Positions 1 to 64,000 of a stretch of DNA of 64,000 nt are shown piece after piece. Source of the DNA: Bacteroidota bacterium (GTDB lineage: Bacteria > Bacteroidota > Bacteroidia > B-17B0 > Aurantibacillaceae); the NCBI GenBank assembly GCA_013297775.1, contig JAAFIL010000012.1, positions 1 to 64,000 of the forward strand, in the 5' to 3' direction. The notes under the pieces were generated by a model, which saw only the letters and a program-made list of their open reading frames with translations, made no database searches and was not told where the DNA came from. How positions within the stretch are numbered: position 1 is the first letter of the stretch; every line of letters starts with the position of its first letter. A program made the translations under genes and the position numbers.

Positions 1-513
1 ATTCGTTCAATCAAAATATTTAGAATTATAGCTGAAAAATACAGAAACAGAAGAAAACGATTTACTCTTAGATTGAATTTAATAGCAGGAATTTATAATT
101 ATCAATTATGAAAGAGGTCTAATAAAGTTTATAACTCTATTAAATAACGTGAATTATGGATTCTAATTTTTTAATAGTTAACATAATAACTTGGACTTAT
201 TGATTTTACAAGGTAATCAAATAACATAAAACAATTTTCATTTTGAATGCTATACAGAACGTAATTGAAAATCAATTATTTTAACCCATAATTCAAGTTA
301 TTTAATACATTAAGCATTTCTTAATTCCTCTTTCCCCCTCGTCCTTGTTTGAGCGTTAGCGGAAACGAGGACGGTCTAAACGGGCGTTTGTAACGCCCAC
401 ACCATTACTTTATCTGCGTTACAAACGCAGTTCTCAAACGTCCTCGTTACGCTTCGCTAAACAAGGACGAGATAAGTGGTCATCCATAATTCACATTAAA
501 TAATAAATTATGT
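1..513. other. Gene-free left edge (AT-rich)
   Basis: No open reading frame of convincing length or composition is visible in this stretch on either strand. Positions 1-330 are very AT-rich and hold nothing I can name. The only structured part is the palindromic repeat at 338-471, listed separately. The region lies downstream of the minus-strand topoisomerase gene, so it would contain that gene's 3' end signals. Confidence 0.6.
338..471. repeat. Nested palindromic intergenic repeat
   Basis: The outer arms are 338-373 and 439-471. They are inverted copies of each other built on CTCGTCCTTGTTT and AAACAAGGACGAG, and each arm also folds on itself (CGTCCTTGTTT against AAACGAGGACG). Inside them, GCGTTTGTAACGC near 383-395 is the exact reverse complement of GCGTTACAAACGC near 415-428. 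The whole unit can form one long hairpin with a nested stem. It looks like a dispersed palindromic element (REP or MITE type) sitting 3' of the topoisomerase gene. There is only one copy in this window, so its family is not established here. Confidence 0.75.
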
Positions 514-3183
514 CTAAAAATCAAATGTGATTTGTCCGTCGCCATCTAAAAAACCTTTGGCATTATCTTTATTTAATTTTTCCATGGCACGGCGGTGCAG
601 TTCCATAGGCGATAATCCTGTTTTCTCATCCTCTTGGTTAGATAAAAATTTGCGCGCATCCTTAATTTCTTGTGGCTCCAATAAATTAACTTCTTTTATT
701 TTATAGGCACTTATTTTTTTGCCTTTGGCTTTCATATTTACAACAGGGCTAAACTCTACCAATTTAATAGTTTCGTTGGGTATATCTTTCCCCTTTTCTT
801 TTGCAAACTGAATCTCAACAATAGGATTTATTTGCGCCGTAATAAGTTCGATACGCGATTGCTCGTGTTCGCTAATGAGTGGCAATTTCGCGTTGGCCAT
901 TTCGGGACTAAATCGCTTGGTAAAATAGGCCCGTGTTTCGCCGTCGTAATAAATGCAGCTTAATGTTTGATTGGCGTAATACTTTTCAATTAAAATAATA
1001 TCTTCATCAAAATGATTTAAAACATCAAACGTATAAAGTTTATAAACCCCTTTGCTGGTAATGGTTAAAATACGATCATCGCCACCAAATTTTCCTAAAT
1101 ACGAACCGCGTTCGTCTTTATTTAAACGGTGTACCGTTTCATCAAACCAATAATCTTCGCCCTCTAAAGTAGAAGCTCCTTTTTCTTTTAATGTAACTTT
1201 ATTAACAGTGTATTTGGTAACAATATTTCCGACCGAAGCCCGCCCTTTAATTTCGAGTTCAGCAAAATCAATTTCCAATTCGTGTTTACGCAAACCGCTT
1301 ACTTGACGTAAATGCACCATCACTTTTTCGCTTTCGCCGTTGGGGTTAATGGTAAACCAATATACTAAACTATCTTTTGTACCTTTGGTTAAATCGTAAG
1401 CTTTATCGCGGGTAACACCCGTTACGTTAAAGCGTTTCATAAATGTAATTCCTTTAGCGCCGTCGCGATAAATCATATTATAAGTAGTGCGCTCATCATT
1501 TTTCTTAAACACGGCCACATGTATAATATCTTTTCCTATAAATACTTTATCCGATACTTTAAACACTTTCATTTTACCTTCTTTGGTAAAGGCAATGATG
1601 TCATCAATATCGCTACAATCGGTAACAAATTCATCCTTCTTTAACCCAGTGCCCACAAAGCCTTCGGCTCGGTTCACGTATAGTTTTTCGTTGGCCATCA
1701 CTACCTCGGTAGCCACAATGGTTTCGAGTGCTTTTATTTCGGTGGCGCGTTCGCGTCCTTCGCCATATTTTTTCTTTAAGGTTTTAAAATAGTCAATGGC
1801 ATAATCGGTTAAATGTTCTAAATGGTGTTTGGTTTCGGCAATTTTTGCATCCAATTCTTTCATGTGGTCTTCGGCTTTTATACTGTCGAAGCGGGTAATG
1901 CGTATCATTGGTATTTGCGTTAAACGCTGCAAATCATCGTCGGTAACATCGCGCATCAATTTACGTTTGTGCGGTTTAAAGCAGTCGTATAAGTAAACGT
2001 ATAAGGTTTCTTTATTGGCGTACTTTTTAAAGTCAATGTACATTTCATCTTTAATGAATAGTTTTTCGAGCGATGAAAAGTGCCATTTTTCTTCGAGTTC
2101 CTTTTTTTCTATTTCCAATTCTCGGCGCAACAACTCTAAGGTTTGCTGAGTGGAGATGCGCAAAATTTCGCTAACGCCAACAAAACGTGGCCGCTCGTTT
2201 TCAATTACACAGGCATTGGGCGATATGCTAATTTCGCAATTGGTAAAGGCATACAGGGCATCAATGGTTTTATCGGTGCTAATGCCAGGTTGCAAATGAA
2301 TTAAAATTTCGACCACCTCGGCGGTGTTATCTTCTACTTTTTTAATTTTGATTTTACCTTTATCGTTAGCCGCCACAATGCTATCTATCAACGAACTGGT
2401 TGTGGTGCTAAACGGAATTTCGGTAATGGCTAATGTTTTTGGATTTACTTCTTTGATGCGTGCCCTCACTTTTATTTTACCACCACGTAAGCCGTCTTTA
2501 TAGTCGGAGCAGTCAGCAATACCACCCGTTTGAAAATCGGGGTACACCACTACTTTTTTACCTTTTAAGAGTTGAATAGAGGCATCTATTAACTCGTTAA
2601 AATTATGTGGTAAAATTTTACAGGCTAAACCTACCGCAATGCCCTCAACGCCGTGGGCCAACAATAGCGGAAATTTCACGGGGAGGTTCATGGGTTCTTT
2701 GTTGCGGCCATCGTAGCTTAAACCCCAATGCGTTGTTTTGGGGTTAAATAAAATGTCGAGTCCTAATTTGGATAATCGTGCTTCGATGTAACGCGGTGCA
2801 GCAGCACTGTCGCCCGTTAAAATATTTCCCCAGTTACCTTGGCAGTCTATTAATAAATTTTTTTGCCCAATGCTCACCAACGCATCGCCAATACTGGCAT
2901 CGCCGTGTGGGTGATATTTCATGGTATTTCCAATTAGATTGGCTACTTTGTTATAACGCCCATCTTCTAACTCCCACATGCTATGTAAAATGCGGCGTTG
3001 AACGGGTTTAAGTCCATCCTCCATTGCCGGAACGGCACGTTCGAGTATAACGTAACTGGCATAATCAATAAACCACGTTTTAAACATGCCACTTACGTGT
3101 GTAATATTATCTATATCGTTATGATTGTCGCCAGCAAACAAATTTTGGCTGGAAAGTTCATCTGTATTTGGGATTTCTTCCAT
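514..3183 (-). CDS. parC: DNA topoisomerase IV / gyrase, A-type subunit
   Basis: This is the DNA-cleaving subunit of a type IIA topoisomerase, which decatenates and relaxes daughter chromosomes together with an ATPase B subunit not seen in the window. The N-terminal half carries the breakage-reunion domain: YASYVILERAVPAMEDGLKP near residue 40, a QRRILHSM helix, a YHPHGDASIGDAL segment, and the catalytic tyrosine in AAPRYIEARLSK (Tyr132). The C-terminal 300 residues are the beta-pinwheel DNA-wrapping region. The ATG at 3183 is preferred over an in-frame TTG at 3210 because an exact -7 promoter element at 3208-3215 would put transcription start downstream of the TTG. The product is 889 residues, typical of the ParC-like paralogue of Bacteroidota. 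GyrA is the alternative, but the cleavage motif and C-terminal tail look more ParC-like. Confidence 0.9.
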   Translation of the reverse strand: MEEIPNTDELSSQNLFAGDNHNDIDNITHVSGMFKTWFIDYASYVILERAVPAMEDGLKPVQRRILHSMWELEDGRYNKVANLIGNTMKYHPHGDASIGDALVSIGQKNLLIDCQGNWGNILTGDSAAAPRYIEARLSKLGLDILFNPKTTHWGLSYDGRNKEPMNLPVKFPLLLAHGVEGIAVGLACKILPHNFNELIDASIQLLKGKKVVVYPDFQTGGIADCSDYKDGLRGGKIKVRARIKEVNPKTLAITEIPFSTTTSSLIDSIVAANDKGKIKIKKVEDNTAEVVEILIHLQPGISTDKTIDALYAFTNCEISISPNACVIENERPRFVGVSEILRISTQQTLELLRRELEIEKKELEEKWHFSSLEKLFIKDEMYIDFKKYANKETLYVYLYDCFKPHKRKLMRDVTDDDLQRLTQIPMIRITRFDSIKAEDHMKELDAKIAETKHHLEHLTDYAIDYFKTLKKKYGEGRERATEIKALETIVATEVVMANEKLYVNRAEGFVGTGLKKDEFVTDCSDIDDIIAFTKEGKMKVFKVSDKVFIGKDIIHVAVFKKNDERTTYNMIYRDGAKGITFMKRFNVTGVTRDKAYDLTKGTKDSLVYWFTINPNGESEKVMVHLRQVSGLRKHELEIDFAELEIKGRASVGNIVTKYTVNKVTLKEKGASTLEGEDYWFDETVHRLNKDERGSYLGKFGGDDRILTITSKGVYKLYTFDVLNHFDEDIILIEKYYANQTLSCIYYDGETRAYFTKRFSPEMANAKLPLISEHEQSRIELITAQINPIVEIQFAKEKGKDIPNETIKLVEFSPVVNMKAKGKKISAYKIKEVNLLEPQEIKDARKFLSNQEDEKTGLSPMELHRRAMEKLNKDNAKGFLDGDGQITFDF

Positions 3184-3207
3184 GTCGTTATCACCTTCAA
3201 AAGCGCA

Positions 3208-3215
3208 CAAAGATA
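3208..3215 (-). promoter_or_regulatory. Bacteroidota -7 promoter element for parC
   Basis: On the minus strand the sequence reads TATCTTTG, an exact match to the Bacteroidota -7 consensus TAnnTTTG. It is 24 nt upstream of the ATG at 3183. I see no clear -33 TTTG box. The position supports the ATG as start codon. Confidence 0.7.
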
Positions 3216-3384
3216 CAATTTGAAGGGCGTTTTAAGAAGCTAAAAGAGAGCGGTTTTGAAAAAGCTATTAACAAGGTGAAGGGCGTTTAGTCTTTGTTTT
3301 GATTGTAATGACTACATCGTTTTGACTTAGGTTATTTTTATTTGGATAACGAAGAAATTGGTAGTGAATGGTAATGTGGCATGT

Positions 3385-3549
3385 GGCACGCAAAGACGCA
3401 AAGGACGCAAAGGCGGAAGTGAATTTGTAGTTGGTGTGAGTTTGTTAAGCGAGATGAGATAAATTATTTGGAATGGGAATGGCACGCAAAGGCGCAAAGA
3501 TTCGCAAAGGAACAACTGGATTTAATTCAACTTTAATTTATTGAGAACC
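3385..3549. repeat. Two copies of the CGCAAAG-phrase dispersed repeat
   Basis: Positions 3385-3415 and 3481-3510 each hold GGCACGCAAAGNCGCAAAG followed by more CGCAAAGG words. The second copy runs into a tail (ctttaatttattgagaacc, ending at 3549) that also follows the copy near 57,960-58,042, so the repeated unit is longer than the CGCAAAG phrase. Other copies lie at 45,676, 52,556, 52,678, 52,800, 57,852 and 57,960. The rest of the 3216-3588 gap holds nothing recognisable. Confidence 0.8.
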
Positions 3550-3552
3550 TTA

Positions 3553-3578
3553 TACCAACTATACCTCTAGAATTGGTA
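3553..3578. repeat. 26-bp mini-palindrome with MITE-like ends
   Basis: The sequence starts TACCAACT and ends AATTGGTA, the same terminal hexamers (TACCAA/TTGGTA) as the 160-bp element found three times elsewhere in the window. It is flanked by TTA on the left and CTA on the right, close to the TNA flanks of the full-length copies. It may be an internally deleted remnant or a chance resemblance. Confidence 0.35.
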
Positions 3579-3588
3579 CTAGTGCCAA

Positions 3589-3620
3589 AAAAAGCCGCTT
3601 GGAAAAACAAGCGGCTTTTA
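3589..3620 (-). terminator. Rho-independent terminator of the T9SS protein gene
   Basis: AAAAGCCGCTTG and CAAGCGGCTTTT form a perfect 12-bp stem with a six-base loop. On the minus strand it is followed by a run of T, 38 nt after the stop codon of the large secreted protein. This is a strong intrinsic terminator. Confidence 0.85.
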
Positions 3621-3657
3621 GTTTTCGTAATAAATCTTTTACAACAAAGAGGAGGAA

Positions 3658-6600
3658 TTACCGTGCATTGTTGATTATCTTTTTGGTGATTTTATTTCCG
3701 TTCGATTCAATACTTACAAAAAGAATGGCTTCGTTTGCAGGAACTGGTAAACTCACTTTTCCTTTTTCGATGGTTAACGTTTGTGTTTTTACAATTTGTT
3801 GACCCAATACATTTGTTACAACAAGATTGGCTTTGGTTGATTTGTCGAAATTAAAATCAACCACAACTGTTTCGCCGTTGTGATAAACGTTTATTTGATT
3901 GTTTAATGTGTTTTCGTTGATGCCAATAGGGCTCATCATGGCTACGATTGGTAGGGTGTAGCTTGACGAGTCGGCACAACTGCCATTGGTTACAATCAAT
4001 CTTATATCGAACACTCCTGCTTGTGTGTAGGCGTGGTTGGCATTAGGTGTAGTAGCCGTTGTGTTGTCGCCAAAATCCCAAGCGTAAGTAGCGGCATTTG
4101 AGGAAGCATCTGTTAATGAAACAACGTTTGCATTGTTATTAATGATAACAGTGCTTGTATTAGCCGTAAATAAAGCGGTTGGTTTTAGTGTTGTTGCTTG
4201 CACGTTAAAATTAACCTCTCCACTTTGACAGGCACTAACTTTTGCAACTTCAACTGAGTAAATTCCTTCGCCTACATTTGTGAGGGTGTCGGCATTAGCA
4301 GTTGTATTTATTGAGCGCATAACGGCTCCATTATTATCTTTCCAAGTGTAAGTATAATTGCCGCTTCCAGCAATTGTAGCCATTAGTTTTCCGGTGTTTT
4401 GTTTGCTGCACACGGGTTGTAATGAACTACTGTTTGGCGTTACTTTATTAATGGTAATGCTGATTACAAAACGATTAAGCCCATTGTTATTGAGGTTAAA
4501 CGCATACGCACCGTTGCGTAAATTGTGTGTAGATGCCGTTACGTTGTCATAGAGCGTTACACAAGACCCAACGGGCATTTGATTTAACTCAACGGGATTA
4601 ATACTGTAAGCCCCATTGATGCTTGAGTTAACCGAAACAGCAATAGTTACAGTAGTAATAGAAGTATTAACCGAGTTGATTCGGTAATTGATGCCATTTA
4701 TGGTAGAATAAATTCGCGCTAAAGGATTGGCCATGTACTCATCAAAAATGGCAACAGCATCTAAATTTTTATCTATCCCGAAGCTGGCGTTTGGATGTAA
4801 GTGAATAACGGTTTCAGTATTAAAGTTTTGTCCGGTTAATTGTAAACGGAAATACTGTTGATTAGACACTGTGGTATTGGCACTTCGTAAAAGTAAGTTT
4901 TGGTTATTGGTGGCGGTTTTCCAGCCTTCGGTTGGCGATAATGCGAAAGCCGAACTGGCGTGAATCATAAAGGCTTGCCCTAATGGAATGTTGTCGTTAA
5001 TACCTCCTGATGCAACCGCAGGGCTGGAGATTCCACTTCCTGATGCAAAGGTGGCATGATCGCCTTGGCCGCTATTTAAGTCTGGATTCCAAACGTAAAG
5101 TACGCCATCTGTGTTTGCTATATTAGCTCCTAATGCCGCTGTAAAAGATATGGGAGAAGGATAAGGATTTCCGATAAAATTAAATCCAGTTTCTGGGCCA
5201 GGAGCTCCTGTTACCGTTATATTCATGTTGCTTAAATTCTTTTTATTAATAGGGCCTGTTAAATCAACAATAATACTGCTAGTTGTTAATTGACCGTTAC
5301 CTAAATAGACCCAATACCCTTTTTTGGGATCCATTATACTATTGTAATTGGTCAATTCTACATAATGCGCGGCATCGCTAAAAGAAACACTTGATAGGGT
5401 TTCATCGTATTCGTAAATAGAGGTAAAGGGTGTGCCACCTACTGAACTTCCGTCGGGGCAATTAGCGCAAGTAATTGCAAAATCATCGTTCCATCCAGCA
5501 AATGTTTGACCTGTTACGCCATTAGGTGTAATATTATTCCAACCTGTGGTGCCACCATTAGCAAAGGCTTCAATGGTTAAGTTACCTGTAATATCGCCAT
5601 TGGTGGTAACAATCCCTACACGCCCGCGGTTAGACGCATCCGCTTTTACTGTTACGTTACCTGCGGTGGCTATAGTGCCCACGCTTGGTGTAATGCTACC
5701 CCATACTTCGATGGCATTTCCAATATTTAGTGTTTGTCCTGCGGTTCGGTTCATGGTTAAATCGCCTAAAGCACGAGTAGTGGCACTTGTTTGATCCATA
5801 AACAATGAACCGCTTAAATTTGTGGAAGCAACGCCATTTAGAATTAGGTTGGAGGTTCTTGAGCCAGCAAAGTCGCCATTAGCACTTGAACTATGTAATG
5901 TAACTGAACTTCCTTGCAAACTTAATGTGTTTCCATTTAAGCGTAAGCGACCGTTACTAATAATAGCATTTGACGAAACGGTTAAATTGCTCCCTAAAGT
6001 TAAATCGCCTGCTGAAGGGCGATTATAGGTTAGTTGATTGATGGTGCGACTTGTAGAACCAACGCCAAATATAATAGTGCCAAATGAGCCTGTACCGCCA
6101 ATAATTAAACGTGAATTTCCTGTTAGAATTTGACCACTCCCACTAATGGTTCCGTTTAGGGTTAAACTATTTAAGGAACTATTTGACATGTTATAATTGG
6201 CTCCATTCAAATTAAGAACCCCATTTACCGTTGAATTACCCGACTGATTTTTTTGAGCACCTCCACTTAAAACTAAATTTTGAAACGTTGTTGCCCATAA
6301 TGAAACTGCCGACGTTTGTGCGAAATCAATAGTGCTGTTCGTTAAAATATTAACTTGCGAAACGGTTGGAAAAGTGGTGTTTTGAAGGGTTAATGTTGAA
6401 GAATTATTAACCGATAATTTAGCACTTCCACTAATTGTTATAGCATTGGAACTAGGTATTGTAAAATTAACGCTAATGGTACCTGTTGGATGCCCCACTT
6501 GAATGGAAGTACCGGTGCCGCCCACCGTCCAAGGTGCTGAAAGTGTAGGCGCTGTGCCGTTAATCATAAAAAAAGTTTGGTTATTGGCAGTAAAACTAAT

Positions 6601-7242
6601 TGGTGGAGTGCCCGTTCCGTTAGTATTATTGCCCCAAGACGCTAATAAATTTAAAGCCCCGCTTCCATTCCAATAGAAAATAGTAGATTGTGTACCAATC
6701 ACTTTAATGTCGTCTATGGCAAAGAAAAATCCGTTGCTTGTACCTGTGTAACGCCAACGTAAATAAACGGTAGATTGGTTTTCCATACTTACTGGGAGTG
6801 TAAATTGGCTGACACTTCGCCAGGTATCATCTGCAATAACATCTGCCCATCCGGGGATAACGGTGTAAGTAATATTATCTGAACTGGCCTCTAAAGTAAC
6901 AACTGGACCACCAGCAGAACGGTAAGCATTGTAGTTAACCACCAAATTGGTGATACCTATAGTAGAGAAACTTTCAGTAACTGCGTTTTCGGCACCCGCA
7001 ACCCCATCTGAACCAGCTAATACGCTGTTGCCCGACGAAAGGGCTAAAGTACACGGCGGAACTCCACCACCATTATTTGTGTTAGGATCAATAATCCAAT
7101 CGCCAGTAGCAGACGTCCATGCAACTGGAAACGTACTTATGCCTGCACCACCAAAATTTTCTGTATATACCGTAACCGTTTGAGCGTTTAAAATCCCTCC
7201 CAAAACGGCTAACAGTACTAGAATTAAATAATTTTTTTTCAT
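3658..7242 (-). CDS. Large secreted protein with PKD domain and T9SS type A sorting domain
   Basis: This 1194-residue cell-surface or secreted protein has unknown specific function. It begins with a signal peptide (MKKNYLILVLLAVLGGILNA, cleavage likely before Gln21). Residues of about 25-190 form a beta-sandwich module with FFFAIDDIKVIG near its end, typical of adhesin or MAM-like jelly rolls. A long Asn/Ser/Thr-rich, repetitive beta-helix-like middle follows. A PKD domain (YAWDFGDNTT) lies around residue 1050, and a C-terminal T9SS type A sorting domain (VTNVLGQQIVK, ending KKIINNAR) directs export and surface anchoring by the type IX system. The ATG at 7242 is chosen because it starts the signal peptide; the longer frame begins at a TTG. 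It is transcribed alone, between a promoter-like element at 7332 and a strong terminator at 3589. Confidence 0.85.
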   Translation of the reverse strand: MKKNYLILVLLAVLGGILNAQTVTVYTENFGGAGISTFPVAWTSATGDWIIDPNTNNGGGVPPCTLALSSGNSVLAGSDGVAGAENAVTESFSTIGITNLVVNYNAYRSAGGPVVTLEASSDNITYTVIPGWADVIADDTWRSVSQFTLPVSMENQSTVYLRWRYTGTSNGFFFAIDDIKVIGTQSTIFYWNGSGALNLLASWGNNTNGTGTPPISFTANNQTFFMINGTAPTLSAPWTVGGTGTSIQVGHPTGTISVNFTIPSSNAITISGSAKLSVNNSSTLTLQNTTFPTVSQVNILTNSTIDFAQTSAVSLWATTFQNLVLSGGAQKNQSGNSTVNGVLNLNGANYNMSNSSLNSLTLNGTISGSGQILTGNSRLIIGGTGSFGTIIFGVGSTSRTINQLTYNRPSAGDLTLGSNLTVSSNAIISNGRLRLNGNTLSLQGSSVTLHSSSANGDFAGSRTSNLILNGVASTNLSGSLFMDQTSATTRALGDLTMNRTAGQTLNIGNAIEVWGSITPSVGTIATAGNVTVKADASNRGRVGIVTTNGDITGNLTIEAFANGGTTGWNNITPNGVTGQTFAGWNDDFAITCANCPDGSSVGGTPFTSIYEYDETLSSVSFSDAAHYVELTNYNSIMDPKKGYWVYLGNGQLTTSSIIVDLTGPINKKNLSNMNITVTGAPGPETGFNFIGNPYPSPISFTAALGANIANTDGVLYVWNPDLNSGQGDHATFASGSGISSPAVASGGINDNIPLGQAFMIHASSAFALSPTEGWKTATNNQNLLLRSANTTVSNQQYFRLQLTGQNFNTETVIHLHPNASFGIDKNLDAVAIFDEYMANPLARIYSTINGINYRINSVNTSITTVTIAVSVNSSINGAYSINPVELNQMPVGSCVTLYDNVTASTHNLRNGAYAFNLNNNGLNRFVISITINKVTPNSSSLQPVCSKQNTGKLMATIAGSGNYTYTWKDNNGAVMRSINTTANADTLTNVGEGIYSVEVAKVSACQSGEVNFNVQATTLKPTALFTANTSTVIINNNANVVSLTDASSNAATYAWDFGDNTTATTPNANHAYTQAGVFDIRLIVTNGSCADSSSYTLPIVAMMSPIGINENTLNNQINVYHNGETVVVDFNFDKSTKANLVVTNVLGQQIVKTQTLTIEKGKVSLPVPANEAILFVSIESNGNKITKKIINNAR

Positions 7243-7331
7243 GTTTGATAATTTTAATAAAAATAGTCTTTTTCTTTTAAGCTTTAACAATTAATTATTA
7301 GCTGAAACAAAATCTAAACTTTTAACATTTA

Positions 7332-7339
7332 CAAAAGTA
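7332..7339 (-). promoter_or_regulatory. Bacteroidota -7 promoter element for the large T9SS protein
   Basis: The minus strand reads TACTTTTG, an exact TAnnTTTG match, 90 nt upstream of the ATG at 7242. No convincing -33 box is visible. The short divergent gap to the TonB receptor (7243-7397) must also hold that gene's promoter; the nearest candidate is the imperfect TATATTTA at 7380. Confidence 0.5.
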
Positions 7340-7397
7340 CTTACGTCAAAAATTAATTGCTCTACTAATAACAATAGGTTATATTTACGGGGTTATT

Positions 7398-9749
7398 ATG
7401 AAAAAGTTTCGTTTTATTTTTATTTTTTTGTTCCTAAAATTTAGTTTAGGTTTTTCGCAAAGTTCAGCTACCATTAGAGGGTTTGTTTATGAAAAAGCAA
7501 GTGGCGAGCCCATCCCGTTTACGAGTGTTTACCTAAAAGGGACAACCATTGGTGCCAGCACCGATTTGAATGGTTTTTTCACCCTCTCAAAAGTTCAACC
7601 GGGTAACTATACCATTTTGGTAACCAATTTAGAGTACGATACCATTCGCGAAAGTATTAGTTTAAAGGCGGGCGATTTATTAAACAAAAAGTTTTTTGCT
7701 GTAAAAGGGGGCATTAGACTCGATGAAATAGAAGTAACCACACAATCAACCGACAAAATTGAAAACACGCAAGTATCAGTACAAAAAATAGACCCCATTG
7801 TGATAAGCAAATTACCCAGTGTGGGTGAACCCGATTTAGCTCAGTATTTACAGGTATTGCCTGGGGTAACGTTTACGGGCGATCAAGGTGGGCAATTGTA
7901 CATTAGAGGGGGCTTACCCGTTCAAAATAAAGTTTTGTTAGACGGTTTAACCATTTATAATCCTTTTCACTCCATTGGCTTATTTTCGGTGTTTGATAAC
8001 GACATTATGAAAAACGCAGATGTGTATTCGGCAGGTTTTGGTGCCGAGTATGGTGGGCGCACCTCTTCGGTTATGGATGTAACCACGCGTGATGGCAATA
8101 AAAAAAATTTAGCGGGTAAAGTATCGGCCTCTACGTTTGGCGCAAAAGCCACACTCGAAGGCCCTTTAAAAAAATTAACAGACAATGGAAATACAAGTGC
8201 TTCCTTTTTGTTTTCGGGGAAACATAGTTACTTGCCTCAAACTTCTAAATTATTGTACAGTTACGCGAACCCAAATGGTTTGCCATTTAATTACACCGAT
8301 TTGTACGGCAAATTATCTCTTAATTCTACATCTGGAAGTAAACTCAGTCTTTTTGGGTTTAGCTTTAACGATAGGGTTAATTACTCGGATATTGCTTCTT
8401 TTAAATGGAACTCGCTCGGTGCTGGAACCAATTTTGTTTTAGTACCCGAAAACTCAAGTTTACTAATTGAGGGGGTTATTGCCTACTCTAATTATAAAAT
8501 TGATTTTAATAATCCTTTACTTGAGTCCGACTCGAAGAACAGTTCCATTAATGGATTTAATGCAGGATTTAATTTTGTAAAGTTTATTGGTCGTCAAGAA
8601 TTAAAATTTGGTTTTGAAGGCGTTATCACCTCTGCTGCTTATGAAATTTCAAATCCATTTTTTGCAAAAATAAGATTAGAACGTTCCACTTCGGATGTGG
8701 GGGCTTATGCAAAATATAAATACATTGGTAAACGTAAACGTTTGGTGTTTGAGCCTAGTTTCCGTTTGCAATATTATGCCACCCTTGGGGTAATGTCTCC
8801 CGAACCGCGGGCGGCTCTAAAATGGAATATTACTCCAAAAATAAGATTTAAAGGCGCGGGTGGTTTATATAGCCAAACCCTTATGGCGGCTAACAGCGAC
8901 CGCGATGTGGTTAACTTATTTTATGGCTTTATTAACGCACCCGAAAAAAGTGAAATTTCGCAAAGCTATCTCGATTTTAGGGGCAATTCGCAACCCCTTA
9001 ACTCATCGGTACAAAAAGCTTGGCACAGTGTAGGCGGTTTTGAATTCGATTTTTTAAAATACTTTGAGTTAAACATTGAAGTGTATCAAAAATTCTTTAA
9101 CCAAGTGATTAATGTTAATCGCGATAAAGTATTTAGCGATACTCCTGCCAACGAAAATAAACCCGAAGAAACCCGTAAAGATTTTGTGGTTGAGCAAGGT
9201 CGTGCGCGTGGGTTAGATATTGTTTTAAAGTTTGAACGCAAACGCTTTTACTTTTGGGCAGTTTATTCTTATGCCCTCAACGACCGTTGGGTAGGCAACA
9301 ATACTTTGAATACAGTTTATAATTACCCTCCTAATTTCGATCGCCGCCACAACGTTAACTTAGTAAGTTCTTACTCCTTCGGAAAAAAACGCAACTGGGA
9401 ATTAAACGTGCGCTGGAACTTAGGAACAGGTTTCCCATTTACCAAAACGCAAGGGTATTTGCCATCGTTTAACCCGGGTGGAAATATTAATTATAATTTT
9501 AATACAGCTAATGGCTTGGTCAATTTTATTCCTGCCGAACTAAACCAAGGACGCTTACCCGATTTTCACCGTTTGGATATAGGAATTAAATACCGTTACA
9601 AATGGAATGCGCGTAATACAATTGAAGTAAATGCTGGGGCTACCAACGTTTATAACCGCGAAAATATTTTTTATGTGGATCGTTTCACGTTTAATCGAAT
9701 TGATCAATTACCTATTTTACCAAACATAAACTTGAGTTTATCGTTTTAA
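7398..9749 (+). CDS. TonB-dependent outer-membrane receptor with CarboxypepD_reg-like domain
   Basis: This is an outer-membrane active transporter for an unknown ligand, energised by TonB-ExbBD. The 783-residue protein has a signal peptide (MKKFRFIFIFLFLKFSLGFS), then a carboxypeptidase-regulatory-like beta-sandwich at about 24-100 (IRGFVYEKASGEPIPFTSVY). A plug domain follows at about 115-240 with QVLPGVTFTGDQGGQLYIRG and VLLDGLTIYNPFH, and a beta-barrel fills the remainder, ending in an aromatic residue (NLSLSF). Its neighbour 15 bp downstream is a cobalamin adenosyltransferase, which makes corrinoid a possible substrate, but no cobalamin riboswitch is visible upstream and SusD-like partners are absent, so the substrate is open. 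Confidence 0.9.
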   Translation: MKKFRFIFIFLFLKFSLGFSQSSATIRGFVYEKASGEPIPFTSVYLKGTTIGASTDLNGFFTLSKVQPGNYTILVTNLEYDTIRESISLKAGDLLNKKFFAVKGGIRLDEIEVTTQSTDKIENTQVSVQKIDPIVISKLPSVGEPDLAQYLQVLPGVTFTGDQGGQLYIRGGLPVQNKVLLDGLTIYNPFHSIGLFSVFDNDIMKNADVYSAGFGAEYGGRTSSVMDVTTRDGNKKNLAGKVSASTFGAKATLEGPLKKLTDNGNTSASFLFSGKHSYLPQTSKLLYSYANPNGLPFNYTDLYGKLSLNSTSGSKLSLFGFSFNDRVNYSDIASFKWNSLGAGTNFVLVPENSSLLIEGVIAYSNYKIDFNNPLLESDSKNSSINGFNAGFNFVKFIGRQELKFGFEGVITSAAYEISNPFFAKIRLERSTSDVGAYAKYKYIGKRKRLVFEPSFRLQYYATLGVMSPEPRAALKWNITPKIRFKGAGGLYSQTLMAANSDRDVVNLFYGFINAPEKSEISQSYLDFRGNSQPLNSSVQKAWHSVGGFEFDFLKYFELNIEVYQKFFNQVINVNRDKVFSDTPANENKPEETRKDFVVEQGRARGLDIVLKFERKRFYFWAVYSYALNDRWVGNNTLNTVYNYPPNFDRRHNVNLVSSYSFGKKRNWELNVRWNLGTGFPFTKTQGYLPSFNPGGNINYNFNTANGLVNFIPAELNQGRLPDFHRLDIGIKYRYKWNARNTIEVNAGATNVYNRENIFYVDRFTFNRIDQLPILPNINLSLSF

Positions 9750-9764
9750 TAAAAAGTGTAAACC

Positions 9765-10322
9765 ATGGCATTTAAAATTTATACCAAAACAGGCGATAAG
9801 GGCGAAACCTCGTTGATTGGCGGAACACGTTTGCCCAAGCAACACATCCGCATCGAAGCGTATGGCACCGTTGATGAGTTAAACGCACACATTGGTTTGT
9901 TGCGAGACGTAATACCTGTTGAAACGTTTACTTTTGAATTGCTGCTTCACATACAAGACCGCTTGTTTACAATGGGTTCGCATTTAGCAGCCGATCCCGA
10001 AAAAAATAAAATGACCTTACCCGAATTGTTCGACGAAGATGTTACAGCCCTTGAACAAGCCATTGATAAAATGAACGAATCTTTACCCGAAATGAAACAT
10101 TTTGTTTTGCCGGGGGGGCATATCCATGTAAGTTATGCTCACATTGCCCGAACGGTTTGCCGCAGAGCCGAACGCGCGGTATTGAAATTAGCCGAAAACG
10201 AAAGCGTAGCCCCAATTATTCCACAATATTTAAACCGTTTATCCGACTATATTTTTGTCTTATCGCGGTTTATGAGTCAAGAATTAAAGGCTAATGAAAT
10301 TAAGTGGCTACCAAAGAAGTGA
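9765..10322 (+). CDS. Cob(I)yrinic acid a,c-diamide adenosyltransferase, PduO type
   Basis: This cytosolic enzyme transfers the 5'-deoxyadenosyl group of ATP to reduced corrinoid to make adenosylcobalamin. The 185-residue protein shows the family's N-terminal nucleotide-binding motif YTKTGDKGETSLIGG, a VDELNAHIG segment, and the late VCRRAERAV helix followed by LNRLSDYIFVLSR, where the Arg/Asp pair contributes to ATP binding. Length and motif order match PduO-type ATR proteins over their full extent. The gene is 15 bp downstream of the TonB receptor and probably cotranscribed. A B12-dependent enzyme that would use the product (such as methylmalonyl-CoA mutase) is not in the window. Confidence 0.93.
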   Translation: MAFKIYTKTGDKGETSLIGGTRLPKQHIRIEAYGTVDELNAHIGLLRDVIPVETFTFELLLHIQDRLFTMGSHLAADPEKNKMTLPELFDEDVTALEQAIDKMNESLPEMKHFVLPGGHIHVSYAHIARTVCRRAERAVLKLAENESVAPIIPQYLNRLSDYIFVLSRFMSQELKANEIKWLPKK

Positions 10323-10399
10323 GGCTTTCTTAAACAAAAAATAGTTTAAATAGTTTATTAGTAACAAAGGAAGAGGCATCTTAACTTTTAGAAAATAGC

Positions 10400-10431
10400 T
10401 TTGAAATTTTAGCTATAAAATCATATCTTTG
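10400..10431 (+). promoter_or_regulatory. Bacteroidota promoter for etfB-etfA-BFN
   Basis: A TTTG box at 10400-10403 is followed, after a 20-bp spacer, by TATCTTTG at 10424-10431, an exact match to TAnnTTTG. The etfB ATG starts at 10451, 19 nt after the -7 box. This is the best complete -33/-7 pair in the window and should drive the three-gene unit. Confidence 0.8.
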
Positions 10432-10450
10432 CAGGGCTTAAAAAAATAAT

Positions 10451-11194
10451 ATGAAAATCTTGGTCGCTATTAGCAACGTTCCCGATACCACTACCAAAAT
10501 TCAGTTTTCGGATGGTGATACTAAATTTAACAGCGCGGGCGTTACCTACGTTATTAATCCTTACGACGAATGGTATGCTTTAGTGCGTGCGTTGGAGTTG
10601 AAAGAAGCCAATTTAGCCGAAAAAGTTACCCTTATCCACGTTGGTTTGGCAGATAGCGATGCCACTATTCGTAAAGGCTTGGCACTTGGTGCCGATGATG
10701 CGGTGCGCATAGATGGCGAGGGTCCAGATGCTTTTTTTGTAGCCTCACAAATTGCCAATCATGCACAAGCCCATGGCTACGATTTAATTTTAGTAGGTAA
10801 AGAAACCATTAATTACAACGGTTCGAGCGTAGGTGGAATGATTGCTGGCTTAATGGATTTACCTTATGTATCGTTGGCTACAAAATTAGAGTTGGCTGCC
10901 AACAAAGCTACTATCGAACACGACATAGATGGCGGTACTCAGATTGTAGAATGTGAATTGCCCCTAGTTATTTCTTGTGCAAAAGGCATGGCCGACCAAC
11001 GCATTCCTAACATGCGTGGCATAATGGCGGCGCGTACCAAACCTTTAAGCGTTGTGTCCGCCAATGCAACCGATGCCCTCACTGGCATTGTTGCCTATAC
11101 TTTAAATGCAGGTCGAACCACCTGTAAAATGATTGATGAAAATAATATGGACGAGTTGGTAAACTTGTTACATACTGAAGCGAAAGTTATTTAA
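10451..11194 (+). CDS. etfB: Electron transfer flavoprotein subunit beta
   Basis: This is the beta (AMP-binding) subunit of the FAD-containing heterodimer that takes electrons from acyl-CoA dehydrogenases and passes them to the quinone pool. The 247-residue protein starts MKILVAISNVPDTTTKIQF and contains the family's NPYDEWYALVRALELKE helix. The signature region around 115-145 (YDLILVGKETINYNGSSVGGMIAGLMDLP) follows, and the conserved MGIRA-like loop appears as MRGIMAARTKP. It has its own strong promoter, and etfA follows after 25 bp. Fatty-acid or branched-chain acyl-CoA oxidation is the likely context, in line with the 3-hydroxyacyl-CoA dehydrogenase elsewhere in the window. Confidence 0.95.
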   Translation: MKILVAISNVPDTTTKIQFSDGDTKFNSAGVTYVINPYDEWYALVRALELKEANLAEKVTLIHVGLADSDATIRKGLALGADDAVRIDGEGPDAFFVASQIANHAQAHGYDLILVGKETINYNGSSVGGMIAGLMDLPYVSLATKLELAANKATIEHDIDGGTQIVECELPLVISCAKGMADQRIPNMRGIMAARTKPLSVVSANATDALTGIVAYTLNAGRTTCKMIDENNMDELVNLLHTEAKVI

Positions 11195-11219
11195 TTCACC
11201 TCTTAACGAAATTAACACC

Positions 11220-12200
11220 ATGTCAATTTTAATCTATACCGAAATTAATAAAGGGCGCGTAAAAAAAGCCTCGCTCGAATGTGTCAATTATGGGGCTAAA
11301 ATAGCCGAATTATTAGGCACCGAAGCCATTGCCATTGTTAACAATGCCGATGCAACGCAACTCGAAGAACTAGGGAAAGCTGGAGCTAACACCATTTTAG
11401 CTTTAAAAAATGAAAAAATGGGTAACGACAGCATGTTGATTAGTGCCGCCGTTGAACAAGCCGCAAAAGCGCACCATGCGCAAGTGATTGTTTTTGCTTT
11501 CGACATTACCGGAAAAGCAGTTGCCCCACGTTTATCAGCACGTTTAAAAGCGGGCTTAGTAGCGGGTGCTGTTGATTATCCAACGGTTAATGGCAACACT
11601 TTAGAAGTAAAGAAAAACGTTTTTTCAGGAAAAGCTACTGCGGTTTATAGCATAACAAGTGCCACCAAACTCATTGCTTTACTACCTAACTCTTTCCCTG
11701 TTAAGTTAACCAATAATACGGCTAAAATAATAGAGTGGTCTGTAAATTTAGAAGCCGTTAGCTCTCGCGTTGTAATTAAAGAACAAAAAAGCAATGCTAC
11801 TGGCGGCATGATTCCTTTACCCGAAGCCGAATTAGTAGTAAGTGCTGGGCGTGGTTTAAAAGGCCCCGAAAACTGGGGCATTGTAGAAGAACTAGCCACC
11901 AGCTTAAACGCCACCACCGCCTGCTCGCGCCCAGTAGCCGATATGCACTGGCGACCGCATCACGAACACGTAGGACAAACAGGCGTTGCCATACGTCCTA
12001 ATTTATACATTGCCATTGGCATTAGTGGAGCCATTCAACATTTAGCAGGTGTAAATGGCAGCAAAACCATTGTTGTAATTAATAATGATAAAGAAGCACC
12101 TTTCTTTAAAAGCGCCGATTATGGAATTGTAGGCGATGCCTTCACCATTATCCCTAAATTAACCGAGGCCGTAAAAAAATTTAAAGCGCATCAAAACTAA
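11220..12200 (+). CDS. etfA: Electron transfer flavoprotein subunit alpha
   Basis: This is the alpha (FAD-binding) partner of EtfB. The N-terminal half (about 1-190) is the beta-like alpha/beta domain. The C-terminal domain has the FAD-binding features: VVSAGRGLKGPENWGIVEELA, the SRPVAD loop, QTGVAIRPNLYIAIGISGAIQH and VVINNDKEAPFFKSADYGIVGD. The length of 326 residues is usual for Bacteroidota EtfA. The gene lies 25 bp after etfB and 33 bp before the BFN nuclease gene, so the three are almost certainly one transcript. Confidence 0.95.
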   Translation: MSILIYTEINKGRVKKASLECVNYGAKIAELLGTEAIAIVNNADATQLEELGKAGANTILALKNEKMGNDSMLISAAVEQAAKAHHAQVIVFAFDITGKAVAPRLSARLKAGLVAGAVDYPTVNGNTLEVKKNVFSGKATAVYSITSATKLIALLPNSFPVKLTNNTAKIIEWSVNLEAVSSRVVIKEQKSNATGGMIPLPEAELVVSAGRGLKGPENWGIVEELATSLNATTACSRPVADMHWRPHHEHVGQTGVAIRPNLYIAIGISGAIQHLAGVNGSKTIVVINNDKEAPFFKSADYGIVGDAFTIIPKLTEAVKKFKAHQN

Positions 12201-12233
12201 TCTAATTTTTCATTAAATTAGTTTATCTTTTAT

Positions 12234-12863
12234 ATGAAGAAAGTTCGGTTAGAAATTGTTGGATTATCATACAGTCAAACGCAAAGCGGCGCTTATGCTT
12301 TAGTATTAGGCGAAAGTACTGGCACCCGACGTTTACCCATTATTATTGGTGGCTTTGAAGCACAAGCAATTGCCATCGAACTCGAAAAAATGAGCCCGAG
12401 TCGCCCGCTCACCCACGATTTATTCAAATCTTTTGCCGAAACATTCGACATTGGCGTTAGTGAAGTGCTTATTTATAACCTAGTAGAAGGCATTTTTTAT
12501 GCTAAACTCATTTGCAACGATGGCACGCGAGATGTAGAAATTGATGCACGCACGAGTGATGCCATTGCTTTAGCCGTTCGGTTCAATTGCCCTATTTTTA
12601 CTTATGAATTTATCCTTAAAAGTGCTGGCATTGTGTTAGATGATGAAACCGTCAAATCGGAAGATGAGACGAATGACGCATTAACCCCTCCCCAATTAAA
12701 AGAAGAGGTAAAAGCTATTGAGAAAGCCAGTGCTTCAACAGATGAGTATAGAAGTAAAAGCACCGAAGAATTGAAAACCATGCTGCAAACCGCTTTAGAT
12801 GATGAACACTACGAAATGGCCTCTCGCATTCGCGACGAACTCAATACGCGTAAAAAATCTTAA
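12234..12863 (+). CDS. Bifunctional nuclease (BFN/DUF151) family protein with C-terminal UVR motif
   Basis: The 209-residue protein has a BFN/DUF151 domain over about residues 1-140: VLGESTGTRRLPIIIGGFEAQ, AIELEKMSPSRPLTHDL and the DARTSDAIALAVRFNCPIF motif. After a Glu/Lys-rich linker, the last 40 residues form a UvrB/UvrC-type (UVR) helical hairpin, ELKTMLQTALDDEHYEMASRIRDEL. Plant members of DUF151 have DNase and RNase activity; the bacterial role is not settled. In Bacteroidota the gene commonly follows etfBA, as here. The UVR motif suggests contact with another protein, but no partner can be named from the sequence. Confidence 0.88.
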   Translation: MKKVRLEIVGLSYSQTQSGAYALVLGESTGTRRLPIIIGGFEAQAIAIELEKMSPSRPLTHDLFKSFAETFDIGVSEVLIYNLVEGIFYAKLICNDGTRDVEIDARTSDAIALAVRFNCPIFTYEFILKSAGIVLDDETVKSEDETNDALTPPQLKEEVKAIEKASASTDEYRSKSTEELKTMLQTALDDEHYEMASRIRDELNTRKKS

Positions 12864-13076
12864 TAAACAGCACTTCTTTCAATAATCCATTTCTATTTAA
12901 GAGGCATTATGGCTTTTTTATTTATCTTTAACTCTGGTTATATAATAATACTTAGAGCCTAAATAAAATAGTGGAAATTAATCTGTTCCGTTTAGAAAAG
13001 ATTTTGACTTGTGAAAGATGAGTTATTGTATAATTTGAATTTATTTGCCCAATGAGTTAATACGCAAGCCTTATTT

Positions 13077-13691
13077 ATGAAGGATTTTTTTAAATTTTTG
13101 AAAACGAAAACTTTTTTTTTACACGGTGGATTAGCTGTCCTCTCGTTAATTGTGATTCTATTTTTGTTAACCAAATGGCTATCGAGTTACACCAATCATG
13201 GCGAGTATGTTGAAGTTCCAGACTTTAAAGGGCAGTTTATAAAGGCTTTGCCTGAGTTTATTAAAGAGAAAGGCGTAACCTATCAAATTATTGATAGCAT
13301 TTACGCTCCAAAAGAAAAATCAGGCACGGTTATTCGACAAGACCCTTCGGCAAAAAGTAAAGTTAAACACAATAGAATTATCTATTTATACGTTACAGGC
13401 GTATTGCCTCCTAGTGTTAATATGCCTAAGTTAATTGACCGAAGCGAGCGTCAGGCCCGTTTAATTATTGAAAGTTATGGGCTTAAGATTGGTAAAGTTC
13501 GCACACGCGAAGCCGATTGCAACGGTTGCGTGTTGGCACAAACCAGTAATGGCAAAGACTTAGAGGTAGGCACTACTATTCGGAAGGGAACGGTAATAGA
13601 TTTATTGGTAGGAGAAAAAAATACATTTTTTACAGCTAACGCATCCGACAGTAGTAATGCAGGAACAGCGAACCCTAATTTTGAAAAATGA
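13077..13691 (+). CDS. Membrane-anchored PASTA-domain protein
   Basis: This 204-residue protein has a short cytoplasmic N-terminus, one transmembrane helix (about residues 17-36, GLAVLSLIVILFLLTKWL) and periplasmic PASTA-type repeats. The repeats are VPDFKGQFIKALPEFIKEKG, then MPKLIDRSERQARLIIESYG, with part of a third (GCVLAQTSNGKDLEVGTTIRKG). PASTA domains bind peptidoglycan fragments or act as spacers in cell-wall enzymes; no kinase or transpeptidase domain is attached here. Its stop overlaps the start of the next gene (ATGA), and rluD follows that, an arrangement of PASTA protein near rluD that is common in Bacteroidota. The role is probably envelope-related but not defined. Confidence 0.85.
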   Translation: MKDFFKFLKTKTFFLHGGLAVLSLIVILFLLTKWLSSYTNHGEYVEVPDFKGQFIKALPEFIKEKGVTYQIIDSIYAPKEKSGTVIRQDPSAKSKVKHNRIIYLYVTGVLPPSVNMPKLIDRSERQARLIIESYGLKIGKVRTREADCNGCVLAQTSNGKDLEVGTTIRKGTVIDLLVGEKNTFFTANASDSSNAGTANPNFEK

Positions 13692-15625
13692 ATAACATGC
13701 GTGTGTATATTTGGCTAATTTTTAGCAGTTTATTTCTTATTGTGGTTTCAAAAGCACAAGAACAATTGGTGCCTTTAACCAACAATGTAAACTATTTATA
13801 TGATCATTTGAAAACGCCCCCTTCCCCAACTAGTTTACAAAAAGCCACTGCTGCCACTACCCTTACCCTACCTTTTCGCGATGATTTTTTTTACGCCACG
13901 CATTCAGCTTATGCCTCACCAAATCTATGGCTCGACTCGTCAGTCTATATCAACACTGGTAAAGCCATAGCACCGCCCAGTTTGGGAGTTGCTACATTGG
14001 ATGGCTTAAACAAACGCGGGCGGCCTTATAATCCTAATTTAATATCGGTGCAATCTTTTGCTGCCGATACCTTATCCTCTCGCCCCATCAACTTATTTAC
14101 CAAAGGCACCACTACATTAACCCCTGCCGATAGTGTGGCACTTACGTTTTATTACCAAGGGCGCGGCTATGGCGATATGCCCGAACCTAGCGATAGTTTA
14201 ATGGTTGATTTTTATAAACCGCTTCAAAAGAAATGGATTACCCGTGTGTGGGGCGTACCTGGTTTTGGTAACGCCAACACCAACGATAGTATTTTTAAAC
14301 GTGCTTTTATTATGATTACCGACACGGCCTATTTACGCAATGGATTCCGTTTTCGTTTCCGTAACAAAGCAGCTATTAATGGCGATTGGGACAATTGGCA
14401 TGTAGATTATGTGGTACTTGATAACAACCGAAGTATTGTAAAAGATACCGCTTACGATGATGTAGCCTTTGGGTTTGTAAGCCCACCGCCGCTTACTAAA
14501 TACACCGCCATGCCTTGGCAGCACTTCAATCCTAATGAACAAAACTATATCGTTAGTAACCTCATTCGTTACAATGGTTTAGGCTCGGCCGGAAGCCCAA
14601 GTGTTAACACTACTTACAAACATTTGATTTACGATGCTCAAGGTAATTTATTACACACCATGCCCAATCCACCAAGCGATAACATTACCCCTTTTCGTTT
14701 AAACGGTTGGGTAAAACAAGCCGCGCTGGCTGCTCCACCTTTATCTTATACCTTTAATACACTCAACGACTCGGCCTCTTTTAAACTCAAGCACTTTATT
14801 TACCGCGATATTTCGGGGGCAACAGATATTAATTTGAATAACGATACCGTTGTTAGTACTTTGCGCTTAAATAATTATTTTGCGTTCGATGATGGGAGTG
14901 CCGAACGCGCCTACGAACTCATTGGTGTTGGAGCTTTACTGGCCTATAAGGTTACGCTTAATGTAACCGACTCGCTGCGTGCCGTTCGTATTTTATTTGA
15001 CCAGTCGGGCACAACACAAGCCGCTACTAGCTTTTTTCGGTTATGTGTTTGGAACGACTTTGGCGGTGTACCAGGCTCTTTGTTGTACCGCGATAGTTTA
15101 ATAAAACCAACATTTATTACAACCGACTTCAATAAATTTCCCGAATATCCATTAACTACGCCAAAGGTTTTAGGCAGTGGCACCTATTACATCGGTATTC
15201 AAAAATTTACGGCCAATAACATTGTAATAGGGCACGATGCCAATACTCGAAAAAATAATTTTCTCTATTTCAATACCAATGGCAATTGGCAACAATCTAC
15301 CCTTCCGGGGGCATTGATGATGCGTTTTGTTTTCGGAAAAAAAGAAGTTGTTATTGGTTTACCCGAACACGACCAACCTTCAAACTTAACCATTCGTTTA
15401 TTTCCTAATCCGGCTAAAGACCAAGTGTTTCTACAAAACAATAACGAAACCGCTTTAAACGTAGAAGTTCTAAATCCTTTGGGTCAAATTATAGATAAAC
15501 TTGATGTGCCCAATGGCCAAACGGTATTAAACACAAGCAGCTATCCATCGGGTTTATACGTTTGCCTGATTAAAAATACGTTGGGGCTGCCCGTTCAACA
15601 ACAGCGATTTATCATTCAAAACTAA
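13688..15625 (+). CDS. Secreted protein with T9SS type A sorting domain
   Basis: This 645-residue exported protein has unknown specific function. The N-terminal signal peptide ends near AQEQL (residue 24). The middle contains beta-rich modules with no enzyme motif I recognise (for example DDFFYATHSAY near residue 60 and AFDDGSAERAYELIGVG near 400). The C-terminus is a clear T9SS type A sorting domain: LFPNPAKDQVFLQNN, VEVLNPLGQII, YPSGLYVCLI, and a basic/hydrophobic end (RFIIQN). The start codon overlaps the PASTA gene stop by 4 nt, and its own stop overlaps the rluD start (TAATG), so the three are translationally coupled. A secreted cargo between a PASTA protein and rluD is the odd feature of this operon. 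Confidence 0.85.
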   Translation: MNNMRVYIWLIFSSLFLIVVSKAQEQLVPLTNNVNYLYDHLKTPPSPTSLQKATAATTLTLPFRDDFFYATHSAYASPNLWLDSSVYINTGKAIAPPSLGVATLDGLNKRGRPYNPNLISVQSFAADTLSSRPINLFTKGTTTLTPADSVALTFYYQGRGYGDMPEPSDSLMVDFYKPLQKKWITRVWGVPGFGNANTNDSIFKRAFIMITDTAYLRNGFRFRFRNKAAINGDWDNWHVDYVVLDNNRSIVKDTAYDDVAFGFVSPPPLTKYTAMPWQHFNPNEQNYIVSNLIRYNGLGSAGSPSVNTTYKHLIYDAQGNLLHTMPNPPSDNITPFRLNGWVKQAALAAPPLSYTFNTLNDSASFKLKHFIYRDISGATDINLNNDTVVSTLRLNNYFAFDDGSAERAYELIGVGALLAYKVTLNVTDSLRAVRILFDQSGTTQAATSFFRLCVWNDFGGVPGSLLYRDSLIKPTFITTDFNKFPEYPLTTPKVLGSGTYYIGIQKFTANNIVIGHDANTRKNNFLYFNTNGNWQQSTLPGALMMRFVFGKKEVVIGLPEHDQPSNLTIRLFPNPAKDQVFLQNNNETALNVEVLNPLGQIIDKLDVPNGQTVLNTSSYPSGLYVCLIKNTLGLPVQQQRFIIQN

Positions 15626-16719
15626 TGACCCTAACCAATACTTGGGAAGAGCAAGACCCTGCCGACGAAAATATAGCCGACGAGGAAGCGAGTGGCCTTT
15701 ACGAACACCACCATATTAAAGTAGATAAAGGTCAAATTGTTATGCGGTTGGATAAATTTGTTATGATTCGCATTAGCAATACTACACGCACTAAGGTACA
15801 AAATGCTTGCGATGCAGGCAGTGTTTTAGTGAATGGTAAACCCACCAAATCGAGTTATAAAATTAAACCCTTCGATGAAATTTCGATTGTTTTAACCGTG
15901 CCACCGCGCGATGTAGAGGTTGTACCTGAAAATATTCCTATTGATATTGTTTTTGAAGACCCTTACATTGCTTTAATTAATAAGAAACCCGGCATGGTGG
16001 TACACCCTGGCTATGGGAATTACCGCGGCACGTTAGTAAATGCTTTGGCTTGGCATTTTAAAAATTTACCCACTACTAAACAGAAGTTAGATGATGTGCA
16101 AATGGAGCGGCCAGGCTTAGTTCACCGCATTGATAAAAACACCTCGGGCATAATTATTATTGCAAAAACCGAAATGGCTATGACGCGTTTAGCTAAAGAT
16201 TTTTTCGATCGAACCATGGATCGAAAATACTTAGCCATTGCTTGGGGCAATTTAAAAGAAGACAGTGGCACTATTATTGGAAATGTAGGTCGCGATTTGA
16301 AAGACCGTAAACGCATGGCTGTTTTCCCCGAGGGAAGTGAATATGGCAAACACGCCATTACGCATTATAAAGTAGTTGAGCGTTTGGGGTATATCACTTT
16401 GGTAGAGTGTAAACTCGAAACAGGGCGCACCCACCAGATACGTGTTCATTTTAAACATATCGGACATCCCTTGTTTAATGACAATGAATACGGTGGAGAT
16501 CGCATTTTAAAAGGCGAACACAGTGCAAAGTATAAACAATTCGTAGAAAACTGTTTCGATATTTTACCCCGACAAGCGTTACATGCTAAAACCTTAGGCA
16601 TTACCCACCCTATTAGTGGCGAAAAACTTTTTTTTGACAGTGAACTTCCTCAAGATATGCAAACGCTACTTGATAAATGGCGACGTTATATGAAAGACCG
16701 ACACACAGAGGAGATGTGA
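15625..16719 (+). CDS. rluD: 23S rRNA pseudouridine synthase, RluD/RluA family
   Basis: This cytosolic enzyme isomerises uridines to pseudouridine in RNA, by family in helix 69 of 23S rRNA. The 364-residue protein has an N-terminal extension, an S4 RNA-binding domain at about 35-100 (MRLDKFVMIRISNTTRTKVQ), and the RluA-type catalytic domain with the motif VHRIDKNTSGIIIIAKT, in which Asp170 is the nucleophile. Further conserved segments are KYLAIAWG and LETGRTHQIRVHFKHIGHPL. The ATG overlaps the upstream stop by one base. Subfamily assignment (RluD rather than RluC or RluA) rests on the S4 domain and the operon neighbours. Confidence 0.92.
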   Translation: MTLTNTWEEQDPADENIADEEASGLYEHHHIKVDKGQIVMRLDKFVMIRISNTTRTKVQNACDAGSVLVNGKPTKSSYKIKPFDEISIVLTVPPRDVEVVPENIPIDIVFEDPYIALINKKPGMVVHPGYGNYRGTLVNALAWHFKNLPTTKQKLDDVQMERPGLVHRIDKNTSGIIIIAKTEMAMTRLAKDFFDRTMDRKYLAIAWGNLKEDSGTIIGNVGRDLKDRKRMAVFPEGSEYGKHAITHYKVVERLGYITLVECKLETGRTHQIRVHFKHIGHPLFNDNEYGGDRILKGEHSAKYKQFVENCFDILPRQALHAKTLGITHPISGEKLFFDSELPQDMQTLLDKWRRYMKDRHTEEM

Positions 16720-16773
16720 TATCCACTTAATTTATAAAGGTTTCGAAAACGTTGGGTATCAAAAAATTTACAA

Positions 16774-16797
16774 CACGCTAACGTGGCGTGGTTTTAT
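16774..16797 (+). terminator. Possible weak terminator after rluD
   Basis: CACGC and GCGTG form a 5-bp stem with a seven-base loop, followed by GTTTTATTGTTTTG. It lies 55 nt after the rluD stop. The stem is short, so this is tentative. Confidence 0.4.
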
Positions 16798-16882
16798 TGT
16801 TTTGTAAACAACGAATTTCTTTTCCGAATAAAAAAATGAGTAACTTAGTTTTTGATTAGTAAATCTTATTAGCATTAAAAAA

Positions 16883-17485
16883 ATGGAGACCTATCACGAT
16901 TACGTTATTAAAGATGGAAAATTCATCGGGAAGTTTGATGAGATGTATGAAAAGTTTGAGGATCCTTGGACTCAAATGAAACAACCCAATAAGTATTCGA
17001 GGATGTCGGGTATTTTACATCTCAAAAATTTTGAGATTACTTCGGTTTTAGAGTGTGGTTGCGGACTTGGCTATTATGCCGATTGGATTTATCACGAAAC
17101 TAAGATGGTGCCAAAAAGCGTAGATATTTCGTCAGTAGCCATAGAAAAAGCAAAAAATATATTTCCAAAATTAGATTTTGAGGTTGCAAATATTGTAACA
17201 GATTTAAAAAAGTATAACACATATAACTGTGTTTTATTTGCCGAGTTGATCTGGTATATACTTCCCGATTTGAAAACTATTTTTACCATTCTTGAAGAAA
17301 ATTTTAAAGGAAAATTTTTATTGGTTAATCAAGTATTTTACAAAGGTTCACAAAAATATGGAACTGATTACTTTACAAATTTAGACGAATTTATTAATCA
17401 CGTTCCGTTTACCTTACTGGCCAGGTGTGAGGCAACCGCCACAAAAGATAGCACCATCGAAACTTCTACTTTATTTAGAATCTGA
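16883..17485 (+). CDS. SAM-dependent methyltransferase, class I
   Basis: This 200-residue single-domain Rossmann methyltransferase has unknown substrate. Motif I is VLECGCGLGYYADWI (about residues 55-70), motif II is the acidic position in KSVDISSVAIEKAK, and the post-I region is LDFEVANIVTDL with a following VLFAELIWYILPDL. The leading segment (FDEMYEKFEDPWTQM) resembles NodS-type and thiopurine-like small-molecule methyltransferases, where a Tyr/Trp lid precedes motif I. It is a single gene between the rluD operon and a repeat-rich gap, and has no informative neighbour. Its base composition is more AT-rich than its neighbours', which may reflect recent arrival. Confidence 0.8.
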   Translation: METYHDYVIKDGKFIGKFDEMYEKFEDPWTQMKQPNKYSRMSGILHLKNFEITSVLECGCGLGYYADWIYHETKMVPKSVDISSVAIEKAKNIFPKLDFEVANIVTDLKKYNTYNCVLFAELIWYILPDLKTIFTILEENFKGKFLLVNQVFYKGSQKYGTDYFTNLDEFINHVPFTLLARCEATATKDSTIETSTLFRI

Positions 17486-17617
17486 AACTGGTTTGGTGTT
17501 GTATCTACCTTTTTAAAAATTTATTTTATCTGTAACTTCTGCGCTAACGTTTTATCAAAAAAATGTAGTTGAATCGTAAATAGACAGTTGAACTTTTATG
17601 TTTCGTGAGGGATTGAA

Positions 17618-17913
17618 GCGGCAGCCCCCGTGGTGCATTTGCGAATTTTGCACGAGCGAGGAGGCGACCCCAGGAAGCCACCGCAGCGACTTCGGTAGGC
17701 TCATACCAACATCATTTCTAAAAGATACGTTGACCCAGTTTCTTTTTCTCTTATACTTCCTCAAAAAATATACCCGTAGCCCTTGCTACGCCTATAATTT
17801 TTTTGTCGCCTAAAAGAAAAATAATTCTAGTTCAACTTGTATCTTTTAGGACCGATATTGGTATCAGCGCAGGCCTTTGCAAAATAGCAAAATGCACAAC
17901 GGGGCTAAAGCGG
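17618..17913. repeat. Palindromic element B, copy 1 (interrupted by MITE)
   Basis: The left arm (17618-17652) starts GCGGCAGCCCCCG and the right arm (17878-17913) ends GGGGCTAAAGCGG; they pair over most of 35 bp. The interior words ACGAGCGAGG and CGCAGCGACTT are shared with copy 2 at 58,087-58,217. The 160-bp MITE-like element with its TCA duplication splits this copy at 17701-17866; copy 2 is uninterrupted at the same place. The arms differ between copies by compensatory changes (GTGCATTT/AAATGCAC here, GGGCGTTT/AAACGCCC there). Confidence 0.85.
17704..17863 (+). mobile_element. MITE-like 160-bp palindromic element, copy 1 (TCA target duplication)
   Basis: The element begins TACCAACATCATTTCTAAAA and ends, in reverse complement, TACCAATATCGG followed by TCCTAAAAGATAC, so its two halves are imperfect inverted repeats of about 75 bp around GTAGCCCTTGCTAC. 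It is directly flanked by TCA (17701-17703 and 17864-17866), and removing it with one TCA restores the uninterrupted repeat seen at 58,160-58,180. It encodes no transposase. Copies 2 and 3 are at 45,440 (inverted) and 58,236. Confidence 0.85.
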
Positions 17914-18027
17914 AAAACCCGACCCTGCCCATTGACTTTGCAAAAGCCCTCTTGATAAATTTAGTATTACAAACCCATAAACCTGTTTTTGTAGGCAGGG
18001 ACACGACCTGTTATTTTTAAAATTTCA

Positions 18028-18185
18028 AACCGAGATTATGCAATAGAAATCTATTACGAGCCGAAATCCCTTCAAAACAGTCACTTTTTCTTCTTCACCA
18101 TAGCAGCACTATGCCTCAGTCGAAAAAGTGCCTGTTTTATTGGGCTTTCGCCTCTCACTACGATTCCTATTGCATAATATCGGTT
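18028..18185. repeat. Long imperfect palindrome upstream of mutS
   Basis: The left arm begins AACCGAGATTATGCAATAG and the right arm is its inverted partner ending CTATTGCATAATATCGGTT. Pairing continues inward through AAAACAGTCACTTTTTC against GAAAAAGTGCCTGTTTT to a centre near 18,105. Total length is about 158 bp. Only one copy is present in the window and no target duplication is visible. It ends 70 nt before the mutS ATG. Confidence 0.75.
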
Positions 18186-18254
18186 AAAACGCTTGAATTA
18201 TTTGTTTATAAATCTACTTTTTGTAATGCCTCGAAAGCCCTACATTTAAGCATT

Positions 18255-20882
18255 ATGGCTAAAAATGCAGATAAAGAAACTCCATTAATGAAACAATATA
18301 ATGGCATTAAAACCAAATACCCCGATGCCATTTTGTTGTTTAGAGTTGGCGATTTTTATGAGACGTTTGGCGAAGACGCTGTAAAGGCATCGAAAGTTTT
18401 AGGAATTATTTTAACCAAACGTAATAATGGTGGCGAAAATAAAGAGCTTGCCGGATTTCCGCACCACTCGCTAGATACTTATTTACCTAAGTTAGTAAAA
18501 GCTGGCTACCGCGTGGCCATTTGCGATCAATTAGAAGATCCTAAATTGGTGAAAGGGATTGTGAAACGAGGCATTACCGAATTAGTAACCCCTGGCGTGA
18601 GTTTTAATGATAAAGTATTAAGCCATCAACAAAATAATTTTTTAGCAAGTATTCACTTCGATAAAGAGCAAGCGGGGGTTTCGTTTTTAGACGTTTCGAC
18701 GGGCGAGTTTTTAGTGGCGCAAGGACACATTAGTATGATTGACCGCCTCGTACAAAATTTTAAACCCAACGAAATTTTATTTGAAAAACAAAAACGTCAG
18801 CAATTATTACAAAGTATTGGCGATAAAATTTACAGCTTTGCCCTCGACGATTGGGCTTTTACTTACGATTATGGTTATGAGGCACTCATCAAACAATTTG
18901 GTACTAACTCGCTAAAGGGCTTTGGCATCGAAGATCAACGCTTGGCCATTTGTAGTTGCGGTGCTATTTTGCATTACTTAGGCGAAACTAAACACGATAA
19001 GTTACAACACATTGCCAAGGTGAGTCGCATCGAAGAAGAACAACACGTGTGGCTCGACCGATTTACCATTCGTAATTTAGAATTGTACAACTCTAACAAC
19101 GAAAATGGAAAAGCACTCATTGATATTATTGATAAAACGGTTAGCCCACTGGGTGCTCGCTTACTCAAACGGTGGTTGGCGTTGCCACTTAAACAAAAAA
19201 GTCAGATTGATGAGCGTTTACAAACTGTTGAGTTTTTAGTGCAACACCCGCAGCACCGAGAAGACCTTGTTAATCTGTTAAAAGAAATGGGCGATATTGA
19301 ACGCCTTGTTTCGAAGGTAGCCGCCGCGCGTATTAACCCTCGCGAGCTGGTGCAACTCAAGCGTGCGCTTTACCTTACACAAACCATTAAAGAAAAATTA
19401 CAAAGTTGGCCGCCAACTATTTTCGAACATTTAGCGCAACAATTAAATCCGTGTCTTAACATTGCGCAAAGGCTAGAAAACGAATTAAACGAAGAAGCAC
19501 CCGTTAATATTTTAAAAGGCGATGCTATTAAGGATGGGGTGGATACTGAACTTGATGAACTGCGCCGCATTGCGTTTAGTGGCAAAGATTATTTATTGCA
19601 AATGCAGCAACGCGAAAGCGAAGCCACGGGCATACCCTCTTTAAAAATTGCATACAATAATGTGTTTGGATATTATTTAGAGGTAACCAATACGCATAAA
19701 GATAAAGTTCCGAATGATTGGATACGCAAGCAAACCCTCACCAATGCCGAGCGTTATATTACCCCCGAATTAAAAATTTATGAAGAAAAAATTTTAGGTG
19801 CCGAAGGGCGCATTCAAAGCATTGAACAAAATCTGTTTGAGCAATTGGTAAATGGTTTACTCGACTATATTCCGGCTATTCAACTTAATGCCTCGGTAGT
19901 TGCGCGCTTAGATGTGTTAGCGGGCTTTGCAGAACTGGCTCAACAGCACCATTACGTGAGGCCGCACTTAAATGATTCGTATGAATTAAATATTGTGGAG
20001 GGGCGTCACCCAGTTATTGAACAACAATTACCTTTAGGAATTGATTACGTGTCGAACTCCGTATTTTTAGACACTGAAAATACACAAGTGATAATGATTA
20101 CCGGACCTAATATGAGTGGTAAATCGGCTCTGTTACGCCAAACTGCGTTAATTGTATTGTTGGCACAAATGGGTAGTTTTGTACCTGCCGAAAAAGCTGA
20201 AATAGGTATTGTAGATAAAATTTTCACACGCGTAGGAGCTACTGATAACATCTCTTCGGGAGAGTCAACTTTTATGGTTGAAATGAATGAAACTGCTAGT
20301 ATTTTAAATAACCTTAGCAACCGAAGTTTAGTTTTACTCGATGAAATTGGCAGAGGCACTTCTACTTACGATGGCATTTCTATTGCCTGGAGCATTGCTG
20401 AATATATCCACAACCATTCTGAACACCGCGCCAAAACACTGTTTGCCACGCATTACCACGAATTAAATGAAATGACCAATGTATTTAGTCGAATCAAAAA
20501 CTTTAACGTGAGTGTTAAAGAGAGCAACAATAAAATTATTTTTTTGCGTAAATTAAAAGAGGGTGGTAGCGAACACAGCTTTGGTATTCATGTGGCTCGC
20601 CTAGCGGGCATGCCTGCCGATGTTGTAAATAAGGCTAATCTTATTTTAAAAAAATTAGAAAAAGAACACGAAGCCGAGTTACTCGACAAAACATTGGCCA
20701 ATGCAGGAAGCCACGAACGTAATAATATAAGCAACGATAAATTACAACTTAGCTTTTTTCAGTTGGATGACCCTGTTTTAGAGCAAATCAAAAGTGATTT
20801 ATTAAAGTTGGATATAAATACATTAACACCCGTAGAAGCACTTTTAAAATTAAATGAAATAAAAAACTTAGTGGGCGGTTAA
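18255..20882 (+). CDS. mutS: DNA mismatch repair protein MutS
   Basis: MutS recognises mismatches and small loops and recruits MutL. The 875-residue protein carries the mismatch-binding domain with the Phe-x-Glu motif in [12 protein letters not shown] near residue 35, the connector, lever and clamp domains, and the ABC-type ATPase: Walker A GPNMSGKS (Lys623), the signature [11 protein letters not shown], Walker [17 protein letters not shown] and the switch histidine in [10 protein letters not shown]-terminal tail follows. The open frame extends 48 codons upstream, but those codons translate the palindrome at 18,028-18,185; the conserved start is [17 protein letters not shown] at 18255. A weak promoter (TTTG at 18220, TACATTTA at 18241) may sit just ahead. 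Confidence 0.96.
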
Positions 20883-20949
20883 TCCATTTTTATTGATATT
20901 CTTACTTGAAACCAAATTAAACTATCTTAAAACGACAACATAAACCCTT

Positions 20950-21492
20950 ATGGTTAAAATAAATTTTGAAAACACATATCAATTGTTAACCGTTGCCGAA
21001 GACCTCACCTTTGCCACATTTAATACCGTACTCAAAAATGGAGAAACGCTACTATTAAAAATAGCTATAACCCCTCATCATGATCCATTACTACCTGCCA
21101 TTTATAATCTTGCTTTTGGTCCAATAGATACAAATGGCGAAATGAATGATCAAATTAAGATTCATCATTCTAATCTTGAAAAAACTTTCTCGACCGTGCT
21201 ACTTATTGCTTCGGTTTTTCTTAAACAAAATTCAAATTTATTAATTGGAATTGATGGCACTAATGATGCCCGAGCTTATTTATACCATCGAATACTAATC
21301 TCGAATAGAGGCTATTTTGACCAATTTTTTATTACCATAGGAATAGATTGGTATGTAAGGTTATTGAGAGATGGATACATGGAACTTGACCAAGAAGAAA
21401 GCCCTTATTTTAAACCCAAACCAGAATTATTTGATTATCAGAGGCCTTGCAAAGATTTATATAGATATTATGCCCTTCGAATTAAACCTTAA
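20950..21492 (+). CDS. DUF6934 family protein
   Basis: This 180-residue soluble protein is of a family with no known function, found mainly in Bacteroidota. The recognisable segments are ELYN-like LPAIYNLAFGPIDTNGEMND, the LEKTFSTVLLIASVFLKQN helix, and GIDGTNDARAYLYHRILISN, followed by an aromatic C-terminus. There is no signal peptide or membrane segment. It lies 67 bp after mutS and 40 bp before a small gene. Such proteins are frequently next to a short gene, which raises the possibility of a two-component stress or toxin-antitoxin pair; this is inference only. Confidence 0.7.
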   Translation: MVKINFENTYQLLTVAEDLTFATFNTVLKNGETLLLKIAITPHHDPLLPAIYNLAFGPIDTNGEMNDQIKIHHSNLEKTFSTVLLIASVFLKQNSNLLIGIDGTNDARAYLYHRILISNRGYFDQFFITIGIDWYVRLLRDGYMELDQEESPYFKPKPELFDYQRPCKDLYRYYALRIKP

Positions 21493-21507
21493 TACGCAGG
21501 CATGAAC

Positions 21508-21515
21508 TAACTTTG
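21508..21515 (+). promoter_or_regulatory. -7 promoter element for the 79-residue gene
   Basis: TAACTTTG matches the TAnnTTTG consensus exactly and lies 17 nt before the ATG at 21533. It supports separate transcription of the small gene from its DUF6934 neighbour. Confidence 0.5.
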
Positions 21516-21532
21516 TTAAAAATTATTGAAGG

Positions 21533-21772
21533 ATGATTAAACTCCATGATTTTTTTGTAAATTTGGGTATGAAAGATATTGTAAAAATAAAGTTTCAAGA
21601 AATTCTTTCCATGGCGGCTAAAAATGGAAACATTAGTTCATTAAATACTAAGCCATCACATCAGTCGTTTACAAAACATACAGATAACCTCTCTAAAGCT
21701 ATACATTCTAAAGCCGATGCCGATAAATTCATGAACGAATTACTAGCATTAAGTTTATTAGCTAATAAATAA
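21533..21772 (+). CDS. Small protein of unknown function, partner of DUF6934 gene
   Basis: This 79-residue protein has predicted helices at both ends (IVKIKFQEILSMAAK and KADADKFMNELLALSLLA) and a polar Ser/His/Lys middle. I recognise no family. An AAGG sequence sits just before the ATG and a -7-like promoter at 21508, so the frame is likely real. A second in-frame Met (MKDIVKIK) at 21569 would give a 67-residue form. It may be the partner of the DUF6934 protein directly upstream. Confidence 0.6.
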   Translation: MIKLHDFFVNLGMKDIVKIKFQEILSMAAKNGNISSLNTKPSHQSFTKHTDNLSKAIHSKADADKFMNELLALSLLANK

Positions 21773-21900
21773 TAACATCTATTCAAATTTTAGCTTATCT
21801 ACCTTGGTTGAACGGTAAAATCTTACGGCTCGCTTCCAAAATAATTCTTATTTAGAGCTATAGATATTTTTATATATTTATATATCAAATAATTTTTAAT

Positions 21901-23091
21901 ATGAGTTATTCACGTTTACTCTTCCTAACTGCCACTTGTTTTAGCTTAAATGCCGTGGCTCAAACTACCGATAAAACAGTTATAGCTTTTAGTAAAAGCA
22001 TTGAACAAGAAAAAAATACAGAATTTTTACCCGCAATTGCTACACTTAAAAATCAAACCGACACCACCTCTTACGAAACGAATGTGCGTTTAGGTTGGTT
22101 GTTTTATAAGGCGGGTATTTACGCCCAATCGGTACGTTATTATACAAATGCGATTACTAAAACGCCTCAATCTATTGAACCCCGCTATGGCATTGGGTTT
22201 CCGGCTTATGCAAACAACGATACAAAAACCTTACTTGCCAACAATCAAAAAATTTTAAACCTTAATCCATTAAACCGTACCATCAATGGTAATTTAGGCG
22301 TTTATTATTATTACGCTAATAATCATAAAATGGCGGTAACGCATTTGCAGAACGTTGTTAAACATTACCCATTCGATTACGATAATAATTTACTAATGGC
22401 ATGGGCTTATGTGCGCCTCGATAAAAAAGTAGAGGCTGAAAACTATTTTAATGTGGTGCTGCTCTACGCCCCTAAAGATGCTTCGGCAAAAGAGGGCTTA
22501 GCCGCCATTGGCAAAACTTCGGGGTCTAATCCCGAAAAACTACAAGCAGCCTTTGAAAAAAGCTATTCGCAAGTAGAACTATCGAAAACCCCCGACTATA
22601 AAGCCGCTATTACCACTTTAAAAGAAGCTTATGACTCTGGTTCGTATTTTATAAACTATAGACTTGGTTGGTTGAGTTATTATGCGGGTTTACATTTAGA
22701 ATCGGTGCGTTACTTTAAAATTGCTAATCAACTGCTCCCCGAGTCTATTGAGGCACGTTTAGGTTTAGCTTATCCCATCGAAGTATTAGGCAACAAAACC
22801 GAACTGCGCCAAATTTTTGAATCTATTTTAAAAACAGACCCTCAAAATACATACGCCCATTACCGCATTGGTTTAATGGATTATGAGAAAAAAGATTATG
22901 CAGCAGCTTTAAAACGCTTTGAAACGGTTATTGGGTATTACCCCAGTGATTTAGATGCTTTAGCCATGTTGGGTTGGACACACACGCAACTGGGCAAAGC
23001 CGAGAACGCTAAAACGTACTTTAATAAATTATTGTGCTTTTCACCTAAAAATGCAACGGCTATCGAAGGATTAAACTATAAATCTAAATAA
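21901..23091 (+). CDS. Exported TPR protein made of two duplicated modules
   Basis: This 396-residue protein begins with a signal peptide (MSYSRLLFLTATCFSLNAVA) followed by tetratricopeptide repeats. It consists of two copies of one module of about 185 residues: RLGWLFYKAGIYAQSVRYY with IEPRYGI in the first half, RLGWLSYYAGLHLESVRYF with IEARLGL in the second, each ending in a block like FNxLLxxxPKxATAxEGL. The single-module gene at 24,377-24,988 is the same unit (RLGWLNYLSGKYKESVSYY, TEPRWAI). It is convergent with the barrel gene 20 bp away. TPRs suggest a periplasmic protein-protein scaffold; the partner is unknown. Confidence 0.85.
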   Translation: MSYSRLLFLTATCFSLNAVAQTTDKTVIAFSKSIEQEKNTEFLPAIATLKNQTDTTSYETNVRLGWLFYKAGIYAQSVRYYTNAITKTPQSIEPRYGIGFPAYANNDTKTLLANNQKILNLNPLNRTINGNLGVYYYYANNHKMAVTHLQNVVKHYPFDYDNNLLMAWAYVRLDKKVEAENYFNVVLLYAPKDASAKEGLAAIGKTSGSNPEKLQAAFEKSYSQVELSKTPDYKAAITTLKEAYDSGSYFINYRLGWLSYYAGLHLESVRYFKIANQLLPESIEARLGLAYPIEVLGNKTELRQIFESILKTDPQNTYAHYRIGLMDYEKKDYAAALKRFETVIGYYPSDLDALAMLGWTHTQLGKAENAKTYFNKLLCFSPKNATAIEGLNYKSK

Positions 23092-23111
23092 TTCGTTTCA
23101 GCGTTTGCGCA

Positions 23112-24362
23112 CTAAGGTGTTATTTTAATACCTGCTACTAAAATAGTGTATTGGTAATTGTAAAAAGAAATTCCTTCTGTTTTATCTTCGAGTTGACCCG
23201 TTGCATAAACCGACCATTTGCTACTTAATTGGTAGCTTGCTAAAATAGCTGCTCGCCAATTGGTTAAATCAAATGCGTTATTAACCAAATACCCGTTTTC
23301 TTCAACAATGTTTTGAGCCGTATTATTTAGATACGAAAAAGTAATTTGCAAACGTGAAAACGGTTGAACTTGCAAAGAGCCAATGAACGATTGCGCCACG
23401 CTTACATAGGCATCGGTTGTATGTAAAAAATAAGTACCACCGAGTAGCATTTTATTATTTCCGAGGGGTGCACAACTCGCCGATGCCCCGTGCAATAGTA
23501 AATTTTTACTGAGCATATTGCTAACCGTATTACTAAGACCAAAATTCCAAATGCCAAATTGTTTACGAAGGCTTAAAGCCCCAACAAAAATATTGGATGT
23601 GCTTGTAGTGGAAATAGGTTTAAGTCTTGGCATTCCGGGCAATGGCGGTGGAGGCAACGTTTCGGTAATTATGCGCTGATGTAAATAATGCACCGCTGGG
23701 CTTATTTGCCAACCGTTTTTAAATGGAATGGAGGCTTTCACATAATATTGCCCCTGCGTTAAATCGCCAGTATATGAACTTTGTCCAAAATACGTGAGCG
23801 CATGAAACACAGACAACCGTTTTTTTATAGAATGACCCACACCTATTTGTGTGTAAACCGCAGGATTAACACTATTGGTGTTACTCCCAGTAATTGCGCT
23901 TTGGTAAGTGCTTTTATCGGGTAATTTTGTTCCTCCTTCTATAACAATAAAGTCAATGGGGCGTATTGGCTTTAGCTTTAACTTTTCTAATAAAATGGCA
24001 CTAAACTGCTTACTCAATTTATTAGCTTCCTCAAAACGATTGGTAAATGTATAACTGTAGTAAAGGTACTCTTGCATCACTTCGTCTCCTTCATTAAAAC
24101 GAAGTGCCTTTGCAAAATGCCGACTAGCTACATAATATTTTTTCAATTCATAAGCGGCAATGCCCACACGTGTGCGTAAGTAATAATAATCGGTGCCTTC
24201 TTTAATGGCTCTATGTCCATAATTAAGCAACTGCTTCCATTCTTTAGCCATGTAAAGATTATATGTTTTAGTGTCTATTTCTACAAAGGTACCTTGCGCA
24301 CTAATAACCAATACATTTAATAAAGCTATACTTAACCCAACTTGTTTAAAAAACTGCCGCAT
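23112..24362 (-). CDS. TPR / YaiO-like outer-membrane beta-barrel protein
   Basis: This 416-residue protein has a signal peptide (MRQFFKQVGLSIALLNVLVISA), a helical TPR-like region at about 25-130 (YYLRTRVGIAAYELKKYYVA, LYYSYTFTNRFEEANKLS), and a long beta-strand-rich C-terminal part of alternating aromatic and polar residues (YTQIGVGHSI, VFHALTYFGQSSYTGD, YVKASIPFKNGWQIS). This fits a YaiO-type outer-membrane barrel. It is last in a minus-strand unit behind the UT-M23 fusion and the single-module TPR gene (14-bp gap). Function unknown; an envelope complex with its neighbours is likely. Confidence 0.75.
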   Translation of the reverse strand: MRQFFKQVGLSIALLNVLVISAQGTFVEIDTKTYNLYMAKEWKQLLNYGHRAIKEGTDYYYLRTRVGIAAYELKKYYVASRHFAKALRFNEGDEVMQEYLYYSYTFTNRFEEANKLSKQFSAILLEKLKLKPIRPIDFIVIEGGTKLPDKSTYQSAITGSNTNSVNPAVYTQIGVGHSIKKRLSVFHALTYFGQSSYTGDLTQGQYYVKASIPFKNGWQISPAVHYLHQRIITETLPPPPLPGMPRLKPISTTSTSNIFVGALSLRKQFGIWNFGLSNTVSNMLSKNLLLHGASASCAPLGNNKMLLGGTYFLHTTDAYVSVAQSFIGSLQVQPFSRLQITFSYLNNTAQNIVEENGYLVNNAFDLTNWRAAILASYQLSSKWSVYATGQLEDKTEGISFYNYQYTILVAGIKITP

Positions 24363-24376
24363 GTTTTCAATTAAAA

Positions 24377-24988
24377 TTACTTGATTAAACTTAACCCTTC
24401 TAAAGCAGATTTGTCGTTAGGACTATAAAGTAAGGTTTTATTGAATAACAAAACGGCTTCATTTTTATTTCCTAAAAAATAATTTGTCCAAGCACTCATT
24501 AACATGTAGTTGTAATTGAAGGGCGATAAGTTTAACACAACATCTAATCGCTTTTTTGCACTAAAATAATCTTTACGGTAATAATAAATAAGTCCTAAAT
24601 TATAATTAGCATCTGCATTTTTTGGATCTGTTTTTAAAATGGCCAAGTACGTTTTTTCGAGTTCAATCCAATTTTCTAATTTTGTGAGCGGGTTTATAAT
24701 AGCCCAACGAGGCTCTGTAGAAGCCGGCATTAATGCGATAGCTTTTTGATAATAACTAACAGACTCTTTGTACTTACCGGATAGATAATTTAGCCAACCC
24801 AAACGTAAATTAATTTCGTACGATGTTGCACTATACACCGATGTTAAAGAACTGATAGCTGCATCGTATTTTAGAATAGATTCATAATCATACGATTGGC
24901 TAAATGCACTCGTCAACGTTTTATAGTTTTGTGCCACACTCCAAAAACTACTTCCTAGCAACCAAATTATTAATATCTTACTTTTCAT
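24377..24988 (-). CDS. Exported single-module TPR protein
   Basis: This 203-residue protein has a signal peptide (MKSKILIIWLLGSSFWSVAQ) and one TPR module homologous to each half of the 396-residue protein at 21,901: SYEINLRLGWLNYLSGKYKE, then PASTEPRWAI, TDPKNADANYNLGLIYYYRK, and SPNDKSALEGL at the C-terminus. It sits between the UT-M23 fusion (55-bp gap) and the barrel gene (14-bp gap), so it is probably translated from the same transcript. A periplasmic adaptor is the most natural reading, but there is no direct evidence. Confidence 0.85.
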   Translation of the reverse strand: MKSKILIIWLLGSSFWSVAQNYKTLTSAFSQSYDYESILKYDAAISSLTSVYSATSYEINLRLGWLNYLSGKYKESVSYYQKAIALMPASTEPRWAIINPLTKLENWIELEKTYLAILKTDPKNADANYNLGLIYYYRKDYFSAKKRLDVVLNLSPFNYNYMLMSAWTNYFLGNKNEAVLLFNKTLLYSPNDKSALEGLSLIK

Positions 24989-25043
24989 CTTGACTTCCTT
25001 TTAAAATTTATACTTTCTATTTTTTATCGCTTAGATTTTACTG

Positions 25044-27257
25044 TTACAATAATTCAACCGCTTCGTAAACTACCGATTTATTTTTTTGATGAATAATAAA
25101 CCGTTGCAAATGACCTGCATTTAACTCCATTTGATATGTGCGTTGCTTAAAGGTTTTACCTAAAACTTTGGCTTCAATTTCAGCTCGTATTTGAATAGAT
25201 TGTGGGGCATAAGGATTATCGGTATAAGTAAAACGAGACGAGAAACTCGCTTTTGTAAATAAATAAAATGGAGCTACAAAATCTTGTAAAAACTGCACCC
25301 CTTTATTATTGAAATGAATTAATGGGATTTGATCATTGACAGTTATATTTTCGTAATAGCCTAACACTTGCCGATAAGCCGCTAAATAAAAATTAAATAA
25401 AAGCGATTGTCGGTCGCCTTCAAAATCAGTAAAATATAGCATGACTCCGTCGTTAACAAAATAAGCCGTAGAAGCCGATTGAAAGCAATACACATAGGTT
25501 CGGTTATACGCGTCGGTAAACACTTCCCAAATAACGAGATCACCCGTTTGGCTATTTTTAAATTGCCATTTTACACCGGGATACAAAGCAAAGCTACGCA
25601 TCAACAATTCATTAACTTGCACATTGCTAATAAAAGCCCCCTCGTTAGGAACTTCAGATATGCGTAAAAATTTATCGATTCCTTTACGTTCAATAAAATA
25701 CGAAATAGGATAAGCCAACGTTTTAGCACCTACCAACGGTATTGTTTGAAATTGAAAATGAATGTGTGGCTCGGGCGAGCGACCCGAATTACCACAAGTT
25801 GCTAAAAAAGTACCGCGTGTTACATATTGTCCTAAAAATACACCTATCGAATCTTTTTTTATATGACTGATTTGAGAGAACAAGCCGTTCAAATGATTAA
25901 TAATAATAGTGTTACCCCAATTGTGTTCGGTATTAACTTCGCCTACATCATTCTCTTCAACCGTATTAATAATATCGTAAACATACCCCTCAAAAGGGGC
26001 AACAATTTCTTTTGCGTAACAATAAAAATTCTCAAGATGAAATCCATCGCGTAGCAAAACCTGCTCGCGGTAAGTATTTGCTTTAGAGTCAACAATCACA
26101 AAATCAAGTGCTTTACTCCAATCGCCTAAATGCGTTATCTTCCCATCGTAGCCTTGGCTCACCAACCACTCGCCATTAAACGGTAAACTTACTTTGTATA
26201 AATGCTCGTTTTTGAACCGCTGCACCGAATTAAGAAATTTATAAATACTCGTTTCGGCCGAAAAATATTGTATGCTTACTAACTGTAAATAATGATGAAA
26301 CCAGCGTTGATTTAGCGTAAATAAAAACGCCGTACTTAACACACTAAACGAAAGTGAATAGGCTTTTAATTGAAAAACACCTAACAATTTGCCCAAGGCT
26401 AAACTCAATATTAATAAAATAGGCGTTAACAATGCCACAGTTAAGTAACTGTAAAAATTAGGAATGATAAAAAAACACCCAATGGCAATAGATAGAAAAA
26501 TAAAATTAGATCCTGTTAGGTTATAGTATAAATCATTCGTATCCACTCCAAAAATATCGTAAAATAAAAATGCCAATAAAAACCCTACCACACTTAACGA
26601 AAACGAAATGCGTGAGGCATACAGTAATCCAAAAGCAATTAGCACACCACCTAAAACACTATTCTGAAAAAAAATACCCGATAATGTTTTGAAATAAATA
26701 ACAATAGCCGAAGGCCAATGGCAAGTATCTAAGCTATGAACAACACCATAAAAAAAAGAAGTTTCTTGGCGCACCAATTCATTAAGCACATACACATTCT
26801 TTTCATCGAGCGATAGTGCCGAAAATTGTAGGGCCGATAATGAAATTAACCAATACGTTATTACAAATGGAATAGATAAAAAAGGTAATTTATGAATGGC
26901 TAACCAACCTTTTAACCAAACGGTTAATAACAATAAAGCAAATATGGCGGTCATAAATAAAATGCAAAAAGGTAAACTAAATTGATAATCGTAGCCCATG
27001 GCCATCCCTAAAAAAAGTGCATTAAATCCAAACAAACCACTTTTTATTTCTTCGCGGTTAAAGCCCGAAAACCAAGCACTCACATTAATAAGTACAACAC
27101 CAAAAAAACCACACAAGCCAACGGCTGGCGTAAAAAAGGTAACGCTAAACAAACACAAAGCCAATACCGAACTTTGTGAGAAAAAAACTAAACTATAACT
27201 GTTCAATAAGGTTTGAATCCAATAACTCGTTTTTATTATGTTGGCTATCTGCTTCAA
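25044..27257 (-). CDS. Urea-transporter-like membrane domain fused to M23 metallopeptidase
   Basis: This 737-residue fusion has residues of about 1-340 as a multi-helix membrane domain like the urea transporter (UT) family, with the conserved GLFGFNALFLGMAMGY and its second-half counterpart VVGFLLAFLFYDIFGV / LTGSNFIFLSIAIGCFF. Residues of about 365-520 are an M23 (LytM-type) domain: THLGDWSKALDF gives likely zinc ligands His376 and Asp385, INHLNGLFSQISHI the third motif, and PHIHFQF the HxH pair His498/His500, so it looks catalytically complete. The last 200 residues are a beta-rich domain I cannot name. The start is a TTG, because an in-frame stop lies four codons upstream and no ATG is close. 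It heads the operon with TPR and barrel genes. Confidence 0.82.
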   Translation of the reverse strand: MKQIANIIKTSYWIQTLLNSYSLVFFSQSSVLALCLFSVTFFTPAVGLCGFFGVVLINVSAWFSGFNREEIKSGLFGFNALFLGMAMGYDYQFSLPFCILFMTAIFALLLLTVWLKGWLAIHKLPFLSIPFVITYWLISLSALQFSALSLDEKNVYVLNELVRQETSFFYGVVHSLDTCHWPSAIVIYFKTLSGIFFQNSVLGGVLIAFGLLYASRISFSLSVVGFLLAFLFYDIFGVDTNDLYYNLTGSNFIFLSIAIGCFFIIPNFYSYLTVALLTPILLILSLALGKLLGVFQLKAYSLSFSVLSTAFLFTLNQRWFHHYLQLVSIQYFSAETSIYKFLNSVQRFKNEHLYKVSLPFNGEWLVSQGYDGKITHLGDWSKALDFVIVDSKANTYREQVLLRDGFHLENFYCYAKEIVAPFEGYVYDIINTVEENDVGEVNTEHNWGNTIIINHLNGLFSQISHIKKDSIGVFLGQYVTRGTFLATCGNSGRSPEPHIHFQFQTIPLVGAKTLAYPISYFIERKGIDKFLRISEVPNEGAFISNVQVNELLMRSFALYPGVKWQFKNSQTGDLVIWEVFTDAYNRTYVYCFQSASTAYFVNDGVMLYFTDFEGDRQSLLFNFYLAAYRQVLGYYENITVNDQIPLIHFNNKGVQFLQDFVAPFYLFTKASFSSRFTYTDNPYAPQSIQIRAEIEAKVLGKTFKQRTYQMELNAGHLQRFIIHQKNKSVVYEAVELL

Positions 27258-27382
27258 AGCACAAACTATTTAGTTGTGCTAAAATACTATTAATTAGCAT
27301 AAAGCAAAATGAAAAAAAATATTTGAACAATAAACCTTTCCATTTCTAAATCATCTAAATCCTAACCAATAGTAATTAATAT

Positions 27383-27390
27383 TATATTTG
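27383..27390 (+). promoter_or_regulatory. -7 promoter element for the VOC gene
   Basis: TATATTTG is an exact TAnnTTTG match. Transcription from it would begin a few nucleotides after 27390, downstream of the TTG at 27388, so the ATG at 27439 is taken as the translation start. Confidence 0.6.
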
Positions 27391-27438
27391 AGAAGCGTTT
27401 ACCTATTAAATAAATTTAGAGCCGCAATACTTCAAACT

Positions 27439-27876
27439 ATGGGATCAACCGTTAATTTAAAGAGTAAAATCAAAGAAGCTAATTTGCAAAAAATTAAACA
27501 GCAGTCCACATTTCGTAATTTTGTAACGTGGTTCGAAATACCCGCTTATAACCATTACCGTTCAGTTGCTTTTTTTAATTATATTTTTAATATCGAAATC
27601 ACAACCGTTGAATTAAACGGGTTTGCCATGGGTTTTTTTCCTTCCGAAGGCGGAGTTGGTGGTGCCATTGTTACTGGGCCTGGCTGCATTCCCAGCGAAA
27701 CAGGACCACTCATCTACTTAAATGGAGGCGATGATTTGAATCAAATACTCTTCAAAGTAAACGAAGCCGGCGGACGAGTGGTGATGGAAAAAACTTTTTT
27801 AGGCGATAGCGTCGGTTACTTTGCCTTGTTTATAGATTCGGAAGGCAACCGTTTAGCCTTGCATTCTAAAACCTAA
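27439..27876 (+). CDS. VOC (glyoxalase/bleomycin-resistance fold) family protein
   Basis: This 145-residue single VOC domain has the strand order expected of the fold: FVTWFEIPAYNHYRSVAFFN opens it, followed by GFAMGFFPSEGGVGGAIV, PLIYLNGGDDLNQILFKVNE and the closing YFALFIDSEGNRLALHS. These proteins bind a metal or small molecule in a beta-alpha-beta-beta-beta cup; many Bacteroidota members of this PhnB-like type have no known reaction. Upstream in-frame codons back to a TTG at 27388 overlap the promoter and are not counted. It is 37 bp before the decarboxylase gene and may be cotranscribed. Confidence 0.8.
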   Translation: MGSTVNLKSKIKEANLQKIKQQSTFRNFVTWFEIPAYNHYRSVAFFNYIFNIEITTVELNGFAMGFFPSEGGVGGAIVTGPGCIPSETGPLIYLNGGDDLNQILFKVNEAGGRVVMEKTFLGDSVGYFALFIDSEGNRLALHSKT

Positions 27877-27913
27877 TTCTTTTTTTGAGTACTAATCGTT
27901 TAAGTAGTAACGT

Positions 27914-30655
27914 ATGAATGCTAAACATTATAACATCAATCAACTCCGCATAGATTTGTGGAACGATATTAAAGAAAAAAGTAATGTAGTAACCCGCTCG
28001 CAAGGAGATGCACTCGAAGATCGTCTCACAGAACTCAATGGCTTATTAAACGATGCCTTGTGTACGGAACGGTATTTCTCATTCCCAGGTGCCACCTTAG
28101 TAAAACGCATTATGAAATCGGTTGAAAAGCGCGAACTTAAAGCCGTTAGCAATCAAATTACCGAAATCGTTTATTTATTAGTTAGCGATAATTACCGCAC
28201 ACACCCCGAGGTAATTGATGAAAAATACAATCAAACGTATGTTAGCAATAGCCCTAAAGAAAAAGTTTCGGGCGAAAAAAGTAAAAATTATTTTGAAGTG
28301 CTTTACGTGGAAGACATGTCCACCAAAGAAGAGGCCGCCCTTAAAAAACGTTTTAAAGAATTATCAGACCCCCGCAGCTCTCTCACCTACGATGTGTTAG
28401 TACAACGTTCGTTTCAAGATGCTTTAATCTGTTTATTTTTTAATTACAACATTCAAGCCGCATGCATTCGTTACGCACCTGCTTACGCCTCCGACAATCT
28501 TTCGTCTCTTATACGCCCATTTATTCAAACGGTACTTAAAATAGAAGTATCGCAGGTGAGCGATGCAGATATGGGACCGTTGTTGGGGCATTACATTCAT
28601 CAATTTCGTCCCGAGTTAGATATATACTACATCACCGATAGTTCACTCACGCATTTAAAAGATACAACGGTTAAATTATTTCGCCGCATTTTTTACCGCA
28701 TGGAAGATGTGCAAGAACTTCACCTCACCATTATTAATGGCATTAACGAACGTTACGATACTCCATTTTTTACAGCCTTAACCGAGTACAGCAAAAAACC
28801 TACAAGTGTATTTCACGCCATGCCTATCTCGCGCGGCAACTCTGTTTTTAATTCGCGTTGGATAAGTGATTTAGGCGACTTCTATGGGCGCAATGTATTT
28901 TTGGCAGAAACCTCGGCTACAAATGGTGGCTTAGATTCGTTACTGCAACCCAAAGGTCCTTTAAAAAAAGCACAACAAAAAGCGGCAAAGGCCTATGGTG
29001 CCGAACATACTTTTTATGTAACCAATGGCACATCCACCGCTAATAAAATTGTTCAACTCGCTTTAATTAAACCTGGCGATGTGGTGTTAGTTGATCGCGA
29101 TTGCCATAAATCGCATCATTATGGATTGGTGTTAGCTGGGGCTTTTCCGGCATATCTCGATTCGTATCCTATTCAAGAATACTCCATGTATGGTGCTGTG
29201 CCCTTGTCGGTTATAAAAGAAAAATTAGTTGCACTTAGCAAAGCCAATCGGCTCGATAAAGTAAAAATGCTTTTGCTTACCAATAGCACCTTCGATGGCT
29301 TGGTGTATAATGTAGAGAAAGTAATGGAGCAAGTATTGGCCATCAAACCCGACATGGTGTTTTTATGGGATGAAGCGTGGTTTGCCTTTGCGAGTTTTAC
29401 TTATACTTACAAGCAACGCACAGGTATGTATGTGGCGCAAAAATTATATCACAAATATAAATCAACCGCTTATCGCGAAGAATACATGGCACACATAGCA
29501 GGTTTAAAACCAGGCGATGTGCCCTTACTGCCCAATCCAGATAAAGTTAAAATAAGAGTGTATGCCACACAAAGTACACACAAAACTTTGTCAAGTTTTC
29601 GACAAGGATCTATGATTCAAATTTGGGATGAAGAGTATAGTTTAAAAGTAGCCGATACCTTTCAAGAAGCGTACATGACGCATACCACTACTTCGGCCAA
29701 CTATCAAATTTTAGCCTCGTTAGATGCAGGTCGAAGGCAAGTAGAATTAGAAGGTTACGAATTGGTTGAACGTAGTATTGAAATGGCAATGGTGCTGCGC
29801 TCTAAAGTAGAGAATCACCCGAAACTAAGTAAGTACTTTCATATTTTATCGGTGAATGATTTAATTCCGCCACACCTGCGCGAAAGCGGCACAGGCGAGT
29901 ATTACACGGCCGAGCAAGGGTGGAATCGTTTAGAAGAAGCGTGGGAAAAAGATGAATTTGTTTTGGATCCAACTAAAATAACCTTATCGGTTGGTAAAGC
30001 TGGTATTACTGGCGATGCGTTTAAAAATTTATATTTAATGGATAGGTTTAATATCCAAATTAATAAAACCTCGCGCAATACCGTTTTGTTTATGACCAAC
30101 ATTGGCACCACCCGTGGCAGCGTTACTTATTTAATTAATGCCTTATTACAAATTGCCGATGAGTTAGATGAAAGCAATCGCTCGCTTAATAAACGCGAAA
30201 CAGAAATTTCGCACAAACACATTCAATCACTCATTCACGATGTGCCGCCTCTCCCCGATTTTAGTTATTTCCACCGCTCGTTTCAAGCCTCACCTGGTGT
30301 GCCAGGCGGCAATATTCGCGAGGCATTTTTTTTAGCTTACGAAGAAGAATTATGCGAGTATGTATTATTAAAAGATGGGTTAAATCAATTAGAAAAAAAT
30401 AAAGAATTGGTTTCTACTTCGTTTGTTATTCCTTATCCACCGGGCTTTCCGATATTAGTACCTGGGCAAGTTATAAGCGAAGCTATTTTGCGGTTTATGA
30501 TTGCTTTAGATGTGAAAGAAATTCATGGCTACCGCGCCGATTTAGGTTTGAAAATTTTTACACAAGAAGCCCTTAACCGAAAAAATACACTATCGGCAAT
30601 GGGTGCTATTCAAGCCATGCAAGCACTCGAAACTAAAATGAAAGTCAAAAAATAA
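27914..30655 (+). CDS. PLP-dependent Orn/Lys/Arg-decarboxylase-like enzyme
   Basis: This 913-residue fold-type I PLP enzyme has, in its N-terminal 280 residues, a helical region and a receiver-like wing domain (YFEVLYVEDMSTKEEAALKK). The catalytic domain follows: ETSATNGGLDSLLQPKG, the VTNGTSTANKIV loop, VDRDCHKSHHYGLVLAG, the FLWDEAWFAF aspartate that contacts the PLP pyridine, and the Schiff-base lysine in STHKTLSSFRQGS (Lys557). The C-terminal third continues as in large decarboxylases (PGVPGGNIREAF, PYPPGFPILVPGQ). A basic amino acid is the likely substrate, giving a diamine or agmatine. It ends one base before the ATP-grasp gene, so the two are tightly coupled. Confidence 0.85.
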   Translation: MNAKHYNINQLRIDLWNDIKEKSNVVTRSQGDALEDRLTELNGLLNDALCTERYFSFPGATLVKRIMKSVEKRELKAVSNQITEIVYLLVSDNYRTHPEVIDEKYNQTYVSNSPKEKVSGEKSKNYFEVLYVEDMSTKEEAALKKRFKELSDPRSSLTYDVLVQRSFQDALICLFFNYNIQAACIRYAPAYASDNLSSLIRPFIQTVLKIEVSQVSDADMGPLLGHYIHQFRPELDIYYITDSSLTHLKDTTVKLFRRIFYRMEDVQELHLTIINGINERYDTPFFTALTEYSKKPTSVFHAMPISRGNSVFNSRWISDLGDFYGRNVFLAETSATNGGLDSLLQPKGPLKKAQQKAAKAYGAEHTFYVTNGTSTANKIVQLALIKPGDVVLVDRDCHKSHHYGLVLAGAFPAYLDSYPIQEYSMYGAVPLSVIKEKLVALSKANRLDKVKMLLLTNSTFDGLVYNVEKVMEQVLAIKPDMVFLWDEAWFAFASFTYTYKQRTGMYVAQKLYHKYKSTAYREEYMAHIAGLKPGDVPLLPNPDKVKIRVYATQSTHKTLSSFRQGSMIQIWDEEYSLKVADTFQEAYMTHTTTSANYQILASLDAGRRQVELEGYELVERSIEMAMVLRSKVENHPKLSKYFHILSVNDLIPPHLRESGTGEYYTAEQGWNRLEEAWEKDEFVLDPTKITLSVGKAGITGDAFKNLYLMDRFNIQINKTSRNTVLFMTNIGTTRGSVTYLINALLQIADELDESNRSLNKRETEISHKHIQSLIHDVPPLPDFSYFHRSFQASPGVPGGNIREAFFLAYEEELCEYVLLKDGLNQLEKNKELVSTSFVIPYPPGFPILVPGQVISEAILRFMIALDVKEIHGYRADLGLKIFTQEALNRKNTLSAMGAIQAMQALETKMKVKK

Positions 30656-32125
30656 ATGTTAAGACCTATGCTTACTACTATTAATGAAATTAAATCGTAC
30701 TTTAAAACCAACACCACGCCGCTCTTTTTTATTAGTGCTACTAACTTTAATTTATTAGGTTTAGATGAGTGGATAAGTCAATTTAAGTTTATCACTTATA
30801 TTGATAGTTTTAATGGACAACATCCCAATCTATTTTGTCCAAAAGAAGAATTACCTCACGATGAATTTCAAAGTATAGAAGACATTAATAATTACTTATT
30901 GCAACACGCCGAAGTATTAACTTACATAAAAGCCAACACCCCCGCAGGTGCGCAAGCCAAAGTTTTATTTTTAATGTTTGATGAAAAAACCGAACAACTT
31001 GCTGCACAAGCCGGATTAGAAGTTTGTTTTCCGAAGGCAACATTGCGAACATTTTTAGATAATAAAGTAAACACCAATCGCATTGCCGAAAAAGCAGGTG
31101 TAGCCTGTGTGCCTTATGTGTTGGCGGCCGTAAAAAATTATGCGCATTTAAAAACGTTAACCCCGCACCTAGGAAACGATTTGGTAATACAAACGCCCTT
31201 TGGCGACTCGGGACACACCACTTTTTTTATTGCCAACGAAACCGATTTTGAAAAACACAGCGAAGATATTTTAAAAGAAGACGAAGTAAAAATTATGAAA
31301 CGCATCAACTGTTATGGCACTGCTATTGAAGGATGCGTTACACAACATGGTACTTTAGTAGGGCCTTTAATGACCGAGTTAGTGGGCTTTAAAACCTTAA
31401 CGCCTTACCAAGGTGGGTGGTGCGGCAACGAATTATTTCCAGATGCGTTTACCGAATCTATTAGAGCGAAAGCATTAGAATACACTCAGCAATTTGGCAA
31501 TCAATTATACAAAGAAGGCTATAAAGGTTATTTTGAATTGGATTTTTTAATTGATAAAGACAGCGGTGCTATTTACTTGGGCGAATTAAATCCGAGGGTT
31601 TCAGGAGTGAGTTCCTTAACCAATCATGCAAAGTTTGCCTATCAAGATGTGCCTTTATTTTTATTTCATTTATTAGAATGGTTAAACGTACCTTATCAAA
31701 TAGATGTGGCAAGCCTTAACCATCAATGGGCTTTACCACAAAATCAAGATAGTTGGAGTCAATTGGTAATCAAACATCCGTTTAAAACGGTTGAAGTAGT
31801 AACCAAAGCACCACAGTCGGGCATTTGGGAAATTAAAACCAATGGTAATTTGAATTACAAACAACACGATACCAAACGCCAATCGGTAAATGGCGATAAT
31901 GAAGCCTTTTATTTTCAAATAACGCAAACCAATAATTATTTATACGAAGGTGCCGACTTAGGTATTTTATTATTGAAAGGCCGAGTAATGGATGCCAACT
32001 TTGAATTAAACGAGCGTGGTAAACGTTGGGTAAAAGCCTTACGCGCTAAATACGAAGCGCAGATGATTGACTTTAGTGCATTAAGCGGCGAAGAGTTATT
32101 AGAAGCTGGATTTAAAGTGTTGTAA
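30656..32125 (+). CDS. ATP-grasp ligase adjacent to decarboxylase
   Basis: This 489-residue protein of the ATP-grasp fold is often auto-annotated as a biotin carboxylase, but biotin carboxylase motifs are absent. Visible features are TLRTFLDNKVNTNRIAEKAG entering the ATP-binding half, the nucleotide-binding DLVIQTPFGDSGHTTFF with the glycine-rich loop, VKIMKRINCYGTAIEGCV, and the metal-binding YFELDFLIDKDSGAIYLGEL followed by NPRVSG. Its start codon directly follows the decarboxylase stop. Such enzymes join a carboxylate to an amine or other nucleophile through an acyl phosphate, so coupling of the amine made by its neighbour is plausible. An alternative start is the ATG at 30668. Confidence 0.8.
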   Translation: MLRPMLTTINEIKSYFKTNTTPLFFISATNFNLLGLDEWISQFKFITYIDSFNGQHPNLFCPKEELPHDEFQSIEDINNYLLQHAEVLTYIKANTPAGAQAKVLFLMFDEKTEQLAAQAGLEVCFPKATLRTFLDNKVNTNRIAEKAGVACVPYVLAAVKNYAHLKTLTPHLGNDLVIQTPFGDSGHTTFFIANETDFEKHSEDILKEDEVKIMKRINCYGTAIEGCVTQHGTLVGPLMTELVGFKTLTPYQGGWCGNELFPDAFTESIRAKALEYTQQFGNQLYKEGYKGYFELDFLIDKDSGAIYLGELNPRVSGVSSLTNHAKFAYQDVPLFLFHLLEWLNVPYQIDVASLNHQWALPQNQDSWSQLVIKHPFKTVEVVTKAPQSGIWEIKTNGNLNYKQHDTKRQSVNGDNEAFYFQITQTNNYLYEGADLGILLLKGRVMDANFELNERGKRWVKALRAKYEAQMIDFSALSGEELLEAGFKVL

Positions 32126-32191
32126 AATACTTTACGCTAGATTCTAAAAATACTTTTTCTTGAACCCTAAATAGACAGTTGAATACTGCGT

Positions 32192-33274
32192 TTAAATTTC
32201 GTCTGCCCCTTCGCGAAACGTATTAACTTCCGATTTACCTAACTTGATAACCACAAAAGTTAAGCACGAACTAATAAAGACGACCAACACACTGGCCATT
32301 ACTACTAATTTAACGGAGCTAATACTTTTATATACTTCGGTAGCTGTATTGCCAATAATAAGCCATTGAATAACATAAACCGTAGTAATGTGTTGACCTA
32401 GCCAAATTAAATAACGGATGGGTTTATAATTAATCCAATATGGTAAAATAATATAACCGCACAATACATATAAACTAGCAAACAACACACACCAAATAAA
32501 AAACCAAGCCGAGTGTTGATAATACACCGCCATACTCGAACTAAAACCTGGTGCATACGGAAACGTTACACCAACAACTATAAACAAAAGCAAGGCGAGG
32601 TATTGACGCGTTTGAATAGGATTAACAAACGTTCGTATAAAAAACGGTTCCAACTTATAAAATAAAAAACCACACAAAGGATAAGCCAACCAAGGCACTA
32701 ATGAAAAGTAAGCCCAATATTGTTCGCTTCTAAAAAAATAAGCACTTAAATAAGGGACATTCGTGTTGAAGTAGGGCGCATTTAATCTTATCCATTCGGC
32801 AATACCTATCACCAAAAGAATAAGCAAAATAATAAGCCAATACGAATAACGTTTCCACATTTTAAAAACCAAAAGAACTAACAAAGCTAATGCTGCAAAA
32901 TGTAAAATATCTACACCCAATAAATAAGGCCAAATGTTAACGTGAAAACGATTTTCAAAAACGGAGCGTAATAAATTAAAATTTAGAGCTACGTTTAAAC
33001 ACATTCCTAATAAAAATAATTTTAAACTTCGCCATAAAAGTTGTTGAGGTGTGCGTTGGCTCTTGGCAACAAAATACCCGAAAATTAGCATCAATACAGG
33101 GGCTACAGGTGCCGCTCCAAAAAATTGCATATAGCGGCTACTTAAAGTTGATGAAAATTGTTCGCTCCCAAAAAGAGAAGCCACATGCACTTGTATCAAT
33201 CCTAATACGGCAATCCCTTTTAAAAAGTCGGCTAAAGCGTTTCGAGGTGTTTGTTGAATTTTGGGGATGGACAT
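32192..33274 (-). CDS. Membrane acyltransferase-like protein (DUF1624/HGSNAT-like)
   Basis: This 360-residue integral membrane protein has about ten hydrophobic segments. It opens with the family hallmark RNALADFLKGIAVLGLIQVHV, in which Arg/Asp and a His in the first helix resemble heparan-alpha-glucosaminide acetyltransferase and DUF1624/acyltransferase-3-like proteins. It likely transfers an acyl group across the inner membrane to an envelope sugar, but the acceptor is unknown. The ATG at 33274 (MSIPKIQQTP) is preferred; upstream codons run to a TTG at 33292. It is convergent with the ATP-grasp gene and 55 bp downstream of the rsbW-like gene on the same strand. Confidence 0.7.
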   Translation of the reverse strand: MSIPKIQQTPRNALADFLKGIAVLGLIQVHVASLFGSEQFSSTLSSRYMQFFGAAPVAPVLMLIFGYFVAKSQRTPQQLLWRSLKLFLLGMCLNVALNFNLLRSVFENRFHVNIWPYLLGVDILHFAALALLVLLVFKMWKRYSYWLIILLILLVIGIAEWIRLNAPYFNTNVPYLSAYFFRSEQYWAYFSLVPWLAYPLCGFLFYKLEPFFIRTFVNPIQTRQYLALLLFIVVGVTFPYAPGFSSSMAVYYQHSAWFFIWCVLFASLYVLCGYIILPYWINYKPIRYLIWLGQHITTVYVIQWLIIGNTATEVYKSISSVKLVVMASVLVVFISSCLTFVVIKLGKSEVNTFREGADEI

Positions 33275-33347
33275 GGCATGGATAAATATCAAATAGCACA
33301 GGTGGCAACTAACAACCTAAAATATAATATTATCTTAGAACTATTTT

Positions 33348-33755
33348 TTAACTTTTAAACCCTAGTAAAACTTCTTTTCCGTTTTGATGAAACTCGACTT
33401 TGTCAGCTAAATTTTTCATTAAAAATACACCTCTTCCACTAACCTTCTCAATATTGGCAGGGTCGGTTGGGTCGGGTAAATTTTGGTAATCGAAACCTTT
33501 TCCTTCATCGGCTACACTAAACATGAGCAATTGATCGCGGTTTTCAAAACCTATCATTACATTTTTATTCGGATTGCCTTCGTTGCCATGTTGCACCGCA
33601 TTGTTAAATGCTTCGGTTACTGCAATTAAAATATTGCCATAATAGTCTTCTTGCACATTGTAAACTTGGCATACATCTTCAATCAAACGTTCTACCAATC
33701 GCAGGTTTTCGGGGTTACTACCTATTTTTAATTTTTCGCCTCGGGCCGGTATCAT
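33348..33755 (-). CDS. RsbW-like ATP-binding (anti-sigma/serine kinase) protein
   Basis: This 135-residue GHKL ATPase domain (HATPase_c_2) has a conserved N box EAFNNAVQHGN, G1 box ADEGKGFDY and G2 box SGRGVFLMKNLADKV. Proteins of this size without other domains are anti-sigma-factor or partner-switching serine kinases of the RsbW/SpoIIAB type. No anti-sigma antagonist or sigma gene is adjacent. Its ATG overlaps the DUF4175 stop by one base (TAATG), so the two are translationally coupled, which hints at a shared envelope-stress role. Confidence 0.85.
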   Translation of the reverse strand: MIPARGEKLKIGSNPENLRLVERLIEDVCQVYNVQEDYYGNILIAVTEAFNNAVQHGNEGNPNKNVMIGFENRDQLLMFSVADEGKGFDYQNLPDPTDPANIEKVSGRGVFLMKNLADKVEFHQNGKEVLLGFKS

Positions 33756-36700
33756 TACTTATTTACGCTATTAAAATAATTATTTACTTTTAGTTTATAG
33801 TAGGGTGTTAGGTTGGGAGGAACGGTATTTAACAACTCCAATTCCTTCTCTTTTAATCGTTTATACTCTAAAAATCCTTTAGGGTTACTTAAAATTTCAT
33901 TTTTGGCTTCATTACTTTTGCGTTGTTCGTCTTGTTCCCGCTCCCGCTCTGCCTTTTCACTTTCTAAAAGTTTGGTAAGTATGTCTTGTTGGCGACGCAT
34001 GGTTTCTTGAGTAATTTGTCGGTTCACAATGTCTTTTTCGGTTTGCTCCATAAGGTCGGCAATTTCACCTCCCGGATTTTTTCCTTTATTTTTTAATTTG
34101 TCCATCATTTGCTGCATTTGTCGGCGCAAAGCTTCTTGTTGAGCCGCCATTTTAGCCAATTGCTCGCTGCTACCCGGCATGTTAAATCCTGGCATCATGC
34201 TACTACCTTGCGAACCACCGGGCTTTTGTCCAGGCTTTTCGCCGCCGGGCTTCTCTCCGGGTTTCTTACCTTTTTCTAAAGCGTCTTTCAATTCTTTTAA
34301 TTGTTGATTTAACTGCTCTTGCAATTGGCGCATGTTTGGTATGCTTGGTTTATCCGATGGTTTGCTCCCTTTGCCGCTACCTGGTTTTTTACATTTACCA
34401 CTGCCGCTTTTACTATTTTTCTTTTGCTGCATTTGCTTTTGCATTTGCTCTAAACTTTCGTTCAACAATAACGCCAAATTATTAATAGAAGTCATACTAC
34501 CTTGCATACGAATGCTGGCATCGCTAGTGTTGCGCTCGGCTAAGGCTTTTACCGTCTTCTCCATGTTTAAGTTAATAGCACTAATTTCTTTATTGATGAT
34601 GGCACTAATTTGCGGCGCACGTTTACTCAAGGCCAACAAACTATCTTCAATCACTTTGCTATCGTCTTGTAATTTTTTTTGGTCTTGCGGAATTTTTACA
34701 TATTGCGGATTATCAATGCGGGTGTTGGGTAAGGCTTTAATTAAGTCTTCTTGCGCAAACGAGAGGTGCAATAAGTTTTCTAAAATCTGACGTAACGCTG
34801 CAGCATCTTCTCCATCTTTTTCTTCTTCGGCCTCGGCCATGGCTTGCTCCATTTCATCTTTCATTTCCTCCATTTTTTTGGCGGCTTCTTTTTGCGATTT
34901 AGCAGCTTCTTTTTTACTGTTCTTATTCAATTGATCCGATGCGTTTTGTTGGTCTTTACTTACCTCATTGGCTTTGTTCTCCATCTTTGGTAAAGCATTG
35001 GGTTCTTCGAGTTCACTATTTTTTTTCGATAGGTCTTCTAATTCTTTTTTCAAGTCATCAAACGCTTTGTTTAAGTCTTCTTGTTTGCCTTCTAATGCTT
35101 TGTTATCGGTAGTTTTTTGTTCGCTCTCTTTACCCAAATCATCTTGCTTTTTGCTTAACTCATCCAATTTATCGGTAACACTTTGCATTTTTTGTTCTAC
35201 CTCCAATTGCTTAAATAATTCGAGGTTGCGATCTAATTCCTTTTCCAAATCTTTGTTGTTCAATTTCATTTCTTCCAGCTTTTGCTGAATTTGATTTTTA
35301 TCTAATTGATTCAGCATTTTATTGAGTTCATCAAACAACTTTTTCATTTCGGGTGTCATCACATTTTCAAACAATTGTTCTAACTCTTTTTGTTTTTCTA
35401 GCAACGCCTCATCCATGGGTGTAAACTCGCTTTGTTGCTGGTTGTTTTGCGCATTCTCTTGTTTAATTTCTTCTACTTTATTTTGAAGGGCTTGTTGCTT
35501 GTTCAATAGCTCTTCTATCTTTTTCTTTTCTTCGTAACCCAATTGCTTTTTATCATTTATTTTTTTAGATAATTCGCTCACATCTTTTTGTAGGCTCTTT
35601 GCTTTTTTAATGCTTTCTTCTAAATCTTTTTTAATTTCTGAATTATTTTTTTCAGTTGTTTTTTCTACTTCATCGCGCGTGGGGGCTTTAAACGTGAGGG
35701 TTTGCGTGCGGGCACGTTTGCTGCTATTAACCCCGTCGTTATCGGCTACTTCAAAATAATAGTCTAACTTATCGCCCGATTGTAGGTTAAACGTTGATAA
35801 ATCGAGGTAATAATAAAATGGTTGAGCGGTTTGTCCCTTTTGGAGCACTAAAGGCACTGCCCCACTTGACTCAATACTTTTGCCACTGCTGTCTTGTCCA
35901 TTTTTTCGGAAATGAAACTGTAACGATGAAAATCCATAATCGTCTTTAACGGTTCCACTAAAATAAATAGCTTTCGTGTTGGTGGAATCGCTTTTACCCT
36001 CGGCCGAAATAATTGGAAATTGATCGGGAATAACCTGAATGCTGTAATTAACCGAGTCGGGTGCTTCGCCCACTAATTGATTGGTGGCTTTAAACACATA
36101 GCCGTTGTCGTTCATAAAGCGACGGGTATAGGTAAACGTATTTTGGTCTTGTTGTTTAGGTTTAGCTAAACTATCGTTAAACCGCAAATACACCGCATCG
36201 GTGTTTCGTGTGCGAAACGTCCAAACAACTTTGGTGCCTTGTGGCAATTGCAAATCGCCTGTGTTTACTAATTTTTCGTTGGGCTTTTGTAAATACGCAG
36301 GATATACCAATTGCAAATCGAATTGTTGCAACAAGGGACGAGGTAATACTTTCAAATCGTAACTAGCCGACGAAAAGCCAGCCGCATTAAATTGAAACGG
36401 CGTATTGCTTTGTACATTTTTAAAGGTGTAAGAAAATGCTAAAGTATTTTCTTTTTCCATTTTATACTCAACGCCATTAACCGAAATAAATACATCGTTC
36501 GGAATTTCTCTTCCTTCTAATTTTAGCTTCAATTCAAAATCTTGCGATTGAACGGCACTTAACGATTTGTTTAAAGGTACAAATTCAAACGGGGCTTCGC
36601 GTGCATAAAACTGCGAGTGGTTTACTAAACGTTGTGTGCTTTTGGTAATAACTTGTGGCCATATTAACAACAAAGCAGAGGTTAAAAAAAACAAAGGCAA

Positions 36701-37180
36701 CACGTATTTTAAATACCGTTTGTTTTCATTTAAGTTAACCGCATTCGTAAACGGGATGGGGCGTAGTTCAGAAATTTTTTGTTCAATACCAGCTAACATC
36801 AAATCGGCCGAGCCACTAATGCCTTGGTTGTCTTGCAATTGCAATACGTTAATCAACTTATCGGCAATACTCGAAAAATGTTTGCCAATAATAGCGGCCG
36901 CATCATTATAAGTTAAACGTTTGCTAAGTTTATTTAATTTTAATAAAGGAATGGCAATGTATTTTCCTAAAACCAATAAAGTTAGGGCTAGAAACCCATA
37001 AAATAAAACAGTTCGGATAACGGTGTTAAACTCGCCAAAATATTCGAGCAACACCACACTTAGGAAAGCCGCCAACAGCAACCCGCTCGCATAAATAACA
37101 CCTTTTAGGAGTTGATTTTTATAATACTTGCGGATAAACTCTTCCAGTTTGTGCGTTAATATATTGCTTTGCTGCTCCAT
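33755..37180 (-). CDS. DUF4175 family membrane protein, coiled-coil rich
   Basis: This protein of about 1140 residues belongs to a family typical of Bacteroidota. Two hydrophobic segments lie near residues 25-75 (GVIYASGLLLAAFLSVVLLE, TVLFYGFLALTLLVLGKYIA) and another near 150 (YVLPLFFLTSALLLIWPQVI). A beta-rich periplasmic part follows to about 490. Residues of about 500-860 are Lys/Glu/Gln-rich coiled coil, then a low-complexity Gly/Lys/Pro segment (KPGEKPGGEKPGQKPGGS) and a further coiled coil. The start MEQQSNILTHKL at 37180 fits homologues; MRLIEMEQQ at 37195 is an alternative. Function unknown; a large periplasmic scaffold is likely. It is coupled to the RsbW-like gene by a one-base overlap. 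Confidence 0.8.
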   Translation of the reverse strand: MEQQSNILTHKLEEFIRKYYKNQLLKGVIYASGLLLAAFLSVVLLEYFGEFNTVIRTVLFYGFLALTLLVLGKYIAIPLLKLNKLSKRLTYNDAAAIIGKHFSSIADKLINVLQLQDNQGISGSADLMLAGIEQKISELRPIPFTNAVNLNENKRYLKYVLPLFFLTSALLLIWPQVITKSTQRLVNHSQFYAREAPFEFVPLNKSLSAVQSQDFELKLKLEGREIPNDVFISVNGVEYKMEKENTLAFSYTFKNVQSNTPFQFNAAGFSSASYDLKVLPRPLLQQFDLQLVYPAYLQKPNEKLVNTGDLQLPQGTKVVWTFRTRNTDAVYLRFNDSLAKPKQQDQNTFTYTRRFMNDNGYVFKATNQLVGEAPDSVNYSIQVIPDQFPIISAEGKSDSTNTKAIYFSGTVKDDYGFSSLQFHFRKNGQDSSGKSIESSGAVPLVLQKGQTAQPFYYYLDLSTFNLQSGDKLDYYFEVADNDGVNSSKRARTQTLTFKAPTRDEVEKTTEKNNSEIKKDLEESIKKAKSLQKDVSELSKKINDKKQLGYEEKKKIEELLNKQQALQNKVEEIKQENAQNNQQQSEFTPMDEALLEKQKELEQLFENVMTPEMKKLFDELNKMLNQLDKNQIQQKLEEMKLNNKDLEKELDRNLELFKQLEVEQKMQSVTDKLDELSKKQDDLGKESEQKTTDNKALEGKQEDLNKAFDDLKKELEDLSKKNSELEEPNALPKMENKANEVSKDQQNASDQLNKNSKKEAAKSQKEAAKKMEEMKDEMEQAMAEAEEEKDGEDAAALRQILENLLHLSFAQEDLIKALPNTRIDNPQYVKIPQDQKKLQDDSKVIEDSLLALSKRAPQISAIINKEISAINLNMEKTVKALAERNTSDASIRMQGSMTSINNLALLLNESLEQMQKQMQQKKNSKSGSGKCKKPGSGKGSKPSDKPSIPNMRQLQEQLNQQLKELKDALEKGKKPGEKPGGEKPGQKPGGSQGSSMMPGFNMPGSSEQLAKMAAQQEALRRQMQQMMDKLKNKGKNPGGEIADLMEQTEKDIVNRQITQETMRRQQDILTKLLESEKAEREREQDEQRKSNEAKNEILSNPKGFLEYKRLKEKELELLNTVPPNLTPYYKLKVNNYFNSVNK

Positions 37181-37299
37181 TTCAATCAATCTCATAAAAA
37201 TACAAAATTTAGAAGGCGTAAATGTTAAATTCGGAACTAATAACACTTTTTTGCTTTTTTATTTATCCACCGAATTGGATTGGATGATTTATACTGAGT

Positions 37300-38448
37300 T
37301 TAACACCATTTCTTAATAAACCGTAATTGATGGTGTTGTTCTTGAATAACATTTAACCCAGGTTTAAAACCAGATTTGATAAATCCGAATTGGTTGTGGC
37401 ACTGCAAAGCGCTTGCCCCATTGCTTGTGATGGCTCTTAGTGCCTGTTCAACCGAAATAGAAGTGTTTGCTAAAAGTTCATTTACTTCCTCTAATACATC
37501 TAACTGCTTGTTACTGGCTAAACTATCGGTTCCTACACAAAACGTATCTAACCTAAAATTTGAAAAGTGAGGTAATGTATTTTCGATGTATAAATTAGCC
37601 TTTGGGCAAAAACAAAAACGGGTATTTAGTTGAGCCGCCAATTCAGCATCTACCGCACTCATAAACGTATTGTGAACTAATAATTGAGGCACGTTTGCAT
37701 TCAAATGGGGGGCATAGTATTGAAACGAAGAGGTGGCAGTGGGTTTAAACCAATCTATCGGAATATTTAAAGTACTGTATAATTTTTCAAAGGCACTCGC
37801 TTCACCTTTCAAAAATATATTTTCGGCTTCACACTCTTGGTTATGAATACTAGAAACTTGGTTTTGAGCAGCATTGTATTGCGCCATTTTATCCATCAAG
37901 GTGGTGGAGGTGCTGTAAGGGGCGTGGGGGGCTAAACTCGCCGATACATTCGATTTTTGAAACGCTTCCAAAACATTTAATCCCGCTTCAAAAGCACCCT
38001 CGGTGCGTGTAGGGTTTAAACCAATTAATTCAATAAAGGTATGGTAATAAAGTTTCGATTTGGCTTTAATGCTTGCACTAAGAGTGGTGTTACTAATATC
38101 GCCAACGGCTACAATACCTTTGCTATACATGGCTGCATCGGCACGCTCCATGGCTTGCAATTGTTCGGGTTCGGGTAAAGCCTGTCGTGTTTGAATAACC
38201 GCTAAAGCAAAGTTTACTAAACCAATTTTTTGAGGAATGCTTCTCTCTAAATGGCTTAACTCTAAATGGCAATGGGCATTTACAAATCCGGGGCATATAA
38301 TCCCTTCGATGCGTTCGATGGCTTGGTTAGCTACCTTCTCGCAGGCCACTACATCTATTATACAGCCCGTTTGGTCTATTACAATGACCGTCTCTGGCTC
38401 TAAAAAGACAAGCCCATCAAACACTTTATCTGCTTTTAAAAAACGCAT
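37300..38448 (-). CDS. Amidohydrolase-superfamily deaminase
   Basis: This 382-residue metal-dependent hydrolase has the TIM-barrel motifs of the SAH-deaminase/chlorohydrolase branch: FVNAHCHLELSHL (HxH), the later catalytic residues in SLAPHAPYSTS, SSIHNQECEAE with the His/Glu pair, and the CVGTDSLASNKQLDVLEE aspartate near the C-terminus. Deamination of a purine-like compound is the usual reaction; aminofutalosine deaminase of the futalosine menaquinone route is one candidate because it shares the HLELSHL-type motif. The polyprenyl synthase downstream would fit a quinone link, but other mqn genes are absent here. It is divergent from rlmN with a 67-bp gap. Confidence 0.8.
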   Translation of the reverse strand: MRFLKADKVFDGLVFLEPETVIVIDQTGCIIDVVACEKVANQAIERIEGIICPGFVNAHCHLELSHLERSIPQKIGLVNFALAVIQTRQALPEPEQLQAMERADAAMYSKGIVAVGDISNTTLSASIKAKSKLYYHTFIELIGLNPTRTEGAFEAGLNVLEAFQKSNVSASLAPHAPYSTSTTLMDKMAQYNAAQNQVSSIHNQECEAENIFLKGEASAFEKLYSTLNIPIDWFKPTATSSFQYYAPHLNANVPQLLVHNTFMSAVDAELAAQLNTRFCFCPKANLYIENTLPHFSNFRLDTFCVGTDSLASNKQLDVLEEVNELLANTSISVEQALRAITSNGASALQCHNQFGFIKSGFKPGLNVIQEQHHQLRFIKKWC

Positions 38449-38480
38449 ATTTAAAAGTAGCTTTTTTATAAGTAATATGG

Positions 38481-38488
38481 TATCTTTA
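38481..38488 (+). promoter_or_regulatory. Near-consensus -7 element for rlmN
   Basis: TATCTTTA matches the TAnnTTTG element except for the last base. It lies 27 nt before the TTG start at 38516. No good -33 box is seen. Confidence 0.4.
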
Positions 38489-38515
38489 GCGATTATTACT
38501 TTTTAAACACATATT

Positions 38516-39577
38516 TTGTCAACAAAAAAAGACATACGTTCATTGAGCCTACCCGAATTAACCGATGCTTTAAAAGGGTATGGCGAACCGGCATACCGTG
38601 CCAAGCAAGTTTACGATTGGCTGTGGAACAAACGTGCTGTTCAATTTAGTGATATGACAAATTTATCGTTAAGTTTTCGAGAAACACTTCATTCGCATTT
38701 TAGCATTAATGCGGTTGAACTTCACGATTTACAAATAAGCCGCGATAAAACGATTAAATGTGCCATGCGTTTGCACGATGGGTTTGTAGTTGAGAGTGTT
38801 CTTATTCCCACACCTACGCGCACAACGGCTTGCATTTCTTCGCAGGTGGGTTGTAGTTTAACTTGCACGTTTTGTGCTACGGGTAAATTGAAACGGATGC
38901 GTAATTTGAATGCCGATGAAATTTTTGATCAGGTTGTTTTAGTTAAAAATCAAGCACTCGAAAAATACAACATGCCGCTTTCAAATATTGTTTACATGGG
39001 CATGGGCGAACCGCTTTTAAATTATACCGAGGTTTTAAAAAGTACCGAACGCATTATTTCGCCAAATGGCTTAGGCATGAGTCCTTCGCGCATTACACTA
39101 AGTACGGCTGGGGTTGCTAAAATGATAGTAAAGCTGGGCGACGATAAAGTAAAATTTAATTTAGCTTTATCCTTACATGCTGCTAACGACGAAAAGCGTA
39201 ATCAAATTATGCCCATTAACGAAACCAACACGCTCGATAACTTAGCCGATGCTTTACTTTACTTTACAGAAGAAACAGGCACACGGGTAACTTTTGAGTA
39301 CATTGTGTTTAAAGATTTTAACGATAGCATTAAAGATGCTCAAGAATTAGCCATGTATTGCAAACGTTTAAAATCGAAAGTAAACATCATCGAATACAAT
39401 CCTATTGACGACGGTGCTTTTCAACAAACAAGCCCCGAACGGTTAAAGGCTTTTACCGATACACTCGAAAAAAATGGCGTTGTGGTTAACGTGCGCCGAA
39501 GCCGTGGAAAAGACATAGATGCCGCTTGCGGACAATTGGCCAACAAAAATAAATTAGCTACTCAAACTTTTAAATAG
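38516..39577 (+). CDS. rlmN: 23S rRNA/tRNA adenine-C2 methyltransferase RlmN
   Basis: This radical-SAM enzyme methylates A2503 of 23S rRNA and A37 of some tRNAs through a Cys-mediated mechanism. The 353-residue protein has the 4Fe-4S-binding CxxxCxxC motif in GCSLTCTFC (Cys113, Cys117, Cys120), the additional catalytic cysteine Cys106 (TACISSQVG) and the C-terminal catalytic Cys338 in DAACGQLANK. Further conserved segments are VYMGMGEPLLNY and FNLALSLHAAND. The start codon is a TTG: no in-frame ATG occurs before residue 46, which would remove conserved sequence. A near-consensus -7 element sits at 38481. It overlaps the following gene by one base. Confidence 0.95.
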   Translation: MSTKKDIRSLSLPELTDALKGYGEPAYRAKQVYDWLWNKRAVQFSDMTNLSLSFRETLHSHFSINAVELHDLQISRDKTIKCAMRLHDGFVVESVLIPTPTRTTACISSQVGCSLTCTFCATGKLKRMRNLNADEIFDQVVLVKNQALEKYNMPLSNIVYMGMGEPLLNYTEVLKSTERIISPNGLGMSPSRITLSTAGVAKMIVKLGDDKVKFNLALSLHAANDEKRNQIMPINETNTLDNLADALLYFTEETGTRVTFEYIVFKDFNDSIKDAQELAMYCKRLKSKVNIIEYNPIDDGAFQQTSPERLKAFTDTLEKNGVVVNVRRSRGKDIDAACGQLANKNKLATQTFK

Positions 39578-40554
39578 TGTCGAAAGCTGTAGATAACATA
39601 AAAGAACCCATTGCCACTCACATGGAAGAGTTTGAACGCAAGTTTAAAGAATCCATGAAAAGCTCGGTTCCACTTCTCGATAAAATTACTACCTATATTG
39701 TTAAACGCAAGGGCAAACAAATACGTCCCATGTTTGTGTTTTTAAGTGCGCAAAGTGTTGGTACTATTAACGACAGCACTTACCGGGCAGCCTCTTTAAT
39801 TGAATTGTTGCACACGGCTACGTTGGTACACGACGATGTGGTGGACGATAGCAACGAACGCCGTAGTTTTTTTAGCGTGAATGCCCTCTGGAAAAATAAA
39901 ATTGCTGTGTTGATTGGAGATTTTCTACTTTCAAAAGGCCTCTTGTTATCTTTAAACAACGATGACTTTCACTTACTAAAAATTGTTAGCAATGCCGTTA
40001 AAGAAATGAGCGAGGGCGAACTCTTACAAATTGAAAAGGCACGTCGCCTCGATATTTCGGAAGCTATTTATTTTGACATTATCACCAAAAAAACTGCCAC
40101 ACTTATTGCCGCTTGTTGTGCTGCTGGTGCGGCTTCGGTTAGCGATGATAAAAAAACCATTGAACAATTTAAAGAGTTTGGAACCCTTACTGGCATTGCG
40201 TTTCAAATTAAAGACGATTTATTTGATTTTGGAAACGACGATAGCATTGGTAAGCCCACCGGTATTGATATTAAAGAAAAAAAAATGACCTTGCCGCTCA
40301 TCTATGCCTTAAACAATAGCACGTGGATTGAGAAACGTAAAATCATTTCCATTATTAAACACCACAACGAAGAAAGCGAAGAGGTTAGAAAAGTTATTGA
40401 TTTTGTGATTGCCAAAAAAGGTATTGATTATGCTCAACGTATTATGACGGAGTATAAAGATAAGGCCATTGCCATTTTGCATCAACTTCCTGCTTCCCCG
40501 TCGCGTCAAAGTTTAGAAGATTTAATTAACTATGCCATTAACCGAAAATTATAG
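39577..40554 (+). CDS. Polyprenyl diphosphate synthase
   Basis: This trans-isoprenyl diphosphate synthase probably makes the C35-C45 side chain of menaquinone. The 325-residue protein has the first aspartate-rich motif in VHDDVVDDSNERR, the GKQIRPMFVF substrate loop upstream of it, and the second motif in FQIKDDLFDFGND, followed by GIDIKEKKMTLPLI. The residues two positions before the first motif are small, which allows long chains. The start is GTG, overlapping the last base of rlmN's stop. The MORN-type lipoprotein starts five bases after its stop. Exact chain length cannot be read from the sequence. Confidence 0.9.
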   Translation: MSKAVDNIKEPIATHMEEFERKFKESMKSSVPLLDKITTYIVKRKGKQIRPMFVFLSAQSVGTINDSTYRAASLIELLHTATLVHDDVVDDSNERRSFFSVNALWKNKIAVLIGDFLLSKGLLLSLNNDDFHLLKIVSNAVKEMSEGELLQIEKARRLDISEAIYFDIITKKTATLIAACCAAGAASVSDDKKTIEQFKEFGTLTGIAFQIKDDLFDFGNDDSIGKPTGIDIKEKKMTLPLIYALNNSTWIEKRKIISIIKHHNEESEEVRKVIDFVIAKKGIDYAQRIMTEYKDKAIAILHQLPASPSRQSLEDLINYAINRKL

Positions 40555-40558
40555 TCGC

Positions 40559-41056
40559 ATGAAAATAGCATTAATTAGTTTAACACTTTCTCTAGTTCTA
40601 GTAAGTTGCTCGCAAACCGCCGAACAACAAGCCATTGAAAAACACCAAACAGATTCTATTCAATTGAAGCATACGAAAGATTCGTTAGTAGAAGCTAAGA
40701 AAAAAAATCCATTAATTATTATAGACCCAGATAGTACTTATACTGGCGATTTTTTAGACCGTTACGAGAATGGTATTGTTAAATACAGAGGGTATTATCG
40801 CTTTGGTAAACGCCACGGGCAGTGGATTTCGTTTTATCCGAATGGCTTGCAATGGAGCGAAATGTTTTACGACAAAGGCGTTATGAGTGGGTCTAACACC
40901 ACTTATTATGCGAGTGGTAAAATACGTTATAAAGGATTTTATAAAAATAATTTAAAAGATAGTGTGTGGGAATTTTACGATACATCGGGGGTTATCATTC
41001 AGGTTTCAAAATTTAAAAACGATCGCGAGATAAGCACCAATATTATTAAGAAATAA
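40559..41056 (+). CDS. Lipoprotein with MORN-like (YwqK) repeats
   Basis: This 165-residue lipoprotein has a signal peptide ending in the lipobox LVSC, then a polar segment, then tandem MORN-type repeats (YRGYYRFGKRHGQWISFYPNG, IRYKGFYKNNLKDSVWEFYD). It is likely attached to the periplasmic or outer leaflet and binds lipid or a partner. The ATG at 40559 gives the signal peptide; an upstream in-frame ATG at 40532 lies inside the polyprenyl synthase gene and would add nine non-signal residues. The DUF5686 gene starts 34 bp later, so it is part of the same plus-strand run. Function unknown. Confidence 0.8.
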   Translation: MKIALISLTLSLVLVSCSQTAEQQAIEKHQTDSIQLKHTKDSLVEAKKKNPLIIIDPDSTYTGDFLDRYENGIVKYRGYYRFGKRHGQWISFYPNGLQWSEMFYDKGVMSGSNTTYYASGKIRYKGFYKNNLKDSVWEFYDTSGVIIQVSKFKNDREISTNIIKK

Positions 41057-41090
41057 ATACCTTTCTAAACTAGATTTTATACTTTTTACG

Positions 41091-43562
41091 ATGCAGAAAC
41101 GCTTTTTTATTTATATACTTTTCCTACTCGTTTTGAGCCTTCATTTTAAAGCGCAGCAATACACCATTAAAGGAAAAGTATTTGCCGCAGGCACTAAAGA
41201 AGCATTGCCTTTTGTTCCAGTTATTATTAAAGGCACAAACATTGGCACACAAACCGACTTTGATGGAAATTACATCATTAAAACGGCTAAGTTAGGCGAT
41301 TCCATTATTGCAACGTATGTAGGCTACAAGCGTATGTCGCGTGCTATTAATAAAAATTTAACCGAGCAAGAAATCAATATTCCTTTAGAAGATGAGGGCG
41401 GCGTTAAATTGGATGAAATTACGGTGCTTGCAGGCGAAAACCCCGCCCACCGCATTATACGCAACTGCGTGAAAGCAAAAATTAAAAATAACCGTAGCAA
41501 TTTAGAAGCCTATCAATACGAAACCTATAATAAATTGGAGTTTGATTTAACGCGCATCCCAAAAGAAATGCGAAATAAAAAAGTATTTAAACCCATACAA
41601 TTCGTATTCGAAAATGTAGATAGTTCGTTTAGCGATGAAAAGCCCTCGCTGCCTTTTTTTATTATTGAAAATTTATCGCGCTTTTACTTTAAGAAAGAAC
41701 CTACTCGAAAAAAAGAAGTGGTTATAGCCAGTAAAATTACTGGGGTCGAAAATTCGAGTATCTCGCAAGTGATGGGCGATATGTATCAAAATATTAATAT
41801 TTACGATAATAACATTACTGTTTTCAATAAACAATTCCCTAGCCCCATTTCTGAAAATGCTTTTTTTTATTACAAGTTTTATTTAGAAGATAGTACGTTT
41901 ATTGACCAACATCGGGTGTATCACATTCGTTTTAAACCCAAACGTATGCAAGAGCTAAGTTTTACAGGTAACATGTGGATTGCCGATACCACTTGGGGTG
42001 TGCGTCGTTTAGAAATGAGCATTCCAAAAGATGCCAACATTAATTTTATAAATGCAGCTAATATTACCCAAGAGTTTTTATATAACGATAGTGTTTGGAT
42101 GCTAAGAAAAGATCGCTTAGTGATTGACTTTGCACCAACAAAAAAAGCAATTGGTTTCTACGGACGTAAAACAACTTCTTACAAAGACATTGTAATTAAT
42201 AAACCACAAAGCGATAAGTTTTATGAGTTTGCCGATAAGATAGATGTTAATGAAGATGCTACCAAAAAGGACGATGATTTTTGGAAGCAGAACCGACACG
42301 ATAGCCTGAGTTTACGTGAGCAAAAAATTTATAAAATGATTGATACTATTCAATCGCTTCCCATTTATAAAACGTGGGTAGATGTTTTTTATGTATTAGT
42401 AGCGGGTTATAAAAAATTCAATAACTTCGAAATTGGGCCTTACTCTAATTTACTATCGTATAACCGAGTTGAGGGCTTTCGCTTACGCTTTGGCGGGCGC
42501 ACCAGCGAAGCATTTAGCAAATGGTACGAGTTAAATGGATATGTAGCTGTAGGTTTACTCGATCAAAAATGGAAATACAGTTTAGGGTTTAAATCTTTTT
42601 TAAGTAAAAAACCACGTCGGCAATTGGTGGGTATGAGTTTGCGCAGCGATTACGAAATTTTAGGGCAAAGTACCAATGGCTTTTCGCAAGATAACGTGTT
42701 GGCTTCTTTTTTTAGAACTAATCCATTAACGAATTTAACCCGCGTTAATAGTGCTGAGGCTTGGTACGAGCGCGAGTGGTTTCCAGGTTTAATTAGTAAA
42801 GCAACCTTAGTGGGTAGGCAATTTCAACCCTTGGGCGAAAATCGTTATTTGAGTTTCCGCCGCGACGGGAGCATTGGCGAACGTGAATTTATAAACAACA
42901 CCGAAGCACGCGTTAATATTCGCTTTGCTTGGAAAGAAAAATTTGTAGGGCAAGGCTTTAGCCGTTTATCCTTAGGTACAAAATTTCCGGTAATTCAATT
43001 AAACTACGCCAAGTCGTTACAAAATGCGTTTAAAGGCGAATACGATTACACAAAGTTAGTACTGAACGTTAGCGACCGCATTCGTATCACTCCCATTTTA
43101 GGTTACACCGATTACGTATTAGAAGGTGGTAAAATTTGGGGACAAGTGGCGTATCCGATTATGGAATTACATGGTGGAAACGAAACTTATATATACGATT
43201 ACATGGCGTTTAATATGATGAAGTATTACGAATTTGCAAGCGATCAATTTGTATCGGCTGCCATATATCATCACTTTGAAGGTTTATTTTTAAACAAAAT
43301 ACCTTTGTTGCGTAAATTAAAATGGCGCGAAGTAATTACTGCCAAAGCGGTTTGGGGCAGTGTGAATGATAAAAATCGCCGAACGTTATTATTTCCTTCT
43401 ACTTTAAAATCGCTTGAACAAGAGCCTTATGTAGAAACGAGTGCTGGAATCGAAAATATTTTTAAAGTATTTCGCATTGATGCGTTTTGGCGTTTAAACT
43501 ATCAATTGCCTCGTGCCATTGATAATTTCGGATTCAAATTTGGCTTCCAACTTAATTTATAA
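41091..43562 (+). CDS. DUF5686 outer-membrane protein with CarboxypepD_reg-like domain
   Basis: This 823-residue exported protein has a signal peptide (MQKRFFIYILFLLVLSLHFKA), then a carboxypeptidase-regulatory-like domain (about 25-115: KGKVFAAGTKEALPFVPVII), then the DUF5686 region with AGENPAHRIIRNCVKAK. A C-terminal beta-barrel of aromatic strands ends in a typical outer-membrane terminus (FKFGFQLNL). Homologues are widespread in Bacteroidota and are thought to be outer-membrane proteins, but no substrate or partner is known. It is three bases from the lptB start; the pair may be cotranscribed. Confidence 0.85.
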   Translation: MQKRFFIYILFLLVLSLHFKAQQYTIKGKVFAAGTKEALPFVPVIIKGTNIGTQTDFDGNYIIKTAKLGDSIIATYVGYKRMSRAINKNLTEQEINIPLEDEGGVKLDEITVLAGENPAHRIIRNCVKAKIKNNRSNLEAYQYETYNKLEFDLTRIPKEMRNKKVFKPIQFVFENVDSSFSDEKPSLPFFIIENLSRFYFKKEPTRKKEVVIASKITGVENSSISQVMGDMYQNINIYDNNITVFNKQFPSPISENAFFYYKFYLEDSTFIDQHRVYHIRFKPKRMQELSFTGNMWIADTTWGVRRLEMSIPKDANINFINAANITQEFLYNDSVWMLRKDRLVIDFAPTKKAIGFYGRKTTSYKDIVINKPQSDKFYEFADKIDVNEDATKKDDDFWKQNRHDSLSLREQKIYKMIDTIQSLPIYKTWVDVFYVLVAGYKKFNNFEIGPYSNLLSYNRVEGFRLRFGGRTSEAFSKWYELNGYVAVGLLDQKWKYSLGFKSFLSKKPRRQLVGMSLRSDYEILGQSTNGFSQDNVLASFFRTNPLTNLTRVNSAEAWYEREWFPGLISKATLVGRQFQPLGENRYLSFRRDGSIGEREFINNTEARVNIRFAWKEKFVGQGFSRLSLGTKFPVIQLNYAKSLQNAFKGEYDYTKLVLNVSDRIRITPILGYTDYVLEGGKIWGQVAYPIMELHGGNETYIYDYMAFNMMKYYEFASDQFVSAAIYHHFEGLFLNKIPLLRKLKWREVITAKAVWGSVNDKNRRTLLFPSTLKSLEQEPYVETSAGIENIFKVFRIDAFWRLNYQLPRAIDNFGFKFGFQLNL

Positions 43563-43565
43563 ACC

Positions 43566-44291
43566 ATGGTATTACGTTCCGAAAATCTAGTTAAGAAATA
43601 TAAAAATCGTACGGTAGCTAATAACGTTAGTGTAGAGGTTAAGCAAGGCGAAATTGTAGGTTTATTAGGCCCTAACGGTGCAGGTAAAACCACTTCGTTT
43701 TATATGATTGTGGGCATGGTTAAACCCAATAGCGGTAAAATATTTTTGGATGAACGCGATATTACCAAAGAGCCTATGTATAGACGCGCGCAACTGGGTG
43801 TTGGGTATTTACCTCAAGAGGCTTCGGTGTTTCGAAAACTAAGTATTGAAGATAATTTGCGAGCGGTATTAGAAATGACAAAACTTAGTAAAAAAGAGCA
43901 AGAGGTAAAAGTAGAAAGTTTGTTAGATGAATTTGCGCTGCATCATGTTCGTAAAAACTTAGGCGACCAACTAAGTGGAGGCGAACGTCGGCGTACCGAA
44001 ATTGCAAGGGCCTTGGCCACCGATCCTAAATTTATTTTATTGGATGAACCCTTTGCGGGCGTTGACCCAATTGCCGTTGAAGACATTCAAAATGTGGTGC
44101 GAAAATTAAAAGATAAAAACATTGGTATTTTAATTACCGATCATAACGTACACGAAACCCTGAGTATTACCGACCGCGCCTATTTGTTGTATAGCGGGAG
44201 TGTTATAAAAAGTGGAAGTGCCGAAGATTTGGCTAACGACGAACAAGTGCGACGTGTGTATTTGGGTCAAAATTTTGAACTCCGAAAATAA
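43566..44291 (+). CDS. lptB: Lipopolysaccharide export ABC transporter ATPase LptB
   Basis: This ATP-binding subunit powers extraction of LPS from the inner membrane by LptFG. The 241-residue protein has Walker [12 protein letters not shown], a Q-loop [13 protein letters not shown], the ABC signature [15 protein letters not shown], Walker [16 protein letters not shown] and the switch His in [28 protein letters not shown] is characteristic of LptB. Other lpt genes are absent here, as is common in Bacteroidota where they are scattered. The adjacent acyltransferase six bases downstream fits LPS or envelope-glycan modification. Confidence 0.95.
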
Positions 44292-44297
44292 ATACAC

Positions 44298-45371
44298 TTG
44301 ACTTCGCTCACGCATAGAATAGCGGGCTTCGATGCTTTTAGAAGTTGTGCTACAGTTTTTGTTGTGTTTACGCATTTAGCCCCCCTCTTACAAACTCGAT
44401 TCCCTATTTTAAATACGTTTAATTTACCCGATGGTGTAACGCTTTTTTTTGTGTTGAGTGGCTGCCTCATTGGCGAAATGTTATTGCGCGATTTAGATAC
44501 GCATCCCAATTACAAACCCGAACACATTTTAAAATTTTTAAAACGGCGGTGGTGGCGCACGCTTCCTAACTATTATTTATTTCTGGTTGTAAATTGTATA
44601 TTGGTTGCATTTCACTTAATACCTGGCACTTTAAATCAGTATGTATTTAGTTTTTTATTTTTCTGTCAAAACTTAATCATTCCATTCGATTTTTTGTATT
44701 GGGAGTCGTGGAGTTTAAGTGTTGAAGAATGGTTTTATGGACTGTTTCCTATTTTAGTGTTTTGTTGTTTAGTGTTTAACCGAAAAAAACCGCACCGCGC
44801 CTATCTTATAACCTGTATTCTTTTTATAGTGATGCCTTTGGTGGTGCGTTATTTATCTCAGCAGCCTTATCAAACTTATCCGTTGTGGGATGTGTGGTAT
44901 CGCAAACGGGTCATCACTCAACTCGATGCGCCAGGTTATGGGATGTTAATGGCCTATTTTATTTATCGTTTTCCAAACCAATTGTATAGCTGGCGACGGT
45001 TGTTATTTGCAATCGGATTAACAGGTGTTTTGTACTTTACCTTTTTTCCGTACAATGAACACTTGTTTATTTATAAAACTATTTACACCGCTTTACTTGC
45101 GTTTTTTTGCATGTTAATGATGCCGGCGTGTTTCTTTTTAAAACGCTTGACGGTTGGTGGTGCGGCTATTGAATGGATGGCTAAACTTAGCTATGCCAAT
45201 TATCTCATTCATTTACCGCTTATTTTTATTTTGCAACCGTATTGGCTTCACCAATCGGATTTAGGATTTTGGCTATTTTTAGTAGGGTTTGTATGTACCA
45301 TTGCCATGCTCTCTTATTGTGTGTATCGTTATTTCGAAAAACCGTTTATGGATAAACGCGACCAGCGTTAG
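44298..45371 (+). CDS. Acyltransferase 3 (OafA-like) membrane protein
   Basis: This 357-residue inner-membrane acyltransferase has about ten hydrophobic segments. The opening RIAGFDAFRSCATVFVVFTH has the Arg/His pattern of acyltransferase-3 proteins; LFFVLSGCLIGEMLLR and SWSLSVEEWFYGLFPILVF are further conserved segments. It probably adds acetyl or another acyl group to an extracytoplasmic polysaccharide. The start is a TTG six bases after lptB, since no closer ATG is in frame. Context suggests action on LPS or related glycan. Confidence 0.85.
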   Translation: MTSLTHRIAGFDAFRSCATVFVVFTHLAPLLQTRFPILNTFNLPDGVTLFFVLSGCLIGEMLLRDLDTHPNYKPEHILKFLKRRWWRTLPNYYLFLVVNCILVAFHLIPGTLNQYVFSFLFFCQNLIIPFDFLYWESWSLSVEEWFYGLFPILVFCCLVFNRKKPHRAYLITCILFIVMPLVVRYLSQQPYQTYPLWDVWYRKRVITQLDAPGYGMLMAYFIYRFPNQLYSWRRLLFAIGLTGVLYFTFFPYNEHLFIYKTIYTALLAFFCMLMMPACFFLKRLTVGGAAIEWMAKLSYANYLIHLPLIFILQPYWLHQSDLGFWLFLVGFVCTIAMLSYCVYRYFEKPFMDKRDQR

Positions 45372-45439
45372 CGTGTGCGTTATGGCGTGCGGTGATTTAT
45401 CCTTAGTAGAAAAATATTTGAAAGCGTAAATACTGCTTA

Positions 45440-45599
45440 TACCAATATCGGTTCTAAAAGATACAAGTTGAACCAGAATTATTTTTCTTTTAGGCGACGA
45501 AAAAATTATAGGCGTAGCAAGGCCTACGGGTATAATTTTTGAGGAAGTATAAGAGAAAAAGAAACTGGGTCAACGTATCTTTTAGAAATGATGTTGGTG
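45440..45599 (-). mobile_element. MITE-like 160-bp palindromic element, copy 2 (TTA target duplication)
   Basis: In inverted orientation relative to copies 1 and 3, the sequence differs from copy 3 by only two bases over 160. It is flanked by TTA on both sides (45,437-45,439 and 45,600-45,602), a clean 3-bp direct duplication. It lies 68 bp downstream of the acyltransferase stop. Confidence 0.85.
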
Positions 45600-45675
45600 T
45601 TAGACCAAATTTTAAGAAAGAGGGGCTTTAGAATAAAATTTATAGCTTGATTAAATATTGGACTACATTAAAAAT

Positions 45676-45704
45676 GGCACGCAAAGACGCAAAGTTCGCA
45701 GAGG
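45676..45704. repeat. CGCAAAG-phrase dispersed repeat
   Basis: GGCACGCAAAGACGCAAAG followed by TTCGCAGAGG; same family as the copies at 3385, 3481, 52,556-52,800 and 57,852-57,999. Confidence 0.7.
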
Positions 45705-45843
45705 TGAAAATTAAATTTTGAAAAAGATTTTATAATAAATTACTACTATTATTAACTACTTTGAGTTAAGTTATATGGAATAGATTTATTATTTGGTGTA
45801 ATTTGGGTTGAACTAAACTGGTAAGTGATTGCAACCCAACAAA

Positions 45844-45905
45844 GCACTGGCAATTGTTTAAGGCTTTAGGTTTTGTATTCTAAAGCGCATCTTTCTTGCC
45901 AGTGC
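45844..45905 (-). terminator. Nested inverted repeat 3' of the M16 gene, possible terminator
   Basis: GCACTGGCAA (45,844-45,853) pairs with TTGCCAGTGC (45,896-45,905). Inside, GGCTTTAG pairs with CTAAAGCG. The unit starts 19 nt past the M16 stop codon on the minus strand. It has no clear T-run, so it may be a terminator, an mRNA 3'-end stabiliser or a structured RNA. The pairing is certain, the function is not. Confidence 0.5.
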
Positions 45906-45923
45906 CGTGGGAGTCAACACTTC

Positions 45924-48860
45924 TTAATACCCAAAAATTTCTTGTAAACTTACTTGTTTTACAGGACCCAATTTTTCGAGTACTTTTATATCTATCAATT
46001 CTTTTTTACCTAAAACAGTTGTTGTAACGGGTTTACCTTTCACGTATTGATTGTGAAAGTTTTGTATATCTTCAAATGTAAAATTTTGAACCTTCTCAAA
46101 AATATCTTTGCGAATATCGGTCGTTAAACCAAATTTTAGTGCCGTTTCATAATCAAATAAAATTTGTGATTTATTAATTCGCTCGGCACGTATCTCTTGC
46201 ACTAAACTTTCTTTGGCCGAGTTAAAGGTGGCTTCGGCTTTAGGCATATTGTCCACTAAATTTTTAACGCCATTAATGGCTTCTTCTAGTTTATCGGATT
46301 GCGATCCAATAAAATTAGAATTGATATAGTTCTTACCTGGCTCGCGTGGAGTTGTATAAGCGCCACCTGTTGAGTAAGCCAATGCTTTTGATTCGCGAAG
46401 ATCTTGAAACATGATACTACTCATGCCACCACCAAAGTAATTATTGTATAACGCAATAATTGGCACTAAATTTTTATCGTAAATATGTCCGGTGCTCATG
46501 CGGTTTATTTCTACTTGTTTCATATCGTAATCGGCCATAAACACGGCGTTTTGTAGAGGTTTTTCATCAAATGCATAAGCCGCTGGGATGGGATTAAGTT
46601 TTGAAGGAACTGTATGGTAAGCATTTAATCTGAACGTTGCATCTTCTAAACTTAAAGGGCCGTAGTATAAAACTTTGTGCTCAAACCCAGTTAATAATTT
46701 AATTTTATAGGTAATATCATCAACGCTTATTTTGTTTAATTCTTCGTTACTGGCTTTGTAAGTAAACGGATTTACTGCACCATACCTTGCAAAATAATTT
46801 AACCCGCGGTTAATTAAACGTTTGTTTAATTTATCGTCTTCGCGGTGTTTTAAAATATCGGCCACTAAGTTTTTTAAAGCTGCTTGTTCTACTAAAGGTT
46901 CGTTTAATACTTTTTCAAACAGTCGAATGGCTTTATCGAAGTTATCGCTTAAACCTGTTAGCATTACCCATGTGTTGTCAAAATCATTGAAAACACTAAA
47001 GCTACAGCCTAATTTATAAAACTCTTGCTGCACTTGCGCAGGGCTCATATCTTTAGTACCTAAATACGGTATGTATTCAATAGCAATAGGTAAAATTTTA
47101 TCGTGTTTGCTACCCATGTTAAATTTATAGTACAACTCAAAAATTTTATTTTCGGTATTTTGATTGTAAATAACGGGAATGCCTGATTTGATAGTTGCTT
47201 TAACAATGTCTTTATCATAATCTATAAACCGAGGCGTTAAAGGTGTAGGTTGGGCTTCTACCACTTTTTTCAAAAACGGCGATTCGTTTTCGCGATCCAC
47301 TTCAACGGCAGTAATGCTTGGCTTTTCAACTTTTTGTACGCTTTTATCTTCGCCTACACGCTTATAAACGACTACATAATTGTTTTCGTTAAAATTACGA
47401 TTAGCAAAATCAACCAACTCTTGTTTCGTAATTTTAGAGAGGCGTTCAATGGCGTCGCTTTGTTGTTGCCATTTCACTTCATTGATAAAAGCATCTAACA
47501 TCACTCCTCCACGCGCTCGGTTATCTTCTAACTCACGCGTTTTATTTAATTTCAGATCGGTAATAACGGCTTGGATTAACCAGTCTTCAATTTGTCCTTT
47601 TTTAATTTTATCTACTTCGTTGTAAATTAATTTTTCAACCTCTTCTAAACTTTGTCCTTCCTTGGGGTCGCCGCCTAAAGTAAAAAACGAATAATCTTTT
47701 AAAACATATACCCCTCCGTTAGAGCCCAATACTTTTTGAGCTTGATTCAAATTAATGTCCATTAAACCTGCTTTGCCGTTAGACAATAGCAAGGCCATTA
47801 AACCAGCTAACTCTGCATCGCGCGTGCCTGCCCCTTCTATGCGCCAGGCTAAGCCAACCGACGCGGCATCTGGACCAATTACTTCTTTCACTACTTTTTG
47901 AGTAATGGGATCTTCCTTTTGAAATTTATACGTTTCAACAGGCTTTGCTTTAAAGGTGCCAAAGTTTTTTTCGATGTCAACAATTACTTTGTCTGGATCA
48001 AAATCGCCACTCATAATAATGGCCATGTTATTTGGCACGTAGTATTTATTATAATACTTATTAATTTCCTTCATCGAAGGATTTTTTAAATGCTCAATAG
48101 TGCCAATGGTAGTTTGTGTACCATAAGTATGTTTTTTAAACAAGCCTGCAAAAGCAGCTTCAAACATTTTATTTTGATCGTTATCTAAGCCACGGTTTTT
48201 TTCTTCGTAAACCGCTTCCAATTCTGTGTGAAACAAACGTAAGATAGGTTTACGAAAACGCTCGGCTTCTACTTTTAACCAAGTTTCAATTTGATTGGAA
48301 GGGATATCGTTTACATAAACCGTTTGGTCGAATGAGGTGAACGCATTGGTACCTTGTGCACCAAGGTTACCCGTCATTTTATCGTATTCGTTAGCAATGG
48401 CATATTTAGCGGCCACACCACTAATGCTATCTATTTGATGGTAAATCTTTTTACGCTGCGCCTCGTCTTTTGTAGCGCGGTAAACTTCGTATAAGTTTTC
48501 AATCTTTTTTATTTCAATGTTTTCTTTTGCGAAATCTTTGGTGCCATATTGATCGGTGCCTTTAAATACCATGTGTTCTAAATAATGTGCCAAGCCTGTT
48601 GCCTCGGCTGGGTCGTTTTTACTACCAGCTCTTACTGCAATATACGTTTGAACCCGCGGTGCATTTTTATACACCGATAAATAGACCTTCATCCCATTTT
48701 TAAGGGTGTAAATACGTGTTTTCATGGGGTCGTTTAACGCATACTCGTAATTGAGCGATGATTTTTTAGGCCCATCGAGCGTTTTTTTTGCTGGTGCTTT
48801 GTTTTGCGCACTTAGGGTTAATGCCGCTAGAAGAGCCGCACTAATGAAGAGGTGTTTCAT
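45924..48860 (-). CDS. M16 family zinc metalloprotease (pitrilysin type), exported
   Basis: This 978-residue exported insulinase-fold peptidase has a signal peptide (MKHLFISAALLAALTLSA). The N-terminal M16 domain carries the inverted zinc motif HYLEH in GLAHYLEHMVFKG near residue 92, with a downstream Glu ligand in ELEAVYEEKNR. Further M16 and M16_C domains form the second half (ESKALAYSTGGAYTTPRE near 830), so both clamshell halves lie on one chain. Substrates are probably periplasmic or imported peptides. It begins 18 bp after the tau-frame stop of dnaX on the same strand, so cotranscription is possible. Confidence 0.92.
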   Translation of the reverse strand: MKHLFISAALLAALTLSAQNKAPAKKTLDGPKKSSLNYEYALNDPMKTRIYTLKNGMKVYLSVYKNAPRVQTYIAVRAGSKNDPAEATGLAHYLEHMVFKGTDQYGTKDFAKENIEIKKIENLYEVYRATKDEAQRKKIYHQIDSISGVAAKYAIANEYDKMTGNLGAQGTNAFTSFDQTVYVNDIPSNQIETWLKVEAERFRKPILRLFHTELEAVYEEKNRGLDNDQNKMFEAAFAGLFKKHTYGTQTTIGTIEHLKNPSMKEINKYYNKYYVPNNMAIIMSGDFDPDKVIVDIEKNFGTFKAKPVETYKFQKEDPITQKVVKEVIGPDAASVGLAWRIEGAGTRDAELAGLMALLLSNGKAGLMDINLNQAQKVLGSNGGVYVLKDYSFFTLGGDPKEGQSLEEVEKLIYNEVDKIKKGQIEDWLIQAVITDLKLNKTRELEDNRARGGVMLDAFINEVKWQQQSDAIERLSKITKQELVDFANRNFNENNYVVVYKRVGEDKSVQKVEKPSITAVEVDRENESPFLKKVVEAQPTPLTPRFIDYDKDIVKATIKSGIPVIYNQNTENKIFELYYKFNMGSKHDKILPIAIEYIPYLGTKDMSPAQVQQEFYKLGCSFSVFNDFDNTWVMLTGLSDNFDKAIRLFEKVLNEPLVEQAALKNLVADILKHREDDKLNKRLINRGLNYFARYGAVNPFTYKASNEELNKISVDDITYKIKLLTGFEHKVLYYGPLSLEDATFRLNAYHTVPSKLNPIPAAYAFDEKPLQNAVFMADYDMKQVEINRMSTGHIYDKNLVPIIALYNNYFGGGMSSIMFQDLRESKALAYSTGGAYTTPREPGKNYINSNFIGSQSDKLEEAINGVKNLVDNMPKAEATFNSAKESLVQEIRAERINKSQILFDYETALKFGLTTDIRKDIFEKVQNFTFEDIQNFHNQYVKGKPVTTTVLGKKELIDIKVLEKLGPVKQVSLQEIFGY

Positions 48861-48878
48861 GTGTTAGGATATTTAGTT

Positions 48879-50590
48879 TTAATAATCAATTTCTAAATCA
48901 AATCGTTTTTTTAATTCGAGCAGAGCTGGGTATTTTTCAGCAAGTTGTTTAAACTTATCCGATGGCTTAAAAGCCTTTACTGCCGTTTCTGCTTCCGAAA
49001 TTTTGACGCTTAAAGTTAAGGTATTATTTTGTATCGTTTTACGAACTTCATCTAAAAAATCTTGTTTAACCGTTTGTAATTTTTCGTTTTGGGCTTCGTT
49101 GGTAAGGGTTAGTTGAACTTCTGTTTCGTTGAGCATGATAATGTTACACGTGGTTAAACTGACGTGTAGCATACGGTTACCCAGTTGCAATTGTTCGGCA
49201 GCATAATTGGCAATGGCTTCTTTTACCGAATCGAGCGTAAATGGTTTATTTTGAACTACCACATTTTCGCTAACAACGGGTGTTGCTGCGGTTGGATCGG
49301 ATGTACTTAAAGTTCCGTTTTGAGCCTCGTTTAAACTAAATTGCGATTTTAATTTTAATTGTTCGAAGGGTATAACGGGTTTTTCGGCTAGTTTAACACT
49401 CGGCTCCTGTAAAGCAGTTACTTTAGTGAGCGTTGGTGCAGAAGCCGTTTCGGAATCGTTAGTTACGAACTCATCTTTTTTTTTTCCGCATCGGCCGATG
49501 TGGTAAGGAATGTCATTTGCATTAAGGCCATTTCGATCAGCAGCCGTTGGTTTTTGGCACTTTTAAAGTTAACATCGGTTTTACTAATCAGCGAAAGCGA
49601 TTTCAATAGAAATTGTAAAGAACACACTTGGGCTTGTTGCGCATAGCGTTGTTTTAAGGTATCGCTAATTTCGAGTAAAGCCACCGTTTGCGGGTCTTTG
49701 CTTACCAACACATTGCGCAGGTGCTCGCCCAAGCCAATAATAAAATTATGAGCATCGAATCCTTTTTTTAAAATGTCGTCGAAGGTGAGCATAATTTCGG
49801 GCAGGGCTTGCTGCAAAAACGCATCCGTTATTTTGAAATAATAATCGTAGTCTAAAACGTGTAAATTTTCTACAACTTGTTTATAAGTTAAGTGATTGCC
49901 CGTGAAGGCAACCATTTGATCGAAAATTGAACACGCATCGCGCAAGCCACCGTCGGCTTTTTGCGCAATGACATGCAAGGCTTCGGCTTCAAAACTTACC
50001 GATTCGTTTTTAGCCATATAAGCTAAATGCCCACTTATATCTTCGGTTTTAATGCGATTAAAATTAAAAACCTGACAGCGTGATAAAATAGTGGGAATAA
50101 TTTTATGTTTTTCGGTGGTAGCCAAAATAAATTTGGCGTGTTTAGGCGGTTCTTCAAGAGTTTTTAAAAACGCATTAAAGGCTGCCGTGCTAAGCATGTG
50201 TACCTCATCAATGATATAAACTTTGTACTCGCCTAATTGCGGCGCAAAGCGAACTTGATCTACTAAATTACGAATGTCTTCAACCGAGTTATTACTGGCC
50301 GCATCCAATTCGTAAACATTTAGCGAAGCCCCTGAGTTAAAAGATACACACGACTCGCAGTGGTCGCATGCCTCGCCCTTATCGCTAATGTTAAAGCAGT
50401 TAATGGTTTTAGCAAAAATACGTGCGCAAGTGGTTTTACCAACCCCGCGTGGCCCGCAAAACAAATAGGCTTGTGCCAGTTGTTTGTTGGTGATGGCGTT
50501 TTTCAAGGTATTGGTAATATGGCTTTGCCCAACAACTGTGTTAAAATGTTGAGGTCTGTACTTACGCGCCGATACAATGAAATTTTGCAT
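48879..50590 (-). CDS. dnaX: DNA polymerase III tau-like product, made by -1 frameshift in dnaX
   Basis: Reading the first 372 codons in one frame and then shifting by -1 within the A10 run (plus strand 49,476-49,485) gives a continuous 570-residue protein ending in RFDLEIDY. The extra region has a low-complexity linker and a C-terminal domain (FTLDSVKEAIANYAAEQLQL, ending LLELKKRFDLEIDY) like the tau tail that contacts polymerase alpha or DnaB. The 49,263-49,462 stretch has no stop in this frame, which is not expected by chance. Whether the shift occurs by ribosome slippage, by transcript slippage, or is an error in homopolymer length cannot be told from sequence alone. Confidence 0.75.
49463..50590 (-). 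CDS. dnaX: DNA polymerase III subunit gamma (zero-frame dnaX product)
   Basis: This is the clamp-loader ATPase. The 375-residue protein has Walker A GPRGVGKTT, a zinc-binding set of cysteines (CFNISDKGEACDHCESC), Walker B YKVYIIDEVHML and the sensor segments TTEKHKIIPTILSRC and GGLRDACSIFDQM, followed by the clamp-loader domain III. It ends AEKKKMSS immediately after the A10 run, so the stop follows an A AAA AAG heptamer by three codons. This short product corresponds to the gamma form of E. coli; there the longer tau is the zero-frame product and gamma arises by frameshift, whereas here the zero frame is the short one. Confidence 0.92.
   Translation of the reverse strand: MQNFIVSARKYRPQHFNTVVGQSHITNTLKNAITNKQLAQAYLFCGPRGVGKTTCARIFAKTINCFNISDKGEACDHCESCVSFNSGASLNVYELDAASNNSVEDIRNLVDQVRFAPQLGEYKVYIIDEVHMLSTAAFNAFLKTLEEPPKHAKFILATTEKHKIIPTILSRCQVFNFNRIKTEDISGHLAYMAKNESVSFEAEALHVIAQKADGGLRDACSIFDQMVAFTGNHLTYKQVVENLHVLDYDYYFKITDAFLQQALPEIMLTFDDILKKGFDAHNFIIGLGEHLRNVLVSKDPQTVALLEISDTLKQRYAQQAQVCSLQFLLKSLSLISKTDVNFKSAKNQRLLIEMALMQMTFLTTSADAEKKKMSS
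49476..49500 (-). promoter_or_regulatory. Slippery A10 site with upstream palindrome in dnaX
   Basis: The minus strand reads CATCGGCCGATG (a perfect 12-bp palindrome, 49,489-49,500), three bases, then ten A residues and G. In the zero frame the codons are GAA AAA AAA AAG, which contain the classical -1 heptamer A AAA AAG; a run of ten A can also cause transcript slippage. A small downstream hairpin (TCGT/ACGA) is weak. Confidence 0.65.
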
Positions 50591-50702
50591 AATAGGCTTT
50601 AAAATTACAACTATTAATTTGGTAAACCCAAGTAAAATCCTGCAAAAAAAAGGTTAAATTATGAACGGAATGTGAATAAACTAATTCGCAAACCTTATTT
50701 TT

Positions 50703-51404
50703 ATGGCGTTGAAACGTTTAACATTAATTGGATGCTTAGTACTAAAAACTTTCTGTTTTAGTGCGCAAAGTTTGCCTTGGAGTGGCAAGGTGGTCGAAGG
50801 TGATAGCACTACTCTTATGCCTTACGTTTACATCATCAACAAAACTACAGGCAATGGTGCCATGAGCGATGAGGCGGGCAAGTTTAGTATTTATGCCAGC
50901 GAAGCCGATACTTTAATTTGTTCGTTTGTAGGCCACTCTAAATTGTTTGTGCAGGTTAAGAACGTTAAAGCAAGTTTGGCGGGGCAATTGCTGGTGGTAA
51001 TGAAAACCATTCCTATTAAACTGCAACCCGTGGTGGTTACGGCGTTTAAAATTAAGCCTTACGAACGCGAGTACATGAATAAAATCATTGACGAGTCAAA
51101 AATAAAACCAATTAATGCTATCCAAAGTCCTATCACGGCTTTGTATATGCAGTTTAGTCGCGAGGGAAAACAAATACGCAAACTTGCTAAAATATTTGAA
51201 GATTTATTGGTTGAAGAGCAAGTGCTAAAAAAGTTTAATCCCGAAATTTTACGCAAATTAACAGGCGATGAAAAAATTAATTTCGATGTGTTTCGGCGTT
51301 ATTGTTTTGAAGTGAGCAACGATTTTATTTTAAACCACGATGGGGTAGAATTGTATGGAAAAATAATGGATTGCTATAAACGTTGGAAGCGAGAAGGACG
51401 TTAA
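50703..51404 (+). CDS. Exported protein with CarboxypepD_reg-like domain
   Basis: This 233-residue protein has a signal peptide (MALKRLTLIGCLVLKTFCFSA) and a carboxypeptidase-regulatory-like beta-sandwich over about 25-115 (GKVVEGDSTTLMPYVYIINK, MSDEAGKFSIYA, FVGHSKLFVQ). The remaining 115 residues are helical and charged (FEDLLVEEQVLKKFN, FDVFRRYCFEVSND) and have no named family. Unlike TonB receptors with the same N-terminal domain it has no barrel. It is divergent from dnaX and stands alone. Function unknown. Confidence 0.8.
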   Translation: MALKRLTLIGCLVLKTFCFSAQSLPWSGKVVEGDSTTLMPYVYIINKTTGNGAMSDEAGKFSIYASEADTLICSFVGHSKLFVQVKNVKASLAGQLLVVMKTIPIKLQPVVVTAFKIKPYEREYMNKIIDESKIKPINAIQSPITALYMQFSREGKQIRKLAKIFEDLLVEEQVLKKFNPEILRKLTGDEKINFDVFRRYCFEVSNDFILNHDGVELYGKIMDCYKRWKREGR

Positions 51405-51471
51405 TTTTTTCGCAAATGGAGAAAGGTTGTGCGAAGCGACTGATTTTAAGCTATATTTGGTAAATAAAAAC

Positions 51472-51501
51472 TTGCAAATAATAAAAAAATGCCTACTTTT
51501 G
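51472..51501 (+). promoter_or_regulatory. Bacteroidota promoter for yceD-rpmF
   Basis: A TTG at 51,472-51,474 and, 19 bp later, TACTTTTG at 51,494-51,501, an exact TAnnTTTG. The yceD ATG begins at 51,520. Confidence 0.75.
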
Positions 51502-51519
51502 TAGCCCTTTTTAAGGATT

Positions 51520-52053
51520 ATGGGAAAAAAGGAATATATTATCCAGTTTTCCGGATTAGAAGTCGGTAAGCATGAATATCAATTCAAGATTACAGACACG
51601 TTCTTTGAACAGTTTGAAGATAGTGAAATTGCACGAGCCAATTTATTGGTAGATGCAACGCTTGTTAAGCAAAATTACCTCATGCAGTTGCTGTTTACCA
51701 TCGAAGGAACGGTGGGCGTTGCCTGCGACCGATGTTTGAAAGACTTTGATTTTCCAGTTGAAATAGCGGAAAAATTAGTCATAAAACATGGTAATCCTGC
51801 CGAAAGCAACGATGAAATTTTGGTGATACCCGAGGGAGCCGCCGAAATTCAATTATCGCACTATTTATATGAATACATTATGGTATCTATACCTGCACGG
51901 CGTGTGCCTTGCGAGTTAGACAAAGACCAATTTATATGTGATACAGAAACATTAAATCGGTTGAACCAAATCAGCACCTCTGAAGAACGTTCGGATGAGG
52001 AAACAAACCCTTTGTGGGTACAATTAAATAAATTAAAGCATAATAAAAATTAA
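51520..52053 (+). CDS. YceD/DUF177 family protein
   Basis: This 177-residue protein is usually encoded next to rpmF, as here (12-bp gap). The conserved features are the CxxC of GVACDRCLKDFDF, the middle LSHYLYEYIMVSIPARRVPCE and a C-terminal segment NPLWVQLNKLKHNKN that resembles the DPRLxxL ending of the family. In E. coli and plants DUF177 proteins are linked to 23S rRNA accumulation. The gene has its own strong promoter. Confidence 0.9.
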   Translation: MGKKEYIIQFSGLEVGKHEYQFKITDTFFEQFEDSEIARANLLVDATLVKQNYLMQLLFTIEGTVGVACDRCLKDFDFPVEIAEKLVIKHGNPAESNDEILVIPEGAAEIQLSHYLYEYIMVSIPARRVPCELDKDQFICDTETLNRLNQISTSEERSDEETNPLWVQLNKLKHNKN

Positions 52054-52065
52054 AAATCAGAAGTC

Positions 52066-52254
52066 ATGCCAAATCCTAAACGAAAACTATCGCGCTCTAG
52101 AAGAGACTCACGTCGTGCCACTTACAAAGCACCTCACATGACCATCTCAAAAGATTCAACAACTGGCGAGGCGCATTTAATGCACCGCGCGCATTGGTTT
52201 GAAGGAAAACTTTACTACAAAGGAAAAGTAGTAATGGAAAAATCGAAGGCTTAA
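52066..52254 (+). CDS. rpmF: 50S ribosomal protein L32
   Basis: This 62-residue basic protein of the large ribosomal subunit opens [19 protein letters not shown], then [20 protein letters not shown], as in all Bacteroidota L32 proteins. The zinc-binding cysteines of other L32 forms are absent, which is normal for the C-minus form. It follows yceD by 12 bp and is closed by a strong terminator at 52,280. The fabH gene that commonly follows rpmF ahead of accB-accC in Bacteroidota is missing here. Confidence 0.95.
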
Positions 52255-52279
52255 TTAATCTACTTTTTTACCCATCTCT

Positions 52280-52305
52280 ACCGATGTTTACGCATCGGTT
52301 TTTTT
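52280..52305 (+). terminator. Rho-independent terminator after rpmF
   Basis: ACCGATG and CATCGGT form a 7-bp stem with a six-base loop, followed by a run of seven T. It lies 26 nt after the rpmF stop. Confidence 0.88.
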
Positions 52306-52425
52306 ATAAAGTTAATACTTTGTGTTGAGTTGTAAAGAAATTTACTGACACACGTATTATAAGTATAACTAAATAAAAATGGGTTACCATCTTGCTTTTT
52401 AGAAATTATAAAAAGCAACTCGGCT

Positions 52426-52501
52426 CGGGATGTAGCACAGTTGGTAGTGTACCAGTATGGGGTGCTGGGGGTCGCCTGTTCGAGTCAGGTCATCCCGACC
52501 A
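52426..52501 (+). tRNA. tRNA-Pro (anticodon GGG), CCA encoded
   Basis: The acceptor stem is CGGGATG with CATCCCG, discriminator A. The D arm is GCAC/GTGT, the anticodon stem CCAGT/GCTGG with loop ATGGGGT (anticodon GGG, reading CCC and CCU), and the T arm GCCTG TTCGAGT CAGGT. The 3' CCA is present in the DNA (52,499-52,501). The C1-G72 pair and the G-rich anticodon loop are typical of tRNA-Pro. Confidence 0.92.
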
Positions 52502-52506
52502 AACGA

Positions 52507-52541
52507 GAACCGCTGTTACGTGAAGGTAATAGCGGTTTTTT
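52507..52541 (+). terminator. Rho-independent terminator after tRNA-Pro
   Basis: AACCGCTGTTAC and GTAATAGCGGTT form a near-perfect 12-bp stem followed by TTTTT. It starts six bases after the tRNA CCA end. Confidence 0.85.
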
Positions 52542-52555
52542 AATTTTTGGGTTAA

Positions 52556-52902
52556 GCACGCAAAGGCGCAAAGGTCGCAAAGGAAGAACGATGTTAGCGT
52601 TGGTGTAGGATTGGAGATAACATAGGGGCTTTTGCTACTTTTTAAATAAGCTGAGTTGTATAGAATTAGGTTAGGTGGCACGCAAAGGCGCAAAGGTCGC
52701 AAAGGAATAAGGGTGTTAGCGTTGGTGTAGGATTGGAGATAACATAGGGGCTTTTGCTACTTTTTAAATAAGCTGAGTTGTATAGAATTAGGTTAGGTGG
52801 CACGCAAAGGCGCAAAGGTTTCAAAGGAAGAAGGGTGTTAGCATTGGTGTAAGATTGGAGATAAAATAGGGGCTTTCGCTACTTTTTAAATAAGCTGAGT
52901 TG
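52556..52902. repeat. Tandem repeat, about 2.8 units of 122 bp
   Basis: Units start at 52,556, 52,678 and 52,800, exactly 122 bp apart. Each begins GCACGCAAAGGCGCAAAGG and continues with the same GTTAGCGTTGGTGTAGGATT sequence and GCTACTTTTTAAATAAGCTG. The first two are almost identical; the third has several substitutions and ends near 52,902. No coding potential is supported. The remaining intergenic sequence from 52,903 to 53,092 is AT-rich with no feature apart from the accB promoter. Confidence 0.92.
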
Positions 52903-53092
52903 TGTTTTTTATTCTAAAGCAATTCTTTATTGAAACTTGTTATTAGATGTGTGTTTCTATTTTTAAAAAGAGTAAAACGAATGGCTTAATTATTTAGTGA
53001 AAACACAGATTAATTTCAAAGTTTTGAATTAAAACTACACCTTTTTATTAAAAAATCAGAAAAAAAACACTTTTTTTCAAAAAAAATACTGT

Positions 53093-53100
53093 TACTTTTG
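53093..53100 (+). promoter_or_regulatory. -7 promoter element for accB-accC
   Basis: TACTTTTG is an exact TAnnTTTG match, 26 nt before the accB ATG at 53,127. The -33 position holds an A/T run without a clear TTTG. Confidence 0.65.
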
Positions 53101-53126
53101 CCTTCTAACTAAATAAATACTTTACA

Positions 53127-53603
53127 ATGAAACTAAACGAAATTCAAGATCTTATAAAGTTCGTTTCCAAAAGCGGGGTAAGCGAAGTGGAATTGGAAAC
53201 CAAAGAGATTAAAATCGTTATCAGAACGCCCAAAACAGCGGCGCAAGTGCTTATGCAAGCACCAGTTGCTCAGGTGCTTCCTACGCAAGTGGCTCCAGTG
53301 GCAGCAGTAGCTCCGGCGGCAGTTGCAACAACGCCTCCAGCACCCGTAGCCGACGACGCTAAATATATAACTATTAAATCTCCGATGATTGGTACATTTT
53401 ACCGATCGGCGGGTCCTGATAAACCTACCTTTATAAATATTGGCGACGAAATTATACCAGGTAAAACCGTTTGTATCATTGAAGCCATGAAACTGTTTAA
53501 CGAAATTGAAAGCGATGTTAAAGGTAAAATTGTAAAAGTTTTGGTTAACGATGCCTCGCCTGTAGAGTACGACCAACCTTTATTTTTAGTTGATCCTTCG
53601 TAA
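53127..53603 (+). CDS. accB: Biotin carboxyl carrier protein of acetyl-CoA carboxylase
   Basis: The carrier holds the biotin that shuttles CO2 between biotin carboxylase and carboxyltransferase in the first step of fatty acid synthesis. The 158-residue protein has an N-terminal helical part, an Ala/Pro-rich flexible linker (VAPVAAVAPAAVATTPPAP) at about 55-78, and the C-terminal biotinyl domain with EAMKLFNEI; the biotinylated Lys is residue 122. It is followed by accC after 108 bp and is transcribed from the promoter at 53,093. Confidence 0.96.
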   Translation: MKLNEIQDLIKFVSKSGVSEVELETKEIKIVIRTPKTAAQVLMQAPVAQVLPTQVAPVAAVAPAAVATTPPAPVADDAKYITIKSPMIGTFYRSAGPDKPTFINIGDEIIPGKTVCIIEAMKLFNEIESDVKGKIVKVLVNDASPVEYDQPLFLVDPS

Positions 53604-53711
53604 TAAAAATGAGAGCGAAGTGCTTTAGTAATTATTTTATAGAGCGTTTCAAAGCCCACTGTTTACGAACACAAACAGGTGTATTCATTTTAACATTAAA
53701 AATTTCGATCC

Positions 53712-55052
53712 ATGTTTAAAAAAATTCTGATTGCTAACAGAGGTGAAATTGCGTTACGAATTATTCGTACCTGTCACGAAATGGGAATTAAAACCGTTGC
53801 GGTTTATTCAACTGCCGATAAAGATTCTTTACACGTTAAATTTGCTGATGAAGCCGTTTGTATTGGGCCACCTCCAAGTAAAGACAGCTATTTAAGCATG
53901 GCTAATATTATTGCGGCAGCCGAAATCACAAATGCCGATGCCATTCACCCAGGCTATGGGTTTTTAAGTGAAAACGCCAAGTTTAGCGAAATATGCCGTC
54001 AGCACAATATTAAATTTATTGGTGCCAGCCCCGAGATGATTAATTCGATGGGTGATAAAAGTAATGCTAAAGATACCATGAAGAAATGTGGTGTACCCAC
54101 TATTCCTGGTTCGGAGGGCTTATTAAAAGATGTAGAAGAAGCCCAAGAGGTTGCTTTGAGCATGGGCTTTCCAGTAATTATAAAGGCTACTGCTGGTGGA
54201 GGCGGACGCGGTATGCGTATTATTTGGAAAGTAGAAGAGTTGCAAGCTGCTTGGGATAGTGCCACACAAGAAGCCACGGCCGCATTTGGTAATGGTGCTT
54301 TGTATATGGAAAAGTATATCGAAGAACCACGCCACATCGAAATTCAAATTGTGGGCGACCAATACGGTAAAGCCTGTCATTTAAGTGAGCGCGATTGTTC
54401 GGTGCAACGTCGCCATCAAAAATTGGTAGAAGAAACTCCATCGCCATTTATGACTCCCGAGTTACGCGATGCCATGGGCGATGCTGCCGTTAAAGCGGCC
54501 TTAGCCATTCGTTACGAGGGTGTAGGTACTGTTGAATTTTTGGTAGATAAGCATCGTAATTTTTATTTCATGGAAATGAATACGCGTATTCAAGTAGAAC
54601 ATCCTATTACCGAAGAGGTAATTGATTACGATTTAATACGCGAACAAATTTTGGTAGCAAGCGGTGTCCCCATTTCTGGAAAAAATTATTACCCACAATT
54701 GCACGCTATCGAATGTCGTATTAATGCTGAAAATCCGTTTATGAATTTTGCTCCGAGTCCGGGTAAAATTACAACGCTTCATACACCTGGTGGGCATGGC
54801 GTTCGGGTGGACTCGCATGTTTACAGTGGCTATACTATTCCGCCTAACTACGATAGTATGATTGGGAAACTAATTACTGTAGCACAAACGCGCGAAGAAG
54901 CTATTGCCAAAATGCACCGTGCTTTAAGTGAGTATGTGATTGAAGGCGTAAAAACAACGATTCCCTTCCATTTAAAATTAATGGAAAACGCCGATTTTAA
55001 AAAAGGAAATTATACCACCAAGTTTTTAGAAACGTGGGACTTTAAATCGTAA
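53712..55052 (+). CDS. accC: Biotin carboxylase subunit of acetyl-CoA carboxylase
   Basis: This ATP-grasp enzyme carboxylates biotin on AccB using bicarbonate. The 446-residue protein has the N-terminal [20 protein letters not shown], the [14 protein letters not shown] segment, the ATP-binding glycine loop [13 protein letters not shown], the [15 protein letters not shown] motif, the metal-binding [15 protein letters not shown] and the C-terminal EC-RINAENP region. The length is that of a stand-alone AccC and there is no fused carrier domain. An intrinsic terminator closes the operon at 55,078. Confidence 0.97.
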
Positions 55053-55077
55053 GTTCATTTATATCTTTAGATAACGC

Positions 55078-55115
55078 AAAGCCTAAATTTTAACGAGAAA
55101 TTAAATTTAGGCTTT
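55078..55115 (+). terminator. Rho-independent terminator after accC
   Basis: AAAGCCTAAATTT and AAATTTAGGCTTT form a 13-bp stem with a 12-base loop, followed by GTTATTTTT. It starts 26 nt after the accC stop. Confidence 0.8.
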
Positions 55116-55268
55116 GTTATTTTTAGGTAATAGCGTAATTTTGAATACTTATTTATCTGCAATAGACGGCAGATTTTAGTTGGTAACGGAACTAAGCGGT
55201 CTATTTAGGGTTAAGGCTTAAACAAATTTAATGCCTCGGTAAGTATTCATCCCTAAAAACTCCTTAAT

Positions 55269-56129
55269 ATGATAACACTCGATCCCGCAAAACTAAGCAT
55301 ACAGGTTTTACAAAAATATTTGCAAAATGCAATTGCGCCTCGTCCTATTTGTTTTGCCAGCACAGTTGATAAAGAAGGTCGTCCTAATTTGGCACCGTTT
55401 AGTTTTTTTAATGTGTTTTCTTCTAACCCGCCAATAGCTGTTTTTTCGCCTGCTTTAAGCGGGCGCACCGGTGCCGAAAAGGATACCCTTCAAAATGTAA
55501 AAGAAGTGCCCGAAGTGGTCATCAATATGGTGGACTATAAAATGGTACACCAGATGAGTTTGGCCAGTAGCCCATTTGCCAAAGGTATTAACGAATTTAT
55601 AAAAGCTGGGTTTACCCCCATAGACGCTGAATGTATTAAACCCTATCGCGTTAAAGAAAGTCCTGTTCAGTTAGAATGCGTTGTAAATGCAATTACTCCT
55701 TTAGGTAATAAAGGCGGAGCGGGCAATTTAGTAATTTGTGAAATAGTTCGTATTCATATTCAAAAAGAAATTTTAAATGCAGAAAACCAAATTGATACTA
55801 AGAAAATAGACTTAGTGGCGCGTATGGGCGATAATTGGTATTGCCGAGCCAATGGCGATGCCCTCTTTGAAGTGCAAAAACCAATTACTACCATTGGGAT
55901 TGGTATAGACCAATTGCCCGAACGCATCCGCAGTAGCCAGGTATTAAGTGGCAACGACCTTGGTTTACTAGCCAGTGTAGAAACCATTCCAACTGAAGCA
56001 GAAGCGAGTATTTTTCTCTCTACTTTGAAGCCTTTTAAAAATCAGGAAGCCCAACACCTCTATGCTAAAACACTTTTAGAGACCAATAAAGTAAAAGAAG
56101 CTTGGTTTACTTTATTAAGCAAGGTCTAA
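55269..56129 (+). CDS. Flavin reductase-like, FMN-binding split-barrel protein
   Basis: This 286-residue protein has the split-barrel flavin reductase fold (DIM6/NTAB type). The family features are AIAPRPICFASTVDKEGRPN followed by APFSFFNVFSSNPP, the VVINMVDYKM strand, and the acidic HQMSLASSPF/GINEFIKAGFTP segment. These enzymes reduce or bind free FMN/FAD, often supplying a monooxygenase, but none is adjacent. The C-terminal 90 residues are helical and extend beyond the minimal fold. It stands alone between the acc operon and the DUF3127 gene. Confidence 0.88.
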   Translation: MITLDPAKLSIQVLQKYLQNAIAPRPICFASTVDKEGRPNLAPFSFFNVFSSNPPIAVFSPALSGRTGAEKDTLQNVKEVPEVVINMVDYKMVHQMSLASSPFAKGINEFIKAGFTPIDAECIKPYRVKESPVQLECVVNAITPLGNKGGAGNLVICEIVRIHIQKEILNAENQIDTKKIDLVARMGDNWYCRANGDALFEVQKPITTIGIGIDQLPERIRSSQVLSGNDLGLLASVETIPTEAEASIFLSTLKPFKNQEAQHLYAKTLLETNKVKEAWFTLLSKV

Positions 56130-56257
56130 AACCTGTTGAAATATAAAGTAAAATGTCAGAATTTTTATCAAAAAAAACGCTGCTTTATTGTGTATCTTTA
56201 AATCACAATTTATTGTTATACTAATCAAATCGGATTAAAAAATAAAATATATATAAC

Positions 56258-56650
56258 ATGGAAGTAACCGGAACCTTAAAAGTGAAATTCGAAACGCAAA
56301 AAGTAAGCGATCGTTTTCAGAAACGTGATTTTGTATTAATTACAGAAGCCAACACTCCTTATCCACAATTTGTAAGTTTTCAAGTAACACAAGATAAATG
56401 TAGTTTACTCGATCAATTTAATGAAGGCGAAGATATTCGTGTTCAATTTAACTTACGTGGGCGCGAGTGGAATGGCCCGCAAGGTGTAAAATATTTTAAC
56501 ACCTTAGATGCGTGGCGTATTGAAAAAGGAGGAGCCGCCCCAGTAGCTGCTACAAATGCCACTACTCAAACGCAAAATACCGCTATGCCAACTAACAATG
56601 CCCCTGTGTTTACAAGCAGCATCGAAGACAACGACGATTTGCCGTTTTAA
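56258..56650 (+). CDS. DUF3127 (OB-fold, SSB-like) protein
   Basis: This 130-residue protein has the DUF3127 domain over about residues 1-90 (VTGTLKVKFETQKVSDRFQK, FVSFQVTQDKCSLLDQFNEG, RGREWNGPQGVKYFNTLDAW). The following tail is Ala/Thr/Asn-rich and ends EDNDDLPF, which strongly resembles the acidic C-terminal tip of single-stranded DNA-binding protein. This supports a DNA-binding or SSB-like role, although function is not established. It is closed by a good terminator. Confidence 0.88.
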   Translation: MEVTGTLKVKFETQKVSDRFQKRDFVLITEANTPYPQFVSFQVTQDKCSLLDQFNEGEDIRVQFNLRGREWNGPQGVKYFNTLDAWRIEKGGAAPVAATNATTQTQNTAMPTNNAPVFTSSIEDNDDLPF

Positions 56651-56676
56651 ATACAGCTTTGTAAAAAACCATTTAT

Positions 56677-56712
56677 AAAATCGCTTTTGAAAAATCTCAA
56701 AAGCGATTTTTA
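56677..56712 (+). terminator. Rho-independent terminator after the DUF3127 gene
   Basis: AAAATCGCTTTTG and CAAAAGCGATTTT form a 13-bp perfect stem with an eight-base loop, followed by T. It starts 27 nt after the stop. Confidence 0.85.
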
Positions 56713-56736
56713 GTTTTACCCCATAAAATTTAAAGT

Positions 56737-57786
56737 ATGCCAACAAAAAAGCAAGCGTCGGTATTATTGATTTACACAGGCGGCACCATTGGGATGATGC
56801 AAGATGCCCGAAGTGGTGAGTTAAAACCCTTCGATTTTAATACCTTAAAAAATCAAATACCAGAGTTAGCTAAATTCGATATTGAACTTTCGTCTATTGC
56901 CTTTGAACAACCTATTGATAGTAGCAATATGCAGCCTAAGGTGTGGAGTCAAATTGCAACAATCATTGAAACGCACTACCATAAACATGATGGCTTTGTG
57001 GTGTTGCACGGCTCTGATACGATGAGTTACACGGCTAGTGCGTTAAGTTTTATGCTCGAAAATTTAGCTAAGCCTGTTGTGTTAACTGGCTCGCAACTCC
57101 CTATTGGTATGATAAGAACCGATGGTAAAGAAAATTTAATTACTGCCATCGAAATTGCAGGTACTTTAAAAAAAGGGAAACCAATTGTAGCCGAAGTGTG
57201 TATTTATTTCGAGTATAAACTTTATAGAGGCAATCGCACATTCAAATACAACAGTGCCCATTTCGATGCGTTTAAATCGCCCAATTACCCAGCACTAGCC
57301 GAAGCTGGCGTTGATATACAATACAATTTCACTTATTTATTAAAGCCGAGTAGTAAGCGTTTAAAAGTTCATACTGTATTAAACGATAATATAGCGGTAT
57401 TACGTTTGTTTCCTGGTTTAAATGAGGCAACTGTAAATGCGGTTTTAAATACACCTCAAGTTCGAGCGGTTATTATCGAAACTTTTGGGGCTGGTAATGC
57501 CACTACCGAAGTGTGGTTTTTGAATCAATTACGCCAAGCGATAAAACGTGGCGTTGTGTTGTTAAATGTTACACAGTGTTTAGAAGGATCTGTTATTCAA
57601 GGTATGTATGAAACCAGTACTGCGTTAAAAAAAATGGGCGTGATTAGTGCCAAAGATATGACCTTTGAAAGTGCCGTTACCAAACTTATGTTTTTATTGG
57701 GGCAAAATCAAACGCCTGCCAATATTAAAAAAAACCTAGAGAAAAATTTAAGAGGTGAAATGAGTGTGCTACCCCATGATTTGTAA
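56737..57786 (+). CDS. ansA: Type I (cytosolic) asparaginase
   Basis: This enzyme hydrolyses L-asparagine to aspartate and ammonia. The 349-residue protein has both catalytic threonine motifs: IYTGGTIGMM near residue 15 and VLHGSDTMSYTASAL near 90, followed by the VLTGSQLPIGMIRTDG segment. There is no signal peptide, which argues for the cytosolic type I enzyme. The gene starts 25 bp after a terminator, with no clear promoter box. Downstream is repeat-rich sequence. Confidence 0.93.
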   Translation: MPTKKQASVLLIYTGGTIGMMQDARSGELKPFDFNTLKNQIPELAKFDIELSSIAFEQPIDSSNMQPKVWSQIATIIETHYHKHDGFVVLHGSDTMSYTASALSFMLENLAKPVVLTGSQLPIGMIRTDGKENLITAIEIAGTLKKGKPIVAEVCIYFEYKLYRGNRTFKYNSAHFDAFKSPNYPALAEAGVDIQYNFTYLLKPSSKRLKVHTVLNDNIAVLRLFPGLNEATVNAVLNTPQVRAVIIETFGAGNATTEVWFLNQLRQAIKRGVVLLNVTQCLEGSVIQGMYETSTALKKMGVISAKDMTFESAVTKLMFLLGQNQTPANIKKNLEKNLRGEMSVLPHDL

Positions 57787-57791
57787 TTTAT

Positions 57792-58010
57792 ACTAAAAAC
57801 TTGGTTAATAATATTAGACAAGAATGTACTTGCGTTTGGGGATAAAGGGTTGGCACGCAAAGGTCGCAAAGGTAGAAATGCTTAATTGTAGGTGTTGTAC
57901 CAAAAACTTGGTTAATAACATTAGATTAAAATATACTTGCGTTTGGGGCCAAAGGGTTGGCACGCAAAAAAGGTTGGCACGCAAAGGCGCAAAGGTCGCA
58001 AAGGTAGAAA
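57792..58010. repeat. Tandem duplication of about 107 bp with CGCAAAG words
   Basis: The unit beginning ACTAAAAACTTGGTTAATAA at 57,792 recurs at 57,899 (ACCAAAAACTTGGTTAATAA). Each unit contains ACTTGCGTTTGGGG, AAAGGGTTGGCACGC and AAAGGTCGCAAAGGTAGAAAT. The second unit carries an extra internal GGTTGGCACGCAAAGGCGC copy. Confidence 0.8.
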
Positions 58011-58086
58011 TGGATTTGACTTAACTTTAATTTATTGAGAACCCCACCGCGTGAGGGATATTTCGACTTCGCTCAATATAAACTTA

Positions 58087-58217
58087 GCGGCAGCCCCCGA
58101 AGGGCGTTTGCTAATTTTGCACGAGCGAGGCGGCTGAGGCACGAAGACCCCGCAGCGACTTGGGCAGGCTTAGCGCGGCCGTTGCAAAATAGCAAAACGC
58201 CCGAGGGGCTAAAGCGG
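58087..58217. repeat. Palindromic element B, copy 2 (uninterrupted)
   Basis: The left arm is 58,087-58,121 (GCGGCAGCCCCCGAAGGGCG then TTTGCTAATTTTGCA) and the right arm 58,183-58,217 (TGCAAAATAGCAAAACGCCC ending AAAGCGG). They pair almost fully. The middle (ACGAGCGAGG, CGCAGCGACTT, CAGGCTTAGCGC) shows the intact insertion site that is interrupted in copy 1. Confidence 0.85.
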
Positions 58218-58235
58218 ATGACCCGACCCCACTAA

Positions 58236-58395
58236 TACCAACATCATTTCTAAAAGATACGTTGACCCAGTTTCTTTTTCTCTTATACTTCCTCAAAAAT
58301 TATACCCGTAGGCCTTGCTACGCCTATAATTTTTTCGTCGCCTAAAAGAAAAATAATTCTGGTTCAACTTGTATCTTTTAGAACCAATATTGGTA
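58236..58395 (+). mobile_element. MITE-like 160-bp palindromic element, copy 3
   Basis: Same orientation as copy 1, about 96% identical to it. It lies 18 bp to the right of element B's right arm. The flanks are TAA on the left and TTA on the right, both of the TNA form but not identical, so the duplication has decayed or the boundary was altered. Confidence 0.8.
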
Positions 58396-58533
58396 TTAAA
58401 ACTAGTGTTACCATAAACTCAAAGTGTAATTATTACACTAAGCTAAGTAGAACATTATAGGGGGCACGCCCAAAAATTTTCGATACATTGTGAATAGACC
58501 ATTGAACCTATTACAAATAAAAAATATTGCCAG

Positions 58534-59508
58534 TTACTTTTGTTTTTTTACAGCGGTTTTCTTTTCTGTTACCACTAAGGCATTTAGTAAACCATGTTTA
58601 AGAATTGCTGTATCGGCCAAGGTATGCGCTTCTTCGAGCAATACCGCATGGGTTCTAACTTTGGGTAATAAGGTTTCTGCTAAGGCTTGAATATCTTCTT
58701 TCTTAATCGTTTTTGTTTTGCGTATGGCTTTTTGCAAGCCTTCGTTTGTTAAGCCTTCATCTTTTAAAGCCCCTAATTCTTTTATTAAGGTACTAAGTGC
58801 ATAAAACACGGTTTTATTTAAAGTAATTGTATTTTTTAATGCTTTGTTTTCGGGCAATGTGTTGTAAGGCGATTTTTTAGCCTCGGTGGTTACATATAAT
58901 TTCTCCCATGCAAATTTTTGGGTACTATCTTGCAACACAAATACACCGCCAAATGCCTGCGCATAGATACTTAACCAACGCAATTTACGGCGCAACTCGT
59001 GTACCTGAAGTTCCATATCGGTAAACCCTTTTTTATAGGTGGTTACAAAGTCGTTTATAGATTCGATTTCGCTCAAATAAGCTTTTTGTAAAGATTCTAT
59101 TTTATCGTTGGTGTCATCGAGGGCAAGAATCTCCGTGCTTTTAGTTAGTACTTCTACTAACTCTACTTTATGGATATACTTATCTAATTTTGCTAAAGCT
59201 TTTATTTTTTTACGTTCAAAATATCCTAATACATCGGCGTCCGTTTTCTTTTGCTTTTGCAATTGTTGCAAAACCACATCGTAATAATCAATAATGCCTA
59301 ATTGATCTTCCAATTTTTTAAATAATTTAAGATAGGCTTGGGTTGCTTTATCATCAAAGGCCTTGGTATTTAAACGGGCAATACTTTCGAGCATAAAAAA
59401 CGAACCTCGGGCATTTTTTGTATGAAAAGCCGAAACAATATCTTTCGATTTACTTAATTTCAATAACTCGTTCACAAAGGGTTTTGCTAAATCTATTTGT
59501 TTTATCAT
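58534..59508 (-). CDS. Uncharacterised helical protein, CHAD-like motif
   Basis: This 324-residue, Lys-rich, mostly helical soluble protein has no signal peptide. The segment MELQVHELRRKLRWLSIYAQ (about residue 165) resembles the vHdlRvalRRlR signature of CHAD domains, which bind inorganic polyphosphate, and the helical Lys-rich make-up fits; the match is only partial, so this is a tentative assignment. It ends a minus-strand run, 46 bp after the 3-hydroxyacyl-CoA dehydrogenase gene. The Lys-rich C-terminus (KKTAVKKQK) may add nucleic-acid or polyphosphate affinity. Confidence 0.5.
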   Translation of the reverse strand: MIKQIDLAKPFVNELLKLSKSKDIVSAFHTKNARGSFFMLESIARLNTKAFDDKATQAYLKLFKKLEDQLGIIDYYDVVLQQLQKQKKTDADVLGYFERKKIKALAKLDKYIHKVELVEVLTKSTEILALDDTNDKIESLQKAYLSEIESINDFVTTYKKGFTDMELQVHELRRKLRWLSIYAQAFGGVFVLQDSTQKFAWEKLYVTTEAKKSPYNTLPENKALKNTITLNKTVFYALSTLIKELGALKDEGLTNEGLQKAIRKTKTIKKEDIQALAETLLPKVRTHAVLLEEAHTLADTAILKHGLLNALVVTEKKTAVKKQK

Positions 59509-59554
59509 CTTTTATTTGTTTAAAATGGAATTACGGTTTAGGGATATTTATCGT

Positions 59555-60718
59555 TTAATACTCATAAAATGTATGGGTTGTTTTTAGTCCCATACTTGGG
59601 CGGTAGCGATCTTCTTCGTAAAGGTGGTTTAAAGTTTGAAGTGTGTTTAAAACCTCTTTTACTCCAATTTCATCGGCCCATTTTAATAAGCCTTTCGGGT
59701 AATTAACGCCTTTGGTCATTGCTAGATCAATATCTTCTTTGCTGGCAATGGCGTAATAAAACGCATCGGCGGCTTCGTTGATGAGCATAGCTACCACACG
59801 CCCCACAATGGTTTTACCTAATTCTACATCTTTGGTGGGTTCGGGCCAAACACTTCCTGCGGCGTAATTGTAAAACCCTCTTCCACTTTTGCGCCCTAAA
59901 AATCGGGCTTCTAATAAACGCTTTTGGGTTAATGCGGGTTTAAATTTTGGATCGTAATAAAATTCTTTCCAAACTGTTTCGGTTACTACATAGTTTACGT
60001 CGTGTCCTATTAAATCCATCAATTCAAATGGTCCCATTTTAAAGCCACCAATTTCTTTTAAAGCCCAATCTATTGTGGCTATATCAGCAATGCCTTCTTC
60101 TAACAACCTTAAAGACTCGCTATAGAATGGGCGTGCCACACGGTTTACAATAAACCCTGGTGTATCTTTTGCTACTACTGGTAATTTACCCCAAGCCAAC
60201 ATTAAGTCTTTGCAATTCGCTACTATGGCGGCATCGCTCGCAATACCACCAATTATTTCGACCAATGGCATTAAAGGTGCTGGGTTAAAAAAATGAACGC
60301 CTATTACCTTTTCGGGATGTAAACACGCCGAAGCAATGGAGGTAATAGAAAGTGAGGACGTGTTAGAGGCTAAGATGGTGTTAGCACCACATAGTTTCTC
60401 TAACTCCGAAAATACGGTTTGCTTCACTTCTAACTTTTCAACAATGGCTTCAATAATTAAATCGCAAGTACTGAGTTCATTTAAGGTATTGCAATACACT
60501 AAATGTGATTGAATGGCTTCTGCTTTTTCGGTACTTATTTTTTGTTTCTCGACCAGTTTAGAGAGCGTTTGCTGCATTTGCGATTTAGCCTTAGCAAGCG
60601 CTTGCGCATTAGTGTCGTAAACAAATACTGTATGCCCAGCGGTGGCTGCTACTTGTGCAATGCCATTACCCATGGCACCCGAACCAACAATGCCAATTTT
60701 TGAAGAGGATGTAAACAT
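59555..60718 (-). CDS. 3-hydroxyacyl-CoA dehydrogenase (PaaH/FadB type)
   Basis: This NAD-dependent enzyme oxidises 3-hydroxyacyl-CoA to 3-ketoacyl-CoA in fatty-acid or phenylacetate degradation. The 387-residue protein has the Rossmann motif IGIVGSGAMGNGIAQVAATA, the SNTSSLSITSIAS segment and the catalytic histidine in GVHFFNPAPLMPLVEII, then the 3HCDH_C domain with TPGFIVNRVARPFY. A second, shorter C-terminal 3HCDH-like repeat (GRVVAMLINEAADAFYYAIA) gives the longer PaaH-like length. It is 9 bp behind the choice-of-anchor B gene and likely in the same operon. Confidence 0.9.
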   Translation of the reverse strand: MFTSSSKIGIVGSGAMGNGIAQVAATAGHTVFVYDTNAQALAKAKSQMQQTLSKLVEKQKISTEKAEAIQSHLVYCNTLNELSTCDLIIEAIVEKLEVKQTVFSELEKLCGANTILASNTSSLSITSIASACLHPEKVIGVHFFNPAPLMPLVEIIGGIASDAAIVANCKDLMLAWGKLPVVAKDTPGFIVNRVARPFYSESLRLLEEGIADIATIDWALKEIGGFKMGPFELMDLIGHDVNYVVTETVWKEFYYDPKFKPALTQKRLLEARFLGRKSGRGFYNYAAGSVWPEPTKDVELGKTIVGRVVAMLINEAADAFYYAIASKEDIDLAMTKGVNYPKGLLKWADEIGVKEVLNTLQTLNHLYEEDRYRPSMGLKTTHTFYEY

Positions 60719-60727
60719 AAAAGCGGA

Positions 60728-62152
60728 TTAATGATTCACCGTTAATTTTTTAGTAAAAATAAGCTGAGAATCTGTTTGCAAATTTACAAAATAAAGTCCC
60801 GTTGGTAAAGTACTGATGTTAACGGTTTCGTAATTATTAAAGCGGTTGTTAAACGTTTTCTCTAGTAAGGTTTTGCCATCAATGCCTGTTATGGTTAATC
60901 GTAAATCTTCGTTAACACTAGTTGGTAAATTGAATGTAAAATGCGTTTGAGCAGGGTTAGGGTATAAAACAGGATTATAACTAGTAAGGTTTACTTCGTT
61001 AACTGAAGTGGCTAATGGCGGAAAATTGAGCATAAACAACCCGTTTCTTACATCTAATGCAATAATATTTTTACTGGGTAAGTAAGGATAAGCGCCCCAC
61101 AAGCCTTCGTAAGGATCGTTGCCGTAATTGCTAATATTACCTCCTCCTTGCGGATAAGTATCGAAATACCCAGCTAGGATTGGATTAGTAGGCGCAGCCA
61201 TATCGTAAATTTGCAACCCATCTTGATAACTAGCCAACACTGCCCATCGGTTACCAATAACAAAAGGATTATGTGGGGTTGTTTGGTTAACAAATTGTTG
61301 ACGCGTTGCAGGTACTGTTATATTGGATAAATTACTCACGTTACAAAACTTAATTGGTAAACTAGCGGGCACTTCGTCGGTGAACACTAAATACTGTCCA
61401 TTACTTGTTAAACTACTGCTGTGGTTGTAGCCCGAGCCTGGGTAATTGGTTAAGGACCCCATCGAAACAAAGGAGTTAGCTGCTGTTAAACGTAATATTC
61501 GTAGGCCTTGATAACCTGCTGATGCGTAAACCGTATCGCGCCGTACAAACATGTCGTGTACATAATTAATACTCGGGATATCTTGATTTAAGTTACGCAG
61601 TAATGTAGGCGATGCTGGATTGGTTAAACTAAAAACTGCCATGGGGATGGGAGTTCCGTTTGATAAACGCAGCCCCCCAGCGTATAATTTATTGCCATCT
61701 ACCCAAATGGTGTGCGCCCGTTCAAATAAATTTTTGCTATCGTAAACCACACGCACGCTATCGGGTAAGTAAGACATATCCATGATTTGAAAACTGTTGG
61801 GTGCTGCATCGTCACTAACTACATAACAATAATTTTGATAACTCTTAACTTCGCGCCAAACACAGGCTGTTCGTTTACCCGCCACATAATCGCAAATAAC
61901 GGGTGCTGTTGGATTGGTTACATCTACAAAATAAGTACCACTTTGCGAACCTAGAATAGCATACTCTCTATTTTTATTAGCTTGGTACCAACCCCAGCAA
62001 CCTGAGTAACGATCGCCAAAACTATTTACGCCTGTTTCGGGGTTAATAACACTTAATAAATTGATGTTCGCTGCTTGATAGGTTTGCGCCAATGCAACTG
62101 GTGCTAAACCCATCCATAAGCCAATCACAATATTAATTTTTTTCAATAACAT
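60728..62152 (-). CDS. Choice-of-anchor B family protein with T9SS sorting domain (paralogue 2)
   Basis: This 474-residue exported protein has a signal peptide (MLLKKINIVIGLWMGLAPVALA) and the LVIVD-repeat/choice-of-anchor B beta-propeller-like region (YSGCWGWYQANKNREYAI, FVDVTNPTAPVICDYV, NYVHDMFVRRDTVYASAGYQ). It ends in a T9SS type A sorting domain (LYPNPAQTHFTFNLPT, TLPTGLYFVNLQ, KKLTVNH). Function is unknown in the family. It follows its paralogue by 10 bp and shares most of its motifs; the pair arose by tandem duplication. Confidence 0.88.
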   Translation of the reverse strand: MLLKKINIVIGLWMGLAPVALAQTYQAANINLLSVINPETGVNSFGDRYSGCWGWYQANKNREYAILGSQSGTYFVDVTNPTAPVICDYVAGKRTACVWREVKSYQNYCYVVSDDAAPNSFQIMDMSYLPDSVRVVYDSKNLFERAHTIWVDGNKLYAGGLRLSNGTPIPMAVFSLTNPASPTLLRNLNQDIPSINYVHDMFVRRDTVYASAGYQGLRILRLTAANSFVSMGSLTNYPGSGYNHSSSLTSNGQYLVFTDEVPASLPIKFCNVSNLSNITVPATRQQFVNQTTPHNPFVIGNRWAVLASYQDGLQIYDMAAPTNPILAGYFDTYPQGGGNISNYGNDPYEGLWGAYPYLPSKNIIALDVRNGLFMLNFPPLATSVNEVNLTSYNPVLYPNPAQTHFTFNLPTSVNEDLRLTITGIDGKTLLEKTFNNRFNNYETVNISTLPTGLYFVNLQTDSQLIFTKKLTVNH

Positions 62153-62162
62153 CCTTTTCCTT

Positions 62163-63584
62163 TTAATGTTGAACGATAACTTTTTTACTGAATACCCGTT
62201 CGCCAGTGCTATAAATACTTAAAATATAATGACCATTGCTAAGTGAAGTCGTTTCTAATTGTACTTCTTTTGCTTGACTATTTTTTTTCAATACCACTTG
62301 TCCTATTACGTTACTTAACTCCAACGTATAATTTCCTGATTCGGGTAATTGAAGGGTTAGAGAGGTGTTAGCTGGATTAGGATATACTTTTACACTGGTT
62401 AATTTATTTTCTGTTTTTTTCAATCCCACAGCCGTTCCTAGGAGGGAATTAGCTTGTAATAAAAATACTCCATTTTGCATATCGCAAGCTAAAATTAAAC
62501 CACTCGGAAAAAAAGGATAGGCTCCCCAATTGCCACGGTAAGATGCGCCATTATAATTGCCGACGTTATCGCCACCTTGTGGGAAGGTATCGAAGAAGCC
62601 CGCTAATACAGGAGCCGAGGGATTAGAGATGTCGTATAATGTTAACCCATCTTGGTAGCAACTCACAAAAGCCCAGCGATTGCCAATAACATAAGGGTTG
62701 TGTGGGGTGCTATTGGGATGTGGAATAACGGTAGATGTAGTTATAATATTAGAAAGATTTTGCACATTTAAAACTTTAATGGGTAAAGCACTTGGCACCT
62801 CATCGCACATCACTAAATGTTTACTATTTTGCGTTATGTAAGTGCTATGATTATACCCCGATCCAGGGTAGGTACTCAAAGACCCTAATAAACTAAAGGT
62901 GTTAGAAGCCCCTATGTATTTTAAAACGTTTAATCCTTGATTGGCGCACGACGCATAAATGGTGTCATTTTTTACAAACATATCGTGTACATAATTGATG
63001 GATGGGAAATCGGAAGGTAAGGCTCTTAAAAATTGAGGAGCCGCAGGAGTGTTGGCCAATTCATAGAGGGTCATTGCGCGCAAACCAACGCCAGGCTTGG
63101 TTTCGCCCCCTACATACAATTTACTGCCATCTACCCACAAGGTATGCCCACGCTCAAAATAAGTTGTGCCTTTATGAACCACGCGAACACTATCGGGTAA
63201 ATACTGCATATCTATGATTTGAAACGTGTTAGGTGCTCCATCATCGCTGGCTACATAACAATAGTTTTGATAGGTTTTTATTTCGCGCCACGTGCAACTA
63301 AATTTACCGCTCACCGAGTCGCAAACCACCGGGTTAGCTGGATTTGTAACATCAATAAACCAAGTACCCGTTGAAGACCCAACTAAGGCGTACTCTCTAT
63401 TTTTATTAGCTTGATACCAACCCCAACACCCTGAGTAACGGCGAGCATCGCCTCCAACCCCAATGGTTGTAGATTGCGGATCTATATGCCCTACTAAACC
63501 TATATTAGAAGAAGGATAGGTTATTTGTCCCGTTAAATGGCTACTAAAAATACTTAAAATTAAAAAAGGTAAAAATGCTTTCAT
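62163..63584 (-). CDS. Choice-of-anchor B family protein with T9SS sorting domain (paralogue 1)
   Basis: This 473-residue exported protein has a signal peptide (MKAFLPFLILSIFSSHLTGQ), the same choice-of-anchor B region as its neighbour (RRYSGCWGWYQANKNREYAL, WREIKTYQNYCYVASDDGAP, NYVHDMFVKNDTIYASCANQ), and a T9SS type A sorting domain (VYPNPANTSLTLQLPE, LSNGHYILSI, KKVIVQH). Residues shared with the paralogue cover the whole length. It sits 40 bp behind the BamA-like gene and 10 bp before the second copy, so all may be one transcript. Confidence 0.88.
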   Translation of the reverse strand: MKAFLPFLILSIFSSHLTGQITYPSSNIGLVGHIDPQSTTIGVGGDARRYSGCWGWYQANKNREYALVGSSTGTWFIDVTNPANPVVCDSVSGKFSCTWREIKTYQNYCYVASDDGAPNTFQIIDMQYLPDSVRVVHKGTTYFERGHTLWVDGSKLYVGGETKPGVGLRAMTLYELANTPAAPQFLRALPSDFPSINYVHDMFVKNDTIYASCANQGLNVLKYIGASNTFSLLGSLSTYPGSGYNHSTYITQNSKHLVMCDEVPSALPIKVLNVQNLSNIITTSTVIPHPNSTPHNPYVIGNRWAFVSCYQDGLTLYDISNPSAPVLAGFFDTFPQGGDNVGNYNGASYRGNWGAYPFFPSGLILACDMQNGVFLLQANSLLGTAVGLKKTENKLTSVKVYPNPANTSLTLQLPESGNYTLELSNVIGQVVLKKNSQAKEVQLETTSLSNGHYILSIYSTGERVFSKKVIVQH

Positions 63585-63624
63585 ATTATTTATATCGTTT
63601 GAGTAAAACTAAGTAAATTATATG

Positions 63625-64000
63625 TTAAAACAAAGCTGTTAAGCCAAAGTGAATTTTTCCGTTTCTAAAATCGAAGCCGTTGCCGCGTTGATTGCCAATG
63701 CCATAGTTAAGCGATAAAATACCTGCTTTGGTTTCAAAATTGATTCCAGCTCCAAAACTAATTGGCGTATCGGTTTGATAAATACCTAAGCTGTAAGTAT
63801 CGTACCAAGCCCCTTCGGCAAAAAGCAAGAGGTTAGAATTTTGCGCAAATAAATAGCGGTACTCTACTGTGGGAATAATATACGTGGAAGCAAAAATACT
63901 TTCTTCATCAAATCCTCGTAATGTTTTTAACCCTCCAATACGAAACAACTCGTTACGAAATAAAGTGGAGTTACCAAACACGCCACCACCCTGCAATGCC
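63625..64000 (-). CDS. BamA/Omp85-family outer-membrane protein, C-terminal part (runs off window)
   Basis: Only the last 125 or so residues are present; the gene continues beyond the right edge. The segment FRIGGLKTLRGFDEESIFAS has the conserved RGF motif of the surface-antigen (Omp85) barrel, followed by strands (YIIPTVEYRYLF, NLLLFAEGAWYD, SFGAGINFETKAGILSLNYG) and a terminal Phe. Whether it is a BamA, TamA or patatin-fused Omp85 protein cannot be judged from the fragment. Confidence 0.8.
   Translation of the reverse strand, partial: ALQGGGVFGNSTLFRNELFRIGGLKTLRGFDEESIFASTYIIPTVEYRYLFAQNSNLLLFAEGAWYDTYSLGIYQTDTPISFGAGINFETKAGILSLNYGIGNQRGNGFDFRNGKIHFGLTALF

Follow-up and report, generated by a model that had tools for sequence, protein, structure and literature searches.

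The gamma/tau junction of a Bacteroidota dnaX gene: a conserved A run, a changing tau frame and probable transcriptional slippage

The dnaX gene considered here lies in a stretch of 64,000 nt from a Bacteroidota bacterium (the whole stretch analysed, hereafter the window), and its reading frame is broken at an A10 run between the part that encodes gamma and the part that encodes tau. We consider programmed transcriptional slippage of the type known from Thermus dnaX, probably helped by a hairpin, the likely source of both gamma and tau (probability about 0.8). In the proposed mechanism RNA polymerase would slip on A10 (T10 in the template) during dnaX transcription, probably aided by a nascent-RNA hairpin forming directly behind the RNA-DNA hybrid, and the transcripts would carry run lengths covering all three frames. 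Faithful transcripts would yield gamma (375 aa), and those with one extra A or two fewer would yield tau (570 aa or close); slippage efficiency and the gamma:tau ratio we can only infer. Because slippage is blind to frame, the tau frame may be any of the three. At the level of sequence comparison we could demonstrate that the position and length of the run are conserved, that the other frames are closed, that the tau frame switches, that the hairpin pairs beyond controls and that the -1 region is under coding constraint.

The dnaX locus and its two frames

On the minus strand, the zero frame of dnaX runs from ATG (50590) to TAA (49463..50590, -) and encodes gamma, which covers positions 1-372 of NF011531 (E 5e-208) and scores 441.7 bits against TIGR02397. 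The A10 run (49476..49485, -) starts at codon position 2, and the junction reads GCG GAA AAA AAA AAG ATG AGT TCG TAA, with the E. coli-type heptamer A AAA AAG in zero-frame phase (GAA AAA AAA AAG). Three sense codons past the run the zero frame ends at the TAA that terminates gamma (49463..49465, -), and the +1 frame is closed by a TGA (49471..49473, -). Already open upstream of the run, the -1 frame continues to the TAA at 48881-48879; the tau-specific region within it (48879..49475, -) stays open for about 200 codons and matches NF011531 positions 444-614 (E 8.9e-17). The two frames are two parts of one DnaX as modelled by NF011531 (614 aa), for which P0001 alone scores 692.8 bits, the cut-off being 685.

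An earlier, sequence-only reading of this DNA had claimed that dnaX stops three codons after an A10 run containing A AAA AAG and that the -1 frame is open to 48,879 with a plausible tau C-terminus; the minus-strand reading and the NF011531 match bear out both points. Its length arithmetic also holds, 1712 nt plus one re-read base giving 571 codons, that is, 570 aa and a stop. The perfect palindrome that it placed three bases 5' of the run, CATCGGCCGATG (49489..49500, -), is indeed there and forms the core of a longer, imperfect hairpin adjoining the run (49486..49503, -). This hairpin consists of CCACATC (49503-49497), the loop GGCC (49496-49493) and GATGCGG (49492-49486), with 6 of 7 pairs and a fold of -5.7 kcal/mol. 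The further claim that gamma is read in the zero frame and tau is reached via a frame change only agrees with the sequence, and comparison with relatives (below) indicates that this layout is under selection.

Long A runs are rarer in the window than chance: a single A10/T10 is found in the 64 kb, against 12.4 expected from dinucleotide shuffles. The only other A9 runs lie at 13112-13120 (-) and 40277-40285 (+).

Substitutions in the tau region fall mostly on third positions of the tau frame in all six pairs compared. Between the window gene (L001) and its sister L023, which share 81% DNA identity over the dnaX N-terminal part, the -1 region carries 53/40/114 substitutions at positions 1/2/3, with about 211 sites each, and the corresponding counts for the tau region of the pair L085/L086 are 21, 19 and 62. 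This concentration on tau-frame third positions places the shifted tau frame under coding constraint.

A Pfam search with the -1 product gave no match above cut-off, and a PDB sequence search with the tau C-terminal alignment gave a best E of 0.54. The AlphaFold input was the window's -1 product aligned with 69 run-bearing relatives (every second of those passing), and the resulting model of the tau region has an overall mean pLDDT of 81, with block means of 88-98 over residues 71-160. Foldseek returned nothing at E 0.001 or better for this model. Among the matches listed by VIA-align, the highest score (Z 9.1) belongs to a chain from an assembly intermediate of the human mitochondrial ribosome; the SirA-DnaA domain I complex (one chain, 8.0), DciA (8.0) and RbfA (7.8) are also listed. 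These nearest shapes of the model (Z 8-9) are small ribosome-assembly or replication-initiation domains, which is suggestive only, and the likeness may amount to a common arrangement only. E. coli tau domain V is absent among the VIA-align matches listed, and this carries no weight either way.

Run, tau frame and hairpin among relatives

At E 1e-60 or better, dnaX was found in 39 of 40 genomes of the window's genus and in 82 of 87 of its family, five genomes of the latter having no match. Junctions were read in 79 of these 82, leaving out G034, G059 and G072, which are cut by a contig end; the tau frame of L030 and of L072 runs to the contig end. A wide set was assembled from the best 80 named loci, the 30 top-scoring loci from 392 genomes, 40 hand-picked loci and four records of a plasmid collection, in which tblastn had matched Bacteroidales dnaX copies. 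It comprises 150 loci with a junction, after four cut ones were dropped, and is not a random sample: 13 of the 40 hand-picked loci were chosen for a short frame, and all 13 have tau in -1. Over all loci, 303 of 312 were kept and nine duplicates removed.

The family run is A10 in 74 and A11 in five of the 79 loci read, always at the spot equivalent to that of the window, and it starts at the second base of a GAA codon in all 79. The sequence-only reading had proposed an alignment of relatives as a check, and its outcome favours the claim: besides the run in every family locus, the same frame break is present in 17, window included. Relatives with a continuous tau frame and no A run, which that reading had named as counter-evidence, did not turn up in the family, where 60 of the 79 loci are continuous, yet all 79 keep the run. 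Synonymous choice alone, following the genes' own codon usage, would leave 33.3 uninterrupted runs among the 79 family loci and 30.9 among the 110 of the 150 wide loci that carry A9-A12 at the junction. The runs of these 110 lie in codon phases 0/1/2 in 26, 42 and 42 cases, respectively; the 40 wide loci without an A run include Bacteroides and Prevotella copies. Across 211 run-bearing genes no A run of nine or more was found elsewhere in the N-terminal coding part, and three Hymenobacter loci retain A10 at a GC content of 61-62%.

Frame 0 encodes tau in 60 of the 79 family loci, the -1 frame in 17, among them the window gene, and the +1 frame in two. The corresponding numbers for the 110 run-bearing wide loci are 81, 28 and one, 13 of the 28 having been picked for a short frame, and the -1 layout also occurs in 14 of 22 run-bearing loci of a Bacteroidales family, that of L152. 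The +1 cases (L033, L061 and, in the wide set, L153) rest on draft assemblies and are weaker. Among named run-bearing loci, tau is in frame 0 in Hymenobacter polaris, Mucilaginibacter psychrotolerans, Pedobacter puniceum, Dyadobacter sp. and Flagellimonas olearia, and in -1 in Flavobacterium denitrificans, Halpernia humi and a MAG labelled Chryseobacterium gleum. The family tree (N-terminal DNA, quick method, many open forks) calls for at least 10 changes of tau frame, and a FastTree built from 61 named wider loci and six of the family gives 13. The window gene and L023 form a supported pair with tau in -1 in both, and between the sisters L054 (A10, tau -1) and L058 (A11, tau 0) the run differs by a single A. 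The layout with a frame-0 gamma and a -1 tau, at A9 or A10, was also seen in nine loci from more distant members of the phylum (L308-L316).

Each of the two non-tau frames meets a stop within 10 codons in 79/79 family loci, 96/110 wide loci and 22/22 loci of the L152 family, against a background of 30% (20433 of 67929 ordinary N-terminal codon positions of run-bearing genes); in the other 14 of the 110 wide loci a non-tau frame is open for more than 10 codons. Where tau is in frame 0, the +1 frame is closed within 10 codons in all 60 family genes (background 57%) and in 70 of 81 wide ones (background 47%). The excess is weaker among the 28 wide genes with tau in -1, of which 22 close the frame for which a -1 shift has no use (background 55%).

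The family form of the hairpin is CCGCATC-NNNN-GATGCGG-A10, its 3' arm touching the run. In the window it has one A-C mismatch, and the upstream fold is no better than its own shuffles (z -0.53); over the family the upstream fold has a mean z of -1.85 against -0.33 for the control (mononucleotide shuffles). Standard pairs fill 82% of the pair cells over 67 distinct family sequences, compared with a mean of 74% and a maximum of 76.5% in 500 shuffles, 19-44% when the compared segment was slid by 1-3 bases, and 18-58% in nine segments 60-360 bases upstream. Of the 79 family loci, 68 have a stem of six or more pairs adjoining the run (control 25%), and stems that have changed and yet remain paired include CTGCATC/GATGCAG, CTCCATC/GATGGAG and CCGCATT/AATGCGG. 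Compensatory cells number 33, above the shuffle maximum of 17 and the 5-24 of the slid segments; since the nine distant segments reach 23-68, the compensation count proves little alone and it is the pairing that carries the case. Beyond the family, such a stem is present in 40/110 wide loci (control 19%) and 3/22 loci of the L152 family (control 21%). As the excess is modest in the former and absent in the latter, the hairpin would here be at most an aid to slippage and not a requirement. An Rfam search with eight dnaX loci, both hairpin types among them, gave no match at E up to 1.

Junctions without an A run

Three named Bacteroidales/Bacteroidetes loci without a run (L130, L146 and L152) carry an in-frame TAG at codon 367-368, after which the same frame continues to the tau end. 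The in-frame UAG element with its small stem (L130:2788-2832, L146:4102-4146, L152:4099-4143) recurs in 40 further loci, so that, with the L152 family sampled, TAG ATW GCN AGR stands at the dnaX junction of 43 loci. Positions 1-5, 7, 8, 10 and 11 of this 12-mer are invariant, and those that vary (6, 9 and 12) are third positions of the continuing frame; the peptide after the UAG is IAR in 42 of the 43 and IAS in one. Frame 0 is open for 186-259 codons after the UAG in 43/43 loci, with a third-position excess downstream in all eight sister pairs, slight in two. A small stem comes directly after this motif in 39 of 43 loci, against 20% of shuffles (counted per sequence), and is built from GCC/GGC, CCC/GGG, CGC/GCG, GTC/GAC, CGCT/AGCG and other arms. 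RNAalifold found no consensus pair in the UAG alignment, the stems lying in several registers, and for this reason the model of the element, R1, describes primary sequence only.

Model R1 matched 50 of 121 genomes of the L152 family, at one place each. Full-form matches at dnaX account for 48 (six of them located by coordinates only); the other two are a weak match in G539, off its dnaX contig, and a partial +1 variant at dnaX in G576. This 50/121 is the prevalence, whereas the UAG in 38 of the 40 loci L233-L272 is not, those loci having been picked for a short frame. Order-wide, R1 matched at least one of 295 genomes in a coarse search (21 candidates per genome, stricter filters).

Readthrough of the UAG is the simplest reading of the element, and tau is apparently made by it; the alternatives at this site would be bypassing or a shift that by chance restores the frame. 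Reassignment of UAG to sense was considered and is unlikely, prfA (RF1) being over cut-off in 6/6 genomes, three of them with the element. Seven of the 43 tau genes with the element end in TAG. We also discarded the idea of a dispersed repeat, the 12-mer being present in 1-3 copies per genome in nine genomes. Two relatives of the UAG family (L227 and L254) have AGC TAG in frame 0 and tau in +1, open for 179 and 204 codons, respectively; in L254 the +1 frame gives RSPQAEH, just as downstream of the UAG element.

Other junctions without a run were also noted. In Bacteroides, Prevotella and relatives (L113, L121, L127, L128, L285, L291, L298 and L325-L327) a common GGGC-NNN(N)-GCYC stem codes GGG CGY AGC CCY or near, and in several of them the -1 frame meets TAG or TAA at once; this junction is possibly another recoding site. 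In L271 the dnaX TAA follows GTT TTG GGG GAG CGT and has an inverted repeat, GGCCGGGTG...CACCCGGCC, immediately 3' of it; here the -1 frame stays open for 221 codons. The Bacteroidales locus L131 has tau in +1 and no homopolymer at the junction, which may be a draft-assembly error.

Putting run-bearing and run-less junctions side by side, we lean towards the view, which seems to us somewhat better than even, that gamma/tau recoding has been kept across much of Bacteroidota while the means are free: the tau frame would drift neutrally, and in one Bacteroidales family the run would often have been replaced by UAG readthrough.

Slippage, rival explanations and known systems

Slippage by RNA polymerase, reportedly described for Thermus thermophilus dnaX by Larsen et al. 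in 2000, should show itself in a homopolymer about as long as the RNA-DNA hybrid, lying in any phase, with both other frames closed and with indifference to the tau frame; all four features were seen. From a -1 ribosomal shift one would expect a fixed phase, one closed frame, and a Shine-Dalgarno (SD) sequence and downstream stimulators as in E. coli. Programmed at A AAA AAG with E. coli chemistry and the roles reversed, so that slipping ribosomes would make tau, such a shift finds the heptamer in the right phase, and UUU is the only tRNA-Lys anticodon seen, as in E. coli (30/33 tRNA loci scanned; 150/375 candidates scored). Moreover, all run-bearing loci but the three +1 ones could obtain their gamma or their tau through a -1 event. 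Those three would require a +1 shift, however, and runs of A9-A12 in all three phases exceed what a heptamer needs, while the +1 frame is also closed beyond background. None of the 79 family loci, window included, has an SD-like stimulator (six SD-like pentamers, 5-22 nt upstream), and such a motif is present in 11 of 110 wide loci. There is also little downstream structure: in the window the fold of the 70 nt past the run does not surpass that of shuffles (z +0.31), the mean z over the 79 family loci is -0.53 against -0.05 for the control, and the hairpin sits 5', adjoining the run. On these sequence features the ribosomal shift appears unlikely and RNA polymerase slippage fits better. The sequence-only reading had drawn the parallel with Thermus, an A run with transcript slippage.

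That reading had kept a homopolymer miscount as its alternative, in which case the true gene would have one A more and a continuous tau frame, as is found in 60 of 79 family members. The layout with its run is nevertheless present in 17 family genomes including L023, in 28/110 wide loci and in 14/22 of the L152 family, and Antonov et al. (2013, PMC3711429) had found the reversed type in other genomes; separate errors would be needed in 17 family genomes, which makes a miscount very unlikely. Just as improbable is an independent gene with its own start in the second frame: a GTG-started ORF of 127 aa is present in -1, but the same region is fused in frame in 60/79 family loci, and no stop closes the -1 frame short of the run. 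We attach still less weight to a decaying gene of which gamma alone is used and the tau part is a remnant. A stop does interrupt the long frame; against decay stand the open -1 frame of some 200 codons with its match to the tau part of NF011531, the differences from the sister gene, which lie mostly at third positions, and the fact that no second gene of the window's genome passes the TIGR02397 cut-off. Programmed transcriptional slippage is the reading that we retain.

The role of gamma in E. coli was long controversial (reviewed in PMC5009743). A junction that stays slippery and closed in two frames in many Bacteroidota, while the tau frame changes repeatedly, is evolutionary evidence for a need of both products, and the loci gathered here offer a natural series for the dependence of RNA-polymerase slippage on run length and on an adjacent hairpin. 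Annotation is also concerned: in genes whose zero frame encodes gamma, tau may be overlooked or the gene taken for a broken one. With the NCBIfam model PRK14955 no longer than 397 aa, gamma may in some groups be annotated as the complete protein. If the UAG element holds up, a bacterial housekeeping gene would carry a recoding signal of a new kind, and a bacterial replication gene a case of programmed stop-codon readthrough.

Both slippage at dnaX (Thermus) and the reversed layout with ten A's are already in print, the latter in Antonov et al. 2013 (PMC3711429), who described reversed dnaX genes with two ORFs and a -1 shift for tau, ten A's being present in nine of 17, and proposed transcriptional realignment. 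The window gene is of this type, with the gamma stop in frame 0 and tau in -1. Features seen here that do not appear in the passages of PMC3711429 on which we draw are the hairpin, a tau frame that changes repeatedly within one family, and tau in +1; in the open-access literature we found neither a hairpin at the dnaX run, nor a repeated tau-frame change in one family, nor the UAG element.

E. coli dnaX, as described in PMC3711429 and PMC5009743, uses a ribosomal shift stimulated by an upstream SD-like sequence and a downstream stem-loop, with tau in frame 0. The window gene shares with it the making of gamma and tau from one gene and an A AAA AAG within the run, and differs in having gamma in frame 0 and neither an SD-like nor a downstream stem-loop stimulator that we could find. 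In Blochmannia the dnaX frame is broken in a poly-A tract, with correction by transcriptional slippage proposed (PMC3017870); that break lies inside the tau-only part, whereas the break in the window lies at the gamma/tau junction. Closer is Thermus thermophilus dnaX, where RNA polymerase slips on an A9 run, both other frames are stopped and two products result (PMC5009743, PMC1088944). The two genes have in common at least about nine A at the gamma/tau junction and nearby stops in both non-tau frames; Thermus has A9 and tau in the template frame, the window A10, gamma in the template frame and a 5'-adjoining hairpin. For the hairpin, the nearest parallel is the Roseiflexus IS630 transposase, in which a nascent-RNA stem-loop with a 4-nt loop stands directly 5' of T5C5 and a one-base deletion depends on it (PMC5009743). 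A stem-loop directly 5' of the slippage motif is shared with the window, where 6 of 7 pairs adjoin A10, but slippage in IS630 depends on its stem-loop, while A10 is a length at which slippage would be expected without one.
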